Below are positions 1 through 64,000 of a stretch of 64,000 nt of DNA, piece after piece. The notes beneath the pieces were generated by a model. The model was not told the DNA's origin. It was given only the letters and a program-made list of their open reading frames with translations, and searched no databases. The position numbers and the translations under genes were made by a program. The DNA comes from Nitratireductor sp. GISD-1A_MAKvit (GTDB taxonomy: Bacteria; Pseudomonadota; Alphaproteobacteria; Rhizobiales; Rhizobiaceae): positions 1,549,001 through 1,613,000 of the forward strand of contig NZ_CP161920.1 of the NCBI RefSeq assembly GCF_040819555.1, written 5' to 3'. Every line of letters starts with the position of its first letter. The stretch's first letter is position 1.

Positions 1-1059
1 CGCTTTCGCGCCGGGCCTGTCGTCCACGGTTCTGGGCATCGAAATCGAACCGATACCATCCTGAACCGTGCCGACATTCTCGAACAGGGCCGTCAGCTCC
101 CACATGATCCACTGCGACATGTTCCAGAGCCTGAGTACCAGCCCGATGGCGACCGCTACGGCGCCAACCGATATCTCGCCTCCGATCCAAAGCGTGATCG
201 AGAGATAGCCCACGGCGACAAGGCAGGCCGAGTTCAGGAGATAGAGCAGCCCGTAAAGGCCGGTGACATAGCGGAACTGGGTGTAGACCGTCTGCAGAAA
301 GCCGTTCATCCCTTCCCGTGCGAAGCCGGCTTCACGCTGCGCGTGCGAGAACAGCTTCACCGTCTGGATGTTTGTGTAACTGTCCACCACACGCCCGGTC
401 ATGATCGAGCGTGCATCGGCCTGCTTCTGCGCCACCTTGCCAAGACGCGGGATGAAATAGACCATCAGTGCAAGGTATCCGCCGAGCCAGAAAATGATCG
501 GCAGAGACAGGCGCCAGTCGGCGGAGGCGGTCAGGAACAGGATTCCGACAAAGTAGATCACGACGTAGTTGAACACGTCGAAGGTCTTCACCACGCACTC
601 GCGCACCGCCAGCGCGGTCTGCATCAGTTTGGTGGCGATGCGGCCGGCGAATTCATCCTGATAGAAACTCATGGACTGCTTCAGCAGGTAGCGATGCACC
701 TGCCAGCGGATTCTCATCGGATAATTGCCCATCAGGATCTGATGGTTGTTGAGTCCGGTAAGCAGGATCAGCCCAGGCAGGATCACAAGAATGAATCCCG
801 CCATGGCGATGAGCTTTAGCCCTTCTTCGTCCAGGAATGTGGCCCGGTCGCGATTCGACAGCCAGTCGACGATGTCGCCCAGAAAGGCGAACATCCAGAC
901 CTCCGCGATTGCGATGGCCGCCACAAGAAATGTTCCCAGCAGGACATAGGGCCATGCCCCCTTCGTGAAATGAATGCAGAAGGCGAAGAATGTGCGGGGC
1001 GGCTCCTGCGGCTCCTCGTGCGGAAAAGGCTCAAGCCTTTGTTCAAACCATTGAAACAT
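1..1059 (-). CDS. ABC transporter, fused permease/ATP-binding protein (partial)
   Basis: The first 353 codons of an exporter-type ABC protein are present; the nucleotide-binding domain lies beyond the left edge. The protein starts MFQWFEQRLEPFPHEEP and continues through a type-I exporter membrane domain with several hydrophobic helices (for example YVLLGTFLVAAIAIAEVWMF and MAGFILVILPGLILLTGL). It has the family-typical segment NYPMRIRWQVHRYLLKQSM and the coupling-helix region SYTNIQTVKLFSHAQRE. This is the architecture of MsbA/multidrug-type half transporters acting in the inner membrane. The ATG at 1059 is the first in frame. The substrate cannot be told from this half. Confidence 0.88.
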   Translation of the reverse strand, partial: MFQWFEQRLEPFPHEEPQEPPRTFFAFCIHFTKGAWPYVLLGTFLVAAIAIAEVWMFAFLGDIVDWLSNRDRATFLDEEGLKLIAMAGFILVILPGLILLTGLNNHQILMGNYPMRIRWQVHRYLLKQSMSFYQDEFAGRIATKLMQTALAVRECVVKTFDVFNYVVIYFVGILFLTASADWRLSLPIIFWLGGYLALMVYFIPRLGKVAQKQADARSIMTGRVVDSYTNIQTVKLFSHAQREAGFAREGMNGFLQTVYTQFRYVTGLYGLLYLLNSACLVAVGYLSITLWIGGEISVGAVAVAIGLVLRLWNMSQWIMWELTALFENVGTVQDGIGSISMPRTVDDRPGAKA

Positions 1060-1086
1060 CGTCTCAGGCGTCTTTCATTCTGGACA

Positions 1087-1119
1087 CCGCGAACGTGAGT
1101 TGTTGATTCACGTTCGCGG
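1087..1119. repeat. Perfect 12-bp-arm inverted repeat upstream of the ABC gene
   Basis: CCGCGAACGTGA (1087-1098) and TCACGTTCGCGG (1108-1119) are perfect complements around a 9-nt spacer. The element lies 28 bp upstream of the ABC transporter start on the opposite strand. It has no T-run, so it reads better as an operator or RNA stem than as a terminator. Confidence 0.6.
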
Positions 1120-1141
1120 GATGGTGGTCTGTGTTTAAGAA

Positions 1142-1173
1142 GCTTTTCCGCGGGCGGCAGCTGGCGGAAAAGC
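1142..1173. repeat. Perfect 10-bp-arm inverted repeat
   Basis: GCTTTTCCGC (1142-1151) pairs perfectly with GCGGAAAAGC (1164-1173) across a 12-nt loop. It sits only 22 bp after the previous inverted repeat. Two strong dyads in 90 bp suggest a structured or regulatory stretch. Confidence 0.55.
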
Positions 1174-2240
1174 GATGCTTGCCGGTTGCTCGGCTATCTG
1201 TGGCCCTTGCGCGGTACGGATACCGCCGGGACGTTCGTTCGCGTTGTGCCCGGCCCCGTCAAGGGACCCGTACTCAGCGGAGGGGGGTGCCCGCTACTGC
1301 CCGTTGAAAGGGGTTTATCATGTGGCGGGACCGCGGGCTTGCCGAGTGCGGCCCTGAATGCTCCTGAAAGGGAGGCGACAGGAGCGATGTTGTTTCCGCG
1401 CCTGAGTGCGCAGATGGCCGGATCGGTTTTCGCGAGACTGTTCTTGTGGGGCGCGATGTCCCCTTTGTGAATGCGTGCAGTCATGATGCAAATCCATTGT
1501 GTCAACCGGATGAAACGGTCGGCGGATTCGCTCGCGCGCTGCTTTGACTGTGGTGAAAAAGCGAAAGAACGAAACCCGCCGTCAGGCCTTGTGCGTTTCC
1601 GTGATCCACGGGCGCAGGCCGGCGAAGGAGATAAACATCGTGATGTCCATTGCCGCCTCCAGCGGTTTTCGTTGAAAGGAGCTGATTTATAACCGCAGCG
1701 GCCGTGTTTGGCCAGTGCCTTTGTGTGTGGAATGCCCATCACAGGTTGTGGGGAGGCCGGCAGGCCTCCTGCTCTGCGATGGGCCAGGGGAGGCGGAGGA
1801 ATATCTTTGAAGCCGTGAGAAAACCAGTCACTGGAACAGTCTCCACAGCCTGGCCCACCCCTCCTGGCGCTCACCTGTCGGCAATCTCTTGTCCACGTCG
1901 GACAACTGGTCGCGATGGCCCCGCATTGTTCCGGGACAGCGCGGCCATTGTCGTGGCGCCGATCGTCAGCGCCCACGCCTCCAGCCTGTGACGCGTCGCT
2001 GTCGGAAGTCAGAAGAAGCGTTCCGAACCGTGTCCGCCGTCAGGCCTTCCGGCCGATGGTGCGGAGCCAGATGATGCAACGTCGAGGCGTGGTCATGCTT
2101 GTCTCAAGCGGTTCGCGTTGAAGATGGTGGAGTTACGCTCACGGTTGCATAACCCGCCATCTCTTCATGTCCCATTTTGTTTTCCTCTGAAACAGTGTAA
2201 CCGGAATGCAACAGCCAGCCATGTCGAGAGACACAGCAAA
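1174..2240. other. Gene-poor stretch of about 1.07 kb
   Basis: No convincing gene was found. Open frames here (such as a 260-codon minus-strand frame covering 1194-1976) are rich in Arg, Pro and Ser and match no recognisable family, as expected for antisense frames in GC-rich DNA. A GGAGGCC/GGCCTCC hairpin lies at 1752-1769. Short shared words such as CCGCCGTCAGGCCTT occur near 1577 and again near 2036, hinting at an old partial duplication. An unrecognised small RNA cannot be excluded. Confidence 0.4.
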
Positions 2241-2687
2241 TTGCGTATCGCGCTCTACCAGCCTGACATTCCCGGAAACACCGGGGCCATACTCCGCCTC
2301 GCCGCGTGCCTCGGATTCACGGTCGACCTGATCGAGCCGGCCGGTTTCGACCTGTCGGACCGCAATCTCAAACGGGCGGGAATGGACTATATCGAGCGGG
2401 CTGCGCTCATTCGTCATTCATCCTGGGAGGTGTTCGAGCGCTGGCGGAAGGGCGAGGGGCGCCGCCTCCTTCTTTTCACCACCAGGGCAGAAGCGCGCTA
2501 CACGGAATTTGGTTATTCGAAAGGCGACATCCTGCTTTTCGGACGGGAAACCGTCGGCGTCCCGGACAATGTGCATCATGCCGCGGATGCGCGTCTTGTC
2601 ATTCCGATGCAGCAGGGCGCCCGAAGCCTCAACCTCGCCATGAGTGCAGCCATCGCTGCCGGCGAGGCGCTGAGACAGCTGGGATAG
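2241..2687 (+). CDS. trmL: tRNA (cytidine(34)-2'-O)-methyltransferase TrmL
   Basis: A 148-aa SPOUT-family methyltransferase that 2'-O-methylates the wobble base of tRNA-Leu isoacceptors using S-adenosylmethionine. The family opening (LRIALYQPDIPGNTGAILRL) is followed by the knot motifs LLFGRETVGVP and IPMQQGARSLNLAMSAAIA, which build the AdoMet-binding trefoil. I chose the TTG at 2241 because it places the start exactly where the family begins and gives the usual ~150-aa length, with GAGAG about 10 nt upstream. The frame is open back to an ATG at 2118, but those 41 extra residues look non-coding. Confidence 0.9.
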   Translation: MRIALYQPDIPGNTGAILRLAACLGFTVDLIEPAGFDLSDRNLKRAGMDYIERAALIRHSSWEVFERWRKGEGRRLLLFTTRAEARYTEFGYSKGDILLFGRETVGVPDNVHHAADARLVIPMQQGARSLNLAMSAAIAAGEALRQLG

Positions 2688-2826
2688 CCCGCACCGTGCG
2701 CCGTTTTCGACCGGCGTCACATGCCTTGCTGCATTCGCGGAAAGACTTGCTTCATTCGCAGAAGAAATGTCCAGACGTTTTCGAGCCCTTTCAGTCGGGC
2801 TCGATGAAACAGGGCATTCGTGCGCC

Positions 2827-3084
2827 CTAATCCGCCGTTGGTAATCGGCGCATGGTGAACTCGATCACATCGCCGGGCCGCTCGCACCAGCTCTCGATTT
2901 CCGTCCAGTAGGCCTGTTTGGGCCAGCGTTCCAGCCATTCTCTGGCTTTTTCGCGCGCCTGAGCGCGGGGCAGGGCAAAACTCTCCCGCAAAAAACCATC
3001 GCGGGGCAGGCGGCCCGTCCTTGCACGATGTTTGTCGAGACTGCGCTTCAGCCCCTCCAGAGGTGGTTTTGCGGGCACACGCAC
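2827..3084 (-). CDS. Conserved small hypothetical protein (85 aa)
   Basis: The product begins VRVPAKPPLEGLKRSLDKHR and ends in EFTMRRLPTAD. It is basic, Trp-rich in the middle (REWLERWPKQAYWTEIESW) and has no signal peptide or membrane segment. The GTG at 3084 was chosen because AAGGAG lies 7 nt upstream; the longer open frame upstream reads as noise. It is divergently arranged with hemF, sharing a 119-bp promoter region. I do not recognise a characterised family; no function is assigned. Confidence 0.6.
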   Translation of the reverse strand: MRVPAKPPLEGLKRSLDKHRARTGRLPRDGFLRESFALPRAQAREKAREWLERWPKQAYWTEIESWCERPGDVIEFTMRRLPTAD

Positions 3085-3203
3085 GAAAGAACTCCTTGAC
3101 CCGATGGATAAGAAGATTAGGCAACGCAAGTGAAAATTGCGAGTCATTTGTAGGACTGTCCGCCTGTCGCGCCATCGCGTAGGATCGGGCGAGAGGAACG
3201 AAG

Positions 3204-4118
3204 ATGGAAAGACCAGAACTCCCAGCCGGCCTGCCGGACGATATCGAGGACAAGAAAGCGAACGCGCGTGCCTGGTTTGAGGAACTGCGTGACCGGCTCT
3301 GCGCGACCTTCGAGAACATCGAGGATGAGTTGACCGGGCCACTGTCGTCGCGAACCCCCGGCCGTTTTGAACGCACACCATGGGAGCGTGACGGCGGCGA
3401 GGGTGGCGGCGGCGTCATGTCGGTCATGCATGGCAGGGTGTTCGAGAAGGTGGGGGTCCATGTTTCCACCGTTTTTGGCGAGTTTTCGCCCGAGTTCCGA
3501 AAGCAGATACCCGGCGCGGAGGAGGATCCGCGCTTCTGGGCGTCCGGCATCTCGCTGATTGCCCATCCGCAAAACCCGCATGTACCTGCCGTTCACATGA
3601 ACACCCGCATGGTGGTCACCACCAGCCAGTGGTTTGGGGGCGGGGCCGATCTGACGCCGGTGCTGGATCGTCGACGCACGCAGGAAGACCTGGATACGGA
3701 AGCCTTTCACAAGGCCATGCGTTTTGTCTGCGATCGCCATGCGGCCATCGTTGACTATGAGAAATACAAGACCTGGTGCGATGAGTATTTCTATCTGCCG
3801 CATCGCGACGAGCCACGCGGCATTGGCGGCATCTTCTATGACTGGCTGCACTCGCCGGAAGAGAAAGGCGGCTGGCAGGCCGACTTCGATTTCACGCGCG
3901 ATGTGGGGCGGGCCTTCACGGTCGTCTATCCGCATCTGGTGCGCAAGAACTTCAACACCAACTGGACCGAAGCCGACCGCGAGGAGCAACTGGTGCGGCG
4001 CGGCCGCTATGTGGAGTTCAACCTGCTTTACGACCGGGGGACGATCTTCGGTCTCAAGACCGGTGGCAATGTCAATTCCATCCTGTCCAGCCTTCCGCCC
4101 GAGGTGAAGTGGCCGTAG
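3204..4118 (+). CDS. hemF: Oxygen-dependent coproporphyrinogen III oxidase
   Basis: This enzyme oxidatively decarboxylates coproporphyrinogen III to protoporphyrinogen IX in aerobic haem synthesis. At 304 aa it has the expected length. Family blocks visible in order are [68 protein letters not shown] and the C-terminal [15 protein letters not shown] with [17 protein letters not shown]. The His and Asp residues of the MNTR, GGADL and RGIGG blocks form the active site in the family. The ATG at 3204 has a GAGGAA ribosome-binding site. It supplies haem that the petABC products downstream require, though it is probably not co-transcribed with them. Confidence 0.97.
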
Positions 4119-4255
4119 GCGTGCGGCGTGCCGTCTTCAGGGGCGCATGGTTGCCAGCCTCCTGTTCCGTGCTCCAGGTTGAACATGATTGTAAGTCGCG
4201 GCACGATATTCGGTAGACGTTCCGATTGTCGAGCGAGACAGAAGCGGTTGCTGCC

Positions 4256-4575
4256 ATGTTAAAGCTCCCTGCCTCCGCAACCGGCCTCGTGGCCCACCCC
4301 GTCAGCGGTGACACCGTGCTGCATACCGAGATCGTGGCCGAACAGGGCCCTCGTCGCTCGGCCATGCCGGACGCCGGGCGGAAGTGGCGCTCAAGCGCCT
4401 TGCAGAAATTGATGCCAAAGGCGGGCAGGAGGCTCGGCGCTGCCTCCATCTGGCGGCCGATGCGGTGCACCACTACTTTATCCAGCGTGAACTTTGCGGT
4501 CTGCGCAGGCATGACGATGTGATTGCCGATCTTGCCATACCCCCAAGGGTTCTGGCGCGCCTCGGCGCGCGCTGA
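4256..4575 (+). pseudogene. DUF6665-like hypothetical gene broken by a -1 frameshift
   Basis: Two reading frames together make one ~105-aa protein. The first (from ATG 4256) reads MLKLPASATGLVAHPVSG and on to MPDAGRK. The second (from about 4384) reads VALKRLAEIDAKGG through YFIQRELCGLRRHDDVIADL to LARLGAR. Joining them restores a protein resembling the small rhizobial DUF6665 type, from memory. One base is missing in the Lys codon of GGAAGTGG at 4380-4387. It may be a true pseudogene or an error in the sequence. The family assignment is moderate, the frame change is directly visible. Confidence 0.6.
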
Positions 4576-4685
4576 GCGCGGGATTTTCTGTCCGTGGCCT
4601 CGTGAAAGACCGGCTCTGGCCGGTTTGCAACCGTTGCGGGAGGTGCCACGGGCGTGCCAGCATTGGCAAAGCGGAAGAGCGCGTC

Positions 4686-5441
4686 ATGGAAAACACCTAC
4701 GGCACCCTCGCTTCATGGGTCTACCACCTCGACAAGCCCATCGGTCGCTCCTTTGGCGATATCGAGTTTTACCGTGAGCGCCTTTCGGGCTGTCGCGAAC
4801 CGGTCCTCGAGCCTGCCGCGGGCAATGGGCGCGTTCTCATCCCGCTTTTGGAAGCAGGGATCGATATACGCGGCTTCGATGCTTCTGAAGACATGGTTGC
4901 CCATTGCCGCCGCGAGTGCGAGGCGCGCGGCCTGCCGTCACCCGTCGACATAGCCCGCTTTGACAGTTTCGAATACGGCACGCGCTTCGGTGCCATCATA
5001 ATCCCCACCGGTTCTTTTCAGTTGATAACCGAGCCCGTGCAGGCACTGGCGGTGCTGAAACGCTTTCTGGATGCACTTTTGCCCGGCGGCCGGCTGATCC
5101 TCGACCTCGATGCGCTGGCGTGTCTCGGCGAAACAGTCACTCCGGCCCGTCAGTGGCGCACGGGTGAGGACATCCTCACACTGGTGGAAAGTCGCGTCGA
5201 GACCAGTTTTCAGCGTCAGACAACACTCTCGCAGCTTCGCTATGAGCATTGGCGTGCAGGGCGCCTTCTGGCCAGCGAACTGCAGTTTTTCCACCTGCGT
5301 CTGTGGGGGCTTCTGGAATTCGAACTGGCCCTGCGCTCCGTTGGTTTCGGCAAGGTCCGCGTTTTTGGCGACTACCGTGCAGATGATGCAGCCGAGGAAG
5401 GCGCGTCCATCTTCACCGTCGAGGCGGTCGCACCGGGTTGA
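4686..5441 (+). CDS. Class I SAM-dependent methyltransferase
   Basis: A 251-aa soluble methyltransferase of unknown substrate. AdoMet-binding motif I is VLEPAAGNGRVLIPLLEAG, followed by the acidic end of strand beta-2 (IRGFDASEDM) and the post-motif region (IIIPTGSFQLI, LKRFLDALLPGGRLILDLD). The start was set at ATG 4686, where MENTYGTLASWVYHLDKP matches the usual N-terminus of this group (a cap helix before motif I); the frame is open further upstream but without support. It stands alone between the decayed DUF6665-like gene and the pet operon. Confidence 0.82.
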   Translation: MENTYGTLASWVYHLDKPIGRSFGDIEFYRERLSGCREPVLEPAAGNGRVLIPLLEAGIDIRGFDASEDMVAHCRRECEARGLPSPVDIARFDSFEYGTRFGAIIIPTGSFQLITEPVQALAVLKRFLDALLPGGRLILDLDALACLGETVTPARQWRTGEDILTLVESRVETSFQRQTTLSQLRYEHWRAGRLLASELQFFHLRLWGLLEFELALRSVGFGKVRVFGDYRADDAAEEGASIFTVEAVAPG

Positions 5442-5702
5442 TCGTGGTGCAGAACGGGAACAGGGCATCCGTATTGAAAAACAGGACTTTTTAAGTCATC
5501 TTTATTCGCTGTATATTTCCTTGCGACAATCTGCCCTGCAGGGCCGCCCGCGTCTGGACAAGTTCATGCGCGGCGCATAGAAACCATCGAAAAATGCCGG
5601 GGGTAGAACCGGGCAAGCCATGTCGCATGCAGGGATTGCTTGGGTTCAAAGTGCAATGAGGCGTCCCGACCGGCCGACTCAAGGTGAAAGGATCGCAGTC
5701 CC
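5442..5702. promoter_or_regulatory. Intergenic region upstream of petABC, presumed promoter
   Basis: This 261-bp stretch carries a locally AT-rich core (TTGAAAAACAGGACTTTTTAAG near 5474-5495 in pieces, then CTGTATATTTCC near 5509) that is the likeliest promoter of the bc1 operon. No operator could be recognised with confidence. AAAGGAT near 5688 serves as the petA ribosome-binding site. Confidence 0.3.
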
Positions 5703-6266
5703 GTGAGCGCTACCGATTCGACCGAACATACAAGGCGTGATTTTCTTTACGTCGCCACAGGCGTTGCCGGTGCCGTCGGTGCGGCTGGTGTGGCATGGCC
5801 GTTCATCGACCAGATGCGGCCCGATGCCTCCACCCGCGCTCTGGCCTCAATCCAGGTCGACGTCTCCGGCGTTGAACCTGGCATGTCGCTGACCGTCAAA
5901 TGGCGCGGCCGTCCTGTGTTCATCCGCAACCGTACGGAAAAGGAAGTCGAGGAGGCGCGGGCTGTCGCACTGGAGGATCTGAAGGATCCCGTGGCGCGCA
6001 ACGCCAACATCGCCGGGGATGCGCCCGCCACCGACCTCGACCGTTCTGCCGGCGAGGGCAAGGAAAACTGGCTGGTGATGGTCGGTGTCTGCACCCATCT
6101 TGGCTGCGTTCCGCTTGGTCAGGCAGGTGATTTCGGCGGCTGGTTCTGCCCATGCCATGGCTCGCACTACGATACTGCCGGCCGTATCCGCAAAGGCCCG
6201 GCACCGACGAACCTCGAGGTTCCGACGTTTGAATTTGTGTCCGACACCGTCATTCAGGTCGGCTAA
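5703..6266 (+). CDS. petA: Ubiquinol-cytochrome c reductase, Rieske iron-sulfur subunit
   Basis: The 187-aa Rieske subunit of cytochrome bc1 carries the [2Fe-2S] cluster that takes the first electron from ubiquinol. [11 protein letters not shown] near the N-terminus is a twin-arginine (Tat) motif followed by a hydrophobic anchor, so it is exported folded and stays membrane-tethered. Cluster ligands sit in CTHLGC and CPCHGSHYD (about residues 133-138 and 153-161). The GTG start is preceded by AAAGGAT. First gene of petABC; 23 bp separate it from petB. Confidence 0.97.
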
Positions 6267-6289
6267 GGCTCGGCGAGAGGGGATTTTCT

Positions 6290-7573
6290 ATGAGCGCTGG
6301 ACATTCGACCTATACGCCCAAGAGCGGCCTTGGCCGCTGGATGGATGCGCGTTTGCCGCTTCCGCGTCTGGTCTATGATTCTTTCGTGGCCTATCCCGTG
6401 CCACGCAATCTCAACTACGCCTACACGTTCGGTGGCATCCTGTCGCTGATGCTGGTGGCGCAGATCGTGACCGGCATCGTGCTGGCCATGCATTACGCGG
6501 CCAACACCGAGGTTGCCTTCACGTCGGTTGAAAAGATCATGCGCGACGTCAACTCCGGTTGGCTGATCCGCTATCTGCACTCCAATGGCGCGTCGATGTT
6601 CTTCATCGCCGTCTATGTGCATATTTTCCGCGGTCTCTACTACGGTTCCTACAAGGCGCCCCGTGAGATGCTCTGGATTCTGGGCTGCATCATCTACCTC
6701 TTGATGATGGCAACCGCCTTCATGGGGTATGTGCTTCCGTGGGGCCAGATGAGCTTCTGGGGAGCGACGGTCATCACCGGCTTCTTCACCGCCATACCTT
6801 TGGTGGGTGAGTGGATCCAGCAGCTTCTGCTCGGCGGCTTCGCGGTCGACAATCCGACGCTGAACCGCTTCTTCTCACTGCACTACCTGCTGCCCTTCAT
6901 GATCGCTGGCGTCGTTGTGCTCCACGTCTGGGCACTGCATGTCACCGGTCAGACAAACCCGACCGGCATCGAAGTGAAGCAGAAGACCGACACCGTGGCC
7001 TTCACGCCCTATGCGACCGTCAAGGACGCCTTCGCAATGGTCGTGTTCCTGGCCCTGTTCGCCTATTTCGTCTTCTACATCCCCAACTACCTTGGTCACG
7101 CCGACAACTACATCGAGGCTGACGCGCTGAAGACGCCGGCGCACATCGTTCCCGAATGGTACTTCCTGCCGTTCTACGCGATCCTGCGTGCCATCACCTT
7201 CAACATCGGGCCGATCGACTCCAAGCTCGGTGGCGTTCTGGCCATGTTCGGAGCCATTGCCGTGCTCTTCGTCGTGCCATGGCTCGATACGTCCAAGGTT
7301 CGTTCCGCAGTCTACCGTCCGTGGTTCAAGCTGTTCTTCTGGCTCTTCGTCGTCAATGCCATCTTCCTTGGCTGGCTCGGCTCGCGTCCGGCAGAAGGCA
7401 TCTATGTGGCGATGGCCCAGGGGGCGACGCTCTACTACTTCGCCTTCTTCATCGTCATCATGCCGGTTCTCGGTCTGGTCGAGACGCCCCGCCGTCTGCC
7501 CAATTCCATCACGGAAGCGGTGCTGGAGAAGAAGTCCGCCGGTGCGCCGGCCACCGAACAGGCAAAGGGCTGA
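6290..7573 (+). CDS. petB: Cytochrome b subunit of cytochrome bc1
   Basis: A 427-aa integral membrane protein that houses haems bL and bH and the Qo and Qi quinone sites. The haem-ligand helices are recognisable ([21 protein letters not shown], and [20 protein letters not shown], shown in part), as is the Qo-site [33 protein letters not shown] is the classical cd-helix region. Eight or so hydrophobic helices are present and the length matches alphaproteobacterial PetB. The ribosome-binding site GAGGGG precedes ATG 6290. It lies between petA and petC in the standard order. Confidence 0.98.
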
Positions 7574-7602
7574 GCGAGAGAATGCGCAAAGGGATTTTCG
7601 CA

Positions 7603-8430
7603 ATGAAAAGCATCCTCAACGGATTGGCCGCGCTCGGCTTCGGTCTGGCGGCCGCCACGACCGCTGCCAGTGCCGCCGAGTATCCGATCAAGAAGCCTGT
7701 TGAGCAGGACTGGTCGTTTGCCGGCCCCTTCGGCACCTATGACAAGGGGCAGCTGCAGCGTGGCTTCAAGGTCTATCGCGAGGTCTGTGCGGCCTGTCAC
7801 TCCCTGAATCTGGTTGCGTTCCGCAATCTCGAGGATCTCGGCTACTCCGACGCCCAGGTGCGTGCGATTGCCGCTGAATACGAGGTGGAGGACGGCCCGG
7901 ATGATTCCGGTGACATGTTCATGCGCGCGGCAAAGCCGTCCGATCGGTTCCCGTCGCCGTTTGCCAACCCACAGCAGGCGGCAGCCTCCAACAATGGCGC
8001 GGTTCCGCCGGACTTCTCGCTGATTGCGAAGGCACGCGCGGTAGAGCGTGGTTTCCCGACCTTCGTCTTCGACATCTTCACGCAGTATGCCGAAGCTGGT
8101 CCGGACTACATTCATGCGCTTCTGACAGGGTACGAGGAAGATTCCCACGGACACGACGTTCCGGAAGGGACCTATTACAACCCCTACTTCATCTCGTCGG
8201 CTTCGCTGGCGATGGCGCCGCCGCTGTCGGACGGGATCGTGTCCTATGATGATGGTGCGCCCGAAACGGTGGACCAGTATTCCCGTGACGTGTCGGCATT
8301 TCTGATGTGGGCTGCGGAGCCGCATCTGGAAGCGCGCAAATCAACGGGTTTCGTTGTGATGATCTTCCTGGTTCTGTTTGGTGGCCTTGTCTATCTCACC
8401 AAACGCAAGATCTGGTCGGACGTCCATTAA
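7603..8430 (+). CDS. petC: Cytochrome c1 of cytochrome bc1
   Basis: A 275-aa membrane-anchored c-type cytochrome that passes electrons from the Rieske protein to soluble cytochrome c. It has a Sec signal peptide ([20 protein letters not shown], cleaved near ASA), the haem-binding CAACH at about residue 62, the axial Met region [12 protein letters not shown], and a C-terminal anchor ([21 protein letters not shown]). An ATG at 7582 would add seven residues. I prefer 7603 because AAAGGG stands at the right distance and mirrors the petB leader. A clear terminator follows. Confidence 0.96.
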
Positions 8431-8454
8431 GGCGCCGACCACAGGGAAATTTCG

Positions 8455-8477
8455 AAGGGCGCCGCGAGCGCCCTTTT
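8455..8477 (+). terminator. Rho-independent terminator of petABC
   Basis: AAGGGCGC and GCGCCCTT form a perfect 8-bp stem around the loop CGCGA, running into TTTTCTTTT. It lies 25 bp after petC. Confidence 0.85.
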
Positions 8478-8525
8478 CTTTTGCGCCGTAACACGGCAAA
8501 AGACAGGAGAACCGGGGCAGGGCAC

Positions 8526-9077
8526 ATGGCAGCATCTCAGACACTTCAAGACACGCTTCTTTCCGCGATCCGTACCATCCCCGACTATCCAAAGCCGGGC
8601 ATATTGTTTCGCGACATCACGACGCTTCTTGGCAATGCGCGGGCATTTCGCCGCGCAGTGGATGAACTTGTCCATCCCTATGCCGGTTCGAAGGTCGACA
8701 GGGTTGCGGGTATCGAGGCGCGCGGCTTCATTCTGGGGGGAGCAATTGCACACCAGCTTTCCTCCGGCTTTGTTCCGATCCGCAAGAAAGGAAAACTGCC
8801 GCACGATACGGTGCGCGTCGCCTACAGCCTCGAATACGGCATCGATGAGATGGAGATGCACACGGATGCGGTTGCGCCCGGCCAGAAGGTGATCCTGGTG
8901 GACGATCTAATCGCCACGGGCGGCACGGCAGAAGCAGCGGTAAAGCTGCTCGGCCAAATGGGGGCCGAAATCGTTGCGGCCTGCTTTGTCATAGATCTAC
9001 CGGATCTCGGTGGACGGAAAAAACTTGAAACGCTTGGTGTTAATGTACATACTCTGATCTCATTTGAAGATCATTGA
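8526..9077 (+). CDS. apt: Adenine phosphoribosyltransferase
   Basis: This purine salvage enzyme converts adenine and PRPP to AMP. The 183-aa protein has the family's [16 protein letters not shown] opening, the flexible-loop [10 protein letters not shown], and the PRPP-binding loop [14 protein letters not shown] at about residues 121-134. The start at ATG 8526 gives the standard length. It sits just past the pet terminator and so needs its own promoter or read-through; the petC-apt order is common in rhizobia. Confidence 0.96.
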
Positions 9078-9155
9078 TATTATTGTGTTTTTATATTTAT
9101 AATTATTTGATCTTTGTAAGTGTTTTTATGTATAAATTTTTAAACAGGTGTATTT

Positions 9156-11167
9156 TTGTTTCGTTTAACTTCGGGGGCTGCCGTGGCAGCCCTTTTTGTC
9201 GTTTTCTATGCATTTCATAATCAGGCTTTCGCGCAGAGTGCCAACTCGGCGCGTGACATAATTCGCGGTGATTGGGAAACCCAGATGGGCTGGTGGCTGG
9301 GGACGGTCAACGCGCACCGGGCCTATGACGCCGGCTTTACCGGCAAGGGTGTCAATATCGGCATTCTCGACAGTGGTTTGCAACACCGGCATCGTGAGTT
9401 TCGCGGACGTTTGAGCGGCTATTCGCTCGACGTGGATTCCGGGGGGGCGGTGACGGGCGATACTGTGGGCAAGAATGGTCATGGAACAGGTGTCGCTGCG
9501 GTTGCGGTGGCAAACCGTGATCAGTTTGGAATGCATGGTGTCGCCTATGATGCACTTGTCACGCCCATCGATGACGGCGAGATATCGGGGCCTGGACGAA
9601 GCCCTTGTGCAAGCCTATGCGTATCTGGCTGCCGTCGGTGGAGAGATCATGAACTTGTCCAGCGGTGTGGGTATTCCAACCGCGCACCTCACGCAGGGCG
9701 AGGCCGACGTCATAACCGAAGACATGCTGGCGGCTGCGCGACGCGGTGTCGATGATGGAATTTTGACGGTGGTGTCTGCAGGCAACGACCGACATTCCGA
9801 ACCGGACTTTATATCCGGTATGCCCTATTTTTATCCCGAGCTCGAACGTGGCTGGCTCGCCGTTGTCGCATCCCGTTCCGATGATCAGCTGGCGTCATAC
9901 TCACAGGATTGCGGTGTCGCGGCAAACTGGTGCATCGCTGCGCCGGGTGGAGACAGGGGGGCTGCTGATGGCAGCTTCAAGGAAGAGTACTTTCTTCTGC
10001 CCAGTGCCTCCGGCGGTTACTATCTCGCGGCAGGCACATCCTTCTCCGCGCCGCTGGTTGCGGGCGCGCTCGCCGTCACGCGTGAGATCTTTCCCGATGC
10101 CCCGATTGGTGATGTTCGCAAATTGCTTCTGAGGACGGCTGTCGATGCAGGAGCGCCAGGCGTCGATCCCGTTTTCGGCTGGGGCAGGCTCGATCTCGGC
10201 AATGTGGTCGACACCATTTCGCCCTCCGGTCGCTCAATCTTTGCAGGCGCGGCGCAGACAAGACTGCTTTCTATCGAGCAGGTCTCAGGACTACCCTTCC
10301 GGCCACGCTCTCGCTCATCGCGCATAAGGGCAATGTGGGCGGCGGGAAATTTTGCACGAGCCCGGTCCGATGCCGGGAGCTCCGGAAAGACCCGTTCGCA
10401 AAGCCGTGCCCTTGCAGCCGGTCTCGATCTTCTCGATCAACAGGGGCTGACCGCCGGAATTGGCCTTGCCCTTGCACGTGGCACCACGCGCGAAACGGGC
10501 ACCGCAAATACCGCACGCAACGATGGCCTGTTTGGCTTGGGCTATGCCGGCTGGTCAAGCGGACGATGGTACGCCAGGGGCGCCACCGGGGCCGGATATC
10601 TGAGACAGAAACACACGCGGCGGTCCATCCCGGGGCTGTCGGGGACAGTCATGGAATTCGAGAATCATCAAGCCGGGTCCCGCACGAATGGGCTCGGTAT
10701 ATTCACCCGTCTTGAAGCCGGTCGCAGTTTTGAAACAGAGCTCGCGCAGATTTCCCTGTTCGGACGTTTCTCGGCGAGCAGCCAGAAATTGAAGGGGTTT
10801 CAAGAGAGCGATGTTGATGTTCTCGCCTACACGGTCAAGCGCGCAGGCCTGACCACGGCCACGGCTGGCCCTGGGCTGCGTCTGTCGGGTTCTTTCGCCA
10901 GCGGCGGGTGGACATTCACCCCTGAGGTCGAAATCTCCTATGCACGGGTTCTGGGAGACCGGGCACCTGCGGTGGATGCGGCTCTTCTCGAACGGCCAAT
11001 GGAGGCGCGTACTGGTGACATGGGACGCGATGTATTGGGCCTCGGTGCCAATCTCTCATTCAGCAATGCGCGGACCGGCCCTTACCGCCAGGCTTGGCTA
11101 CAAGGGGGCGTACCGCCGCAATGCAAGGCAGGGCAGCGTTCAGTTCAGCCTGTCTCTGGCCTTCTGA
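9156..11167 (+). pseudogene. Subtilase (S8) autotransporter serine protease with two frameshifts
   Basis: Three frames join into one ~669-aa secreted protease. A Sec signal (MFRLTSGAAVAALFVVFYAF, cleaved after AFA) follows a TTG start with AGGTG 6 nt upstream. The S8 triad is present: Asp in GILDSG (~72), His in NGHGTG (~109) and Ser in AAGTSFSAPLVAG (~295). A beta-barrel domain follows (about residues 390-669), ending in QFSLSLAF with the terminal Phe of autotransporters. Removing one G from GGGG at 9587-9590 and one C from CCC at 11079-11081 restores a continuous frame. It may be phase-variable, decayed, or mis-sequenced. The region upstream (9078-9155) is strikingly AT-rich. Confidence 0.8.
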
Positions 11168-11229
11168 GGCACCGGCAAGGTGGATGCCGGAGACTGCCGG
11201 CGCGCTTGCGTGCCGGCGACCTTGCGGTG

Positions 11230-11700
11230 TCAGGGCGCCTTGACCAGCACGGCATTTGTCAGTGTCATGATTGCTTCACCTTGGGCGTTGAGAGCTGCTG
11301 CGTTCAGCGAAGCGACCACCCAGCCGGGGCGTGAGGTGAGGGGACGATACCCGGTCATTTCGCGGGTGAATGTCAGGGTCTCGTCGGCAAAGGCGGGTTT
11401 TCGCCATTTCAGATCGGAATAGCCCGGAGATGGTCCGAATTCCGGTGCCGGGCCTTCCCCTGTCCACTGATACAGAGCGTCGGGGTTTTGGGGACGAACA
11501 TTGTAGCGCATCCACAGCGCTGCTGTGTGCCATCCCGAAGCGCAAAGGCGTCCGAACACCGAGTTCTTCGCGGCCTCCTCATCGAGGTGAAAGGGCTGCG
11601 GATCGTAGGCGCGCGCAAATGTCTTGATCTCATCGGCGGTGAGATGATGGCTGGCGAGTGTGACCGTGCGGCCCAGGCGAAGAAACTCGTCAAGCGTCAT
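11230..11700 (-). CDS. MaoC-like hot-dog dehydratase
   Basis: A 156-aa single hot-dog domain of the MaoC/R-hydratase type, which hydrates enoyl-thioesters. The catalytic-type block is RAYDPQPFHLDEEAA with ASGWHTAALWMR after it. It overlaps the upstream MaoC gene by 4 nt (ATGA), so the two are probably translationally coupled and may form a heterodimer. The substrate is unknown; rhizobial pairs of this kind are usually annotated only as acyl dehydratases. Confidence 0.85.
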   Translation of the reverse strand: MTLDEFLRLGRTVTLASHHLTADEIKTFARAYDPQPFHLDEEAAKNSVFGRLCASGWHTAALWMRYNVRPQNPDALYQWTGEGPAPEFGPSPGYSDLKWRKPAFADETLTFTREMTGYRPLTSRPGWVVASLNAAALNAQGEAIMTLTNAVLVKAP

Positions 11701-12182
11701 GATTGCGTTCCCTGCTCGCGTAGACGGAACATGATCGGGTTTTCTGTTTCAAGCACCGTCTCGCCTCTTTGATTGGCGAGGACGTGGCGGAACTCCACAA
11801 GACCGATCTGGGGACGAGAGCGAAGGCGCCGGGCTGTCAGAACCGTGCTGCTGCCGCTCAGGACGTCGCCTTCCAGGACCGGGCGTTTCCATCTGTTCGA
11901 CGTTATGCCCGGCGATCCCTGCGAGGTAGAGTTGGCAAGCCAGGAATCATACATCATGCGCATCATCATCGCGCAGCTGTGCCAGCCGGAAGCCGCGAGC
12001 CCCCCAAGCAGGCTGGTCGCACCGGCCTCCGCGTCCAGATGCATGGGCTGCGGATCGAACTGTTCGGCGAAGGCGACAATCTCTTCAGCCGTGACGGTCT
12101 TTGGACCAAGTGGAAACGAGAGGCCCGGCGTGAAATCCTCGAAGGCCAGCCGGGCCGCAGCGGTTTTGGAAAAGTCGTTCAT
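11697..12182 (-). CDS. MaoC-like hot-dog dehydratase (first of a coupled pair)
   Basis: A 161-aa paralogue of its downstream neighbour, with FAEQFDPQPMHLDAEAG and GLAASGWHSCAMMMRMMYD matching the MaoC active-site and dimer regions. The ATG at 12182 (MNDFSKTAAARLAFEDF) is preferred over a longer frame because family homology begins there. The overlapping stop/start with the next gene suggests a two-subunit enzyme. It lies 57 bp from the 3' end of ychF on the same strand. Confidence 0.84.
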   Translation of the reverse strand: MNDFSKTAAARLAFEDFTPGLSFPLGPKTVTAEEIVAFAEQFDPQPMHLDAEAGATSLLGGLAASGWHSCAMMMRMMYDSWLANSTSQGSPGITSNRWKRPVLEGDVLSGSSTVLTARRLRSRPQIGLVEFRHVLANQRGETVLETENPIMFRLREQGTQS

Positions 12183-12239
12183 TCTTGAACTGATATTCGC
12201 ATTGATCCCGCTTCGCAAGCGGATCGCCCGCCCTATGGT

Positions 12240-13343
12240 TCAGGTGTTGAACTTGAACAGCATCACGTCGCCATCCGCCACCACATATTCCTTGCCTTCG
12301 TCACGCGCCTTGCCTGCATCGCGCGCGGCCACTTCACCGCCGAGCGTGACGAAATCATCGTAGGCGATGGTCTGTGCGCGGATGAAGCCGCGCTCGAAGT
12401 CGGTGTGGATCACGCCCGCTGCCTGTGGCGCCTTGGCGCCTTTCTGAACAGTCCAGGCGCGCGTCTCCTTCGGGCCGGAGGTGAAGAAGGTGATGAGGTC
12501 GAGCAGTTCGTAGCCAGCACGGATCAGCCGATCGAGACCGGGCTCTTCCAGTCCCATGGCCTCCAGATATTCGACCGCCTCCTCATCGGAAAGCTGCGCC
12601 ACCTCCGCTTCGATGGCAGCCGAAATCACCACCGTTCCTGCGCCCTGGGCCTTCGCCATCTCCTCAACGCGTTTGCTCTGCGCATTGCCTTCAGCTGCAT
12701 CCCCTTCGGCCACGTTGCACACATAGAGTACCGGTTTGGACGTCAGCAGGTTGAGGCCGCGCAGAATCTTCAGATCCTCCGCAGCGATGCCGTCCAGAAG
12801 CATGCGCACGGGCTTGCCGTCCTGAAGCAGCGCCAGCGCCTGCTCCATCATCGGCAGAAGCGTCTGGGCTTCCTTGTCCTTTCCGGTTGCACGCTTCTGC
12901 ATCTGCAAGGTGCGGCGTTCGAGGCTCTCCAGATCGGCAAGCATCAGCTCGGTCTCGACGGTCTCGGCATCGGCCACCGGGTCGATGCGGCCCTCCACAT
13001 GGGTGATGTCGTCATCCTCGAAGCAGCGCAGCACATGCACGATCGCATCCACTTCGCGGATGTTGGCCAGGAACTGGTTTCCCAGCCCTTCGCCCTTGGA
13101 GGCGCCGCGCACGAGGCCGGCAATGTCCACAAAGGAAATGCGGGTCGGGATGACCTCCTTGGAGCCCGTCACGCCGGCAATCTTCTTCAGGCGCGGGTCC
13201 GGCACCGCCACTTCGCCCGTATTGGGCTCGATGGTGCAGAACGGATAGTTCGCGGCCTGCGCCGCAGCGGTCTTTGTGAGCGCGTTGAAGAGCGTCGATT
13301 TTCCCACATTGGGCAGACCGACGATGCCGCATTTGAAACCCAT
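12240..13343 (-). CDS. ychF: Redox/ribosome-associated GTPase (ATPase) YchF
   Basis: A 367-aa Obg-family P-loop protein that binds ribosomes and prefers ATP over GTP. The G1 loop is GLPNVGKSTLFNAL, G3 lies in DIAGLVRGASKGEGLGNQFL, and LYVCNVAEGD stands at the G4 position. A coiled-coil insertion and the C-terminal TGS domain (FFTSGPKETRAWTVQKGAKAP, in part) follow. Full length and intact. It is followed 3 nt upstream by pth, the usual pairing in alphaproteobacteria. Confidence 0.97.
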   Translation of the reverse strand: MGFKCGIVGLPNVGKSTLFNALTKTAAAQAANYPFCTIEPNTGEVAVPDPRLKKIAGVTGSKEVIPTRISFVDIAGLVRGASKGEGLGNQFLANIREVDAIVHVLRCFEDDDITHVEGRIDPVADAETVETELMLADLESLERRTLQMQKRATGKDKEAQTLLPMMEQALALLQDGKPVRMLLDGIAAEDLKILRGLNLLTSKPVLYVCNVAEGDAAEGNAQSKRVEEMAKAQGAGTVVISAAIEAEVAQLSDEEAVEYLEAMGLEEPGLDRLIRAGYELLDLITFFTSGPKETRAWTVQKGAKAPQAAGVIHTDFERGFIRAQTIAYDDFVTLGGEVAARDAGKARDEGKEYVVADGDVMLFKFNT

Positions 13344-13346
13344 TTC

Positions 13347-14066
13347 CTATTCCTTCTGGCCGAGGAGTTTTTTGAGCATGGCCGCCATCGGGCCATCTTC
13401 GGGGAGAGGGGCGGAAGGGCCCTTCTGCCGCGCCTGACGAATGTGGCTTTGTTGTTTGGCGGGTTTGCCACCCCGCTTTTGCACCGGCTCAGGAGCCGTA
13501 CCCTTAACCGCGAGGCTGACACGGTTCATGAAACCCGCTTCGTCACCTTCGGCGAGCATGGCGATGTTGTCTGCCGCCGCGTCCAGCAACGGTTCGAGCC
13601 ATTCCTGATCCGCTTTGGCAAAATCCCCCAGCACGTGCGCGTTCACACGCGCCTTGTCGCCGGGGTGGCCGATGCCGATGCGCACACGGCGGTAGTCCTT
13701 GCCGCAATGGGCGTCGATCGACTTGATCCCGTTATGACCGCCCGATCCGCCACCGGTCTTGATGCGCAGTTTGCCGGGGGCGAGGTCCAGTTCGTCATAG
13801 AATACGATCAGATCCTCAAGGTCGATCTTGTAGAAGCGCATGGCTTCACCGATCGCCTGGCCGGAGAGGTTCATGAAGGTCTGCGGTTTCATCAGCAGAA
13901 CCTTCTCGCCGCCGATGCGCCCCTCGGCCACCAGCGCGTTGAATTTCTTCGACCAGGACGAAAAACTATGGCGGCGCGCAATCGCGTCCGCCGCCATAAA
14001 ACCGACATTGTGCCGGTGCCGTTCGTATTGCTGGCCGGGATTGCCGAGCCCTGCAATAAGCAGCAT
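13347..14066 (-). CDS. pth: Peptidyl-tRNA hydrolase
   Basis: This enzyme releases tRNA from peptidyl-tRNA that drops off the ribosome. The N-terminal [18 protein letters not shown] holds the catalytic His, and [12 protein letters not shown] and [20 protein letters not shown] are the other conserved blocks. At 239 aa it is about 45 residues longer than the E. coli enzyme, owing to a basic, low-complexity tail ([20 protein letters not shown]) and a terminal helix, a feature seen in rhizobial Pth. It is flanked by rplY and ychF in a tight operon. Confidence 0.96.
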
Positions 14067-14090
14067 GAGGTTTCGCAGGAAAGGGGAGGA

Positions 14091-14741
14091 TTACTCCTCG
14101 CCCTCGCCCTCCTTCTCTTCGCCGTCGGCTTCGCCTTCACCCTCTTGAGCCTCGGACTCTTCGGACTTGAGACCGGCCGGGGCTGCAATGGTTGCAATCG
14201 TGAAGTCACGGTCGGTGATGGTCGGCTCGACGCCCTCGGGCAGCTTGACAGCGGAAATATGGGCGGAATCGCCGATTTCCATGCCGTCCAGATCAACCTC
14301 GATGAAATCGGGGATCGCGGTTGCCGGGCAGGTGAACTCGACCTCGTGGCGCACAACGTTGAGAACGCCGCCGCGCTTGATGCCGGGGGCGGTTTCTTCG
14401 TTGATGAAGTGAACCGGAACGTTCACGGTCACGACCGTGCCCTTGCCGATGCGCAGGAAGTCCACATGCATGACGAAATCGCGGACGGGATCAAGCTGAT
14501 AGTCCTTCGGGAGGACCTTGATCTTCTTGCCGTCGACGTCGATCGTGGCAATCGTGGTCAGAAAGCCGCCGCCGAAAATCTGCATGGACACTTCCTTGTA
14601 GGGAAGCGTGATGGAAAGCGGGGCATCCTTGTCACCGTAAATAACGGCGGGAACCTTGCCGTTGCGCCGAATAGCCCGGGCGGACCCCTTACCGACCCGT
14701 TCGCGCGCCTCGGCCTTCAGCTCGTAGCTCTGATGGCTCAT
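14091..14741 (-). CDS. rplY: 50S ribosomal protein L25/general stress protein Ctc
   Basis: A 216-aa L25 of the long CTC type, binding 5S rRNA. The N-terminal L25 domain ([20 protein letters not shown], in part) is followed by the TL5 beta domain ([38 protein letters not shown]) and a strongly acidic tail of Glu and Gly. Heads the rplY-pth-ychF operon. A TTCCGG-AAACA-CCGGAA dyad lies just upstream (near 14768-14784) and may be part of its leader. Confidence 0.95.
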
Positions 14742-14945
14742 GGCCTATCCTTTCATGTTTTGGAGCGCTTCCGGAAACACCGGAAACGTGAAAGCCGTTC
14801 GAATGAAAAACAGACGGTGCGGGCAGCACTGCCTGAGAAGCCTGGTGGATCAAACGGACTTCCGCCCGCGCTGCCTCCAAGGGTGTCTACGCGGACGGCG
14901 GGTCTATAGCCGATGCAGGGGTGCTGCGCAAGGGCGCAAGCCCTT

Positions 14946-15368
14946 TCAGGCCATGGTCGCCGGCTGGATCGGCTGTGGTTGGTGCCCGCTCGTCCCGCCC
15001 TCGGCGTTGCGGGCGTCATACGCGGTGCGTGCAGCCTCCATCCGGTCGGCATTGTCGAGCGCGAACTGTTTTAAAGCCGAAAGCGGTTCGGCAAGCTCGT
15101 GGCCAAAGGGTGTCAGTCGGTATTCAACACTGGGTGGAACGGTGGGGTACACCGTCCTTTCCAGAAAACCGTCACGTTCCAGAGCCCTTAAGGAACTGGT
15201 CAGAACCTTCTGTGAAATACCGTGCACCCGCCGCTTCAGAGCGTTGAAACGCAGTGGTTCTTCATGAAGCCGCTCGATTATCAGCGATGTCCACTTGTCT
15301 CCAATCAGCGAAAGAACCTCACTGATCGGGCGGCAGCTTTCCGAAATATGGCCGTGGCGCGGTTTCAT
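14946..15368 (-). CDS. HxlR-family transcriptional regulator
   Basis: A 140-aa winged-helix regulator (RPISEVLSLIGDKWTSLIIE, LRFNALKRRVHGISQKVLTS, TVPPSVEYRLTPFGHEL). It lacks the N-terminal Cys-x-x-x-pattern of redox-sensing YodB but has one Cys at residue 12 (ISESCRPI), which is where HxlR redox sensors usually carry theirs. It is divergent from an NADPH-dependent FMN reductase, a standard HxlR arrangement, so it very likely represses that gene in response to quinones or electrophiles. The signal is inference. Confidence 0.88.
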   Translation of the reverse strand: MKPRHGHISESCRPISEVLSLIGDKWTSLIIERLHEEPLRFNALKRRVHGISQKVLTSSLRALERDGFLERTVYPTVPPSVEYRLTPFGHELAEPLSALKQFALDNADRMEAARTAYDARNAEGGTSGHQPQPIQPATMA

Positions 15369-15414
15369 AAAGGTGCCTTCTTGTTTCCCGGTTTCGCCTC
15401 TCAGATATAGGTCT

Positions 15415-15431
15415 GGTTACCAAAGGATACC
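15415..15431. promoter_or_regulatory. Candidate HxlR operator
   Basis: GGTTACC-AAA-GGATACC is an imperfect dyad lying 39-55 bp upstream of the reductase start and between the two divergent genes. It overlaps the region where a reductase promoter is expected. Confidence 0.4.
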
Positions 15432-15469
15432 ACCGGGAATTTTAACCCGGATGGACAGAGGAAATATGC

Positions 15470-16030
15470 ATGAAAAACATTCTGGTTCTCGTCGGTTCCA
15501 ATCGAAAAGACTCGATCAACCGCAAATTCGCACAAGCGCTGGAAAAACTGGCGGAAGGGCGCCTCGAATTCGAGTATTTCGATCTGGCAACACTCCCGAT
15601 GTACAATGACGACGAGGCTTTGGATTATCCGGCTTCCGCCCGACATCTGAAAGACCGTGTGGCTGCGGCCGATGGGGTCCTGTTCGTCACGCCGGAGCAC
15701 AACCGTTCCATTCCCGCAGTTCTCAAGAACGCCATCGATTGGGGCTCCCGCCCATGGGGGGAGAACAGCTGGACAGGAAAACCGACCGCGATTGTCGGAG
15801 CCAGCCCGGGTGCCATGGGAGCAATCGCGGCACAGATCCATCTGCGCTCGATCATGGTCAGCCTCGGAGCCTTCCTCATGACCAGTCCGGAAGTCTATCT
15901 ACAGATGAAACCGGGCCTGTTCGATGAGAACAACGATATTCCCAACGAAGACACACGGGCCTTCTTGACAGGTTTTGTCGACAGCCTGGCGGCGTGGGTC
16001 GGAGTTGCGCAGGAACGTGCCGCAGCGTGA
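15470..16030 (+). CDS. NADPH-dependent FMN reductase (ChrR/azoreductase-like)
   Basis: A 186-aa flavodoxin-fold reductase. LVGSNRKDSINRKFAQAL is the FMN phosphate-binding loop, and TPEHNRSIPAVLKNAIDWGS is the hallmark NADPH_dep_red motif. Such enzymes reduce quinones, chromate or azo compounds by two electrons. ATG 15470 has AGAGGAA upstream. Its divergent HxlR neighbour suggests induction by quinone-like stress. It ends before a bidirectional terminator shared with prs. Confidence 0.92.
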   Translation: MKNILVLVGSNRKDSINRKFAQALEKLAEGRLEFEYFDLATLPMYNDDEALDYPASARHLKDRVAAADGVLFVTPEHNRSIPAVLKNAIDWGSRPWGENSWTGKPTAIVGASPGAMGAIAAQIHLRSIMVSLGAFLMTSPEVYLQMKPGLFDENNDIPNEDTRAFLTGFVDSLAAWVGVAQERAAA

Positions 16031-16051
16031 GTGAAAAGCCCCGCAAAAAAG

Positions 16052-16078
16052 GAAAGCCGGCACGCGGGGCCGGCTTTC
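16052..16078. terminator. Bidirectional terminator between FMN reductase and prs
   Basis: GAAAGCCGGC and GCCGGCTTTC form a perfect 10-bp stem with a 7-nt loop. On the minus strand the stem runs into CCTTTTTT, making a strong terminator for prs. On the plus strand it is followed by TCTTGTCT, which is weaker. Confidence 0.85.
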
Positions 16079-16101
16079 TCTTGTCTGGAAACCTGTTCTT
16101 C

Positions 16102-17034
16102 TCAGTCGAACAGGCTTGAAACCGATTCTTCGGTCGCCGTACGCGAAATCGCCTCGCCAATAAGATCAGCGATGGTAATGGTGCGAATGTTTTCGGCCGC
16201 TTCCACCGCAGAACTCGGCTGGATGGAGTCGGTGATCACAAGTTCCTTCAGGCGTGAGCCGCTGATGCGCGCTGCCGCGCCGCCCGAAAGCACGCCATGC
16301 GTGATATAGGCGGTGACGCTGGTTGCGCCGTTTTTGAGCAGCGCGTCGGCCGCGTTGCACAGCGTGCCGCCCGAATCGACAATGTCGTCGATCAGCAGGC
16401 AGTCCTTGCCGCTCACGTCGCCGATGACATTCATCACTTCGGATTCACCTGGCCGGTCCCGGCGCTTGTCGACGATGGCAAGCGGAGCGTCGATGCGTTT
16501 GGCCAGCGAGCGGGCGCGTACCACGCCGCCGACATCCGGCGAAACAACCATCACGTTGGAGAGTGTGTAGTTCGCTTTCACGTCGCGCGCCATCACTGGC
16601 ACCGCGAAAAGGTTGTCGGTCGGGATGTCGAAGAAGCCCTGGATCTGACCTGCATGAAGATCCAGTGTCAGAACCCGGTCGGCACCTGCCTGGGTGATGA
16701 GGTTCGCCACCAGCTTTGCCGAGATCGGGGTGCGGCCGGATGTTCGCCGGTCCTGCCGTGCATAGCCGAAATAGGGCAGCACGGCGGTAATGCGCCGGGC
16801 CGAGGACCGCCGGAAGGCATCGATCATGATGAGAAGTTCCATCAGGTGATCGTTGGCCGGGTAGGCAGTCGACTGCAGAACGAAAACGTCCTCGCCGCGC
16901 ACATTTTCCTGGATTTCGACGAAAATCTCCTGATCCGCAAACCGACGCACGGTGGCTTTGCCAAGAGAAATGTTGAGATAGCGGGAAACGGCTTCTGCCA
17001 AAACCCGGTTGGAATTGCCCGCAAAGAGCTTCAT
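16102..17034 (-). CDS. prs: Ribose-phosphate pyrophosphokinase
   Basis: This enzyme makes PRPP from ribose-5-phosphate and ATP for nucleotide, His and Trp synthesis. The 310-aa protein is of normal length. [20 protein letters not shown], the [20 protein letters not shown] flexible-loop region, [18 protein letters not shown] and the PRPP loop [20 protein letters not shown] are all intact. PRPP made here is also the co-substrate of Apt encoded at 8.5 kb. Ends at the bidirectional terminator. Confidence 0.97.
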
Positions 17035-17136
17035 GGAATGTCCTCGGAGAACGCCTTGACGCTTGACCGCGCTTTTAACGGGGTGAGACTGTATTGCAAG
17101 CGCCTGAGGAAAGAATCACGGCGAAATCTCAAAAAA

Positions 17137-17760
17137 TCAGCCCTGCCGCTGTGCCAGCCATGTGGACAGCTGGCTGATCGTGGAATCCGCGACCGCTTCC
17201 ATGGTTGCATTCGTAACCGATGACCAGCCGTCGCCCTGTCCTCCAGGGGCTGCCTGCTGACCCTGAATACGGTGTAGCCGATTGCCCGACGGATCGAGCA
17301 CGTCCCATACGTAGATCACGGTCGTCTTTCCGCCGTCGGCTATGGCCGAGAAATAGCCCTTCATCACCATGGAGGGGTTGCCGCTTTCCGGAACGATCGA
17401 GATCCCGCTCTGGCGGGCACGGGCTTCCAGGCGTCTGGAGAGCGCCGGTACGGCTTCAGTCGTCGCGCCGACCACCGGCGCGAACTGCACGCGATCGCCG
17501 GTGGTGACGGCCTGAAGCGGTGCAGCCGTCGTCTGGTTTGTGGTGTCGGTCTGCAGCGCAAGCGCGTTTTCCATGGGGGGCGCGGTCTGAACCTGCGCTC
17601 CCGCGGACGGTCCGGCAGCTGTCGGGCCGGAATCAAGATCGAGCATGGACCCCGTATTGCAGCCGGCCAGAGCGGCCGTGCTCAACACCAGAATGCCCGC
17701 CATGGCGCGCTTCGTGATAATACCGCAGTCCCCCTGCATGCTTTCAAAACTGTGCGGCAT
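17137..17760 (-). CDS. Putative lipoprotein
   Basis: A 207-aa exported protein with a lipobox, LSTAALAGC, so it is a likely Lgt substrate. The mature N-terminus is a low-complexity Ala/Gln/Thr linker and the C-terminal ~110 residues (VPALSRRLEARARQSGISIV, VMKGYFSAIADGGKTTVIYV) form a compact domain common in rhizobial hypotheticals. Start at ATG 17760 has GAAGG upstream; ATG 17739 is a possible shorter start. It is the last gene of the lgt-midA-pgeF-M24 operon, 7 nt after the M24 gene. No function known to me. Confidence 0.75.
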   Translation of the reverse strand: MPHSFESMQGDCGIITKRAMAGILVLSTAALAGCNTGSMLDLDSGPTAAGPSAGAQVQTAPPMENALALQTDTTNQTTAAPLQAVTTGDRVQFAPVVGATTEAVPALSRRLEARARQSGISIVPESGNPSMVMKGYFSAIADGGKTTVIYVWDVLDPSGNRLHRIQGQQAAPGGQGDGWSSVTNATMEAVADSTISQLSTWLAQRQG

Positions 17761-17767
17761 ATTGCCT

Positions 17768-18919
17768 TCACCGCGTGATAAGGTCCAGCCCGTAGCGTGA
17801 GAGTGGTTCGGGAGCACTCTCTGTCGTGAGATAGGTGCGGCCGAGACACATGGCGCTGCCCGTGTCGGAATCCATGATGATCATGTGCGCGAACAGCGTC
17901 ATGCCAGGAGCAATGGGCTCTGCATTGCCGGCATAAAACATCTGTGGATCCATCCAGGATGGCGAGAACCGGGCGCCCAGCGAATAGCCGCAGGCATTCA
18001 GCCGGTGCCTGGTCAGACCATGGCTTTCCATCACCCGCGCATGGGCATCGAACACATCGCCGAACGTGTTCCCCGGCGTCATCGCTTTCTGCACGGCGGT
18101 CAGCGCATCACGCGCGGCTTCGAAGAGTTCCTGATGCCGTTTGGAGACCTTGCCTGTCAGCACTGTCTGCATCATGGCCGCGTGGTAGTGGTGATAGACA
18201 CCTGCCCATTCGAGCGTGATCTGGTCATTCTTGTTGAGTTTGCGCCGACCCGCCTTGTAGCGGCACAGAAGGGCGTCCTCGCCCGAACCGATGACGAATT
18301 CATTGGCCGGGTAGTCGCCACCGCCGGCCAGCACTGCACCCTGCATGGCCGCAAGGATCGCAGCCTCGTCGCCGCCCTGCTTGATCAGCGGCAGCGCCGC
18401 GTCCAGTGCCTCATCCCCGAGCTTTGCGGCGCGCTTCACCTTCTTGATTTCCGCATCGCTCTTGAACAGCCGCAGGCGGCTGACAAGATCGGAGGCGTCC
18501 TCGATCTTGCCGAAGGTCTGCAACTGTTCGTCGAGCAGACGTGTGTTGCGTCCCGTCAGTCCATGCGTGTCGTATTCGACACCGATCCGGGCGCCGAGCA
18601 GGTCGAGTTCGTTCAGGAGATTGCGCAGGTCGACGGCGGGGTTGGCGTCGTGCCTGTCCGTCCACAGGACAATGTTTTCGATGGTGGAGGTGTGGCGCGC
18701 CTGACGCAGATCGGCCGAGCGTGTCAAAAGCACCATCGAACCGTCGGCCTTCACGACAAGGCACTGGAAGAAGCAGAAGCCGAACGTGTCGTAGCCGGTG
18801 AGCCAGTACATGCTTTCCTGTGCGAAAAGCAGCATGGCGTCGAGCTTGCGTTCCGCCATCTCGATGACGAGCCGATCGCGCCGGGCATCGAATTCCGACT
18901 GTTCAAAATGCAGCGCCAT
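17768..18919 (-). CDS. M24 (creatinase/Xaa-Pro peptidase-like) family protein lacking metal ligands
   Basis: A 383-aa protein with an N-terminal creatinase domain (about 1-130) and a C-terminal pita-bread domain. The five metal ligands (D-D-H-E-E) of Xaa-Pro and methionine aminopeptidases are not recognisable: TLEWAGVYHHYHAAMMQT stands where the two Asp should be, ACGYSLG replaces GHGIG, and FAHMIIMDSD lacks the Glu. It therefore resembles metal-free creatinase or ectoine-hydrolase-type members rather than a true aminopeptidase. Its start overlaps the pgeF stop (TGATG). Confidence 0.82.
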   Translation of the reverse strand: MALHFEQSEFDARRDRLVIEMAERKLDAMLLFAQESMYWLTGYDTFGFCFFQCLVVKADGSMVLLTRSADLRQARHTSTIENIVLWTDRHDANPAVDLRNLLNELDLLGARIGVEYDTHGLTGRNTRLLDEQLQTFGKIEDASDLVSRLRLFKSDAEIKKVKRAAKLGDEALDAALPLIKQGGDEAAILAAMQGAVLAGGGDYPANEFVIGSGEDALLCRYKAGRRKLNKNDQITLEWAGVYHHYHAAMMQTVLTGKVSKRHQELFEAARDALTAVQKAMTPGNTFGDVFDAHARVMESHGLTRHRLNACGYSLGARFSPSWMDPQMFYAGNAEPIAPGMTLFAHMIIMDSDTGSAMCLGRTYLTTESAPEPLSRYGLDLITR

Positions 18920-19713
18920 CAAATGTCCTCCAAGACAATCGCTGAAATCTGGCGTCCGTAGTCCCCTTCACCGCGGTGCGTGGCGCGGCGATAGGAGTAG
19001 AAATGCTCTTCGTCTTCATAGGTGCAGTGGCCTGTCTGTGCGGCATTGACACCGGCTGCCGTCAGTCGCGCCACCGTATAGCCATTGAGGTCGAACAGCG
19101 CGTGCCCCGCTCTGGTCGATGGGAGAAACCAGTCCCGGTTTGCCGGGTTGTGGTTGACGAAACGCTCCACGAACTCCGGCCCGACCTCGTAGTTTTTCTG
19201 GCTGATTGAGGGGCCCAGAACGGCGGTGATGTTTTCCCGCGCCGCGCCCAGCAGTTCCATGGCCGCGATGGTGTTCTCCAGAATGCCGGTCAGCGCCCCT
19301 TTCCAGCCGGCATGGGCGGCAGCGATCACGCGTGCCTGGCCATCCGCAAACAAAACGGGGCCGCAATCTGCGGCAAGTGCGCCAAGCGCCAGCCCCGGCC
19401 GGCTGGTCACCAGTGCATCAGCCTCGGGCCGATCGCCTGCAAAGGGTTCATCGACGATGATCGCATGGGGGGAGTGCACCTGATGGACGGTCAGGAGGTG
19501 ATCGGTGTCAACGCCCAGCCACTCGGCCACGCGCCTTCTGTTCTCGGTCACCGTCTCGCGGTCGTCGCCCGAGCCATAACCCACATTGAGCCCTTCATAG
19601 AGCCCCGTCGAAACGCCGCCCGTGCGGGTGAAGAAACCATGCTTCACACCTTTCTCCCGCTCACGGTCCAGGAGCGGGGACCGCAGGGGTTCCGGCCTCG
19701 TCGTGTCAAGCAT
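18919..19713 (-). CDS. pgeF: Purine nucleoside phosphorylase/multicopper-type polyphenol oxidase PgeF
   Basis: A 264-aa DUF152/YfiH family protein that, by family knowledge, corrects L-Ser misincorporation in peptidoglycan and has purine-nucleoside phosphorylase or laccase-like activity. Zn/Cu-ligand motifs are HQVHSPHAII, ALAADCGPVLF and AAAHAGWKGALTG. GPSISQKNYEVG and the C-terminal CTYEDEEHFYSYRR are also typical. The start at ATG 19713 (MLDTTRPEPLRSPLL) is chosen because upstream codons are not family-like. It sits between midA and an M24 gene. Confidence 0.93.
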   Translation of the reverse strand: MLDTTRPEPLRSPLLDREREKGVKHGFFTRTGGVSTGLYEGLNVGYGSGDDRETVTENRRRVAEWLGVDTDHLLTVHQVHSPHAIIVDEPFAGDRPEADALVTSRPGLALGALAADCGPVLFADGQARVIAAAHAGWKGALTGILENTIAAMELLGAARENITAVLGPSISQKNYEVGPEFVERFVNHNPANRDWFLPSTRAGHALFDLNGYTVARLTAAGVNAAQTGHCTYEDEEHFYSYRRATHRGEGDYGRQISAIVLEDI

Positions 19714-19771
19714 GCGGCGCCTTTTCAGATGTTCTCTAGCGGCGGGATGGTGGGGCAGGCGCGAAATCAAG

Positions 19772-20860
19772 TCAATGCGGCGAAACGAATGGCGCAACCG
19801 TCACTGTGGATGGCGTCACGGCCAGCACCTTGAACAGCGTTCCCATCTGGTCTGGACCTGCCAACCGCTCCACATCCCGGCGGATGGCCTGCTGCTCCGT
19901 GGCGTTCTTATCCGCACCCAGACGGCCGGCACGCTCCAGAAGCCCGAGGCCGAGCAAAAATTCGCCCTGGGTCATCAGCGCGGTTGAAAGCCCTTCCTGC
20001 CGTGCGGCGCGCGCCAAGGCGGAGAAATCCACATGCGCCGTCAGGTCGGCCTTGCCCGGTTCCAGCAACGCATCCTGGTATGCATGCCCACGCATGGCCT
20101 GCAGCGTGTCGCCGGGTGCAGGGGTCGCATAGCCATAGTCGATGAAGAGCCCCGCGCCCCCCTGTCTGCCGATGCGTTCGGCGATGCGGGCCATCAGGCC
20201 ATTGCGTGCCGGTGCGAGTTCTACGACCGCACCTTCGGGCGCGTTCTCTGCTCCCGGAGGCAGCAGCGCGGGGTCTGCAGAACCGGCTCCCGCCATGAAG
20301 GCGAACTTCCCGTTGCCGTCGAGGCCAACCACGCGTTCGCGCCAGCTTGTACCGGTCTTCACATATTGCCGGATGGGGATGGCGTCGAAAAGCTCATTGC
20401 CGATGATGAAAAGCGGACCTTCGGGCAGCGCCACCATATCGTCGATCCATGTCGCTTCCCCGTCGGAGAGGTCAAGCGTCCTGCGTTGCACGTCGCTCAG
20501 CCGCGGGCTCGCCTCGATCATGAACAGCCGAACCTGTTTTCTGAACGCTGGGTCGATCTTTGTCCAGGTTCTGAGCATGTCCTTCATGAGCGTGCCGCGT
20601 CCGGGACCGATCTCTGCAACAACGGGCATTTGCGGCGCACCGCTCGCCTTCCATGCGGTGTAGAGCCAGACCGCACACAATTCGCCGAACATCTGGCTGA
20701 TTTCCGGAGCCGTCGTGAAATCGCCCTCGGCACCGAAGGGCTCGCGTGTCGTGTAGTATCCCTCTTCCGGATCGAACAGACAAAGCGACATGTAGTCGGC
20801 GATGCTCATTGGGCCCGCCGTTTCAATCTGCGCCCTGATGCGATCCCTGAGCGTTTTCAT
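19772..20860 (-). CDS. Protein arginine methyltransferase MidA-type (DUF185)
   Basis: A 362-aa SAM-dependent methyltransferase of the MidA/NDUFAF7 family, which methylates an Arg of the complex I 49-kDa subunit in mitochondria; the bacterial target is not established. [20 protein letters not shown] and [14 protein letters not shown] are the family signature, and [18 protein letters not shown] is the AdoMet site. ATG 20860 overlaps the lgt stop by 4 nt (ATGA), so the two are translationally coupled, as in many alphaproteobacteria. Confidence 0.92.
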
Positions 20861-21696
20861 GAAGCTGCGGTCCGCGCTCTGAACATGGCCCACACGCCAG
20901 CAAGCACCATCGGCAGGGAAAGCACCATGCCCATGGTCAGCCACCCGCCTGCCAGATAACCGATATGCGCATCAGGCTCGCGGAAAAACTCCACCACGAT
21001 CCGCGACAGCCCATAGCCACACACAAAGGCGCCAGCCACGAAGCCCGGCATCTTCAACTTCAGCCCCCTATGGGTCAAAAGGCGCAGCACGATGAAAAGC
21101 ACCAGCCCCTCCAGCGCTGCTTCATAAAGCTGGCTCGGATGGCGCGGTTCAGGGCCGCCATTGGGAAAGACAAAGGCCCACGGCACGTCGCTCACCCGCC
21201 CCCAAAGCTCCGAATTCACGAAATTGGCCACGCGCACCAGGCCAAGGCCGATCGGCACCACGGCAGAAACCGTGTCGAACAGGCTCCACGCGCTGATGCC
21301 GCGTCTCCTTGCGAAGAAAAGCATGGCGAGTGTCACGCCTAAAAGCCCGCCGTGAAACGACATGCCGCCTTCCCACACCGCAAAGATGTCGAACGGGTTC
21401 GTGAGATAGCGCGGCAGGTCGTAGAAAAGGATATAGCCGATCCGTCCGCCGGCGACGATGCCGATCGCGGCCCAAAGCACGAAGTCGTCGAGATCCGTGA
21501 TCGTCAGCGCCGGTTTTCCCCCGGCCCAGAGCCGCTCGTTTGATAACAGTCGGCGCGCATACCACCAGCCAAGAAGAATGCCGACCACATAGCCAAGCCC
21601 GTACCAGTGGATGGCAAGCGGTCCCAGCTGCAACGCCACGGGATCGATGGCGGGAAAGGGCAGCGCGGCCAGGGGCATCATCAGGTAATCGGTCAA
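20857..21696 (-). CDS. lgt: Prolipoprotein diacylglyceryl transferase
   Basis: A 279-aa inner-membrane enzyme that attaches diacylglycerol from phosphatidylglycerol to the lipobox Cys of prolipoproteins, the first step of lipoprotein maturation. It has about seven hydrophobic segments, the catalytic-region [25 protein letters not shown], and the Lgt signature [16 protein letters not shown]. It heads an operon with midA, pgeF, an M24 protein and a lipoprotein that is probably its own substrate. Confidence 0.96.
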
Positions 21697-21826
21697 TCGG
21701 GCCTCCCGGCGCGTGAAACTCGTTCGCGGCAGGTATTGCCAAGCATGGAGGCAAGGTCAAGGCGGGTTTGCCTTGCATTCGCGGGCAGCGCCCACTAGGT
21801 CAATGGTTCAATCTGGGAAACGAGCC

Positions 21827-22141
21827 ATGACCAACGGAAGCAACCGAATCTTCGACGAGTTCGCCAAGCTGATGACCGATGCCGCAGGTGCCGCGCAGGG
21901 CGTGCGCCGCGAGGTGGAGACGGCCTTTCAGGCCCAGGCCGAACGCATTCTCAACTCGATGGACGTCCCTCAGCGCGAAGAGTTCGAAATGGTGCGTGAA
22001 ATGGCGTTGAAAGCGCGTGAGGAAAACGCCGCCTTGACCGCCCGCATCGAGGCGCTGGAAGCCGAGCTTGCCGCTGCCGGGGGCTCAAAAGCGGCAAAAT
22101 CTGATTCGAAACCGGCGCCATCCACCCGCGCAAAAAAATAA
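21827..22141 (+). CDS. ubiK: Accessory factor UbiK (BMFP/YqiC family)
   Basis: A 104-aa protein with an N-terminal amphipathic region (NRIFDEFAKLMTDAAGAAQG), a central BMFP domain (LNSMDVPQREEFEMVREMAL) and a C-terminal coiled coil (ARIEALEAELA) with a Lys-rich tail. UbiK assists aerobic ubiquinone synthesis by helping UbiJ bring lipid to the Ubi complex. The ATG at 21827 gives the family length. It is divergent from lgt. Ubiquinol is the substrate of the petABC complex encoded upstream. Confidence 0.85.
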   Translation: MTNGSNRIFDEFAKLMTDAAGAAQGVRREVETAFQAQAERILNSMDVPQREEFEMVREMALKAREENAALTARIEALEAELAAAGGSKAAKSDSKPAPSTRAKK

Positions 22142-22478
22142 TTTTTTATTACCGTCGCCTGTGTATGGCGTCGAAAAATCCTTGTCGGAGAGTCGCTTAC
22201 GCCGCGCCGCCCCGAGCCGCGCGGCGTTTCTATCCACACACACACCGGCCTTTCGGCAAAAAAGGTCTGGTCACGCGACTCTGCATCAATACACTGAATT
22301 TACAGCGTGATTCGTAACTGGTCATGCAGTCGGGCAGGGGCGGGCCCGCATTAGTTCCATGCGTTGTCGTTGTCGCTCCACTTTGTGTTTCAGGTTTGAA
22401 ACGTCTTGCGGAATAGCAGTTCCGCCGTGGATTTCTTGCGGGGTGTCGCGGCACCTCCAGATACGGGAAAGCAGATTA
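22142..22478. other. 337-bp gene-free stretch between ubiK and ybjN
   Basis: No gene, terminator with a clear stem, or operator was recognised. A poly-A/poly-T run (22132-22147) spans the ubiK stop codon and could aid termination. The rest is presumably the promoter and leader of the ybjN-like gene. Confidence 0.4.
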
Positions 22479-22979
22479 ATGAGCCTTCTTGAACTCGACA
22501 TGGTCCGTGACGCGCATCCCGTGGATGTGATCGAGCATGTCGCGAACACCAATGACTGGAGCTTCGAGCGCAATGGCGACGACGAGATCGCCATTGCCGT
22601 GGCCGGCACATGGACGGATTACAACGTGTCCTTCTCCTGGATGGAGGAGTTCGAGGCACTTCATGTGGCCTGTGCCTTTGATCTGAAGGTACCCGCCAAG
22701 CGGACTCTGGAAGTCATGCGGCTCCTTTCGCTCATCAATGAGCAGATGCTGTTTGGTCATTTCGACCTCTGGGAGCGGGAAAATGTCGTCATGTTCCGTC
22801 AGGCGCTCGTTCTGTCGGGCGGAGTGGAGCCAACGGGCCAGCAGGTCGAGACCATGCTTAACAGCGCGCTTGAGGCGTGCGAGTGCTACTATCAGGCGTT
22901 CCAGTACGTTATCTGGTCGGGCAGCACCGCGCAGGACGCGCTCAACAGCGTTCTCTTCGAGACGCACGGCAACGCATAG
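22479..22979 (+). CDS. YbjN domain-containing protein
   Basis: A 166-aa cytosolic protein of the YbjN fold (a tetratricopeptide-chaperone-like alpha/beta domain). NTNDWSFERNGDDEIAIAVA, GTWTDYNVSFSWMEEFEALH and LSLINEQMLFGHFDLWERE are typical of the alphaproteobacterial members, for which no molecular role is settled (E. coli YbjN influences motility and stress). A tRNA-binding CsaA gene follows after 17 bp; in several rhizobia proC lies between them, from memory, and it is absent here. Confidence 0.85.
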   Translation: MSLLELDMVRDAHPVDVIEHVANTNDWSFERNGDDEIAIAVAGTWTDYNVSFSWMEEFEALHVACAFDLKVPAKRTLEVMRLLSLINEQMLFGHFDLWERENVVMFRQALVLSGGVEPTGQQVETMLNSALEACECYYQAFQYVIWSGSTAQDALNSVLFETHGNA

Positions 22980-22996
22980 GCTGACGGGGGCAGGGC

Positions 22997-23350
22997 ATGT
23001 CATCGAACCGGGAGCCGGAGATTTCCTTCGATGATTTTCTGAAGGTGGATATCCGCATCGGCACCGTGGTCGAGGCAGAGCCCTATCCCGAAGCCCGCAA
23101 GCCTGCCATCAAGCTGAAGATCGATTTCGGCCCTGAAATCGGCATCAAAAAATCATCGGCACAGATCACGGCCCATTACACACCTGAGGCGCTGGTTGGG
23201 CGCCAGGTGGTGGCCGTTGTCAATTTCCCCCCGCGCCAGATCGGCAAGTTCATGTCGGAGGTCCTGGTCATGGGCTTTTCCGACGAGAACGGCGCGATCG
23301 TCCTGGCCGGCTCCGACAGGAAAGTCCCCAATGGCAGCCGCCTCCACTGA
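22997..23350 (+). CDS. csaA: tRNA-binding protein, CsaA type
   Basis: A 117-aa stand-alone EMAP/tRNA-binding OB-fold domain. [34 protein letters not shown] and [20 protein letters not shown] are the family blocks; the terminal VPNGSRLH is also conserved. Such proteins dimerise and bind tRNA; CsaA has been described as a secretion-related chaperone in Bacillus. It closely follows ybjN on the same strand. Confidence 0.92.
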
Positions 23351-23462
23351 GGTGGGACGCCCGGTCAGCGTGGCGTAAAGCGCTCCTTCGTTCCTTTGAT
23401 GGTTTCGCTGCTCTTGCCGGTGGAGCCTTGCTTTCCCGCAACACCATCTGTCTGAAAAGAAA

Positions 23463-23494
23463 AGGCCGCATGGATGTCTCCATCCATACGGCCT
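23463..23494 (-). terminator. Terminator of the DUF2165 gene
   Basis: On the minus strand AGGCCG-TATGGATG pairs with CATCCATG-CGGCCT (6 + 7 bp with one mismatch) and runs into TTTTCTTTT. It lies 33 bp beyond the DUF2165 stop. Confidence 0.8.
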
Positions 23495-23526
23495 GCGGTG
23501 ATGCGACAGGTTGGCTTGATCGCCCG

Positions 23527-24021
23527 TCAGACGACTTCTTCGTCGCGCTGGTTAACGAAGATCAGGACACCGACAATTGCCATGTAGAACTTGAAGGCCG
23601 CATCCTGGCCGTTCCACGTATCGGACTGCCACATCAGGAACCATTCGCCGCCGACAACCATGAAACCGAAGAACCAGACGAGAAATCCGACCGTTGCGCC
23701 GGCAATCATGAGTTTCTTGGAGGCCTGGAATTCGGCTGCCGATGCGCTGCGCGCGCCAAGCATCTTGAGGCCGCCAAGAAGCAGAAGGATGAAGGTCAGC
23801 CCCTCTCCGGCAATGATGCCCCAGTATCCGGCGTGCCAGAGCGCCGGTGTGGTGATGGCGCGATACATGGCCGAGTTGCCGGGGAATGTCGTATCCATGC
23901 TGAACACATGCTGCACGAACGCAAAGTTCGATCCGTAGTCCGTGATGTTGTTGAACGTGACCATGAATGCAAAGGCCGCCAGGGCCAGCGTCATGATGAT
24001 TTTTGCATAGCGTGAGGTCAT
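23527..24021 (-). CDS. DUF2165 family small integral membrane protein
   Basis: A 164-aa protein with four hydrophobic helices (KIIMTLALAAFAFMVTFNNI, WGIIAGEGLTFILLLLGGL, LMIAGATVGFLVWFFGFMVV and FKFYMAIVGVLIFV). The tract between helices 1 and 2 (MDTTFPGNSAMYRAITTP) and the terminal NQRDEE are typical of DUF2165, an uncharacterised inner-membrane family. ATG 24021 was chosen as the start of helix 1's n-region; the longer frame upstream is not homologous. Transcribed alone with its own terminator. Confidence 0.85.
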   Translation of the reverse strand: MTSRYAKIIMTLALAAFAFMVTFNNITDYGSNFAFVQHVFSMDTTFPGNSAMYRAITTPALWHAGYWGIIAGEGLTFILLLLGGLKMLGARSASAAEFQASKKLMIAGATVGFLVWFFGFMVVGGEWFLMWQSDTWNGQDAAFKFYMAIVGVLIFVNQRDEEVV

Positions 24022-24182
24022 TGCCTGTACCCTCCGATGTTCGACCGGGCAAACCCATTCGCCTGTGGCCCGGACGCGACTCAATGTGTTAGACGAATGG
24101 AAAGGGTGCAATCCTTTCCGTGCAGCAGGTCAAGTCTTATGCCGTTAATCGGCAAATGTTTTTTTGAGATGGAACAGGTTTT

Positions 24183-24422
24183 TTGAAGACTGCGATAGAA
24201 TTGACCGCTTCGGCGCGACGAAAACTTGAAGAACATGCGGCTGCCTGGCCTGCTGACCTGTGCCTGCGTGAATGGGTGCAAAAGGGAGACCTGGTCGAAT
24301 TTGCGGGCAACAGAGGCACGATGGTTTTTATCGTGCGCAGCCGGCGCATCCGTATTGAGGCGAATGGCAGTCAGGTCCTGATCTTCGAGCTCGATCATCC
24401 GCCACGCCCGGCTGTTCGATAA
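24183..24422 (+). CDS. Hypothetical small protein (79 aa)
   Basis: Starts with TTG (LKTAIELTASARRKLEEHAA) with GGAACAGG upstream, and ends in LIFELDHPPRPAVR. Codon use and the regular alternation of charged and hydrophobic residues (GDLVEFAGNRGTMVFIVRSRR) support a real small beta-rich protein. It stands between two convergently or oppositely oriented transcription units. No family recognised. Confidence 0.5.
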   Translation: MKTAIELTASARRKLEEHAAAWPADLCLREWVQKGDLVEFAGNRGTMVFIVRSRRIRIEANGSQVLIFELDHPPRPAVR

Positions 24423-24460
24423 GGCAGTCCCTCCCGCCCTTTCAGAAGGCCCGGAGCCGA

Positions 24461-25957
24461 CTAGGAGGGGATGCGGATGACTGCGCGCAGACCGCCCAGC
24501 GGACTGTCGTCGAGCGTGACGTCGCCGCCATGGCTGCGGGCAATGTCCCGGGCGATGGACAAGCCAAGCCCCGTGCCGCTTTCATCCTGATTGCGCGCTT
24601 CGTCCAGCCGCACAAAGGGTTTGAACACGTCTTCCCTCATCTCATGGGGTATGCCGGGACCGTCGTCGTCCACGGTGATGGTGAGTGTGCCGCTGATGTT
24701 GTGGGCGCTGATTCTGACGTTCGAAGCGTAACGGAAGGCATTGCCTATGACATTGGTCAGCAACCGGCTGAAGGCGTTGGGGCGAACGTGCAGAAGCGTT
24801 TCGCCGCTCGTCTTCACCTCCAGTTCGCACGCGCGCAGTCTTGCTTCCTCCCGGGTTCTTTCGAAGAAGGCGGTCAGGTCGAATTCTCCGGGATCCTCGG
24901 CAGCTTCGCCGCGCGCGAAGGAGAGATAGCCCTCCAGCATCGAGCGCATGTCTTCGATATCCTGGTTCAGGGCCTCGATGTCTTCCTTGCTTCCGGCGAT
25001 GGCCAGTTGCAGTTTGAAGCGGGTCAGAATGGTGCGCAGATCGTGGCTGACACCGGTGAGCATCGCCGTCCGCTGCTCGATCTGCCGTTCGATCCGCTCG
25101 CGCATCAGCACGAAGGCGCTGCCGGCGCGCCGCACTTCCTCCGCACCGCGCGGCCGGAAATCGCTCGGCGTGGGCCGTCCCTTACCGAAACTGTCGGCCG
25201 CTGCGGCGAGTTGAAGGATGGGGCGAATCTGGTTGCGCAGAAATGCCACCGCAATGGCAATCAGGACCAGCGATGTACCCACCATCCACAGCAGGAATAT
25301 GTGCGTGTTGGATGCATAGGCCTGGCTGCGTCTGGCAAAGACCCGCAGAACCTGATCCTCGAGCTGGATGCGGATCTCGACGATGTTCGAATTGCCAACC
25401 GTATCGAGCCAGAACGGGCGGTTGATCTGCCGTGTGATCTCGTCGCCGAGCGTCTGATCCAGAATGGAGAAAAACGGTTTTGGGCCGGGCGGAGGCAGGG
25501 GGTCGGGCGGCAGAAGATCGATTCTGAGCGCAAGCCGCTCCTGGGCAATGCGAATCACCTGCGAATAGCCGTTATCGTCGGGATAGGTCTCGATCATGTC
25601 GATGATCGCGGAAATGTCACGCGTGACCGCCTGGCTCAGCCGCTGGGTGACGGTCTGCCAGTGCCGTTCCATGAAGACAAAGGCGATGACGGACTGCAAG
25701 AGAAGCATTGGAGCGATCACGATGATCAGCGAGCGCGCATAGAGGCGCTTTGGCATATAGCGTGAAACGATACGCCAGAACCGACGCCACGGCCTGCGCA
25801 TCGCGCCGAAGGCCTGCTTGAAGCGCGTCAGTGACGTGATTTTCTGTTCCGGGTTGACTTGCAAATCTGTCGTTTGCCCAAAAAAGGCACCTGCTTGCGA
25901 ACTGTGATCCGGCACGATCCTATGCACTGGATACGCAAGAGGAAACAGCTTTTCCAC
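24461..25957 (-). CDS. Sensor histidine kinase, EnvZ-like
   Basis: An inner-membrane sensor with helix 1 (SLIIVIAPMLLLQSVIAFVF), a ~130-residue periplasmic domain, helix 2 (FLLWMVGTSLVLIAIAVAFL), a HAMP linker, HisKA and HATPase. The phosphoacceptor motif is SHDLRTILTRFKL; the usual Pro after T is Ile, which I believe is typical of this rhizobial subgroup. N box NVIGNAFRYA, G1 DDDGPGIP and G2 GTGLGLSIA are intact. The start is uncertain: the GTG at 25957 opens the frame, but ATG 25801 (MRRPWRRFW) may be used. Pairs with the regulator just upstream. Confidence 0.9.
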   Translation of the reverse strand: MEKLFPLAYPVHRIVPDHSSQAGAFFGQTTDLQVNPEQKITSLTRFKQAFGAMRRPWRRFWRIVSRYMPKRLYARSLIIVIAPMLLLQSVIAFVFMERHWQTVTQRLSQAVTRDISAIIDMIETYPDDNGYSQVIRIAQERLALRIDLLPPDPLPPPGPKPFFSILDQTLGDEITRQINRPFWLDTVGNSNIVEIRIQLEDQVLRVFARRSQAYASNTHIFLLWMVGTSLVLIAIAVAFLRNQIRPILQLAAAADSFGKGRPTPSDFRPRGAEEVRRAGSAFVLMRERIERQIEQRTAMLTGVSHDLRTILTRFKLQLAIAGSKEDIEALNQDIEDMRSMLEGYLSFARGEAAEDPGEFDLTAFFERTREEARLRACELEVKTSGETLLHVRPNAFSRLLTNVIGNAFRYASNVRISAHNISGTLTITVDDDGPGIPHEMREDVFKPFVRLDEARNQDESGTGLGLSIARDIARSHGGDVTLDDSPLGGLRAVIRIPS

Positions 25958-26031
25958 CCGTCACGTGTTTCTGCCACGCAATGGCTGGCCATGACGGTCT
26001 GCAGATACTCAGTCAGTCAGCGATCTGAGGG

Positions 26032-26754
26032 CTATTCCACGCTCAGGCGGTAGCCAATGCCGCGCACGGTCTGAAGATAGACCGGGTTGGAGGGATCGCG
26101 CTCGATCTTGCGCCGGAGGCGGTTGATCTGCACATCGATCGTGCGTTCTCCCACTTCCGACTCTTCCCCCACGAGTTCATGCCGCGGCACGGTTTCGCCA
26201 GCCCGTTCGGCAAAGATCACCATGATGTCGCGCTCCCGGTCGGTCAGCTTCACGAGCTTGCCGCTATGCTTCAGTTCGCGTTTGGGGATCTGGAAGGCGT
26301 AGGGGCCAAACACCACCTGTTCCACCTTGGGGGGCGATTGCGGGGCGCTGCGGCGGAGAATGCTGTTGATGCGAAGAAGCAGTTCACGTGGGTCGAAGGG
26401 TTTGGGCAGATAATCATCGGCACCCGCCTCCAGCCCCGAGACGCGGCTGTCGGTCTCCGACAGTGCGGTCAGCATCAGGATGGGGGTGTCCTTTTCCTCG
26501 CGCAGCGACCGGGTCAGCGTAACGCCGTCTTCGCCCGGCATCATGACATCGAGCACCACCAGGTCGAAGTCGAGTCCCACGAGTTTCCGGCGCGCTTCGG
26601 CGGCGTTTCCCGCGATTGTGACGCGGAAGCCGTTTTCGCGCAGAAAGCGCTTGAGCAGGCTGCGGATGCGCGTGTCGTCGTCCACTACCAGCAAATGCGG
26701 GGCATCGTCGCTGAGAACCGGGGCGTCCATTTCCAGATTGCCGGTTTCGCTCAT
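26032..26754 (-). CDS. OmpR-family response regulator
   Basis: A 240-aa regulator with a receiver domain (LLVVDDDTRIRSLLKRFL; phospho-acceptor Asp ~69 in DLVVLDVMMPGEDG; Lys in YLPKPFDP) and a C-terminal winged helix (LTDRERDIMVIFAERAG, EVGERTIDVQINRLRRKIER, LQTVRGIGYRLSVE). It is the cognate partner of the EnvZ-like kinase. Its ATG overlaps the stop of marR by 4 nt, so MarR, the regulator and the kinase form one unit. The regulon is unknown. Confidence 0.93.
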   Translation of the reverse strand: MSETGNLEMDAPVLSDDAPHLLVVDDDTRIRSLLKRFLRENGFRVTIAGNAAEARRKLVGLDFDLVVLDVMMPGEDGVTLTRSLREEKDTPILMLTALSETDSRVSGLEAGADDYLPKPFDPRELLLRINSILRRSAPQSPPKVEQVVFGPYAFQIPKRELKHSGKLVKLTDRERDIMVIFAERAGETVPRHELVGEESEVGERTIDVQINRLRRKIERDPSNPVYLQTVRGIGYRLSVE

Positions 26755-27302
26755 CGTGAAGGTCTCCTGAACTGGTGAACCATATCGTGCCGTACTATCT
26801 GGAGCGGCCCGGTTGGCAGCTTGTCCATCTGGGCGCGCAACTCCGGATTGACCATTGCGCGCAGAAAACGTTCCACGGCGGCAGCGTCACCCGGATTGGC
26901 TTCTTCAAGTGCCGCACGGATGCGGCGGGACTGTGGCAGCGCCAGCTCCAGCGCCAGGGTGCGCCCCTTCCCGGTCGGATAGAGCTCGCGCTGTCGGCGG
27001 TCCCGCGGGCCGGGGATCTGGACGATGTAGCCATCGTCGATAAGCTGTTTGAGCACGCGGGCGAGGCTCTGCTTGGTGATCCGGAGAACCTCCAGCAGTT
27101 CCGCAACCGTCAACCCCGGGAGCCGGTTGACGAAGTGCAGGACCCGGTGGTGCGCGCGTCCAAACCCGTATTCATCGAGAATGGCGTCCGGGTCTGCCGT
27201 GAAATCCCGATAGGCGAAGAACAGATGCTCGATGATGGCAAAATCCACGCCGTCGTCCAGCGTCAGAGGCGTTTTGATCGGGGCGGCGTCGCTCGTGTTC
27301 AT
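26751..27302 (-). CDS. MarR-family transcriptional regulator
   Basis: A 183-aa winged-helix regulator. GLTVAELLEVLRITKQSLAR is the recognition helix-turn-helix and DRRQRELYPTGKGRTLALEL the wing. It is first in the marR-rr-hk unit and divergent from ilvE. A 12-bp-arm palindrome in the shared promoter region is the obvious candidate for its own binding site, implying autoregulation and possible control of ilvE. Confidence 0.9.
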   Translation of the reverse strand: MNTSDAAPIKTPLTLDDGVDFAIIEHLFFAYRDFTADPDAILDEYGFGRAHHRVLHFVNRLPGLTVAELLEVLRITKQSLARVLKQLIDDGYIVQIPGPRDRRQRELYPTGKGRTLALELALPQSRRIRAALEEANPGDAAAVERFLRAMVNPELRAQMDKLPTGPLQIVRHDMVHQFRRPSR

Positions 27303-27336
27303 GGGCTGCTTGGGGTCGTTTCCGTTTGAGGTCGAA

Positions 27337-27367
27337 GAAAATATGTCAGTCTTATTGACATATTTTC
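27337..27367. promoter_or_regulatory. Large palindromic operator between marR and ilvE
   Basis: GAAAATATGTCA (27337-27348) and TGACATATTTTC (27356-27367) are perfect 12-bp arms around GTCTTAT. The site lies 35 bp upstream of the marR start. It contains TTGACA (27355-27360), which has TAATTT 16 bp downstream (27377-27382), so it would occlude a plus-strand promoter for ilvE as well as the marR promoter. Confidence 0.7.
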
Positions 27368-27555
27368 AGGCCATGGTAATTTTCGATAATGTTTTCGTCC
27401 TGGTGCGAACGAATTGATATCCTGAAGGTCGATTTTCGGAACATCCTTCAAATTTCTTTCGGTAGCGCTTAGGCTGAAACGGGAGCAGGCGTCGTCCACG
27501 GGACGGTATTTCGGTTTGCCCGGTTCCAGAAAAACGGACCGGTAGGAGAGGTTAC

Positions 27556-28449
27556 ATGGCAGCGGTTCCTTTTGATCAGCTCGAGGGCTTTATCTGGCTC
27601 AATGGTGAATTCGTCAAATGGGCGGACGCCAAAATTCACGTACTGAGCCACGGTTTGCACTATGCAAGCGCCGTTTTCGAGGGCGAGCGGGCCTATGGCG
27701 GCGAGATCTTCAAGCTTACCGAGCACACCGAGCGTCTGCACGAATCGGCACGTATTCTTGGTTTCACCATTCCCTGGTCTGTCGAAGAGATCGACGATGC
27801 ATGCCGTGAGCTTCTGGCGCGACAGGGCTATGCCGATGCCTATGTCCGGCCGATCGCCTGGCGTGGAAGCGAGATGATGGGCGTCTCGGCCCAGTCCAAC
27901 CGTATCAATCTTGCCATCGCCATCTGGCAGTGGCCCAGCTATTTCGACCCCGAGCAGCGCCTGAAGGGGATCCGCCTCGATATGGCGGAGTATCGCCGGC
28001 CGGATCCGCGCACGGCGCCCTCCAGATCCAAGGCCGCCGGTCTCTACATGATCTGCACGCTGTCCAAACATGCTGCCGAGGCAAAGGGCTATGCGGATGC
28101 CCTGATGCTCGACTGGCGCGGTCAGGTCGCCGAGGCAACCGGTGCCAACGTCTTCTTCGTCAAGGATGGTGTTCTCCACACACCGCTTCCCGACTGTTTT
28201 CTTGATGGAATCACGAGGCGTACGGTGATTGAACTCGCGCGCCGCCGCGGCATCGAAGTGGTCGAACGTGCGATCATGCCCGAGGAAATGGAAAATTTCG
28301 AACAGTGCTTTCTGTGCGGCACGGCAGCCGAGGTCACACCGGTCTCCGAGATCGGTCCCTATCGCTTCGAAGTGGGGGAAATCACGCGCTCGCTCATGAA
28401 TGACTATGCCAATGAGGTTCGCCCCGAACTGCGTGTGGCTGCCCAGTAA
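27556..28449 (+). CDS. ilvE: Branched-chain amino acid aminotransferase
   Basis: A 297-aa class-IV PLP aminotransferase that makes Ile, Leu and Val from the keto acids with glutamate. HVLSHGLHYASAVFEGERAY, PIAWRGSEMMGVSA, the PLP-Lys region SRSKAAGLYMICTLSKHAA and FLCGTAAEVTPVSEIGPY are all present. A GGAGAGG ribosome-binding site precedes ATG 27556. Its ~190-nt leader and the palindrome upstream suggest control by the divergent MarR regulator. Confidence 0.95.
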   Translation: MAAVPFDQLEGFIWLNGEFVKWADAKIHVLSHGLHYASAVFEGERAYGGEIFKLTEHTERLHESARILGFTIPWSVEEIDDACRELLARQGYADAYVRPIAWRGSEMMGVSAQSNRINLAIAIWQWPSYFDPEQRLKGIRLDMAEYRRPDPRTAPSRSKAAGLYMICTLSKHAAEAKGYADALMLDWRGQVAEATGANVFFVKDGVLHTPLPDCFLDGITRRTVIELARRRGIEVVERAIMPEEMENFEQCFLCGTAAEVTPVSEIGPYRFEVGEITRSLMNDYANEVRPELRVAAQ

Positions 28450-28531
28450 CAGGGTGCATCCCACGGTTGTTCGCGGCCAATATTCACAGCCTGCTGTTTG
28501 ACATGAGAGCAATTCGCGTTTTCATGGGGCG

Positions 28532-28567
28532 CCGGTCCTTGTAGGCCGGCTCTACAAGAGGGACCGG
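28532..28567 (+). promoter_or_regulatory. Leader hairpin covering the ribosome-binding site
   Basis: CCGGTCC-TTGTAG pairs with CTACAA-(GAG)-GGACCGG: 13 bp with one 3-nt bulge and a 7-nt loop. The right arm contains the only Shine-Dalgarno-like sequence (GAGGGA) for the ATG at 28570, so the stem would hide it. Confidence 0.55.
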
Positions 28568-28569
28568 AT

Positions 28570-28845
28570 ATGGAAGCTCTCCTTCCAATTGTCGTACAGG
28601 CGGTAACAGGTGTTCTTGGTGGCGAGGCCATTGGCTCCGTCGTCAAAAAGGCCGCAATGGGCCATGGGGTCAAGATCCTGACAGGCATTATCGGCGGTGT
28701 CGGCGGTGGTGCACTTCTGTCGGGCATGGGCGGCGATGCCAGCGCGCTGAGTGGCCTGCTTGGAGATGCCGTGGGCGGAGCCGTCGGTGGCGGTGTGCTC
28801 ACAGGCGTTGTCGGCGCTGTTATGGGCGCGATGAACAAGAGCTGA
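28570..28845 (+). CDS. Small glycine-rich hydrophobic protein (91 aa)
   Basis: MEALLPIVVQAVTGVLGGEA opens a sequence with over 25 percent Gly, including IIGGVGGGALLSGMGG and VGGAVGGGVLTGVVGAVMGA. Gly-zipper-like repeats (GxxxG) suggest tight helix packing in a membrane. Proteins like this are annotated only as hypothetical in rhizobia. It is a single-gene unit with a structured leader and a strong terminator. Function unknown. Confidence 0.7.
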   Translation: MEALLPIVVQAVTGVLGGEAIGSVVKKAAMGHGVKILTGIIGGVGGGALLSGMGGDASALSGLLGDAVGGAVGGGVLTGVVGAVMGAMNKS

Positions 28846-28862
28846 GTTTCAGCAAATTCCGG

Positions 28863-28890
28863 AGCGGGCGTCTGGCGGAAGACGCCCGCT
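28863..28890 (+). terminator. Terminator after the glycine-rich gene
   Basis: AGCGGGCGTCT and AGACGCCCGCT form a perfect 11-bp stem with the 6-nt loop GGCGGA, followed by TCGCATTTT. Confidence 0.75.
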
Positions 28891-28935
28891 TCGCATTTTC
28901 GCGATATGTTCGTGAACGCAGACAGGTGGCGTGCT

Positions 28936-29577
28936 TTGAGCAATCTTCGGGCCGGCGTCATTCCCGTGACGCCATTTCAGCAAAACTGCACGATCCTCTT
29001 CGACCAGGAAGAGAAGCGGGGCGTCGTTGTCGATCCGGGTGGCGAGGTGGACCGCATCAGGGCGGCGATCGCCGACAATGAGATCGCGGTGGAGGCAATC
29101 TGGCTCACCCACGGCCATATCGACCACGCCGGCGGGGCGATGGAGCTCAAGGAAGCGTTGGGCGTACCACTTCTCGGACCCCACGAAGACGACCGTGATC
29201 TGCTCGAAAACCTCGAAAATCAGGCGCGTATGTTCGGCCTCGATCAGGCCGTGCTGAACGTAACGCCGGACCGGTTCCTGACCGAAGGCGAAACCGTGTC
29301 CTTCGCCGGCCATGTTTTCGAGGTGTTGCATTGTCCGGGCCATGCGCCGGGTCATGTGGTGTTCTTCAATCGCGAAGCCCGCTTTGCGCATGTTGGTGAC
29401 GTGCTTTTCAGCGGATCGGTGGGGCGCACGGACCTGCCGGGTGGGGATCACGATGCATTGATCCGCTCCATCAGGGAAAAGCTGCTGCCTCTCGGCGATG
29501 ATGTCGGGTTTCTGTGTGGGCATGGCCCCGGCGGACGTTTTGGCGATGAGAGGCGCACAAATCCGTTCCTGAAGTGA
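28936..29577 (+). CDS. MBL-fold metallo-hydrolase (glyoxalase II-like)
   Basis: A 213-aa YcbL-type enzyme. THGHIDHAGG is the metal-binding HxHxDH motif, with further ligands in HCPGHAPGHVVF, HVGDVLFSGSVGRTDLPG and LCGHGPGG. The family hydrolyses S-lactoylglutathione-like thioesters. The TTG at 28936 (SNLRAGVIPVTPFQQNC) has AGGTGG 5 nt upstream and fits the family N-terminus; ATG 28906 in the same frame is the alternative start. Confidence 0.9.
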   Translation: MSNLRAGVIPVTPFQQNCTILFDQEEKRGVVVDPGGEVDRIRAAIADNEIAVEAIWLTHGHIDHAGGAMELKEALGVPLLGPHEDDRDLLENLENQARMFGLDQAVLNVTPDRFLTEGETVSFAGHVFEVLHCPGHAPGHVVFFNREARFAHVGDVLFSGSVGRTDLPGGDHDALIRSIREKLLPLGDDVGFLCGHGPGGRFGDERRTNPFLK

Positions 29578-29845
29578 TCGTCTCCGATGGCGCCCGCCAT
29601 TCTTCGCCTTCGCAAGCCTGTGTATGCGTGAAATCCTGAATTGACTCCCGCTCTCAGACTCAACTAATGGTAGATTGTTACGCGAAACAGGCGAAATGTT
29701 GTGCGCTTTGTCTGCGTTCCTGGCAGTCAGTTGGTTTGTGAAGTACCGGCCACGCGTTTCTTGCCTGTGCCGCGTGTGAGGACCGGTCCTGTTTCATTGT
29801 CAGTCTGGGGCCTGTTTGCCAGCCCCGTCAAATTTTCATGAAGAA
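29578..29845. other. Gene-free spacer between two convergent units
   Basis: No coding sequence or strong dyad is seen. The sequence is less GC-rich than the surroundings around 29640-29720. Confidence 0.3.
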
Positions 29846-29866
29846 AGGCCGGGCACTGCCCGGCCT
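29846..29866 (-). terminator. Terminator of the BA14K gene
   Basis: AGGCCGGGCA and TGCCCGGCCT are perfect 10-bp arms around a single C (the effective loop is GCACTGC minus its closing pairs). On the minus strand the stem is followed by TTTCTTC. Confidence 0.7.
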
Positions 29867-29890
29867 ATTTCATGTTCGGCGTGTTGCCAG

Positions 29891-30331
29891 CTAGCGTGGC
29901 TGGCAGAAATGACGCTGACCGTCGTAGCCCATGAATGTTCCCGTCCGCCCGTCGAAACTGCGGTAGCGGTTGGCGCAGTATCGGAACCATTCGCGGGACC
30001 AGGGTTCCATCGTTGCCCGATACCGGACCGGCTGTTCGCGATAAGCCGGGCGCGCCGGATACCGGTCGTGGTACACCGGACGCGTGGGATATTCGGGCCG
30101 ATAGTGGCGCGGGTAGGGAGGGTCGATATACACACGCTCGTCACCGCGCTGCGATTCCGAGAGCAGACCGCCCACAATGGCCCCGGCCGCGAGACCGAGA
30201 ACGCCCGCGGCGATCATGTCGGAATTGTCAACGCGCCGGTGCCTGTGGCCGGCATCGGCAGTCGAGATTGCTCCGAGCGTGGTTGCAGCAATGGCGAGCG
30301 AAAGTACGCCCGTTCTCAGGAAGCTTTTCAT
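29891..30331 (-). CDS. BA14K family protein
   Basis: A 146-aa exported protein. The signal peptide (MKSFLRTGVLSLAIAATTLG, cleaved near ADA) is followed by a Gly-zipper helix (MIAAGVLGLAAGAIVGGLL), a Tyr/Pro/Arg-rich linker (YPRHYRPEYPTRPVYHDRYP), and the BA14K module WFRYCANRYRSFDGRTGTFM ending in GYDGQRHFC. BA14K proteins are immunoreactive, lectin-like surface proteins known from Brucella and common in rhizobia. A second copy lies at 43.2 kb. Confidence 0.88.
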   Translation of the reverse strand: MKSFLRTGVLSLAIAATTLGAISTADAGHRHRRVDNSDMIAAGVLGLAAGAIVGGLLSESQRGDERVYIDPPYPRHYRPEYPTRPVYHDRYPARPAYREQPVRYRATMEPWSREWFRYCANRYRSFDGRTGTFMGYDGQRHFCQPR

Positions 30332-30789
30332 GGCAAACCTCTTCACTGTTCAGACCGCGGTGTTGGGGGAAGGCGCGGTTTTCGCAGCCCTTTTAGCGAG
30401 CCGCAGCTGAATGGCAGCTGAATGACCGGCCATGCCTCGCGTGGTGAAGCGGAGGAGCCGGATTGCGGTTTCAGGCGGGAAGCGGTTTGAGGCGAGTAGC
30501 TGTCCGGCCCGGGAGGGCATTGGCCGCAAGCGGCAATGAGGTCGATGTCTCCAGGCTGGCAGCACGCAAGATCGCCTCCGCTCCAGCCTTACGATGGAGC
30601 GGAGCGAATTTGAGCGCCGGATGCTGCCCATCAGGCATTTCCGGCACGGTTCCTGTTCGACAAAGCCTCATCCTAAGGGGCTGCTCGCCCGAACATCCAG
30701 GTGGGGCTGATAACCTGCCGAACTGCGGGCCTGCCCGTTGGGGCAGGCCGATATGGGCGCGTCACCGGGCGCCGCATGACGGATTCAGA
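30332..30789. other. 458-bp stretch without a recognised gene
   Basis: No convincing coding sequence. GGCCTGCCC-GTTG-GGGCAGGCC (30728-30749) is a perfect 9-bp hairpin located past the end of the first cold-shock gene and may stabilise or end its transcript, although no T-run follows. Confidence 0.4.
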
Positions 30790-31002
30790 TCACTCGATTT
30801 CCAGATTGACGGCCTTCGGGCCTTTGCCACGCTTGTCCGGCTCGGTCTCGAATTTGACTTTCTGCCCGTCCTCTAGGCCCGTCAGGCCGGAAGCCTGAAC
30901 GGCTGAAATGTGAACAAACACGTCCTTCTCGCCATCGTCCGGGGTGATGAACCCGTAACCCTTGGCCTGGTTGAAGAACTTGACGGTACCACTCTGCGAC
31001 AT
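30790..31002 (-). CDS. Cold-shock protein (CspA family)
   Basis: A 70-aa single cold-shock domain that binds single-stranded RNA and DNA. RNP1 is KGYGFITP and RNP2 is VFVHISAV. The rest ([20 protein letters not shown]) fits the five-stranded barrel. A hairpin presenting the Shine-Dalgarno sequence lies just upstream. The paralogue at 31413-31625 is transcribed in the same direction, 410 bp upstream, and has its own terminator, so the two are separate units. Confidence 0.95.
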
Positions 31003-31007
31003 AGGAA

Positions 31008-31021
31008 GGAGTCCTTTCTCC
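31008..31021 (-). promoter_or_regulatory. Small hairpin with the Shine-Dalgarno sequence in its loop
   Basis: In the mRNA, GGAG-AAAGGA-CTCC places AAGGA in a 6-nt loop closed by 4 bp, ending 5 nt before the start codon of the cold-shock gene. The second cold-shock gene has the same arrangement with a longer stem. Confidence 0.45.
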
Positions 31022-31361
31022 CTTTATGCTGGTTTCGGCGGGCCAACCTCTTGACGGGTTTTCGCCCATGGCGTCATCGGTCGTTTACTGGGGGAGAAGA
31101 AACAGTCAGCATCGCGCCAGTATGGGGAGGGGCGGTGGTTGTGTGCTGCTGCCATTGCAAACACCTCTCCCTCTTGAAACAGTGCGACGTCCGGAATGAG
31201 GGAAACCCTCAGTCGGGGCATGCTATTCCAGTCTCCGGGCCGGCAAATGCCCGAATGGCAGGGAGCTTCCCCGATTTTTTTGAGCGTATCAAGATATAGT
31301 TTTATGAAGAATGCGAATTGAACCGGTATGTTTGAATGCAATTCCTGCGGGCAAACAAAAA
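31022..31361. other. 340-bp region upstream of the first cold-shock gene
   Basis: No gene is seen. It should contain the promoter and the long 5' leader usual for cold-shock mRNAs. The part near 31270-31340 is AT-rich. Confidence 0.4.
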
Positions 31362-31385
31362 AGCGCGGCGTTCGCACGCCGCGCT
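31362..31385 (-). terminator. Terminator of the second cold-shock gene
   Basis: AGCGCGGCG and CGCCGCGCT form a perfect 9-bp stem with loop TTCGCA (as read on plus). On the minus strand it runs into TTTTTTGTTTG. Confidence 0.9.
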
Positions 31386-31412
31386 CTAAACTGGCTTGGT
31401 GGCGTCTGCCGC

Positions 31413-31625
31413 TCAGATTGCGCTGAGGTTGACTGCCTTGGGGCCTTTACCCATCCTGTCGGGCTCGACCTCGAATGAAACCTGCTGACCATCGTTGAGG
31501 GTGGTCATGCCCGAGCGCTCGACCGCCGAGATGTGAACGAAGACGTCCTTCGAGCCATCCTCCGGGGTGATGAAGCCGAAGCCCTTGCTGGAATTGAAGA
31601 ATTTAACGGTGCCGGTCTGGGCCAT
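31413..31625 (-). CDS. Cold-shock protein (CspA family), second copy
   Basis: A 70-aa cold-shock domain with KGFGFITP (RNP1) and VFVHISAV (RNP2), about 70 percent like its neighbour by eye. The start at ATG 31625 ([15 protein letters not shown]) gives the family length; AAGGAG lies upstream within a hairpin loop. It ends at a strong terminator. Tandem copies probably differ in expression rather than in function. Confidence 0.95.
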
Positions 31626-31626
31626 G

Positions 31627-31643
31627 GGGAAACTCCTTTTCCC
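31627..31643 (-). promoter_or_regulatory. Hairpin presenting the Shine-Dalgarno sequence in its loop
   Basis: In the mRNA, GGGAAA-AGGAG-TTTCCC is a 6-bp stem whose whole loop is the ribosome-binding site. It ends one base before the ATG. A weak stem at this place could act as a temperature-sensitive translation switch. Confidence 0.5.
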
Positions 31644-32034
31644 TTGGATAAGTCGCGCCTGCGCAACGTGCACAGGTTAGCGGTGGTTCGAGAGTTTGAA
31701 GAAAATCGGGGAAAGGGGCCGTCCAAATCATAAAGCGTCCAGTCTCCGGGTCTGCAATCACCCGAGCGCGGAGAATCTATTGCACGAATGAGAAAAGCCT
31801 ACAAGTCTATCAAACGTAGCCTTTTTGCTATCTTTACGCCGCCGTGCTGCGGCCGGTTTCGCATCTGTGGGATGAGCCGATTGCAGGATGGGTGTGTCTT
31901 CGGCCTGCCTGTCACAGGCGGCCGGTCGCTGTCCTGGTGAACGTGTTCTTGTCATCACACTGGCGGAGTTTCAGGGCAGGGCCTTCGTCCTTCGCCCGTC
32001 ACCTCGGACGTTTATCGGCGACCGTTGCGCAGCA
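31644..32034. other. 391-bp region between cold-shock gene and DUF1284 gene
   Basis: No gene recognised. It must hold the promoter and leader of the second cold-shock gene. A tract near 31790-31830 (CTACAAGTCTATCAAACGTA) is AT-rich and is the likeliest promoter area. Confidence 0.35.
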
Positions 32035-32505
32035 TCAGCGAACTCTGGCCGGAACGCTTGATGGCCGTGGTGGATCCTCAGCATCCCCAAGTCTGCTTTC
32101 GGTGTAGGCGTTGTCGGCAATGCGGGTGCACAGGGATTGCCACTCGCAACCAAGACACGCCTGTCGGGTCTTGCCTTCGGCAAAGGCGGAGCGCATTCGG
32201 GTGATGAGCTTTCGGTCCGGGTGCAGAAGGCGGCCCGTCTCGACTGACAGGTCCAGCCAGCGAGAAAGCGCGGTTGCCGCGCGCGCATCCCGTTTTTTCA
32301 CGCGGGCTTCCAGGCAGTGGGGCTGTGGCTGTTCGTTCAGGAGCGGACGACATATGTCGTCGGGTCCTTCAACCACAAGCAGGCTCTCGCCTGCGTTGAG
32401 GCGCGAGACGATCCTGTCGAAATTTGCCGTGAAGGCGGGGCTGTAGCCCCGCCCGACATAAGTGAGCATGCACAGAAGGTGATGCGCACGCAGTCGAACC
32501 GTCAT
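32035..32505 (-). CDS. DUF1284 domain-containing protein
   Basis: A 156-aa Cys/His-rich protein. TVRLRAHHLLCMLTYVGRGY, the FTANFDRIVSRLNAGESLLV region and the Cys-bearing EGPDDICRPLL mark DUF1284, while QACLGCEWQSLC near the C-terminus looks like a metal or Fe-S site. The start at 32505 overlaps the bioY stop by 4 nt, so it is made together with the biotin transporter; this pairing is common in rhizobia. Its role in biotin or metal handling is unproven. Confidence 0.85.
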   Translation of the reverse strand: MTVRLRAHHLLCMLTYVGRGYSPAFTANFDRIVSRLNAGESLLVVEGPDDICRPLLNEQPQPHCLEARVKKRDARAATALSRWLDLSVETGRLLHPDRKLITRMRSAFAEGKTRQACLGCEWQSLCTRIADNAYTESRLGDAEDPPRPSSVPARVR

Positions 32506-33107
32506 TTCGGATCGCTGCGCTTTGCAAGCCGCGAGAGCGCTACCAGAGAGGCCGCTCCCAGTGCGGATTTGAGAATGGCTCCGACGATAAAGGGGGCAAC
32601 CCCAAGCAGGAATGCTTTTTCCGTGCCGATCATGCCGGCAAGCCAGATGCCGCCCATGGCAAGGCACAGTCCGTTTGCCGCGAGCATGGAGCCGAAGGCG
32701 AGAAGCGGGCGCTGGGCGTTCCATCCGCGATCAGCCAGAAGGCCGACAAGGCAGGCCATGAGCGGGAAGGACGCGAGGTAGCCACCGGTCGGACCGGCGA
32801 AGTGCGCAAGGCCTCCGGCTCCGCCGGCCAGAACCGGCAGGCCCATCATGGCCTCGCCCAGCCATGCAAGGACAGTCAACGTCCCGAGCCGCGCCCCATA
32901 GAGCGCACCGATCATGGCGATTGCGAAAGTCTGCATGGTCACCGGGACAGGCACCATGGGCACTTCAATGCGCGAGGAGAGCGCCAGAGCCAGTGTGCCA
33001 ATCACCACTGCGCCGACCCTGAAGGCAAGCGACTTCTGGTCAAGCTGCAGGACGCCTGCAGTGGCGATCAGGCCGGGGTTTTGCAGGGAGACAGAACCTT
33101 GTGACAT
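32502..33107 (-). CDS. bioY: Biotin transporter substrate-binding subunit BioY
   Basis: A 201-aa S component of the ECF-type biotin transporter with six hydrophobic helices. VPMVPVPVTMQTFAIAMIGA, GGAGGLAHFAGPTGGYLASF and the LGVAPFIVGAILKSALGAA region are signature blocks. No bioM or bioN genes are adjacent, so it either works alone or borrows energising subunits encoded elsewhere. A BioR box (TTATAGATAA) lies 16 bp upstream of its start, which predicts repression by the neighbouring regulator when biotin is plentiful. Confidence 0.95.
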   Translation of the reverse strand: MSQGSVSLQNPGLIATAGVLQLDQKSLAFRVGAVVIGTLALALSSRIEVPMVPVPVTMQTFAIAMIGALYGARLGTLTVLAWLGEAMMGLPVLAGGAGGLAHFAGPTGGYLASFPLMACLVGLLADRGWNAQRPLLAFGSMLAANGLCLAMGGIWLAGMIGTEKAFLLGVAPFIVGAILKSALGAASLVALSRLAKRSDPK

Positions 33108-33122
33108 TTCGCACCTTTTAAA

Positions 33123-33132
33123 TTATAGATAA
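33123..33132. promoter_or_regulatory. BioR box upstream of bioY
   Basis: TTATAGATAA matches the palindromic TTATMKATAA-type site described for alphaproteobacterial BioR. It is within the AT-rich bioY promoter and identical to the second box at 33975-33984. Confidence 0.8.
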
Positions 33133-33306
33133 TTTTTTATATTGATCTATTATTGAACCCATATTCGCCTGGCTTTGGCAAGAGGGTGTGTGAAAACTCT
33201 CCCTGTCCATCAGCTACAGAACGCATGAACGTGGCAGCGTCGGGAAGGCGCGCGAAGCTTTTGGGGCCGTAACCGCCCGGTCTGGACACGAAGATCCCGT
33301 GGCGGA

Positions 33307-33972
33307 TCAGCCCTCGATCACAAAGGCCTTGCGCTGTTTGCCGGATGCCGTTTCGACCGGCTTGTGTCCGATCCATTGCACATGCCGGGCCAGAACGGCA
33401 CATGCCGCGTCAGTCTCTCCCCGCCGCAGGTGTTCGAGGATCGTACGATGATCGCGATCCGTGCGCGTTTCCCAGTTGGAGCGCCATGCAGAGAACAGAA
33501 AGCGTGCGCTCGCTGCATGCAGATCGTCAATGGCGGCAAGCAGGCGGGGCATGCCGCACGGGGCCGCGAGAAGCCGGTGGAAGCGGCGGTTTGCCGCTTC
33601 CCATGCCATCACGTCCCGAGCCTGATCGCCCTCCAGGGTCGCCTCTTCAGCCGCCGCGAGGATGGCCGGGGTGAGATGTTGTGCCGCGTTCCGCAGGGCC
33701 AGCACTTCCAGTGCCGCGCGCATCTCCGCCACTTCCCGCACCTGGTTGAGGTCGAAGGCCGCCACACGCACCCCGCGGCGTGGTTCATTCTTCGCCAGCC
33801 CCTGCGCTTCCAGCAGGCGGAATGCCTCGCGCACCGGCACATGGCTTGCCCCGAATTCCTCGGCGATATGATCCTGCCGCAACCGCGCGCCCGGTTCGAG
33901 TTTGCCCGAAACGATGCGGTCGGCCAGCGTGCGGGCAATTTGGGCGGCTTTGGTCTCTTTGCGTGCGTTCAT
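33307..33972 (-). CDS. bioR: GntR-family biotin regulator BioR
   Basis: A 221-aa FadR-type GntR regulator: winged helix (ARTLADRIVSGKLEPGARLR, ASHVPVREAFRLLEAQGLA) plus an all-helical FCD effector domain (EVAEMRAALEVLALRNAAQH). BioR is the alphaproteobacterial repressor of biotin genes. The assignment rests on its place beside bioY and on identical BioR boxes upstream of both genes, its own being directly before the start codon, as expected for autorepression. The region 33108-33306 between it and bioY holds the bioY promoter and no clear gene. Confidence 0.88.
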   Translation of the reverse strand: MNARKETKAAQIARTLADRIVSGKLEPGARLRQDHIAEEFGASHVPVREAFRLLEAQGLAKNEPRRGVRVAAFDLNQVREVAEMRAALEVLALRNAAQHLTPAILAAAEEATLEGDQARDVMAWEAANRRFHRLLAAPCGMPRLLAAIDDLHAASARFLFSAWRSNWETRTDRDHRTILEHLRRGETDAACAVLARHVQWIGHKPVETASGKQRKAFVIEG

Positions 33973-33974
33973 AA

Positions 33975-33984
33975 TTATAGATAA
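33975..33984. promoter_or_regulatory. BioR box upstream of bioR
   Basis: TTATAGATAA starts 3 bp upstream of the bioR start codon. Same sequence as the bioY box; predicts autoregulation. Confidence 0.8.
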
Positions 33985-34054
33985 TTTGGTTTGTGATCTT
34001 TTGTCGAGTGCCGTCCGGCGGTTCTTTTGAGCGGGGCGTGCGGAATTGCGGTGC

Positions 34055-34091
34055 TTGACGGTTTTCTTATATGGGATATTTTCTCAAATAT
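34055..34091 (+). promoter_or_regulatory. Promoter and palindrome at the XRE-cupin start, possibly leaderless
   Basis: TTGACG (34055-34060) and TATTTT (34077-34082) are spaced by 16 bp, which puts transcription start at or within a base or two of the ATG at 34090. ATATTT-TCTC-AAATAT (34076-34091) is a perfect 6-bp-arm dyad overlapping the -10 element and the start codon. This fits an autoregulated, leaderless mRNA. Confidence 0.45.
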
Positions 34092-34662
34092 GGAATCTGG
34101 ATCGCATGGACCCTCAAGCGTTGATCGAGGTATTGCCGAGCGTCTCCGCACACTTCGTCAGGAGCGCGGTTGGACTCTGGAAGACCTTGCCAGTCGCAGC
34201 GGTGTGAGCAGGGCGACCCTTTCGCGACTTGAAAACGCCGAGGTTAGCGCCACTGCCAACGTTCTGGGGAGGCTGTGTCAGGTCTACGGCATAACGCTTT
34301 CACGCTTGATGCATATGGTGGAAGATGACTTCCCGCCATTGGTGCCGCACTCCGCCCAGACGGTGTGGGAAGATGCGAAGTCCGGATTTACCCGCCGGGT
34401 CGTTTCACCTCCGGCCCGCGCGCTGGCCGGTGAGGCGATGGAGGGGGTGCTGAGCCCCGGGGCACAGATCACCTATGAAGGGCCGCCGCGTGCAGGGCTG
34501 GAACACCACCTTGTTTTGCTGGAGGGTGGCTTGCATATCACGGTCGACGGCGCCCCCCACAGGCTCCATCCCGGCGACTGCCTTCGCTATCAGCTTCGCG
34601 GCTCCAGCCGGTTTCAGGCTGATGCGACAGCGGGCGCGCGTTATCTCCTTTTCACGGTGTGA
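34090..34662 (+). CDS. XRE-family regulator with C-terminal cupin domain
   Basis: A 190-aa protein: helix-turn-helix (IAERLRTLRQERGWTLEDLA, SGVSRATLSRLENAEVSATA) followed by a cupin barrel (LEHHLVLLEGGLHITVDGAP, RLHPGDCLRYQLRGSSRFQA). Such regulators bind small ligands in the cupin and usually control an adjacent gene, here a GNAT acetyltransferase whose start overlaps its stop. The ATG at 34090 is preferred to an upstream in-frame start because the promoter abuts it. Confidence 0.88.
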   Translation: MESGSHGPSSVDRGIAERLRTLRQERGWTLEDLASRSGVSRATLSRLENAEVSATANVLGRLCQVYGITLSRLMHMVEDDFPPLVPHSAQTVWEDAKSGFTRRVVSPPARALAGEAMEGVLSPGAQITYEGPPRAGLEHHLVLLEGGLHITVDGAPHRLHPGDCLRYQLRGSSRFQADATAGARYLLFTV

Positions 34663-34664
34663 CC

Positions 34665-35219
34665 ATGCAGAGCGCCGCAACACTTTCCATAGAACGTGTC
34701 GATGCAATCGAAACGCAGCGTCTCCTGCCGGAGCTGGCGGAGCTGCTTTGCGCCTGCGTCCATGGCGGGGCGAGCATTGGTTTCGTATTGCCGTTTGGCA
34801 TGGAGGAGGCCGCGCATTTCTGGCAGGAGAAAATTCTTCCGGCGGTCGGAGCAGGCGGGCGCCTTCTCCTTGTGGCCCGGCAGGGCGGCAGGATTGCGGG
34901 ATCCGTTCAGCTTGTCGTCGACACCCCGGCCAATCAGCCACATCGGGCGGAAGTCTCCAAGCTGCTGGTCAATCCTGCTCTTCGCCGGCAGGGGATTGGT
35001 CGCGCGCTGATGGAGGCGCTCGAAGCCGAGGCGCGCAGCCTCGGCCGTAGCCTCATCACGCTCGACACCCGAACCGGCGACAGCGCCGAGCCGCTTTATG
35101 CGGCGCTCGGCTTTTCCATTGCCGGCATCATTCCCGATTATTGCCGCGATCCGCTTCTCGACCGTCTCGATGCCACCACGGTCATGTACAAGCGGCTCGA
35201 TGATTTTCGGGCGCGCTGA
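34665..35219 (+). CDS. GNAT family N-acetyltransferase
   Basis: A 184-aa acetyltransferase. LLVNPALRRQGIGRALMEAL is the acetyl-CoA pyrophosphate loop, preceded by strand beta-4 (IAGSVQLVVDTPANQ) and followed by ITLDTRTGDSAEPLYAALGF. A GTG at 34659 overlapping the XRE stop is an alternative start two codons upstream. It is co-transcribed with the XRE-cupin regulator, so it is probably the regulated target. Substrate unknown. Confidence 0.88.
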   Translation: MQSAATLSIERVDAIETQRLLPELAELLCACVHGGASIGFVLPFGMEEAAHFWQEKILPAVGAGGRLLLVARQGGRIAGSVQLVVDTPANQPHRAEVSKLLVNPALRRQGIGRALMEALEAEARSLGRSLITLDTRTGDSAEPLYAALGFSIAGIIPDYCRDPLLDRLDATTVMYKRLDDFRAR

Positions 35220-35225
35220 TCCCGC

Positions 35226-35792
35226 TCAGCTTTCAAATGCTGCAGCCGCAAGGCGTTCCACATGGGTGCGCAGATCGGCCGGCCAACTGCCTATTCTGCG
35301 CCGGAAGCTCTGTTCGTCCCCGGCGTAGAGCGCGCGTGCCGCGTCTTCATATCCCGGCTGGTCGCCCAGCATCGCCATCATGAAAGTGTCGGTCGCGGTT
35401 TTGGCCCTGCGGGTCTTGTCATGCGGAGCGTTTGCCGCGCGGGCGGCGTCGACCAGCTTTCGCAGTGCCGCCGAAGCACCGCCCGGCTGCGCGTTCAGCC
35501 AGTCCCACTGGCGTGGCAGCAGCGTCACCTCTCGCGCCACCACGCCCAGTCGGGGGCGACCGGGCGCGCGCTTTGCTTGCACGTCCTCCTCCTTCTTCGG
35601 AGTCAGCCTCGCCGCCACATCCCTGTCACTGCCGGCAAGGTTGAAATCGATCTGCCTGCCCGACTGATCGTCGAAGATCAGCACATCCGCGCCGGGGTGT
35701 TCTTCAAGAAGTGCCTTGGCAGCCAATGCGACCTCGACGGCGCTGCCGCGGGCCAGAAGTCTCTTGCCATGAAAGGCGGTGAAACTGGACAT
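35226..35792 (-). CDS. DUF2239 family protein
   Basis: A 188-aa cytosolic protein. SSFTAFHGKRLLARGSAVEV, VLIFDDQSGRQIDFNLAGSD, GRPRLGVVAREVTLLPRQWD and the helical C-terminus (TFMMAMLGDQPGYEDAARAL) are the DUF2239 pattern. The middle block resembles DNA-binding small proteins rich in Arg/Lys, but no function is established. Its promoter carries two TACCCGGGTA sites, so it is under tight control by an unidentified regulator. Confidence 0.85.
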   Translation of the reverse strand: MSSFTAFHGKRLLARGSAVEVALAAKALLEEHPGADVLIFDDQSGRQIDFNLAGSDRDVAARLTPKKEEDVQAKRAPGRPRLGVVAREVTLLPRQWDWLNAQPGGASAALRKLVDAARAANAPHDKTRRAKTATDTFMMAMLGDQPGYEDAARALYAGDEQSFRRRIGSWPADLRTHVERLAAAAFES

Positions 35793-35805
35793 TGGGGAGG
35801 CTCCA

Positions 35806-35858
35806 TTGAAAAATGCATTTTTACCCGGGTATAATAAATCTGTCAATATACCCGGGTA
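35806..35858. promoter_or_regulatory. Divergent promoter region with two TACCCGGGTA operators
   Basis: Identical 10-bp palindromes at 35822-35831 and 35849-35858 lie in longer mirror-image context (GCATTTT(T)ACCCGGGTATA and its inverse), centres 27 bp apart. On plus, TTGAAA (35806-35811) and a consensus TATAAT (35830-35835) are spaced by 18 bp. On minus, TTGACA (35841-35846) reads towards the DUF2239 gene. One repressor dimer per site would silence both directions. Confidence 0.7.
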
Positions 35859-35884
35859 AAATGCCGTAAGAGTCGGGAGTGCGT

Positions 35885-36232
35885 ATGAAAGAACTTCTGC
35901 TGTTGCGTCATGCGAAGTCGAGCTGGGATGACCCGGAGCTGAGCGATGTCGAACGCCCCCTGGCGCCGCGCGGACGACCGCCTTGTCGGCTTCATCTCGC
36001 TGCTCGGCAACCAGGTCGGTGGCCTGTTTCTCGATCCGGCGTTTCACGGGCGCGGTCTCGGGCGGGCGCTAATGGACGATGCGGTGGCCCGCATGGGCAG
36101 CTCGAACTCGACGTGTTCGTGAAAAACGATCTCGGCCGGCGATTCTATGCGCGCTATGGCTTCGTCCCGGTCAAGGAGCGCATCGACAAACCCACGGGTG
36201 AGCCGGTTCTGCATCTGCGCTACCCGGCCTGA
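35885..36232 (+). pseudogene. Chimeric relic: sixA 5' end fused to a GNAT 3' part
   Basis: Codons from ATG 35885 read [20 protein letters not shown] and on to ERPLAPRG, the N-terminus of a SixA-type phosphohistidine phosphatase with its RHAKSSW motif. At about 35968 the sequence changes to a GNAT core in another frame ([39 protein letters not shown]). After a further missing base near 36100 (ATGGGCAG) it continues as [20 protein letters not shown] to HLRYPA. A deletion fused two genes, and the acetyltransferase part is also frameshifted. Neither enzyme can be functional. It is driven by the TATAAT promoter above. Confidence 0.75.
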
Positions 36233-36344
36233 CACGAGAGGAAAGGGCGTATCCTGACACCCTCCTGTCAGGAACTGTCCGGGGTGACGCATTCACTTTG
36301 CGTCGCCCCTTTCCATTTTGTGTTCGCGGTTCCATATTCGCCTC

Positions 36345-39308
<2,964 letters not shown>

Positions 39309-39379
39309 TGAGGCGGCAGCGCCAAGTTCCTGCGCTTGATCTGCGTTCCTAACGAGTTTGACTGATATATAAAGGCGTA

Positions 39380-39688
39380 TTAGGTATTGTATCCGTATTG
39401 TTTAAGTCGTTCTCGCGCGCGATCGAGTTGTGATGTTGTAAATAGGTGATGCCAACGTTGATTGGAGACGATTAGAGCTTCCACAGTTAAATCTAGTCGA
39501 CCTCTTTCATACAAGTGTGTGTAGCCCTCTGAAACCGATTGTGTGTCTAAAAGATATTTCGCTGTTCCTAATCCACGCCTTTCATATAGCATGCGAAGGT
39601 ATATAGTGGCATTATATCTGACCGCCGATTTTGCACGTAAGTAAATTTCGTACATTGCGCGTTCAAAGTCAGCTGGACCCTCGGTCAT
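39380..39688 (-). CDS. Hypothetical 102-aa helical protein in an AT-rich islet
   Basis: MTEGPADFERAMYEIYLRAK begins a protein with the recurrent pattern SAVRYNATIYLRMLYERRGL, AKYLLDTQSVSEGYTHLYER and GRLDLTVEALIVSNQRWHHL. I remember similar ~100-aa proteins scattered in mobile and defence-rich regions of diverse bacteria, always annotated as hypothetical. Its low GC content and AGA/ATA-type codons differ sharply from flanking genes, which points to horizontal gain. It lies 50 bp downstream of the HAD gene on the same strand and is probably co-transcribed with it. Confidence 0.7.
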   Translation of the reverse strand: MTEGPADFERAMYEIYLRAKSAVRYNATIYLRMLYERRGLGTAKYLLDTQSVSEGYTHLYERGRLDLTVEALIVSNQRWHHLFTTSQLDRARERLKQYGYNT

Positions 39689-39738
39689 TGATATGTTCTC
39701 GTATATAATAAAATTACCAAATATAAATACTTGTAATA

Positions 39739-40599
39739 TTATAGGTGTTGCTTTTCATTAGGCCGATATCCGCACGATCGGGCAATTCGTCCAAGTATAC
39801 CTCTTGTAATGATGTCTAGTTGAGAGTTTTCACTGTAGTCCGCTGGTGCTACGAATTCAACGCGGCCGTCCGATATCAGGCGATGTATTTTCGAAAGGTC
39901 ATTGTCGCCGCGCGATGGATCATAAACGGCTATAGAATTCCCTCCTTTGTAAGTAAGCATTTTCATGGTTGGGATATCAGTGTCGCCATCCCCAAAGAAA
40001 ATCATACGATCAAAAGGTATGGGGCGCTCGTTTTCGGGTTTGAAGCTGTTAATTGAAATGTTATCCCAATTGTTTTCTATTCCTTTGTTGATTCGGAATA
40101 AATATTGAGTTTTTGTTGTGTAGTTTATTCCGACGCCGGGCCATGAAGCCTCTTCGTTTATATATATAAACTTTGATGCATATATTTTTTTGAATTTTTC
40201 TCTAATCTTACAGCCGTCGATCATTTCACTAATGCCAGAGGATACGATGTAATGCTCTATGCACAGGTTCCTCTCTTGACCAAAGGTGTTAATCCGATCA
40301 AACCAGCTTCCATCTGCTAGGCCGGGGAACAAAGGAGCATCTTCTCCATGTTTGCGTAGTGCCTCTTTTGTAATGGGTTTTTTGAGTGATGCTGCCTTCC
40401 TCAGCATCATGTGCATATAAACCAACACCTCATCGGCATCATGCTCGCGCGTCTGTTGTTTCACCTCGTCCCAGAATTCTGTTCTTTCCATACCAATGTC
40501 AGGAATGAAGCTTCGCTCTTGAAGATTTCCGTGAGCGAGTGTTCCATCGAAGTCATAGATGAGCGCGGTACGTTGTGGACTTGGTGAATCAATATCCAT
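39739..40599 (-). CDS. HAD-superfamily phosphatase in an AT-rich islet
   Basis: A 286-aa HAD hydrolase. Motif I is LIYDFDGTLAHGN (nucleophile Asp ~17), motif II YIVSSGISEM, motif III likely in NYTTKTQYLFRINKG, motif IV MIFFGDGDTDIPTMKML. A helical C1-type cap lies between motifs I and II. Resembles phosphoserine-phosphatase-like HADs but the substrate is unknown. The codon use is AT-rich, unlike the neighbours. It heads a two-gene unit with the 102-aa protein. Confidence 0.82.
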   Translation of the reverse strand: MDIDSPSPQRTALIYDFDGTLAHGNLQERSFIPDIGMERTEFWDEVKQQTREHDADEVLVYMHMMLRKAASLKKPITKEALRKHGEDAPLFPGLADGSWFDRINTFGQERNLCIEHYIVSSGISEMIDGCKIREKFKKIYASKFIYINEEASWPGVGINYTTKTQYLFRINKGIENNWDNISINSFKPENERPIPFDRMIFFGDGDTDIPTMKMLTYKGGNSIAVYDPSRGDNDLSKIHRLISDGRVEFVAPADYSENSQLDIITRGILGRIARSCGYRPNEKQHL

Positions 40600-40758
40600 C
40601 GAAACGCAATCCTCATAGGTTGAATATCTTTTGTTATGAAATTTGAAGTTGTTTTATGTGTCAAGTTTTTTTTAATACTTAGAAAAAGTTAGGGGCCTTC
40701 TGCAGTTTAGAAATAACAATCCCTGAGCAATTTTGTTGAGGCCTTTTCGATTGTCACC

Positions 40759-41129
40759 TCACTCCCGATCCCGCTCGAACCGCGCTTTCACAGGAAATGA
40801 CGGTAGCCACTTTTCACGCCGCGAAACCCACAGCTCATAACCCGGCACAAGCTGGTCCGGCGCGTCCAGCCTCCGAGATGCACTTCGATCTCGTCGCCGG
40901 TGCGGTCAAAGACCGATGAACCGCAGCGTGGGCAAAAATGGCGACCCTGATAGGCGCGTGTCTCACCGGTGACGCGCACCGCCTCAGACGCGAAAACCGC
41001 CGCCGCATAGAACAGCGCGCCATGGTGCTTGCGGCAATCGAGACAATGGCAAATGCCCACGCGGTCAGGGCTTCCCTCAGCTTGGATCCGCACCGCGCCG
41101 CACAGGCATCCTCCCGCAAACCGCGCCAT
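40759..41129 (-). pseudogene. GFA-family (glutathione-dependent formaldehyde-activating) gene, frameshifted
   Basis: The frame from ATG 41129 encodes MARFAGGCLCGAVRI, CHCLDCRKHHGALFY and FCPRCGSSV, the Zn-binding Cys pattern of GFA proteins, up to DEIEVHLGG. It then loses register: the expected end (LDAPDQLVPGYELWVSRREK, WLPSFPVKARFERDRE, stop at 40759) continues in the next frame. One C is missing in GGAGGCTGG at about 40867-40875. A shorter, altered product would end near 40788. Confidence 0.75.
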
Positions 41130-41279
41130 TGCCGGTTTCCTTTCCTCTCGTTGGTCACGCGCACTCTGCCGCCAGAGAGGCACGGCAGCAAGGTGCAGGT
41201 GCTGCGGGGATAAACCGCCGCCCTTCAAGGCGAAACGCAATTTTTCTCACCCGCGCCCGTCACCCCCGCAACGGCATGG

Positions 41280-41302
41280 ATCCTATGGTCAAGCCATAGG
41301 AT
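41280..41302. repeat. Perfect 9-bp-arm hairpin of a dispersed repeat
   Basis: ATCCTATGG-TCAAG-CCATAGGAT. The flanks (CCCCCGCAACGGCATGG upstream and GACGAGAG downstream) resemble the 'TGGATCC...GGATGACG' intergenic repeats widespread in alphaproteobacteria, from memory. Confidence 0.6.
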
Positions 41303-41328
41303 GACGAGAGCGTTGAAGTGCTCATCCC

Positions 41329-41356
41329 ATTCACTATTCACCATTTACCATTCACT
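41329..41356. repeat. Four 7-bp tandem repeats
   Basis: ATTCACT, ATTCACC, ATTTACC and ATTCACT follow each other without gaps. Low-GC microsatellite-like block inside a GC-rich spacer. Confidence 0.7.
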
Positions 41357-41588
41357 CCTTTTCCCCCACCCCCAAAACCTCCACTACACTTCCAGCCATC
41401 GCCCCTGTCGGGAACCGGGTCCGGAGCCGGGGATCAGGAGGGGCGACGGCAGCCTCCCCCTCGGGTTCGGTGACCCGGGGCCTGTGAGGGCCCGCGAAAG
41501 GCCGGCGGCCGGCATCATGTCGGTTGCGGAAAAGCCGCTAGGGCGACGTTTGCCCGAGTGACCGGTCGGCAGTCGGGACAGCGGCCGG

Positions 41589-41647
41589 CGGGGCGCGCTT
41601 TTCGCGCCACTTCAATCCCAACAGAGAGGCACGAAAAACGCGCCCCG
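41589..41647. repeat. Long inverted repeat with a competing local hairpin
   Basis: CGGGGCGCGCTTTTCG (41589-41604) pairs with CGAAAAACGCGCCCCG (41632-41647), 15 of 16 bp, across 27 nt. The left arm can instead fold locally as GGCGCG-CTTTT-CGCGCC (41592-41608). The two folds exclude each other. The surrounding 41400-41690 is GC-rich with further short stems and has no coding potential. Confidence 0.55.
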
Positions 41648-41728
41648 TTTCCCGAATGATCCAGACCCCGGCGGCACCCCCGCGCGGCAACGATGGAGCC
41701 TGCCCAAAATGCCCGCACGCCCCGCCCT

Positions 41729-42124
41729 CTGCAGAATGCGCACCAGCGCCAAACGTCCCCTTCTCCCCGCGAGCGGGGAGAAGGTGAGGATGAGGGGCGA
41801 GCGCCATCAATGGCAAGGGAACCCGCACATGTGGAGAAGTTCGCCAGTCGTCGCCAGCCCCTCATCCCCCTGCCGGGACCTTCTCCCCGCAGGCGGGGAG
41901 AAGGAGGCCGTCATCCCGGGCCTCGCTCATGTTCCGTCTGCAGAATGCGCACCAGCATCAAACGCCCCCTTCTCCCCGCGAGCGGGGAGAAGGTGAGGAT
42001 GAGGGGCGGGCGCCATCAATGGCAAGGGAACCCGCACATGCGGAGAAGTTCGCCAGTCGCCGCCAGCCCCTCATCCCCCCAACCGGGACCTTCTCCCGGC
42101 TCGCGGGGAGAAGGAGGCTGTCGG
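41729..42124. repeat. Two tandem ~200-bp RIME-like palindromic units
   Basis: Copies begin at 41729 and 41938 (period 209 bp) with CTGCAGAATGCGCACCAGC. Each contains CTTCTCCCCGCGAGCGGGG and its partner GAGAAGGTGAGGATGAGGGG, a conserved core (GCCATCAATGGCAAGGGAAC), and a closing mirror palindrome (CCTTCTCCCCGCAGGCGGGG or CCTTCTCCCGGCTCGCGGGG). This is the well-known rhizobial intergenic mosaic palindrome, here duplicated. Confidence 0.8.
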
Positions 42125-42236
42125 AAGCCGGAGGCTATCCGGGACCCATTGGCACAGCGCGAGCGTACGGCAGGACAACAGAAATCCGCACTGCCCTTTT
42201 CTCAAGCCGTCAACGCAAAAATCACGGAGACCCTAC

Positions 42237-42692
42237 ATGTCACGCAAAACCGGAAAACCGCAGGCGCAGACCGAGGCCAATGCGAAACTTTTCGAGATCG
42301 TCCGCGACCTTGCGAAGATCCGCGATACGCAGCTCGATGAGAAGGGCATCAAGCCACCTTTTCCCTTTTGCCCGCCCGAATGGCCCTGTGAGGAAATGCA
42401 GGTGGCGTTTCGATATCTCGCGGGACAGGCCGAGAGACCGCAGCACTGTTCAAACCGGCGGTGTCGGCGCACAGGCGTGTGTCAGGCAGGGGTGGATGCG
42501 CCGCTCGAGGCAGACTGTTTTGCGCACTGGAGCGATGGCGACGTCTCGCGCCTCCATGCTGCCTGGCTGGGTGTCGTTCTGTGCTGGATGTATGATGCGG
42601 AGCGGTATGAGCATTTCATGGCGATGGCGCTGTGTGAGCCGACGCAAGGCTTTCAGGAGACCAGGAAAAAACCTGCACGAACAGGTGTCTGA
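42237..42692 (+). CDS. Hypothetical Cys-rich protein (151 aa)
   Basis: MSRKTGKPQAQTEANAKLFE opens the protein. The centre has CPPEWPCEEM and CSNRRCRRTGVCQAGVDAPL, a Cys pattern that could bind metal. The C-terminal half is helical (DVSRLHAAWLGVVLCWMYDA). A short purine-rich stretch (CACGGAGACC) precedes the ATG. It lies directly downstream of the duplicated palindromic repeat. I do not recognise the family. Confidence 0.6.
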   Translation: MSRKTGKPQAQTEANAKLFEIVRDLAKIRDTQLDEKGIKPPFPFCPPEWPCEEMQVAFRYLAGQAERPQHCSNRRCRRTGVCQAGVDAPLEADCFAHWSDGDVSRLHAAWLGVVLCWMYDAERYEHFMAMALCEPTQGFQETRKKPARTGV

Positions 42693-42752
42693 CAGCGATG
42701 TGCCAGCAGGTCATTCGCCATCGCAGGCTCTCGGATCCGGACGAAGGTGCCT

Positions 42753-42986
42753 CTAGGCTTCGAGCCGTGTGGCACTGTCCAGCCCTGCCTGAACCAGGTT
42801 CAGCGGCAGGCGTCGTCCGCTTGTCCAGGAGCGCATCACATGCCCGGCAACCCGTTCGCGCGATGTGCTGTCGCTTCGCTTTATTCCAAGTTCGCTGCAG
42901 ACAGCTTCAATGGCGTTTTCCATCGCCGTCATTTCATCTGCGTCGAAAATGCCGGCGCTACTGTGCGGTACTCGTGACTTGGCCAT
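42753..42986 (-). CDS. Small conserved hypothetical protein (77 aa)
   Basis: MAKSRVPHSSAGIFDADEMT and MENAIEAVCSELGIKRSDST are followed by RERVAGHVMRSWTSGRRLPL, with an acidic-to-basic helical pattern. I recall similar ~75-aa proteins in rhizobial genomes but no function. The upstream spacer (42987-43241) contains no other gene. Confidence 0.6.
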   Translation of the reverse strand: MAKSRVPHSSAGIFDADEMTAMENAIEAVCSELGIKRSDSTSRERVAGHVMRSWTSGRRLPLNLVQAGLDSATRLEA

Positions 42987-43241
42987 GGTCCGGCCCTCCT
43001 ATGCCCTGCGCTCTCGCAGTCGGCGTGTGCTTACTCCCGTTCCCCGGTCCACCCGCGATACTCCACCCTATACGGTAACAGGTTTATTTCCCGTGTCCAT
43101 TATGGCGAATCTATGTTGCATGCATGCGACGGGGTCGAAGAAAACATACGAGGGACGCGTGAACCTTTCCTTTCCTTCCTGCGACAGACCTGTATCGGGC
43201 GGCAGCACAGCCGGCCAATATCTGCAAAGGAGGATGATGAA

Positions 43242-43562
43242 ATGTCCCTGAAACGCACCATCGCCACCGGCCTTGTGGCCGTCACTCTCGCAGCAACGGC
43301 GTTTTCTTCCCTTACCCTGGAAAGCCGCGCAGGCAGCCTGTCTCCGGGGGAGGCGGCGGCGATCGCGGGGATCGGCGGCCTGATCGTTGGGGGGCTCATC
43401 GCGGATTCCCGCGCCCGGTATTATGGGCCCGCACCGGTTTACGGTCGCGCGTCGGCCTGGGATCGCCATGTGGCCCGCTGCTATGCGCGCTATCGTTCCT
43501 ATGACGAATACAGCGACACCTATCTCGGTTATGATGGCTATCGCCATCGCTGTCGCCTGTGA
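43242..43562 (+). CDS. BA14K family protein, second copy
   Basis: A 106-aa exported protein preceded by an excellent AAAGGAGG ribosome-binding site. Signal peptide MSLKRTIATGLVAVTLAATA, a Gly-zipper helix (AAAIAGIGGLIVGGLIADS), a Tyr-rich linker and the BA14K module HVARCYARYRSYDEYSDTYL ending GYDGYRHRC. Shorter than the copy at 29.9 kb because the Pro/Arg/Tyr linker is reduced. Probably another surface lectin-like protein. Confidence 0.88.
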   Translation: MSLKRTIATGLVAVTLAATAFSSLTLESRAGSLSPGEAAAIAGIGGLIVGGLIADSRARYYGPAPVYGRASAWDRHVARCYARYRSYDEYSDTYLGYDGYRHRCRL

Positions 43563-43904
43563 GCTGTTCACGCCATGGTGGCAGCCGGTTACCGGATTTG
43601 ACCACATTGTTGTCGCAACAACGGAAAACCGGGCGGGTCGTGATCGTGGCCCGTCCGGATTTTGTCAGGTTTGCAGCAGCAGACGAACAAGCCAGGGCAG
43701 GTATTGCGCGGTGCGCGGCATTCAGATGTCGCGGAGCGTGCAAATACGGCAGGGGTTTGATGAGTGGGGTGTTTTCGATGGTCATTCTGTTTGATTTGAG
43801 ATTGTTCCTGTTTCCAACCACCTTTTCTCCGTCGGCTCGGTTCCCGGCCCCATCTCTGAACACGGGAGCTGAGCAGGCATGAAATCAGCAAAGGAGTATT
43901 CTCC
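43563..43904. other. 342-bp spacer with a terminator, no gene
   Basis: Apart from the terminator at 43629-43664 nothing coding is recognised. The 43780-43830 part is AT-rich and probably holds the promoter of the DUF1344 gene. Confidence 0.4.
43629..43664 (+). terminator. Terminator after the second BA14K gene
   Basis: CCGGGCGGGTC pairs with GGCCCGTCCGG over 11 positions including two G-T wobbles, 8-nt loop, then ATTTTG. Confidence 0.6.
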
Positions 43905-44147
43905 ATGAAGAAGATTCTCGCAGTCCTCGCCGCCACCGGTTTTCTGACGCTCTCGGCCTATGCAGCCGAGGTTCAGGGAACTGTGGCATCCATCGATGTG
44001 GCCACCAGAACCATCGCTCTCGACGACGGTACGGTTTATACGGCCGGCGAGGCGGTCGATCTTGCCAGCGTTGCCGCCGGTGCCTCGGTCACGTTGACAA
44101 TAGACGACACGACCAATGAGGTGACCTCCGTCGAAGCGCAAATGTAA
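43905..44147 (+). CDS. DUF1344 family periplasmic protein
   Basis: An 80-aa protein: signal peptide MKKILAVLAATGFLTLSAYA followed by a ~60-residue beta-rich domain, EVQGTVASIDVATRTIALDD and GTVYTAGEAVDLASVAAGAS. The short DUF1344 domain resembles an OB-like fold for which no role is known; it is common in rhizobia. AAAGGAG stands upstream of the ATG. Single-gene unit closed by a terminator. Confidence 0.9.
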   Translation: MKKILAVLAATGFLTLSAYAAEVQGTVASIDVATRTIALDDGTVYTAGEAVDLASVAAGASVTLTIDDTTNEVTSVEAQM

Positions 44148-44174
44148 CCCTGCCCGGCGTCCCCCGGACCGGAG

Positions 44175-44200
44175 GCCGGTCTCCATTGGAGGCCGGCTTC
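44175..44200 (+). terminator. Terminator after the DUF1344 gene
   Basis: GCCGGTCTCC-ATT-GGAGGCCGGC is a 10-bp stem with one G-T wobble, followed by TTCTTC. Confidence 0.65.
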
Positions 44201-44316
44201 TTCGCGCGATTTGTTCTTTCGGAACAAACTGTCATAAAACAATGCTAAGGGGTTTTCGAGAAGGGAATCGGACCGGTTCCCTTGCCTGATGCATTGATGA
44301 CCGGAGGCGGAATTTC

Positions 44317-45537
44317 ATGAAGATTGCAGTTCTTGGCGGTGATGGATTCGTCGGCTGGCCGACCTCGCTTCACCTGTCCGCACGCGGACACGAGGTCCAC
44401 ATCGTCGACAACCTGTCCCGGCGGTGGATCGATACAGAGCTCGGTGTTCAGTCGCTGACACCCATGGACTCCATTCAGGAGCGCACCCGCATCTGGCATC
44501 AGGAGACGGGCCGGCGCATCCACTTCCACCTTATCGATCTGGCGCGCGATTACGATGTGCTGAAGTCCTGGCTTGCCGAGCACAGGCCCGATGCCATCGT
44601 GCATTTTGCCGAGCAGCGTGCGGCGCCCTATTCAATGAAGAGCGACCGCCACAAGAACTACACGGTCAACAACAACGTCAACGCCACGCACAATCTGCTC
44701 AATGCGATGACGGAGATCGGCCTTGATGCGCATCTGGTGCATCTGGGCACGATGGGCGTTTACGGATATTCCTCCGTCGGTGCTGCAATCCCGGAAGGCT
44801 ATCTCCCGGTTGGCATCGAAACATTGTCGGGAGAGACGGCGTCGCAGGAAATCCTCTACCCGACCAATCCGGGCTCCATCTACCACATGACGAAGTCGCT
44901 GGATCAGCTCCTGTTCCAGTTTTACGCCAAGAATGACGGCGTGCGTATCACCGACCTGCATCAGGGCATCGTGTGGGGCACGCACACGGAAGAGACGAAG
45001 CTGCACGCCCAGCTTATCAACCGCTTCGACTATGATGGTGACTATGGGACGGTGCTCAACCGCTTCCTGATCCAGGCGGCGATCGGTTATCCGCTGACCG
45101 TGCACGGCACGGGTGGCCAGACGCGCGCCTTCATCCACATTCAGGATTCCGTGCGCTGCGTGGAGATCGCCTTGAACAATCCGCCGAAGCGGGGTGACCG
45201 TGTGGAAATCTTCAACCAGATGACCGAGACGCATCGTGTGCGCGATCTGGCCGAGCTCATCGCCCGCATGACGGGTGCAAAGGTCGCCTATCTGCCGAAC
45301 CCGCGCAAGGAAGCGGCCGAGAATGATCTGGTGGTCAGAAACGATAAGTTCCTGTCGCTCGGTCTCAATCCCATCACGCTGGAGGAGGGGCTTCTGGCCG
45401 AGGTCGTGGATGTGGCGAAAAAGTTCGATTACCGCGTCGATCGTTCCCGCATTCCTGCAGTTTCCGCCTGGACCAAGGATATCGAGCCCACCATCGAGCG
45501 CGATCCGGAAGGCAAGCGCCTCAAAAGCGTTGGCTGA
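44317..45537 (+). CDS. sqdB: UDP-sulfoquinovose synthase
   Basis: A 406-aa short-chain-dehydrogenase-fold enzyme that makes UDP-sulfoquinovose from UDP-glucose and sulfite, the committed step to the sulfolipid SQDG. The NAD-binding GGDGFVGWPTSLHL, catalytic Thr in HLGTMGVYGYS, the Tyr-x3-Lys pair in SIYHMTKSLDQ and the SqdB-specific RRWIDTELGVQSLTP and GIVWGTHTEET are present. It is first in sqdBDC and has no frame defects. SQDG replaces phospholipids when phosphate is short in rhizobia. Confidence 0.96.
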   Translation: MKIAVLGGDGFVGWPTSLHLSARGHEVHIVDNLSRRWIDTELGVQSLTPMDSIQERTRIWHQETGRRIHFHLIDLARDYDVLKSWLAEHRPDAIVHFAEQRAAPYSMKSDRHKNYTVNNNVNATHNLLNAMTEIGLDAHLVHLGTMGVYGYSSVGAAIPEGYLPVGIETLSGETASQEILYPTNPGSIYHMTKSLDQLLFQFYAKNDGVRITDLHQGIVWGTHTEETKLHAQLINRFDYDGDYGTVLNRFLIQAAIGYPLTVHGTGGQTRAFIHIQDSVRCVEIALNNPPKRGDRVEIFNQMTETHRVRDLAELIARMTGAKVAYLPNPRKEAAENDLVVRNDKFLSLGLNPITLEEGLLAEVVDVAKKFDYRVDRSRIPAVSAWTKDIEPTIERDPEGKRLKSVG

Positions 45538-45549
45538 GCGACGGCATCG

Positions 45550-46359
45550 ATGTCGAAACATGCCTATGTGACGCTTGTCACCAATGACGACTATGCGATG
45601 GGCGCGCTGGCTCTGGTGCGCTCACTGCGGCTGACGGAAACCGATGCCGATATCGTCGTGATGCACACTGGTGGAGCGCCTGAAAAAGCGCTGCAGCCGC
45701 TCGCTGCGCTTGGCGCACGGCTTGTGCCGGCAGAGCTGTTGCCCACTTCCAACGCCTTCAACGAGCGGCATCAGCGGGCGCGGCTTCACGCGAATGCACC
45801 CTTCACCAAGGGCAACAAGCCGAGCTTTCACACCCCGCTCGACAATTTTGCCAAGCTCAGACTGTGGCAGCTTACCGCATATGAGCGAATCGTGTTCATC
45901 GATGCGGATGCCGTGGTGGTGCGCAACATCGACCGATTGTTCGGCTATCCGGAGTTCTCCGCCGCGCCCAATGTCTATGAGAGCCTTGCGGATTTTCATC
46001 GGCTGAACTCAGGCGTGTTTGTAGCAAAGCCTTGTGAAGCGACATTTGCCGCCATGCTTGCGCGGCTTGATCAGCCCGAAGCGTTCTGGCGGCGGACCGA
46101 TCAGACATTCCTCCAGACCTGTTTTCTTGAGTGGCACGGGCTGCCGGTATTCTTCAACATGCTGCAATATGTGTGGTTCAATCTCCCCGAATTGTGGGAC
46201 TGGAAATCGGTTTCGGTGGTTCACTATCAATATGAAAAACCCTGGGAGCGGGATCACCCGAAAGCCACGGAGCTGCGGCCCCTGATCGATCTTTGGCACG
46301 CCTTCCATTCGGGTGAGAATATCCCCGATATCGAAACGCTGGCGAATCCCACGCCATGA
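45550..46359 (+). CDS. sqdD: Glycogenin-like glycosyltransferase SqdD
   Basis: A 269-aa GT8-type enzyme proposed to transfer sulfoquinovose to diacylglycerol or an intermediate acceptor. AYVTLVTNDDYAMGALALVR and the DxD motif in VFIDADAVVVRNIDRLFGY are clear, as is the glycogenin-like NSGVFVAKPCEATFAAMLAR. It begins 12 nt after sqdB and its stop overlaps sqdC, matching the sqdBDC order known from Rhodobacter and Sinorhizobium. Confidence 0.9.
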   Translation: MSKHAYVTLVTNDDYAMGALALVRSLRLTETDADIVVMHTGGAPEKALQPLAALGARLVPAELLPTSNAFNERHQRARLHANAPFTKGNKPSFHTPLDNFAKLRLWQLTAYERIVFIDADAVVVRNIDRLFGYPEFSAAPNVYESLADFHRLNSGVFVAKPCEATFAAMLARLDQPEAFWRRTDQTFLQTCFLEWHGLPVFFNMLQYVWFNLPELWDWKSVSVVHYQYEKPWERDHPKATELRPLIDLWHAFHSGENIPDIETLANPTP

Positions 46360-47258
46360 CCACGCCCCACAGCATTGTGTCTGGCGGGACTGGTCTCGTC
46401 GGCCGTTTCATCGTGGAGGCATTGCTCACTGCCGGCCACCGGGTAACAGTGCTTGGGCGCAAGGCGCCGCCGGACGGCTTTTTTTCAGAGCCGGTCGCAT
46501 TTGCGCCGATGAAGCTGGACCCCATATCGGTTTCAACGGGGCTGTTCGAGGGGGCGGATTTTTTCATACATGCCGCATTTGATCACCTGCCGGGAAAATA
46601 TCGGGGTGGCGAAGGCGATGACGCGGAAGGCTTCCGAAGGCGCAACCTTGATGGAAGCATTGCCCTGTTCCAGGCCGCGCGGACTGCAGGCGTATCGCGC
46701 GTGGTGTTTCTTTCTTCTCGCGCGGTCTATGGTCCGTGCCCGCCGGGAATGATGCTGGATGAAAGCGATGTCTGTCGGCCCGACACGCTCTACGGAGAAG
46801 TCAAGCTTGCAGCCGAAGATGCGCTCACCAAGCTCTCAGGCGACGGATTTCACGGGGTGAGCCTTCGCGTTACGGGGGTCTACGGTCCGGCAGGTGAAGG
46901 GCGGCTACACAAATGGGCGGGGCTCTTCGAGGACTTCCTTTCGGGCCGGGAGATCGCTCCGCGCGTGGCGACCGAGGTGCACGGTCAAGATGTCGGGACG
47001 GCGGTGCGGCTTGTGCTGGAACAGTCGGCGGTACGAGTTTCTGGAAAGGTCTTCAACGTGTCTGATCTTGTTCTCGACCGACGCGATATCCTTGCGCTGG
47101 TGGCGCGGTCCACGGGAAGTGGCAATACCCTGCCCGATGCGGGCGATGCATCCATGGTGAATGCGATGAGCACGAAGCGCCTGCATGCACTGGGGTGGTC
47201 GCCCGGCGGCATGCCACTGCTTGAAAAGACCGTGCCCGACCTTCTTGCCAGACCCTGA
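46356..47258 (+). CDS. sqdC: NAD-dependent epimerase/reductase, SqdC
   Basis: A 300-aa extended short-chain dehydrogenase. NAD site SGGTGLVGRFIVEALLTAG, SSRAVYGPCPPGM and the Tyr-x3-Lys pair in DTLYGEVKLAAEDAL. It overlaps sqdD by 4 nt (ATGA). In Rhodobacter, loss of sqdC leads to accumulation of sulfoquinovosyl dihydroxyacetone, so it probably reduces or channels that intermediate; the precise reaction is not fixed. Confidence 0.85.
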   Translation: MTTPHSIVSGGTGLVGRFIVEALLTAGHRVTVLGRKAPPDGFFSEPVAFAPMKLDPISVSTGLFEGADFFIHAAFDHLPGKYRGGEGDDAEGFRRRNLDGSIALFQAARTAGVSRVVFLSSRAVYGPCPPGMMLDESDVCRPDTLYGEVKLAAEDALTKLSGDGFHGVSLRVTGVYGPAGEGRLHKWAGLFEDFLSGREIAPRVATEVHGQDVGTAVRLVLEQSAVRVSGKVFNVSDLVLDRRDILALVARSTGSGNTLPDAGDASMVNAMSTKRLHALGWSPGGMPLLEKTVPDLLARP

Positions 47259-47343
47259 TGGTCGCCCGGCGCCAGCGTGTGTTTCTTGACCCCTTACTGA
47301 CTTCCGGCTACCCCGCGACCACAACAAACCGAGGACCCCTGTC

Positions 47344-47733
47344 ATGAATGCACCGGAAAAACCCACGGGCGACCTGACACTGCGCACACAGGCAATGCCC
47401 GGCGATGCCAATGCTGCGGGCGACATTTTCGGTGGTTGGGTCATGGCACAGATGGACCTTGCAAGCGGTATTCGCGCCGCTGAACGCGCGCATGGCCGTG
47501 TTGTGACCGCAGGTGTGAAGGAAATGGCTTTCGCCAAACCCATGAAGGTGGGAGATACGCTGTGCATCTACACGCACATCGAAAGTGTGGGCCGCACCTC
47601 GATCCGGTTGAAGGTTGAGGCATGGGCGCAGCGCTACCTGTCACCGGTCATGGAAATGGTAACACACGCGGACTTCGTGATGGTTGCACTTGACGCCACC
47701 GGCAGGCCGACGCCGGTGCCACCTGAAGATTGA
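47344..47733 (+). CDS. Acyl-CoA thioesterase, YciA-type
   Basis: A 129-aa hot-dog fold thioesterase. PGDANAAGDIFGGWVMAQMD carries the conserved catalytic Asn/Asp region, followed by VVTAGVKEMAFAKPMKVGDT and the GRTSIRLKVEAWAQRY strand. Such enzymes hydrolyse short- and medium-chain acyl-CoAs to keep CoA free. It follows sqdC after 85 bp on the same strand and converges on the CorC-like gene only 4 bp away. Confidence 0.93.
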   Translation: MNAPEKPTGDLTLRTQAMPGDANAAGDIFGGWVMAQMDLASGIRAAERAHGRVVTAGVKEMAFAKPMKVGDTLCIYTHIESVGRTSIRLKVEAWAQRYLSPVMEMVTHADFVMVALDATGRPTPVPPED

Positions 47734-47736
47734 AGA

Positions 47737-49035
47737 TCAGGCTTCGCTTGCCTGCTCAATTTTCGTTGCCAGGACGCGATCGATGCGGCGATTGTCCAGA
47801 TCCATGATCTCGAAACGCCATCCCATAGCGTCGGTGCTCTCTCCGGTTTTGGGAAGGTGGGAAAACTCGTTGAGAAGAAAACCGGCCAGCGTGGTGTAGC
47901 TGCGGTCGGCAGGAAGCTCAAAGCCCAGATGGTCCGCCATCTCGTCAGCCGGCATCGTACCTGGCAGGAGCCACGAACCATCCGCGCGTTCGACTATGTC
48001 AAGCTCGCCTTCCTCGGCGTCGGCGCGGAAGAGACCCGCAATTGATTCCAGAATGTCCGAAGGCGTCACGATGCCTTCGAAATGTCCATGCTCGTCATGC
48101 ACCAGCGCCATGGGCATGTCGGCTTCGCGGAGGATCGACAAAACATCCAGCGCATCCGCCATATCGTGCACGACCGGTGCCGGGTGCACGTGTGAACGGA
48201 TGTTCAGAGGTTCCCCGACAAGATCGGAGGCAAGGAGATCGCGCAGTTTCACCACGCCCACGATCTCGTCTATCGAGCCTTCGCCGGCCGGGAGAAGGGA
48301 GTGCCCTGATTTTCTGATGACCTCGGCAAGCATGGTTTCATCCGAAGTAAGATCGAGCCAGTCAATCTCCCCGCGGGGGGTCATAATGGCGCGTGCCTTG
48401 CGATCGGCGAGCCGCATGACGCCGGCGATCATGCGGCGTTCATCGGATTCGATGGTGCCACTGGTTTCGGCCTCCGCAATGAGTGTGCGGATTTCCTCAT
48501 CGGTGACGCGCTGGCTCGATTCCGCGCTTTGACCAAGCAGCGCCAGCACCAATCGGCCAGACACGTCGAGAAGCCAAACCAGAGGAAGCGTGATGCGCGA
48601 CAGAAGCCCCATGACGGGCGCCACCTTGATGGCAATGCCTTCTGCATTCTTGAGGGCAATCTGCTTGGGAACAAGCTCGCCGATAATCAGGGACACATAG
48701 GTGATGAGCGCCACGACGAGGCCAACGCCAAGTGGATTGGCCAGGCTTTCGGAAAGCCCCTGTGCAATGAGGAAATCTGAAAGGCGGGTGCCAAGGGTCG
48801 CTCCCGAAAAAGCACCGGACAGAACGCCAACCAGCGTGATGCCGATCTGAACCGTGGAAAGGAAGCGTCCGGGGTCGGCAGAAAGGGCGAGCGCGCGGGC
48901 GGCACCGCGCTGGCCCTTCTCGGCACGCGACTTCAGCCGGGCAGGCCGCGCGGAAACGACAGCGAGCTCGGACATGGCCATGAAGCCATTGAAGACGATA
49001 AGAGCGAAGAGAATTGCGATTTCGACGATGAGCAT
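47737..49035 (-). CDS. Hemolysin/CorC family protein (DUF21-CBS-CorC_HlyC)
   Basis: A 432-aa inner-membrane protein. DUF21 membrane domain (about 1-190: VEIAILFALIVFNGFMAMSE, VQIGITLVGVLSGAFSGATL, YVSLIIGELVPKQIALKN), two CBS domains (AIMTPRGEIDWLDLTSDETM; PMALVHDEHGHFEGIVTPSD) and a C-terminal FAD-like CorC_HlyC domain (RADGSWLLPGTMPADEMADH). By homology to CorB/CNNM it is thought to move Mg2+ or Co2+ or sense it; the 'hemolysin' label is historical. Confidence 0.92.
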   Translation of the reverse strand: MLIVEIAILFALIVFNGFMAMSELAVVSARPARLKSRAEKGQRGAARALALSADPGRFLSTVQIGITLVGVLSGAFSGATLGTRLSDFLIAQGLSESLANPLGVGLVVALITYVSLIIGELVPKQIALKNAEGIAIKVAPVMGLLSRITLPLVWLLDVSGRLVLALLGQSAESSQRVTDEEIRTLIAEAETSGTIESDERRMIAGVMRLADRKARAIMTPRGEIDWLDLTSDETMLAEVIRKSGHSLLPAGEGSIDEIVGVVKLRDLLASDLVGEPLNIRSHVHPAPVVHDMADALDVLSILREADMPMALVHDEHGHFEGIVTPSDILESIAGLFRADAEEGELDIVERADGSWLLPGTMPADEMADHLGFELPADRSYTTLAGFLLNEFSHLPKTGESTDAMGWRFEIMDLDNRRIDRVLATKIEQASEA

Positions 49036-49104
49036 GGCTGCTGTTTAGCATCCCGTGGTGAAGGGGGCGAGCCTATTGTCTGTATAGTCTGGGCAGTTCT
49101 GTTT

Positions 49105-49974
49105 TTATTTGCACGCCCGGTAACCGTTGCGCCGGCCCTTCAGATCGAAATGAAAATGATCGCGGTGATCATAGTTGTAACCCGGGCCCAGAACGGTGGT
49201 GAAGTAATCGCACCCTTCGGCACGGACGCTGTTCAGCAAGCCGCGCTCTCGGAAGGCGAAGAACCCCGGTTTGCGAACGTCAATCTCACGGCCGTTTTTC
49301 AACTCGATGCTCATGACATCGAGTGCATTGCCCTTGGAATGTTCGGAGGCAACGCTGGTGCCGGCAATGCGACGGCACGAATAGCTGGATCCCTGGCGGA
49401 TCTTGCCGATGCCGGTGAAATACCGTTTGCGCGCAGCCGGTGCCAATTCCTTCTTTGTCCAGCGGGCAAAGGTTTCGGCCATCTGGCAGTTGAGCGTGGC
49501 TGCCGGAGACATGGCTATGTTGCCAGAGAGACCGCTGACCTTGACTGGCCAGTCAATCCGGCAGGCGCCGCCATCATTGATCGGTTCCAGATCCTGGTAC
49601 TTGACCCCGAGTCTTTTCAGGCGCCGGCGGCAGGCAATTTCTTCCGGTGGCATGGCCCGGGTCGAACTCTCCCTGCGCGGCAGGGTGACACGGGGATAGG
49701 ACACCATCATGGGGTTGGAAGGAACCAGCGCCTGAAGGCCCTGCGCTTTCACCGGAGCGGGGGGCTGGTTCCGGTCGACTTCGAGAACGGGCGCAGCGGC
49801 CAGGGGAATTGCGGATGTGCTCACACCGATATCGACCGAGGGACGCGGTGACATCACATCGCTGACGGAACAGGCGGAAAGGGCAAGGAGCGACGCAGCA
49901 GCCAATGCAAACCGCGAACATCCGGGCGCGCGAAGCGCTGTTGCAACAGATTTGCGAACGCGGATATCCGCCAT
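49105..49974 (-). CDS. Extensin-like protein, putative lipoprotein
   Basis: A 289-aa exported protein with lipobox-like LLALSACS and the extensin-like C-terminal domain of PF06904. Four conserved Cys (IACRRRL, GGACRID, LNCQMAE, SYSCRRI) suggest disulfides. SVASEHSKGNALDV and NYDHRDHFHFDLKG arrange His, Asp and His as in LAS-type (VanY/MepA) peptidoglycan peptidases, so a role in wall cleavage is likely though unproven. It is paralogous to the next gene upstream. ATG 49974 was chosen as the nearest start before a plausible signal. Confidence 0.88.
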   Translation of the reverse strand: MADIRVRKSVATALRAPGCSRFALAAASLLALSACSVSDVMSPRPSVDIGVSTSAIPLAAAPVLEVDRNQPPAPVKAQGLQALVPSNPMMVSYPRVTLPRRESSTRAMPPEEIACRRRLKRLGVKYQDLEPINDGGACRIDWPVKVSGLSGNIAMSPAATLNCQMAETFARWTKKELAPAARKRYFTGIGKIRQGSSYSCRRIAGTSVASEHSKGNALDVMSIELKNGREIDVRKPGFFAFRERGLLNSVRAEGCDYFTTVLGPGYNYDHRDHFHFDLKGRRNGYRACK

Positions 49975-50205
49975 GTAAACGCCCCCCATCGATACTGCGG
50001 AACGGCGCATCTTTTCATGGAAACGATGTACCGCTCTTTCGTCCGGTGCCTGCCGGCTGCACGACCGTCAGGTGGTTTCACCCGAACTGCACCAAGTCCC
50101 ACCCTTTCGGGCAGGATCAATCGTAACGCGACGAGGTAAAGGAAAGGTCAGCGATGGCATTCAGACCTGTGGCAGCTTTGTGGCGAGCCAGATTCCAGGG
50201 GCGTA

Positions 50206-51024
50206 TCATCTGCAATAGGTGTAGTCGTTTCGACGTTTTCTGAGATCGAGATGGAAGTGATCTGCATGATCCTCGTCGGAGCCCGGCCCCAATACGGTCT
50301 TGAAGGGACCGCAGGCCGCGGCACGGAAGGCGTCGAGGAATTTTGCGCTGTTGCTTTTGGGGTCGCTTTTTTCGGTCACGGTGAGCTTCGTGCCGTCTGC
50401 AAGAATAAAGGCGCCGATATCCAATGCGTTGCCAAAAGCGTGCTCAGAGAGTTTTCCGCTCGAATGACGGGTGCGACAAACATAGGCGGACGCGTGTTCC
50501 ACGGCGCGAATTGGCTGACCAAGGTGCTTTTGCGCGAGCTCTGGTACCTGCTCGGTGAAAAATCGGGCAAGCGTGAGCGCTGTGGGACAGTTGAGTTTCG
50601 CTTCACGTGTCAGGGGAATCTCGCTGGCCATGTGGTCGACTACCACTGGATACGGTAGATGGCAGCCTATCGAGTCCGTGGCAGGTGGACCTTCCTCGTG
50701 AAAAACACCCAGGTCGGCAAGTTTTTTCCGACAGGCGACCTCGTCTTCAGGAAGGTCGTCGGGCCTGGTCGCCTCCGGGGGCTGCGTCTGGTCCGTTTCC
50801 CCCTCGATGTCCGGCCGGGACGCGGGGATCGGTACGACAACTGAGAGTTCCCGTCTCTGCGGCGTTCCGCGCGCGGCAGGAACCGGGCCGGTTCGGGGCA
50901 GAGATATGTCCGGCCGGGAGCTGCCTTCGGCTGCACTGCTGTCGCTTATCGACAACGGAAAACACACAATCAGCGCAGCAATGGCGCTGGTGACCGGGGA
51001 GACTGGGATTGAAACATGAATCAT
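50206..51024 (-). CDS. Extensin-like protein, paralogue
   Basis: A 272-aa protein with a Sec signal (SPVTSAIAALIVCFPLSISD, in part), a Pro-rich linker and the same PF06904 domain: VACRKKLADLGV, GCHLPYPVV, LNCPTALTLARFF, YVCRTRH. KLSEHAFGNALDIGAFIL and DEDHADHFHLDLRKRRNDYT keep the H...D...H pattern of LAS peptidases. It precedes its paralogue by 231 bp on the same strand; the pair arose by tandem duplication and has diverged strongly. Confidence 0.88.
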   Translation of the reverse strand: MIHVSIPVSPVTSAIAALIVCFPLSISDSSAAEGSSRPDISLPRTGPVPAARGTPQRRELSVVVPIPASRPDIEGETDQTQPPEATRPDDLPEDEVACRKKLADLGVFHEEGPPATDSIGCHLPYPVVVDHMASEIPLTREAKLNCPTALTLARFFTEQVPELAQKHLGQPIRAVEHASAYVCRTRHSSGKLSEHAFGNALDIGAFILADGTKLTVTEKSDPKSNSAKFLDAFRAAACGPFKTVLGPGSDEDHADHFHLDLRKRRNDYTYCR

Positions 51025-51082
51025 GTCGCAATCCTTGTCTCATGGCTTGTTGATCCTGAAATAAGCCGGGTCTTCCCACGTC

Positions 51083-51511
51083 TCAAGACGTTCCCAGGGC
51101 ATCCAGGCCTTCGTCGAGCCAGTCCCCCAGCATAGGCATTCCGAGCAGATAGGTCGCGATGCGGTTTGCCCCGAACTCCCTCGCGTCTTCCACGGCAACA
51201 GTCCACTCTTTCAGCTCGAAATCTCCCCGCCCGACCCAGGCGAGGGCTATCAATTCTGCCTTTTCGTCCACATTGAGATCGCTGATCAGCTCGCGAAATT
51301 CCTCCTCCGTGAGATCTTCTTCTTCCTCTTCCACAAGTCCGTCATGTTGATGCCGGTCACCTGCCTCGCCGTCGATCTCGACCTCGTGTTCGTGCCCGCC
51401 ATCATAATCGGATTTCATCGCCGCGCTGATTGCACGCGCTTTCAGTGCCAGAAGACGCACGGTCTCTGGGTCGATCGAAAGATCCCATTCTCGGTCGGCA
51501 GGCTTCTGCAT
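51083..51511 (-). CDS. DUF3775 domain-containing protein
   Basis: A 142-aa acidic cytosolic protein. LSIDPETVRLLALKARAISA opens the domain, an extremely acidic run (GLVEEEEEDLTEEEFRELIS) lies in the middle, and NVDEKAELIALAWVGRGDFE with ATYLLGMPMLGDWLDEGL closes it; the last block is the DUF3775 signature. ATG 51511 (MQKPADREWDL) was chosen because GGAGGATGTTCTC lies upstream. Function unknown. Confidence 0.87.
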   Translation of the reverse strand: MQKPADREWDLSIDPETVRLLALKARAISAAMKSDYDGGHEHEVEIDGEAGDRHQHDGLVEEEEEDLTEEEFRELISDLNVDEKAELIALAWVGRGDFELKEWTVAVEDAREFGANRIATYLLGMPMLGDWLDEGLDALGTS

Positions 51512-51606
51512 GAGAACATCCTCCGGAAACTCTGGACATGATAGCCTAAAGGCGCGGGAACGCACGTTCTACCTTGCCGCTCTCCCGCCAAAGCGTGCAA
51601 ACGGGA

Positions 51607-52497
51607 TCAGGCCGTTCTGTCTGATCGAGTTCGCATTGCCGGGATTATTTCAACAGCGAGAATTGCGGTAAAGATCAATCCGCACCCGGCCAGCCCCAGA
51701 GGCGGCAGGCGTTCACCCAGAAAGATTGCACCGAACGCGGCTGCGAAAACGGCTTCCGTTGAGAGGAAAATCGCCGCCTGGGGCGCTGTTGTGTAACGCT
51801 GACCGATAACCTGAAGCGTGAATGCGATGCCGCCGGAAAAGATACCGGCATAGAGAATCTCGGGCAGCGCTTTGCCTATCGCCGCTGGTGTTATGGGTTC
51901 GATCATCGCGGCAATCGCAAGCGCCACGATTGCCGTCACTCCAAATTGTGTGACCGAAAGGGTGACCGGCCGCCCCGTATGGCTGGCGCTGCGACCGATC
52001 ATGATCACCTGCAGTGCCCAGAACAAGGCGCACAGTATCGTCAGCCAGTCACCCGGCCTGAGTGCGACGCTGCCTGCGCCGGATAGAAGCCATATGCCTG
52101 TCAGCGCGCAAAGGGCGGCGGGCCACACCACACCATGGGGCCATTGCCGGAAAAGAAGCACGGCGAGAAACGGCACGATGACCACGTAGAGACCGGTCAG
52201 AAAACCGGAATTCGTGACGGTGGTGGTCAGGAGCCCTACCTGTTGCGAGGCCATCCCCGCAAAGAGTAGAAGGCCGATGATGACGAAGTTTCGCCTGTCG
52301 CGTTGTGGCAGCGCTGCAGTGCTGCGCCGTGTTTCCCAGATCGCGAAGGGCAACATCGAAAGACAGGCGATGCCGAAACGAAGACCTATGAACAGAAACG
52401 GTCCGATGGCGTCCATTGCGGTAGACTGGGCGACGAAACCCATGCCCCACATTGCGCCAGCAAGAAGCAAAAGCAGATTGGCCTGAAACCGTGTCAT
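51607..52497 (-). CDS. DMT-superfamily (EamA) exporter
   Basis: A 296-aa membrane protein with ten hydrophobic helices in two EamA repeats (NLLLLLAGAMWGMGFVAQST ... WLTILCALFWALQVIMIGRS). The final helix GLAGCGLIFTAILAVEIIPA is followed by a short basic tail. EamA proteins export amino acids or metabolites; the substrate is unknown. The start at ATG 52497 (MTRFQANLLLLLAGAMWG) is used because upstream residues carry no membrane signal. Confidence 0.92.
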   Translation of the reverse strand: MTRFQANLLLLLAGAMWGMGFVAQSTAMDAIGPFLFIGLRFGIACLSMLPFAIWETRRSTAALPQRDRRNFVIIGLLLFAGMASQQVGLLTTTVTNSGFLTGLYVVIVPFLAVLLFRQWPHGVVWPAALCALTGIWLLSGAGSVALRPGDWLTILCALFWALQVIMIGRSASHTGRPVTLSVTQFGVTAIVALAIAAMIEPITPAAIGKALPEILYAGIFSGGIAFTLQVIGQRYTTAPQAAIFLSTEAVFAAAFGAIFLGERLPPLGLAGCGLIFTAILAVEIIPAMRTRSDRTA

Positions 52498-52601
52498 CCG
52501 TGCATCCGAAGCGAAGAGGAAGCGCACCTCTTAAGGATGACGAACCTGCCGCACAAGGGCCGCACCGCATCACTCAATGGGCCAGGCGGCTTCGTTTGCG
52601 G

Positions 52602-53735
52602 TCAATCAGCACGGTGAATGCGGATGAGTTCACCCCTTCGCTTGTCCGTCAGCAGCCAGAGCGCTCCGTCCGGTGCAACACTGACATCCCGAATACGCCC
52701 GAAAGCGCCGCGAAACAGGCGCTCTTCTCCCGTAATGGTGCCGTTTTCGTCACGCTTGAGCCTCGAAACGAGATGATATTTTAACGCGGCAACCAGCAGA
52801 TCTCCATCCCATTCCGGAAACATTGCACCCTGGTAGACGGCAGCGCCGGACGGCGCAATGGAGGGATCCCAGTAGAATTCCGGTTGCTCATAACCTGGTG
52901 CCTCGGTTCCCAGACCGATCTTGGTGCCACTGTAGTTGACGCCATAGGAGATGACGGGCCAACCATAATTCTTGCCGGCCTCTGGCCGATTCACCTCGTC
53001 GCCACCGCGCGCACCGTGTTCCACGGTCCAGATCGACTGAGTGACCGGGTCATAGAGGGCCCCCTGAGGGTTTCGATGGCCGATGGACCAGATCTCTGGG
53101 GCAGCCTTTGTGTCATCAGCGAACGGGTTGTCCTGCGGCACGCTCCCGTCCGGATTTATCCTGAGAACCGAGCCGGCGTGATCCGCCCGATCCTGCGCGC
53201 GTTCACTCTGCCCGCGGTCGCCGATTGTGAAAAACAGCGTTCCATCCGGATGAAACACGAGGCGTGAGCCAAAATGCTGACCGGCGCCGGATTTCCCGTT
53301 CATGGAGAAAATGGTGGATACGCCATCGAGCCGCGGCTTTTTGCCATCCCGGATCAGTCTGGCTCTCGCAATTGCCGTTCCCGCTCCATCCGGTCCCGGT
53401 TGCGAATAGGAGAAGAACACCGCTCCGGTTTCTTCGAAATCCGGTGCCACGGCAACGTCCAGAAGCCCGCCCTGTCCGAAAACCGCTATATCTGGCAATC
53501 CGGAAATGGGGTCGGAAAGCGTGTCTTCGCTGAACAGACGCAATTGTCCGGATCGCTCTGTAATCAGGGCACTGCCGTCGGGCAGGAAATCCAGTCCCCA
53601 GGGGTTTTCGAGGCCGCGGGCCAGCGTTTCAGCCCGAACAGTGACAAGCTCGGTGGTGAAGGTTTTGGCACCGGCCATCACGGGCCCGGCGAGCAGTCCC
53701 GCTGCAAGAACGGTGAGAAAAACTGGGCGTTTCAT
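52602..53735 (-). CDS. PQQ-dependent sugar dehydrogenase (GSDH/YliI-type)
   Basis: A 377-aa periplasmic six-bladed beta-propeller. Signal peptide [20 protein letters not shown] (cleaved near AGA), then [91 protein letters not shown] and [19 protein letters not shown]. These are the PQQ and Ca2+ binding blocks of soluble aldose dehydrogenases. PQQ must be made or imported, since no pqq genes are in the window. Confidence 0.95.
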
Positions 53736-53868
53736 GATGGTCTCTCCCTGTGTGCCGACCTTTCAGGAGATAGGCGGCGAGCCACAAACAACAATAATGT
53801 TCATGCGCTTGCGGTAGCAACAACTTCCGCCAGGGCAAAAATTTGCGTGAAAATCGCCATGAGCTTGC

Positions 53869-53931
53869 TATATTGGGGCAGGTCATACGAAACGGTTCCG
53901 TTGGCATGCAGCTTTCGGACCGTTTCTTTTT
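53869..53931 (+). promoter_or_regulatory. greA leader: -10 element followed by an internal terminator
   Basis: TATATT (53869-53874) is a likely -10. From about 53881 the transcript would meet GAAACGGTTCCG (53889-53900) pairing with CGGACCGTTTC (53916-53926, one bulged T), then TTTTT: an intrinsic terminator 81 bp before the greA ATG. The nearest upstream gene is on the other strand, so the terminator can only act on the greA leader. A repeated CTTTTATGTCTG-like word lies at ~53928 and 60 bp later at ~53987. Confidence 0.6.
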
Positions 53932-54011
53932 ATGTCTGCACCGGTGGCAGGGTGGCACTTCGCGCGAAGGGCGGAGGGCTTTCCTGCTTTTATGTCTGGA
54001 AGGTGAATGAA

Positions 54012-54485
54012 ATGAACAAGGTCCCGATGACACCGGCCGGAGCCGCCGCGTTGAAGAAAGAGCTTGGCTGGCGCCAGCAGGAAGAGCGGCCACGCATCAT
54101 TGAGGCGATCGCCGAGGCGCGAGCCCATGGCGACCTTTCGGAAAACGCCGAGTATCACGCCGCCAAGGAAGCACAGAGCCTCAATGAGGGGCGCATAGGC
54201 GAGCTGGAGGATCTGATCGCCCGCGCCGAGGTGATTGATGTCTCGAAACTTTCCGGCGACACCGTCAAGTTCGGAGCGACGGTGGTGCTGGTAGACGAAG
54301 ACACCGAGGAAGAGAAAACCTATCAGATCGTCGGGGACCAGGAAGCCGATGTTAAGGCAGGGCGCATTTCCATCTCCTCGCCGATCGCGCGTGCGCTTAT
54401 CGGAAAGGCCGTGGGTGATTCGATCGAGGTGAACGCTCCGGGCGGTGCGCGGGGCTATGAAGTGGTCGAAGTCCGCTACGGCTGA
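54012..54485 (+). CDS. greA: Transcription elongation factor GreA
   Basis: A 157-aa factor that enters the RNA polymerase secondary channel and triggers cleavage of backtracked RNA. The N-terminal coiled coil carries the acidic tip ([20 protein letters not shown]), with Asp and Glu of GDLSENAEY being catalytic. The C-terminal FKBP-like domain ([40 protein letters not shown]) is complete. AAGG precedes ATG 54012. The leader contains an attenuator-like terminator. Confidence 0.96.
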
Positions 54486-54495
54486 GCTGTCACCC

Positions 54496-55581
54496 ATGAT
54501 GCCCGAACGCGCAGGTGGTCACCGGCTCTCCGTCCGAGAGGTGGAGGTGGTGGCCCCGAACTTCAAGAAGCGGCTTTCGGGGGTGACGAGCACGATCGTT
54601 CAGCTGGTGCCGAGGCAGGCAGGCAGCCTGCGGATTGCAACGCTGGGGCCCGGTTTGCCCCGCGAGCTTCCCGCACTGCGCTGGTGGCAGGTGCCGGGGC
54701 TTCTCCTGAAGCCTAAGAGCCGCCCCTTTCGCATCTGGCATGCCAGGCGCAATCCAGAGATGCTGGCCGGCCTCGTGTTGCGAAGCGTGTTTCGGGCGCC
54801 GTTGCGGATTGTGTTCACTTCGGCATCACAACGCGAGCATACGCCGTGGACCCGCTTTCTCATTCGCAGGATGGACCGCGTCATAGCGACCAGCCGGAAG
54901 ACAGCGCGCTATCTGCGCGTTCCAAACAGGGTGGTGATGCACGGGATTGATACCGTGCGTTTTTCACCGCCTGAGAGTTCGGCAGCCGGTGCGTCGGCGG
55001 TGGGCTTTCCTCCAGAGCAGCACTATGTGGGTTGTTTCGGACGGATCAGGCATCAGAAGGGAACGGATCTGTTTGTCGATGCGATGATCAGGCTGCTTCC
55101 CGACAGACCAAACTGGTCGGCGATCATCGCCGGTCAGGCCACCCAGCCGCACGCGGCATTTGAGGCAGAGCTCAAGGAAAAACTGCGCGCTGCCGGTCTT
55201 GCGGAGCGGGTTCATTTCGTGGGGACGAGGCAGGACATACCGAAATGGTACCGGGCCCTTTCACTCTTCATCGCGCCACAGCGGTGGGAGGGGTTCGGAC
55301 TCACACCTCTTGAGGCAATGGCGACGGCAGTCCCCGTTGTTGCGACGAATGTGGGAGCTTTCGGGGAAATTCTGGATGGCAGCAAAGCTGGCGCGCTCGT
55401 TCCGGTCGATGACATCGAGGCCCTCATATCGGCGGCTGCACGCTACATGGATGATGATATCCTGCGCCAAGCGGCAGCCAGTGCGGCACTTGCCCACGCG
55501 CGGTCGCATTTTCCCCTCGAAGGTGAGGCAAGAGCGCTGAACGCGATTTACGAGGAACTTTGGCAAGAGGCCGCCCGGTGA
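54496..55581 (+). CDS. lpcC: Glycosyltransferase family 4, LpcC-like LPS core mannosyltransferase
   Basis: A 361-aa GT-B enzyme. VVAPNFKKRLSGVTSTIVQL opens the acceptor domain; VGCFGRIRHQKGTDLFVDAM starts the donor domain, and APQRWEGFGLTPLEAMATAV contains the E-x7-E motif. In Rhizobium leguminosarum lpcC encodes the GDP-mannose transferase acting on Kdo of the core, and greA-lpcC is a known rhizobial order. ATG 54496 (MMPERAGG) is 11 nt after greA; 54499 is equally possible. It is coupled to the GT25 gene downstream (GTGA overlap). Confidence 0.86.
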   Translation: MMPERAGGHRLSVREVEVVAPNFKKRLSGVTSTIVQLVPRQAGSLRIATLGPGLPRELPALRWWQVPGLLLKPKSRPFRIWHARRNPEMLAGLVLRSVFRAPLRIVFTSASQREHTPWTRFLIRRMDRVIATSRKTARYLRVPNRVVMHGIDTVRFSPPESSAAGASAVGFPPEQHYVGCFGRIRHQKGTDLFVDAMIRLLPDRPNWSAIIAGQATQPHAAFEAELKEKLRAAGLAERVHFVGTRQDIPKWYRALSLFIAPQRWEGFGLTPLEAMATAVPVVATNVGAFGEILDGSKAGALVPVDDIEALISAAARYMDDDILRQAAASAALAHARSHFPLEGEARALNAIYEELWQEAAR

Positions 55582-56339
55582 AAATTGAAGGGTTTATCGT
55601 TCATCTGCAGCGGGCAAAGGCACGCCGGGTGCAGGTTGAACATCTCCTTGCGGCCACGCCGGTCAAGACCCGCGTTCTGGATGCTGTGGACGGGCAGGCT
55701 ATCGCCAATGAAGAGCTTGCCAGATACGCGGGCAAGGCGTTGCATGAGCCCGCTTATCCCTTTGTGTTGCGCAAGTCCGAGATCGCCTGTTTTCTTTCGC
55801 ATCGGAAGGCATGGCGCATGATCGTGGAGGAGGGGCTCGATGCGGGACTGATCATCGAAGACGATGTGGCGCTCGATGCGGCGCTTTTTCCACGCTGCCT
55901 GGAAATGGCGGAACGAGCCTGCAAGGGAAAAGCATATGTGCAGTTCCGCATAAGCCGGATTCGTGGCAACTTTCGCGATGTGCTACGTGACGATGAAATC
56001 AGACTTGTTGCCCCCGATGTGACGCAGCTTGGCACTGTGGCGCAGCTTGTAACACGCGAAGCGGCCGCGCACCTGCTTGACCTGACCGAACGTTTTGACA
56101 GGCCGGTGGACACATTTTTGCAAATGCGGTGGGTGACGGGCATCGTGCCACAATGTGTTGTACCGTCGGGCGTTAGCGACCAGTCGTCGGAAATCGGAGG
56201 GAGTACGATCAGTGCTTCCGGCAAAACCGAGAGTTCCGCGGGTGAGCGCCTGAAGCGCGAATGGAACCGTTTCGTATACAGACGCCAGGTGCGAAAAAGA
56301 TCGCGCGACCACCTCCAGGCGGGAATGGAGCGCTTTTGA
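55578..56339 (+). CDS. Glycosyltransferase family 25 (first of three)
   Basis: A 253-aa GT-A enzyme of the LPS-biosynthesis GT25 type. VKIEGFIVHLQRAKARRVQV, IACFLSHRKAWRMIVEEGLD and the acidic IIEDDVALDAALF are the family blocks; DDV is the metal/nucleotide-sugar site. Its GTG start overlaps the lpcC stop, and its own stop overlaps the next gene's TTG, so lpcC and two GT25 genes form a coupled string. It probably adds a galactose-like residue to LPS or another surface glycan. Confidence 0.87.
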   Translation: MKIEGFIVHLQRAKARRVQVEHLLAATPVKTRVLDAVDGQAIANEELARYAGKALHEPAYPFVLRKSEIACFLSHRKAWRMIVEEGLDAGLIIEDDVALDAALFPRCLEMAERACKGKAYVQFRISRIRGNFRDVLRDDEIRLVAPDVTQLGTVAQLVTREAAAHLLDLTERFDRPVDTFLQMRWVTGIVPQCVVPSGVSDQSSEIGGSTISASGKTESSAGERLKREWNRFVYRRQVRKRSRDHLQAGMERF

Positions 56340-57130
56340 GAACGCTTGTCATCAACCTCGAAAGGGAGACCGACCGGCTTGCGCATATGCGCAGGGTGTT
56401 TGGTGAACAGGGGCTTGATTTCGAGGTCGTGAAGGCCGTGGACGCGACACAGCTTTCCCAGCGGGAGCTTGAGGCCGGGCGTTCGGGAGAGCCCCGGTTT
56501 TACGAACTTGGCGCTGGAGAGATTGCCTGCTTCCTGTCTCACCGGAAATGCTGGGAGATCGCCGCCAAACACAGGGATGCTTATACGATTATCTGCGAAG
56601 ACGATATTTTCCTTGGGGAGAATGCATCTGCGGTGTTTGGAAATGCGGACTGGGTCCCGACAGGCACCGCACTGGTTCGCATCGAGGCCTGTCGCCCCAA
56701 AAGCCTGATCGGAAACCGGCCGGTGGCCCAGGTTGGAGGCCGGCAATTGTTTCCTTTGTTCAAGGCTTTTGCGGGGGCAGGGGCGTATGTCATCAGTCGT
56801 GAAATCGCGACTGAATTCCTGGAGGATACGAAGGTCTTTGGTGACCCGGTTGATCAGTTTCTCTTCAATCCCGAACGTATCGAAGGCCGAGGACTGAAGT
56901 TTCTACAACTAAACCCCGCAGTGGCAATTCAGGAGTATTTTTTGAAACCGGAAGAACACCGTGAGCTTGGAAGTGCTCTGCGCTCAGAGCGGCGAGGCAA
57001 GCGGCGGTCGGGCGTTGCAAAGCTGACACGGGAAGCGCTTCGCCCATTCCAGCAGTTTTCTTCGTTTGTGTCTGGCGTTTACAATCTCCATTTTTCAGAT
57101 CGTCACTGGGTGCGCGTTCCTTTTCTTTGA
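56336..57130 (+). CDS. Glycosyltransferase family 25 (second of three)
   Basis: A 264-aa GT25 with TLVINLERETDRLAHMRRVF, IACFLSHRKCWEIAAKHRDA and IICEDDIFLGENASAVFGNA. The TTG at 56336 overlaps the previous stop (TTGA), giving the usual start just before TLVINLER. Paralogous to its neighbours. The basic C-terminal tail (LRSERRGKRRSGVAKLTREA) may hold the enzyme at the inner face of the membrane. Confidence 0.87.
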   Translation: MRTLVINLERETDRLAHMRRVFGEQGLDFEVVKAVDATQLSQRELEAGRSGEPRFYELGAGEIACFLSHRKCWEIAAKHRDAYTIICEDDIFLGENASAVFGNADWVPTGTALVRIEACRPKSLIGNRPVAQVGGRQLFPLFKAFAGAGAYVISREIATEFLEDTKVFGDPVDQFLFNPERIEGRGLKFLQLNPAVAIQEYFLKPEEHRELGSALRSERRGKRRSGVAKLTREALRPFQQFSSFVSGVYNLHFSDRHWVRVPFL

Positions 57131-57340
57131 GCCGGTCGGATATGCGCGGCGCTTTCTGTTGTCCGCCTTCCGTGCTCATTGCAATTTTTGCTCCGGGTTG
57201 AGCAGAGAAGCCATGCGGGCCTGATCTGCGCCATTGATGTGTAGCGCAAAGCGCATGCAACTCTTGACATAATCATTCCGTTCTTTCCTGCTTTGCTTTC
57301 GCTCTGCATAGGTTTCCCTGTGACTTCACGCTGAGACCGG

Positions 57341-58144
57341 ATGCCGAAAAAGATGCAAATCTTCGTGATGAACCTTGATCGGGCGCCGGAGCGCCTGGAA
57401 GAAATGTGTCACCGTTTCTCGCAGGCCGGGCTCTCGTTCGAGCGGGTGCCGGCAGTCGACGGCAACGCGCTTACGCCGGAAGAGATCGATCGCGTGCTTG
57501 CGGGAGTGGGGCGCTGGGGACGGTTGACGCCGGGCGAAATCGGCTGCTTCCTCAGTCACCGCCGGTGCTGGAGCGCACTTCTGGAATCCGGCGAGCGGTT
57601 TGGTGCGATCTTTGAAGACGACATTGTCCTTGGCAGGAATTCGGCTGCGGTTCTGGCCGAGGATGGGTGGCTCCCGGATGATGCGGAGATCGTGAAACTC
57701 GAAACAACTTCCTCGCGAGTGTATCTCGACAGGTCAGGGGCCGGCATGGTCGACGACCGGCAACTGTACCGATTGCGCTCCTCCCACTATTGTGCGGCAG
57801 GTTACATCGTATCCCGTGATTGCGCGACGCGGCTTCTGGCTGCAAGCGAAACGTTCCATGAGGCACTGGACGATTTTCTCTTCAGCGTTCTGTCTCCCGT
57901 GTTTCAGAATACCCGCATTTATCAACTGACACCCGCTGTTTGTGCTCAGAAGTGGCACGCCTCGGGTGGCGGAAACGCGCAGGATCCCAACACAAGTATC
58001 GAAGGAAGGGAGAGCAAACAGCGATGCACCTTGCCGCTGGTGGAACGGTTGCGCGAGGTATGCGTCAAGGAAGGCATGAGCGCTCAAAACAAGCTGCTGG
58101 TCCTTTGGGGGCGCCGGCAGAGACTGCCTGTGGAGTTCCGATAG
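57341..58144 (+). CDS. Glycosyltransferase family 25 (third of three)
   Basis: A 267-aa GT25: MQIFVMNLDRAPERLEEMCH, GEIGCFLSHRRCWSALLESG and AIFEDDIVLGRNSAAVLAED. It follows a 210-bp gap that contains TTGACA (about 57264-57269), so it may have its own promoter. The three GT25 genes look like a local expansion, as happens in clusters that make strain-variable surface sugars. Confidence 0.87.
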   Translation: MPKKMQIFVMNLDRAPERLEEMCHRFSQAGLSFERVPAVDGNALTPEEIDRVLAGVGRWGRLTPGEIGCFLSHRRCWSALLESGERFGAIFEDDIVLGRNSAAVLAEDGWLPDDAEIVKLETTSSRVYLDRSGAGMVDDRQLYRLRSSHYCAAGYIVSRDCATRLLAASETFHEALDDFLFSVLSPVFQNTRIYQLTPAVCAQKWHASGGGNAQDPNTSIEGRESKQRCTLPLVERLREVCVKEGMSAQNKLLVLWGRRQRLPVEFR

Positions 58145-58157
58145 GGGAGACGAGAAG

Positions 58158-58925
58158 GTGAAACGGTCGAGTCACACTGACATTTCTGCGCACTGGAGTG
58201 GACGCATATTCACTTTCTGGCTCGGCCCGGCCGATCTCTCGCCTCGCCGCCTTGAGAGCCTGCAATCCCTCGTCAACTCACAATGCGCCATACATCTGGT
58301 GACAAAAGAAACGCTGGAGAGTTTTGCTTCGGCCGAGCGGCCATTTCACGAAGCTTTCCAGTATCTTTCTGCAGTCCATCAGTCGGATTATCTGCGGGCG
58401 TATTTCATGCATCATTTCGGCGGCGGGTATACGGATGTCAAACGCTGTGATGCATCGTGGAGACCGGCCTTTGAGGCCATGGAGAGCCGAGAGACACTGG
58501 CAGCAGGATATCGCGAAGTGCCGGGCGGGCTGGCGCGTTTCCATCGATCGAAAATCGGTGGCCAGGGGTTTTTCCTGAGCAGGCCTGCCAGCACGCTGGA
58601 GCTGGCATTGCGGTACCGCTGGACCAGAATTAATCGTCGCCGCCTGATCGGAAACGGGGCCTTCATTTTCAGGCCGGGAACAGAGATGACCCGCCGCTGG
58701 CTGGAACTCGTGGAGCAGAGGCTTGATCTCCTGCTGCCGCGCCTGAGACAACACCCCGCCCGCTATCCGCGAGAGGTTCCTGCTGTGGATTTCGGCACCG
58801 GACCCTCGCAGTATCCGGTGCCTTGGAGCTTCCTCCTGGGAGACATACTGGCGCCGCTTTCATTGCAGTATCACCGGCGTATCCTGCAGCTCGTGCCGGC
58901 GCCGGATTTCACAGACTACAGGTGA
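58158..58925 (+). CDS. Glycosyltransferase with DXD-type sugar-binding region (GT32-like)
   Basis: A 255-aa enzyme. HQSDYLRAYFMHHFGGGYTD is the characteristic Gly_transf_sug motif; its final part reads TDVKR where DxD is usual (YxDxD), so one Asp is replaced. SRPASTLELALRYRWTRINR and FGTGPSQYPVPWSFLLGD follow. Resembles capsular or LPS mannosyl/galactosyl transferases. GTG start with GGGGAGACGAGAAG upstream. Last of five consecutive glycosyltransferases; the shared role is probably LPS core or O-chain assembly. Confidence 0.78.
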   Translation: MKRSSHTDISAHWSGRIFTFWLGPADLSPRRLESLQSLVNSQCAIHLVTKETLESFASAERPFHEAFQYLSAVHQSDYLRAYFMHHFGGGYTDVKRCDASWRPAFEAMESRETLAAGYREVPGGLARFHRSKIGGQGFFLSRPASTLELALRYRWTRINRRRLIGNGAFIFRPGTEMTRRWLELVEQRLDLLLPRLRQHPARYPREVPAVDFGTGPSQYPVPWSFLLGDILAPLSLQYHRRILQLVPAPDFTDYR

Positions 58926-58944
58926 GATTCCCCGGGTCGGAGCG

Positions 58945-58982
58945 CCCCTCGCTGTTTGATCGACCCCTCACTGTTTGATCGA
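58945..58982. repeat. 19-bp tandem duplication over the lrp stop codon
   Basis: CCCCTCGCTGTTTGATCGA and CCCCTCACTGTTTGATCGA adjoin with one mismatch. The right copy holds the lrp C-terminal codons and stop; the left copy is a duplicate just beyond it. Confidence 0.7.
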
Positions 58983-59444
58983 GACGAGGCCCTCATCCTT
59001 GACCTGCCGTATGGTCAAAGCCGTGCGGACCGTATCCACACCGCGCGCTGACGTGAGTTCCTCGATCACAAATGTCTGGAAGGTGGTAAGGTCGCTCGCC
59101 ACGCAATGCAGCATGAAATCAGAATCACCCGACACCATCCAAGCGCGGCGCACGATGGGCCAGTGCTGTGTCTGCTCTGCGAAAGCTTTCAGTTCTGCCT
59201 CGGACTGATGGTGAAGTCCGACAAGGCAGAACGCCACGACGTCGAGGCCGAGAGCGGGTGAGTTGAGAAGGGCGCGATAGCCTTTGATGATGCCGGCCTC
59301 TTCAAGACGCTTGACGCGCCGCAGGCAGGGCGGGGCAGAAATACCCACGCGCCGCGATAACTCCACATTGGTCATTTTGCCGTCAGCCTGAAGCTCGCGC
59401 AGAATTTTCCAGTCGATTGCATCAAGATCAGCCTGTAGCGGCAT
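58968..59444 (-). CDS. Lrp/AsnC-family transcriptional regulator
   Basis: A 158-aa regulator: N-terminal helix-turn-helix ([40 protein letters not shown]) and a C-terminal RAM ligand domain ([40 protein letters not shown]). ATG 59444 ([12 protein letters not shown]) has GGGAAG upstream; ATG 59456 is possible. The order lrp-trxB-lysR is conserved in rhizobia, where the relative lrp3 is itself a target of LsrB. Confidence 0.93.
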
Positions 59445-59800
59445 GTTGCTTCCCATATCTGTTGAACTGCGCGAGAATCCCTTGCGCATGCGCGCTGAAA
59501 TTTAGGGCAAGCTTCATTCCAAGCCAAGCGGCCTTCAAATGCACGGTTCACTATCCACCGTGTATGGTGTTTTCTGGTGGCGCGACATTCGGTAACTGTT
59601 GGAAACCCATTCCTCGTCTTGCACAACGGGGTGGTCAATACTTAGATCGTATTACCGAGTTTAGCGGCTGGTCGCCTGGCAGGCACCATCCGGAATGCGT
59701 GTCGCGGCCTCTAGGTTGGGAACGACGCGTTTTGAGCCAGAATGCCCGTAGTTCACGCCTATCGTGCCATCGGGATCACGAGCGAAAGGATTCAAGTCCA
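59445..59800. other. 356-bp divergent region between lrp and trxB
   Basis: No gene is seen. It should contain both promoters; TTCGGTAACTG (about 59590) and CAATACTTAGATCG (about 59637) are locally AT-rich. No operator was identified confidently. Confidence 0.35.
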
Positions 59801-60775
59801 ATGTCACGTCGTCACGCGCCCGTCCTCATCATCGGCTCGGGCCCAGCCGGGTACACGGCAGCGATCTATGCAGCCCGGGCAATGCTCAAGCCTCTTCTGG
59901 TTGCTGGCCTCGAACAGGGCGGACAGCTGATGATCACGACCGAGGTCGAGAACTATCCGGGTTTTGCCGATCCGGTCCAGGGCCCCTGGCTGATGGAGCA
60001 GATGCGCGGACAGGCGGAAAATGTTGGCGCAGAAATCGCCAATGACCTGATCGTGGATGTCGATCTGTCGTCGCGCCCCTTTGTTTTGAAGGGCGATTCC
60101 GGCACGGAATACACCTGTGATGCGCTGATCATTGCCACTGGCGCCAAGGCGAAGTGGCTCGGCCTGCCTTCCGAGCAGACCTTTATGGGGTTTGGCGTAT
60201 CGGCCTGTGCTACCTGTGACGGGTTTTTCTACCGTGGCAAGGATGTTGCGGTTGTGGGCGGCGGCAACACGGCCGTCGAGGAGGCGCTTTACCTGTCCAA
60301 TCTCGCCAAGTCGGTGACGCTGATCCATCGCCGCGACGAACTGCGGTCGGAGCGCATTTTGCAGGAGCGCCTGATGGCGAAGGAGAATGTGACCATCATG
60401 TGGGACACGGTGGTGGAAGAGATTACCGGTATGCCGGCCAAACCGCCCATGCCGGCGTCGGCTTCGGGCGTGCGTGTCAAGAACGTTCACTCAGGTGCAG
60501 TTTCTGAGCTGGCAGTCGATGGCGTTTTCGTGGCGATCGGTCATGCACCTGCCGTTGAGCTGTTTGAAGGCAAACTGAAACAGAAGCCCAATGGGTACCT
60601 GTGGACGCAGCCTGGCACAACGCAAACGGACGTTCCCGGCGTGTTTGCGGCCGGTGATGTGGCCGACGACATCTATCGTCAGGCTGTCACAGCAGCCGGC
60701 CTTGGCTGCATGGCCGCGCTTGAGGCGGAGAAATATCTGGCGGCGATGGAAACAAAACAGGAAGCTGCCGAATAA
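59801..60775 (+). CDS. trxB: Thioredoxin reductase
   Basis: A 324-aa flavoprotein that reduces thioredoxin with NADPH. The FAD site is [17 protein letters not shown], the redox disulfide is CATCDG (~138-143), the NADPH site is [20 protein letters not shown] with [11 protein letters not shown], and [20 protein letters not shown] is the C-terminal FAD block. ATG 59801 with AAAGGA upstream is the family start. A LysR regulator of the LsrB/VtlR type lies 76 bp downstream on the same strand. Confidence 0.97.
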
Positions 60776-60851
60776 ACGGGAATGCTGCAGCCACTGGGGC
60801 AGACGGTAGCGGGCATGTGCATGCGAGCGCCTGAAAGAGGAGAACGAGGCG

Positions 60852-61742
60852 TTGGACTGGGACAAACTCAGGGTTTTTCATGCCGCCGCAGAGGCAGGCT
60901 CATTTACGCACGCCGCTGAAACGCTGCACCTCTCGCAGTCGGCAATTTCACGTCAGGTGAGCGCACTCGAGCTGGAAGTCGGTGTGCCGCTCTTCCACCG
61001 CCATGCGCGCGGCCTGGTGCTGACCGAACAGGGCGAGATGCTCTACCGCACGGCACACGACGTGTTGATGCAGCTCGAAAGCGTGCGTGTGCGCCTGACC
61101 GAGGCCAAGGACCGCCCCTCGGGTCTCCTCAAGGTTTCGACTACGGTGGGTCTCGGCACGGGTTGGCTCACCGAAAGGCTGCCGGAGTTCATCGAGCTCT
61201 ATCCCGATATCGAATTGCAGCTCATTCTCGACAACGAGGAACTGGACCTGACAATGCGGCAGGCAGACTGCGCGATCCGCATGCGCCAGCCGCAGCAGCC
61301 GGACCTCATCCAGCGCAAGCTGTTTACGGTGCATTTCCATCTGTTTGCGTCGCCTTCCTATGTCAACAAACACGGGAAGCCTTCATCGATTGCGGATCTG
61401 GACAATCATCGCATCGTGACCTTCGGCGAGGCGGTGCCACCACATCTGAGTGATATGAACTGGCTGGAGACGGCGGGGCGGCCCGAGGGGCAGAAGCGCC
61501 AGACTGCGCTGCAGATCAACAACATCCTGTCGATCAAGCTTGCCGTTCAGCGCGGTGCCGGCATAGCCATGCTGCCCGATTATGTGGTGGGCAAGAGCAA
61601 CGACCTGGTGCAATTGTTGCCGGAAACCGCTGTCCCTTCATTCGACACGTATTTTTGCTATCCGAACGTGATGAAAAACCAGGCAAAGCTCCACGCTTTT
61701 CGGGATTTCCTTATTTCCAAATCACGACATTGGGCATTTTGA
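60852..61742 (+). CDS. lsrB: LysR-family regulator, LsrB/VtlR type
   Basis: A 296-aa LysR regulator. MDWDKLRVFHAAAEAGSFTH (TTG start) and TLHLSQSAISRQVSALELEV form the winged helix; the remainder is the two-lobed effector domain. Position after trxB and the sequence closely match Sinorhizobium LsrB, Agrobacterium LsrB and Brucella VtlR, which regulate LPS genes, redox genes and, in Brucella, the AbcR2 small RNA. A candidate AbcR-type RNA follows immediately, with TTTGCA/TGCAAA half-sites upstream. Confidence 0.87.
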   Translation: MDWDKLRVFHAAAEAGSFTHAAETLHLSQSAISRQVSALELEVGVPLFHRHARGLVLTEQGEMLYRTAHDVLMQLESVRVRLTEAKDRPSGLLKVSTTVGLGTGWLTERLPEFIELYPDIELQLILDNEELDLTMRQADCAIRMRQPQQPDLIQRKLFTVHFHLFASPSYVNKHGKPSSIADLDNHRIVTFGEAVPPHLSDMNWLETAGRPEGQKRQTALQINNILSIKLAVQRGAGIAMLPDYVVGKSNDLVQLLPETAVPSFDTYFCYPNVMKNQAKLHAFRDFLISKSRHWAF

Positions 61743-61772
61743 CGCAGTATTTCCCAAGAAAAACGGGTCGTT

Positions 61773-61800
61773 ATGCAAATTTGCATGGGTGAATTGCAAA
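61773..61800. promoter_or_regulatory. Candidate LsrB/VtlR binding region
   Basis: ATGCAAATTTGCAT (61773-61786) is a perfect 14-bp palindrome, and TTTGCA-N9-TGCAAA (80-85 and 95-100 of the 61.7 kb block) forms a second overlapping dyad of LysR-like geometry. The second is centred about 55 bp upstream of the predicted start of the small RNA. Confidence 0.5.
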
Positions 61801-61844
61801 AACACGTGGTTGTTATTTAGGCGCTTATTGCCCATATGAGAAGC

Positions 61845-61958
61845 ACTCCCGGGGGCGTTCTCCTCCCATTTGCCCCCGCGAGTGTTCCCCTCTGGAGGTT
61901 TCGCCTATATGGCACTTCCAATGACTAAGCCGGATCTACGTGATCCGGCTCTTTTTTT
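61845..61958 (+). ncRNA. Candidate AbcR/alpha-r15-type small RNA
   Basis: Promoter TTGTTA (61810-61815), 17 bp, CATATG (61833-61838). The predicted ~114-nt RNA has a first hairpin CACTC-C-CGGGGGC with GCCCCCG-C-GAGTG (one mismatch) whose 15-nt loop presents CTCCTCCC, then an unpaired GTTCCCCTCT, and a perfect 9-bp terminator AGCCGGATC-TACGT-GATCCGGCT followed by CTTTTTTT. Two exposed C/U-rich anti-Shine-Dalgarno tracts and a Rho-independent end are the hallmarks of AbcR RNAs, which silence ABC-transporter mRNAs with Hfq. The identity is inferred from memory and architecture. Confidence 0.65.
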
Positions 61959-61970
61959 GTCTTCAGTTTA

Positions 61971-64000
61971 TCAGGCTGCCTTTCCGCGTCCGTTCATGGC
62001 AGCGTCTGCCAGACGCCCCGTGAGTTCCGCCATACGGTCAAAACCCGCGCGATAGCTGGACACGCCGGCTGTTGCCGACCGCAGTTCGATGATGAGGTCG
62101 CCAGTCTCGGACGCTGGTATTGTCGCTTCCACCACATCCCAGCCACGCCAGCCCTCTCGCGCATCGAAACCGAGGATCTGCCCGCGTCGCTGGGAAAGTA
62201 TGGCCGTGACGCGAGCGGTCGCATCGGAGGGCGTGAAGACCTCGATCCGGAGAATGGGCTCGAGGAGGACGGGGGAGCATTCTGCCAGCCCTTCCTTCAT
62301 CGCCAGGCGTCCGGCCAGCTGGAAGGCCATATCGGAGGAGTCCACGGAATGGTAGGAACCGTCGGAAAGGTTGACAGCAAGGTCGATCACGGGAAAACTG
62401 AGTGGTCCCGATCTCAGCGCATCATGCACACCGGTTTCCACGGATGGGATATACTGCTTCGGCACAACCCCGCCCGTTATCGTGTCTGTGAATTCAAAGC
62501 CCGCTCCCCTCGGCAGGGGACGGATTTCGAGAACAACGTCGCCGAATTGCCCGTGCCCGCCCGACTGTTTCTTGTGCCGACCGCGCTTGGTGGTGCTTTT
62601 GCGGATGGTTTCGCGGTAGGGGATGGCCGGTGCGTCCGTATCTATGGGAATCTGGTATTTTCCCTCCAGCCTTTCGCGCGTGACCCGCAGGTGCATTTCA
62701 CCCTGGCCGCCCAGCACCATTTCACCGGTTTCCTGTCTCTGGTCGAGGCTGAGCGACGGATCCTCTTCCAAAAGCTTTTGCAGGGCGAGAGAGAGTTTGG
62801 CTTCGTCCCTGCGTTCCTTCGGATGGACCGCGACCGAATAGACCGGTTGCGGCCTCTTGAGCGGAACCAGGGGTGTGGGGGCGCTCTTGCCGGTGGTCAG
62901 TGTGTCACCCGTTTGCACGCCTTCGAGCTTTCCCAGGGCAACCGTTTCGCCCGCCTCTGCCTTCGAGACCTTTTTCTGCTCGCGGCCGAGCAATGTGTAG
63001 AGACCGGACGCCTTGTCGATGGCATTTTCGCTGCGCAGTTCCGTTCCGTCCGTGAGAGTGCCGCAAAGAAGCCGGGAGACTGAAAGCTTGCCGCCATGGG
63101 GTGTGTGGACCGTTTTCATGACGTGGAGAACCGTCTCTCCATTGTCCTGCAGGGCAAGACGCTCGCGCGTGGCCTCGACATCCGGGGCATCATGCCGGAT
63201 TGCCTTTAGGAGCCTTAGAATGCCGTTGCCTTTTTCGGCCGATCCTATGAGGACAGGGGTGACGATACCTTCACGCAGGTCAGCCGCCAGATCGTCGAAG
63301 ATTGCATCGCGCGGTGGCTCGATCTCTTCCAGCAATTGTTCCATCAGCTGGTCGTCATGGTCGGCCAGTGTTTCCAGCATGGAAAAACGTGCTTCGATCT
63401 CTCGAGCCTTGTCGTCGCCGGAAATAGGAGCGATCTCGCTGCTGGCATGTTCACGATAGACATAGGCCCGCTCGAGCGCCAGATCGATCGAGCCGATGAC
63501 GATTCCGTCTTTGCGAAGTGGGATCTGCCGCAGCAGCAATGGCGTTTCGCTGGTGGGCTGCAGCAATTTCAGAATGTCGCGCACGCCCATCGTGGCCTGT
63601 TCGATCCTGTTGAGGAAGATCATGCGCGGGATCCCCAGCTCATCCAGTCGGTGCAATGTGAGTTGCAGCGCGGCGGTCTTTTTTTCGTCGGGCTCGGTCA
63701 CGACGATGGCCATATCGGCAGCGGCGAGAATGGCCTCGGCTTCGTGAGCGAACTCGATGGAGCCGGGACAATCGATCAGAGTGATGCTTTCACCGAGAAA
63801 GCTGGTCGTGGCGACGTTGGCTTCCACGCTCATTTGATGCGATTTGGCCTCTGGGGAGTGGTCTCCAACGGTTCCAGCGCCGGTGTCTGCCTGCTTTGGA
63901 ATGGCGTCGGTGCGCTCCAGAATGGCTTCAAGCAGGGTTGTCTTGCCACATGCAAACGGACCGACAATGGCAATGCATTTCGGTCCGCGGCTTCTCTCTC
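61971..64000 (-). CDS. Elongation factor G-like translational GTPase (partial)
   Basis: At least 676 codons of an EF-G-like protein; the start lies beyond the right edge. G1 is GPFACGKTTLLE, G3 is LIDCPGSIEFAHEA, and G4 reads FLNRIEQ where NKxD is usual. Domain IV and V blocks are present (SGGHGQFGDVVLEIRPLPRG, DATARVTAILSQRRGQILGF). This is the rhizobial second EF-G-like form (a FusA2 type with altered G1 and G4), whose role in translation is unclear; it is not the canonical FusA. Confidence 0.88.
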   Translation of the reverse strand, partial: ERSRGPKCIAIVGPFACGKTTLLEAILERTDAIPKQADTGAGTVGDHSPEAKSHQMSVEANVATTSFLGESITLIDCPGSIEFAHEAEAILAAADMAIVVTEPDEKKTAALQLTLHRLDELGIPRMIFLNRIEQATMGVRDILKLLQPTSETPLLLRQIPLRKDGIVIGSIDLALERAYVYREHASSEIAPISGDDKAREIEARFSMLETLADHDDQLMEQLLEEIEPPRDAIFDDLAADLREGIVTPVLIGSAEKGNGILRLLKAIRHDAPDVEATRERLALQDNGETVLHVMKTVHTPHGGKLSVSRLLCGTLTDGTELRSENAIDKASGLYTLLGREQKKVSKAEAGETVALGKLEGVQTGDTLTTGKSAPTPLVPLKRPQPVYSVAVHPKERRDEAKLSLALQKLLEEDPSLSLDQRQETGEMVLGGQGEMHLRVTRERLEGKYQIPIDTDAPAIPYRETIRKSTTKRGRHKKQSGGHGQFGDVVLEIRPLPRGAGFEFTDTITGGVVPKQYIPSVETGVHDALRSGPLSFPVIDLAVNLSDGSYHSVDSSDMAFQLAGRLAMKEGLAECSPVLLEPILRIEVFTPSDATARVTAILSQRRGQILGFDAREGWRGWDVVEATIPASETGDLIIELRSATAGVSSYRAGFDRMAELTGRLADAAMNGRGKAA

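Follow-up and report, generated by a model that had tools for sequence, protein, structure and literature searches.

The window analysed here, 64,000 nucleotides of Nitratireductor DNA, carries on its forward strand a thioredoxin reductase-like frame, trxB (59417–60775; Pfam Pyr_redox_2), whose true start lies inside the open frame. It stands directly 5' of lsrB/vtlR (60852–61742, forward strand), which encodes a LysR-type regulator of 296 amino acids (Pfam HTH_1 and LysR_substrate). On the other side lies a convergent elongation factor G-like gene (61971–63998, reverse strand, open at the window end; NCBIfam NF009379, 981.5 bits against a cut-off of 513), which has no part in the circuit proposed below. 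From the lsrB stop (61742) to the EF-G-like gene (61971) there are 228 nt, and they hold a complete predicted small RNA gene. The first-pass annotation had described a compact transcription unit here, directly 3' of lsrB/vtlR, with −35 and −10 elements, two C/U-rich stretches and a terminator; the gene calls agree with this placement and all of the described elements are present in the sequence. The window LsrB is 99% identical to LsrB of Nitratireductor sp. B36 and pb3 and 68–69% identical to LsrB of the Sinorhizobium loci compared. Its only cysteines, C140 and C269, both align with Sinorhizobium cysteines, and the constant offset of 4 suggests that they are the equivalents of A. tumefaciens C144 and C273. 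With its trxB neighbor and its two cysteines, the protein shows the features expected of an LsrB/VtlR regulator.

The first-pass annotation had called the small RNA AbcR-like and had named a covariance search with the Rfam alpha-r15 model as a check. That search returned a match to ar15 (RF02345, AbcR) at 61845–61955, with 43.1 bits against a curated cut-off of 40, a margin of just 3 bits (E 1.8e-5). The alignment runs end to end (model positions 1–112 of 112), and ar15 was the sole Rfam match at the gathering cut-off within the window. Our own covariance model, which has the window RNA in its training set, scored 123 bits at the same place. The predicted RNA (61844–61957, forward strand, ~114 nt, both ends predicted) folds at −53.1 kcal/mol, compared with −30.3 ± 3.1 for shuffled sequences (z −7.3; 0/200 shuffles as low). 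The predicted fold consists of three stem-loops of which the last is an intrinsic terminator, as in ar15 RNAs. Stem-loop 1 (61844–61884) presents an anti-Shine-Dalgarno motif, aSD1, in its loop and is followed by a single-stranded linker with a second motif, aSD2, by stem-loop 2 (61893–61920) and by the terminator (61928–61958), which has a 9-bp stem and 5-nt loop (61928–61950) and a T-run (61952–61958). The motif aSD1, CUCCUCCC (61860–61867), corresponds to the C/U-rich stretch CTCCTCCC of the first reading, and aSD2, UUCCCCUC (61885–61892), falls within the C/U-rich strand GTTCCCCTCT (61884–61893). Both motifs have the same letters as aSD1 and aSD2 of S. meliloti AbcR1/2, which adds to the case for the AbcR-like identity; both occupy the ar15 positions in the predicted fold and both are invariant across the 28 rows of our alignment of lsrB-linked RNAs (A1). 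In S. meliloti AbcR1/2 the two motifs have been dissected genetically, and AbcR is described as repressing ABC-transporter mRNAs through them (PMC8844928).

Of 82 distinct units, 60 close the aSD1 loop with a stem of 7 bp or more, where shuffled flanks gave 6.1, and the stem sequence varies between lineages while the loop stays closed. These observations bear on a reading in which the locus codes for a short protein and resembles an RNA gene by accident, as a 61-codon open frame starting from TTG does overlap the RNA (61870–62055). The Rfam match, stems that stay paired though they change, and indels among relatives in alignment A1 that are not multiples of three all speak against such a protein, to which we attach a negligible probability. 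On its sequence features, the segment 61844–61957 is a genuine AbcR-family regulatory RNA gene.

Upstream of the RNA, the 14-bp palindrome ATGCAAATTTGCAT and the TTTGCA-N9-TGCAAA dyad of the first reading were found at 61773–61786 and 61780–61800 of the forward strand, respectively. Both overlap the published LsrB/VtlR box, an overlap absent from that reading. From pattern and conservation we predict an LsrB recognition element of three half-sites, ATGC-N6-GCAT-N7-TTGC, at 61773–61797 (forward strand). It includes an exact match, GCATGGGTGAATT (61783–61795), to the published box GCAT-N3-TG-N3-T (PMC8844928, PMC7486931), located at −61 to −49 of the predicted start at 61844, which is the position given for the box in the S. 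meliloti abcR1 promoter (PMC8844928). By itself this 13-mer carries no significance: the window has 11 occurrences where 8.8 are expected. The longer pattern ATGC-N6-GCAT-N3-TG-N3-TGC occurs once in the 64 kb and had any occurrence in 0 of 100 shuffles. Predicted −35 (TTGTTA, 61810–61815) and −10 (CCATAT, 61832–61837) elements follow on the same strand with a 16-nt spacer. An alignment of 15 promoters, which range from Nitratireductor to Stappia, Cohaesibacter and Anderseniella, shows no variation in the GCAT, the next TGC or the −35 TTG, and 90% or more conservation in the C-A-T-A columns of the −10; these promoters were picked as element-bearing, so the alignment gives register and not frequency. 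A simple sigma-70 scan of 61500–62200 made no promoter calls, and a simple scan of the same segment for terminators alone was at chance level (1 found, 0.9 expected). Thus, the promoter and terminator calls carry weight because of position and conservation, not scan scores. The −10 region of the window, CCCATAT, is one letter from the RpoH1 −10 CCTATAT of PMC8844928, and, taken with the negative sigma-70 scan, the core promoter is compatible with more than one sigma factor.

Because it includes the third half-site (TGC after GCAT-N7), the extended element may be used to seek the circuit where the RNA scores below the ar15 cut-off. Searching the whole genome for TGC-N6-GCAT-N3-TG-N3-TGC gave two exact places, of which the window holds one, and 60 with one mismatch. 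The second exact place falls inside an ABC-transporter ATPase-like reading frame, and we do not claim a genome-wide LsrB regulon. Of eight stretches taken up from this search (L265–L272), we inspected two (L265 and L266). A three-half-site LsrB-like element with one mismatch was observed at C2:3788066–3788089 on the minus strand (L265:667–690), ~155 nt 5' of the ATG of a periplasmic-binding-protein-like frame, and could be either a further LsrB site or a chance occurrence.

Rfam and our own model each found a single ar15 match in the window genome. We considered a second AbcR copy and rejected it, as the next-best matches of our own model reached only 20.3 and 20.0 bits (E ~0.1); reading at L140 covered the first 200 flanking bases. 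A model (R1) that served for searching only, built from the 28 lsrB-linked RNAs of A1 with an RNAalifold structure of 20 pairs, found exactly one copy in each of 10 genus-group genomes, the window's included. In the nine others the RNA starts 104–106 nt past the last lsrB codon (stop included) and the box lies at −61. This single copy departs from the statement in PMC3712013, which concerns distribution and is not a defining feature, that ar15 is always multi-copy in Rhizobiaceae and Brucellaceae; the statement is not strictly applicable here because Nitratireductor belongs to the Phyllobacteriaceae by NCBI. Within the GTDB family, 65 of 114 ar15-bearing genomes had a single match under strict filters that may miss weak copies. 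A single-copy LsrB-AbcR circuit placed in Nitratireductor offers a readout that tandem paralogues do not blur.

To see how far the box follows the RNA, we compared 58 ar15 loci, these being the best-scoring matches with tandem copies counted apart, and counted boxes between −70 and −50 only. In 42 of the 58, lsrB lies within ~1.4 kb upstream; 31 of these 42 carry the strict box and 11 are without it. The strict box was also present in 7 of the 16 loci with no lsrB in the available stretch, one of which (L045) ends at a contig edge and is not judgeable for linkage. Among the 38 loci with a box, it lies at exactly −61 in 30 and at −61 or −62 in 35. Six ar15 copies with no lsrB in the available stretch (L015, L021, L031, L038, L041 and L046) have retained the LsrB box, which lies at −60 or −61. 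It seems that the circuit can persist when the RNA gene moves elsewhere.

As the RNA lies ~100 nt past the lsrB stop on the same strand, the transcript might arise from the trxB-lsrB operon, as its 3' UTR or by read-through, and not from an independent gene. We regard this as very improbable. The distance from box to RNA start is nearly fixed, and the box also accompanies ar15 copies with no lsrB nearby. In Mesorhizobium qingshengii (L085), moreover, 843 nt separate the lsrB stop from the RNA start and contain a 190-codon frame on the other strand, while the box remains at −61 of the RNA. The same displaced arrangement, with the RNA 524–795 nt after lsrB, was found in three genomes of one genus (L005, L006 and L028), whose lsrB loci (L147–L149) are 87–88% identical to L085 over lsrB and trxB. 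That the box stays with the RNA across the intervening frame in M. qingshengii indicates that the RNA has its own promoter.

An independently transcribed AbcR need not be an LsrB target, and a second alternative is that the RNA is a genuine AbcR driven by another factor, with its place beside lsrB reflecting an inherited neighborhood. The loci that lack the strict box despite linkage to lsrB, and a core promoter that is undecided between sigma factors, are compatible with this, as is the report that transcription of S. meliloti AbcR2 is RpoH1-dependent and LsrB-independent (PMC8844928). We nonetheless consider it improbable, since the window box is exact and in the published position and recurs at −61 in the nine other genus-group genomes. 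These same features favor the link to LsrB drawn in the first-pass annotation. By analogy with relatives, LsrB very probably activates the AbcR gene in this organism.

We are therefore highly confident in an overall reading of the locus as a single-copy AbcR gene with its own promoter after lsrB, activated by LsrB and acting with the assistance of Hfq to silence transporter and metabolic mRNAs. LsrB, a thiol-based redox switch elsewhere, would bind 61773–61797 and activate transcription from ~61844. The ~114-nt RNA would then act in trans with Hfq, the gene for which is present in the window genome, and aSD1 in the loop of stem-loop 1 and aSD2 in the linker would cover ribosome-binding sites. 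The transporter and metabolic mRNAs so covered would be silenced, and redox input through LsrB would feed AbcR transcription. Relatives lead us to expect that expression of the RNA, its activation by LsrB and repression of its targets hold in Nitratireductor as well. We looked for targets among substrate-binding-protein (SBP) genes (38 matches, from which five C-terminal pieces were dropped; starts were picked for Shine-Dalgarno strength, and several appear to be internal). Within the 30 nt before the start, 7-mers complementary to aSD1 or aSD2 occurred in 10 of 33 SBP genes (L276, L277, L284, L293 and L304 among them) and in 2 of the 42 window ORFs that served as controls (one-sided p 0.003, from a set of six tests without correction), a comparison that is confounded because SBP genes have stronger Shine-Dalgarno sites generally (two-sided p 0.00015). 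This weakly suggests that SBP mRNAs may be among the AbcR targets in the window genome.

We examined the wider distribution of this arrangement in 170 lsrB loci, comprising 80 named loci (the best 80 of 530) and 90 from an order-level genome sample. An LsrB match was found in 187 of 199 order genomes, and these supplied the 90 as the 30 best loci plus 60 chosen at about one to two per genus. In 168 of the 170, lsrB has a trxB relative on its own strand no more than 600 bp upstream, in line with the description of trxB as accompanying lsrB throughout Rhizobiales (PMC11975290). The same source describes A. tumefaciens LsrB as a thiol switch and C144 and C273 as common to S. meliloti and B. abortus. 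Among 81 aligned LsrB sequences, cysteines occupy the window's two positions in 51 and 47. Mesorhizobium LsrB (L085 and L147) has alanine at the equivalent of position 269, reading YLAYPD or YFAYPD where the window and A. tumefaciens proteins read YFCYPN with the redox cysteine, and the LsrB box is still kept there. Lineages may differ in how LsrB senses redox state, and this incomplete conservation of the cysteines, with alanine in Mesorhizobium, weakens a general redox reading.

Downstream of lsrB, GCAT-N7-WTGC was found in 87 of 160 distinct 600-nt stretches, compared with 7.0 in shuffles. The box followed 55–150 nt later by CTCCC or CCTCC was found in 86 of the 160, compared with 1.65 in shuffles, and the remaining 74 are without this unit of box and anti-Shine-Dalgarno motif. 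In the 90 sampled loci the strict unit was present in 33 and a relaxed unit, with one mismatch allowed, in a further 14, the shuffle control covering the strict unit alone; 43 had neither. At least one locus with the strict unit was found for 20 of the 36 families in the order sample. On a quick LsrB tree with a midpoint root, loci with a strict or relaxed unit (47/90) lie on both sides (24/41 and 23/49), and the unit label changes 21 times, below all 500 shuffles. This pattern is compatible with a unit that was present early and was then lost or relocated repeatedly, although the tree does not separate gain from loss. The suggestion of the first-pass annotation that regulator and target form an ancestral local circuit is to this extent in keeping with the wide distribution.

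Rfam ar15 reached its cut-off in 38 of 60 scanned named loci (18/20, 18/20 and, in a more distant batch, 2/20), and several distant loci below the cut-off still show the box, aSD1 and aSD2. We speculate, at about even odds, that trxB-lsrB with a downstream anti-Shine-Dalgarno small RNA driven from an LsrB box is an ancestral order-wide module, which has conserved its slot and logic (regulator, box and C/U-rich seed) rather than one RNA family. On this proposal the RNA in the slot would have drifted below the ar15 cut-off in lineages such as Stappia, Cohaesibacter, Pannonibacter and Tepidamorphaceae, ar14 (the NfeR1 family) would fill it in Ahrensia, and some relocated copies would keep the LsrB box. 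Separately, eight loci (L124–L126 and L134–L138) have C/U-rich motifs and terminator-like ends downstream of lsrB with little ar15 sequence. Rfam scans of four of them (L124, L134, L135 and L138) gave no match at the cut-off, and the RNAs are possibly an undescribed family. A search of a plasmid collection gave lsrB-like matches and nothing further.

The closest known counterpart is S. meliloti AbcR1 (ar15; SmrC16/SmelC412), which, as described in PMC8844928, is likewise intergenic and adjoins lsrB, has its LsrB box at −61 to −49, and carries aSD1 in the loop of stem-loop 1 and aSD2 in the linker. The S. meliloti RNAs are 121 nt (AbcR1) and 114 nt (AbcR2), compared with the ~114 nt predicted here. 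They differ from the window RNA in lying in tandem before an ArsR-type gene, whereas the window has one copy followed by the EF-G-like gene. Stem sequences also differ, with an Rfam score of 43 bits in the window and 104–114 for the first copy of three Sinorhizobium loci. In A. tumefaciens the order trxB-vtlR-abcR is the same as in the window, but there are two tandem small RNAs, and VtlR also activates vrsA and atu1667 (PMC7486931). In Brucella abortus the VtlR/LsrB orthologue activates an AbcR RNA through a GCAT-N3-TG-N3-T box. Which RNA this is differs between sources: abcR2, as the first-pass annotation had it, is the target according to PMC7486931, which sets B. abortus apart from species in which both small RNA genes directly follow vtlR, whereas PMC8844928 and PMC7143759 give AbcR1, encoded beside the VtlR gene.

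A sibling RNA offers a further comparison. S. meliloti NfeR1 (ar14) is an aSD-bearing small RNA that LsrB activates through TGCA-N6-GCAT at −72 to −60, as described in PMC10746234. The window palindrome at 61773–61786 is a dyad of this type whose spacer is shorter by one base, although ar14 is an Rfam family distinct from the window's ar15. The window genome has four ar14 matches, three of them in tandem (C2:1978955–1979408 and 3362985–3363095; L311–L314). We considered whether LsrB might also control ar14 here and rejected the idea, as none of the four copies has any of four LsrB-type patterns in the 110 nt upstream, unlike S. meliloti nfeR1. In Ahrensia marina, ar14 (74 bits; L119, 3986–4109) was observed after lsrB in the slot that ar15 fills elsewhere, preceded by an LsrB-like dyad, and one sibling RNA family appears to stand in the other's place. 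Among open-access titles and abstracts, the scope of our literature search, we found none on this RNA in Nitratireductor or on the lsrB slot in Stappia-like families.

Like lsrB-AbcR, OxyR-OxyS of E. coli pairs a LysR-type redox sensor with a neighboring small RNA that it switches on; it differs in its unrelated RNA, divergent gene order and other targets. An AbcR gene beside lsrB is not new in kind, because adjacency and direct activation of abcR1 by VtlR are already in print for A. tumefaciens (PMC7486931), as are lsrB-abcR1 adjacency and LsrB activation for S. meliloti (PMC8844928), the latter paper also stating high synteny across alphaproteobacteria. What is added here is the breadth of the arrangement into more distant relatives.
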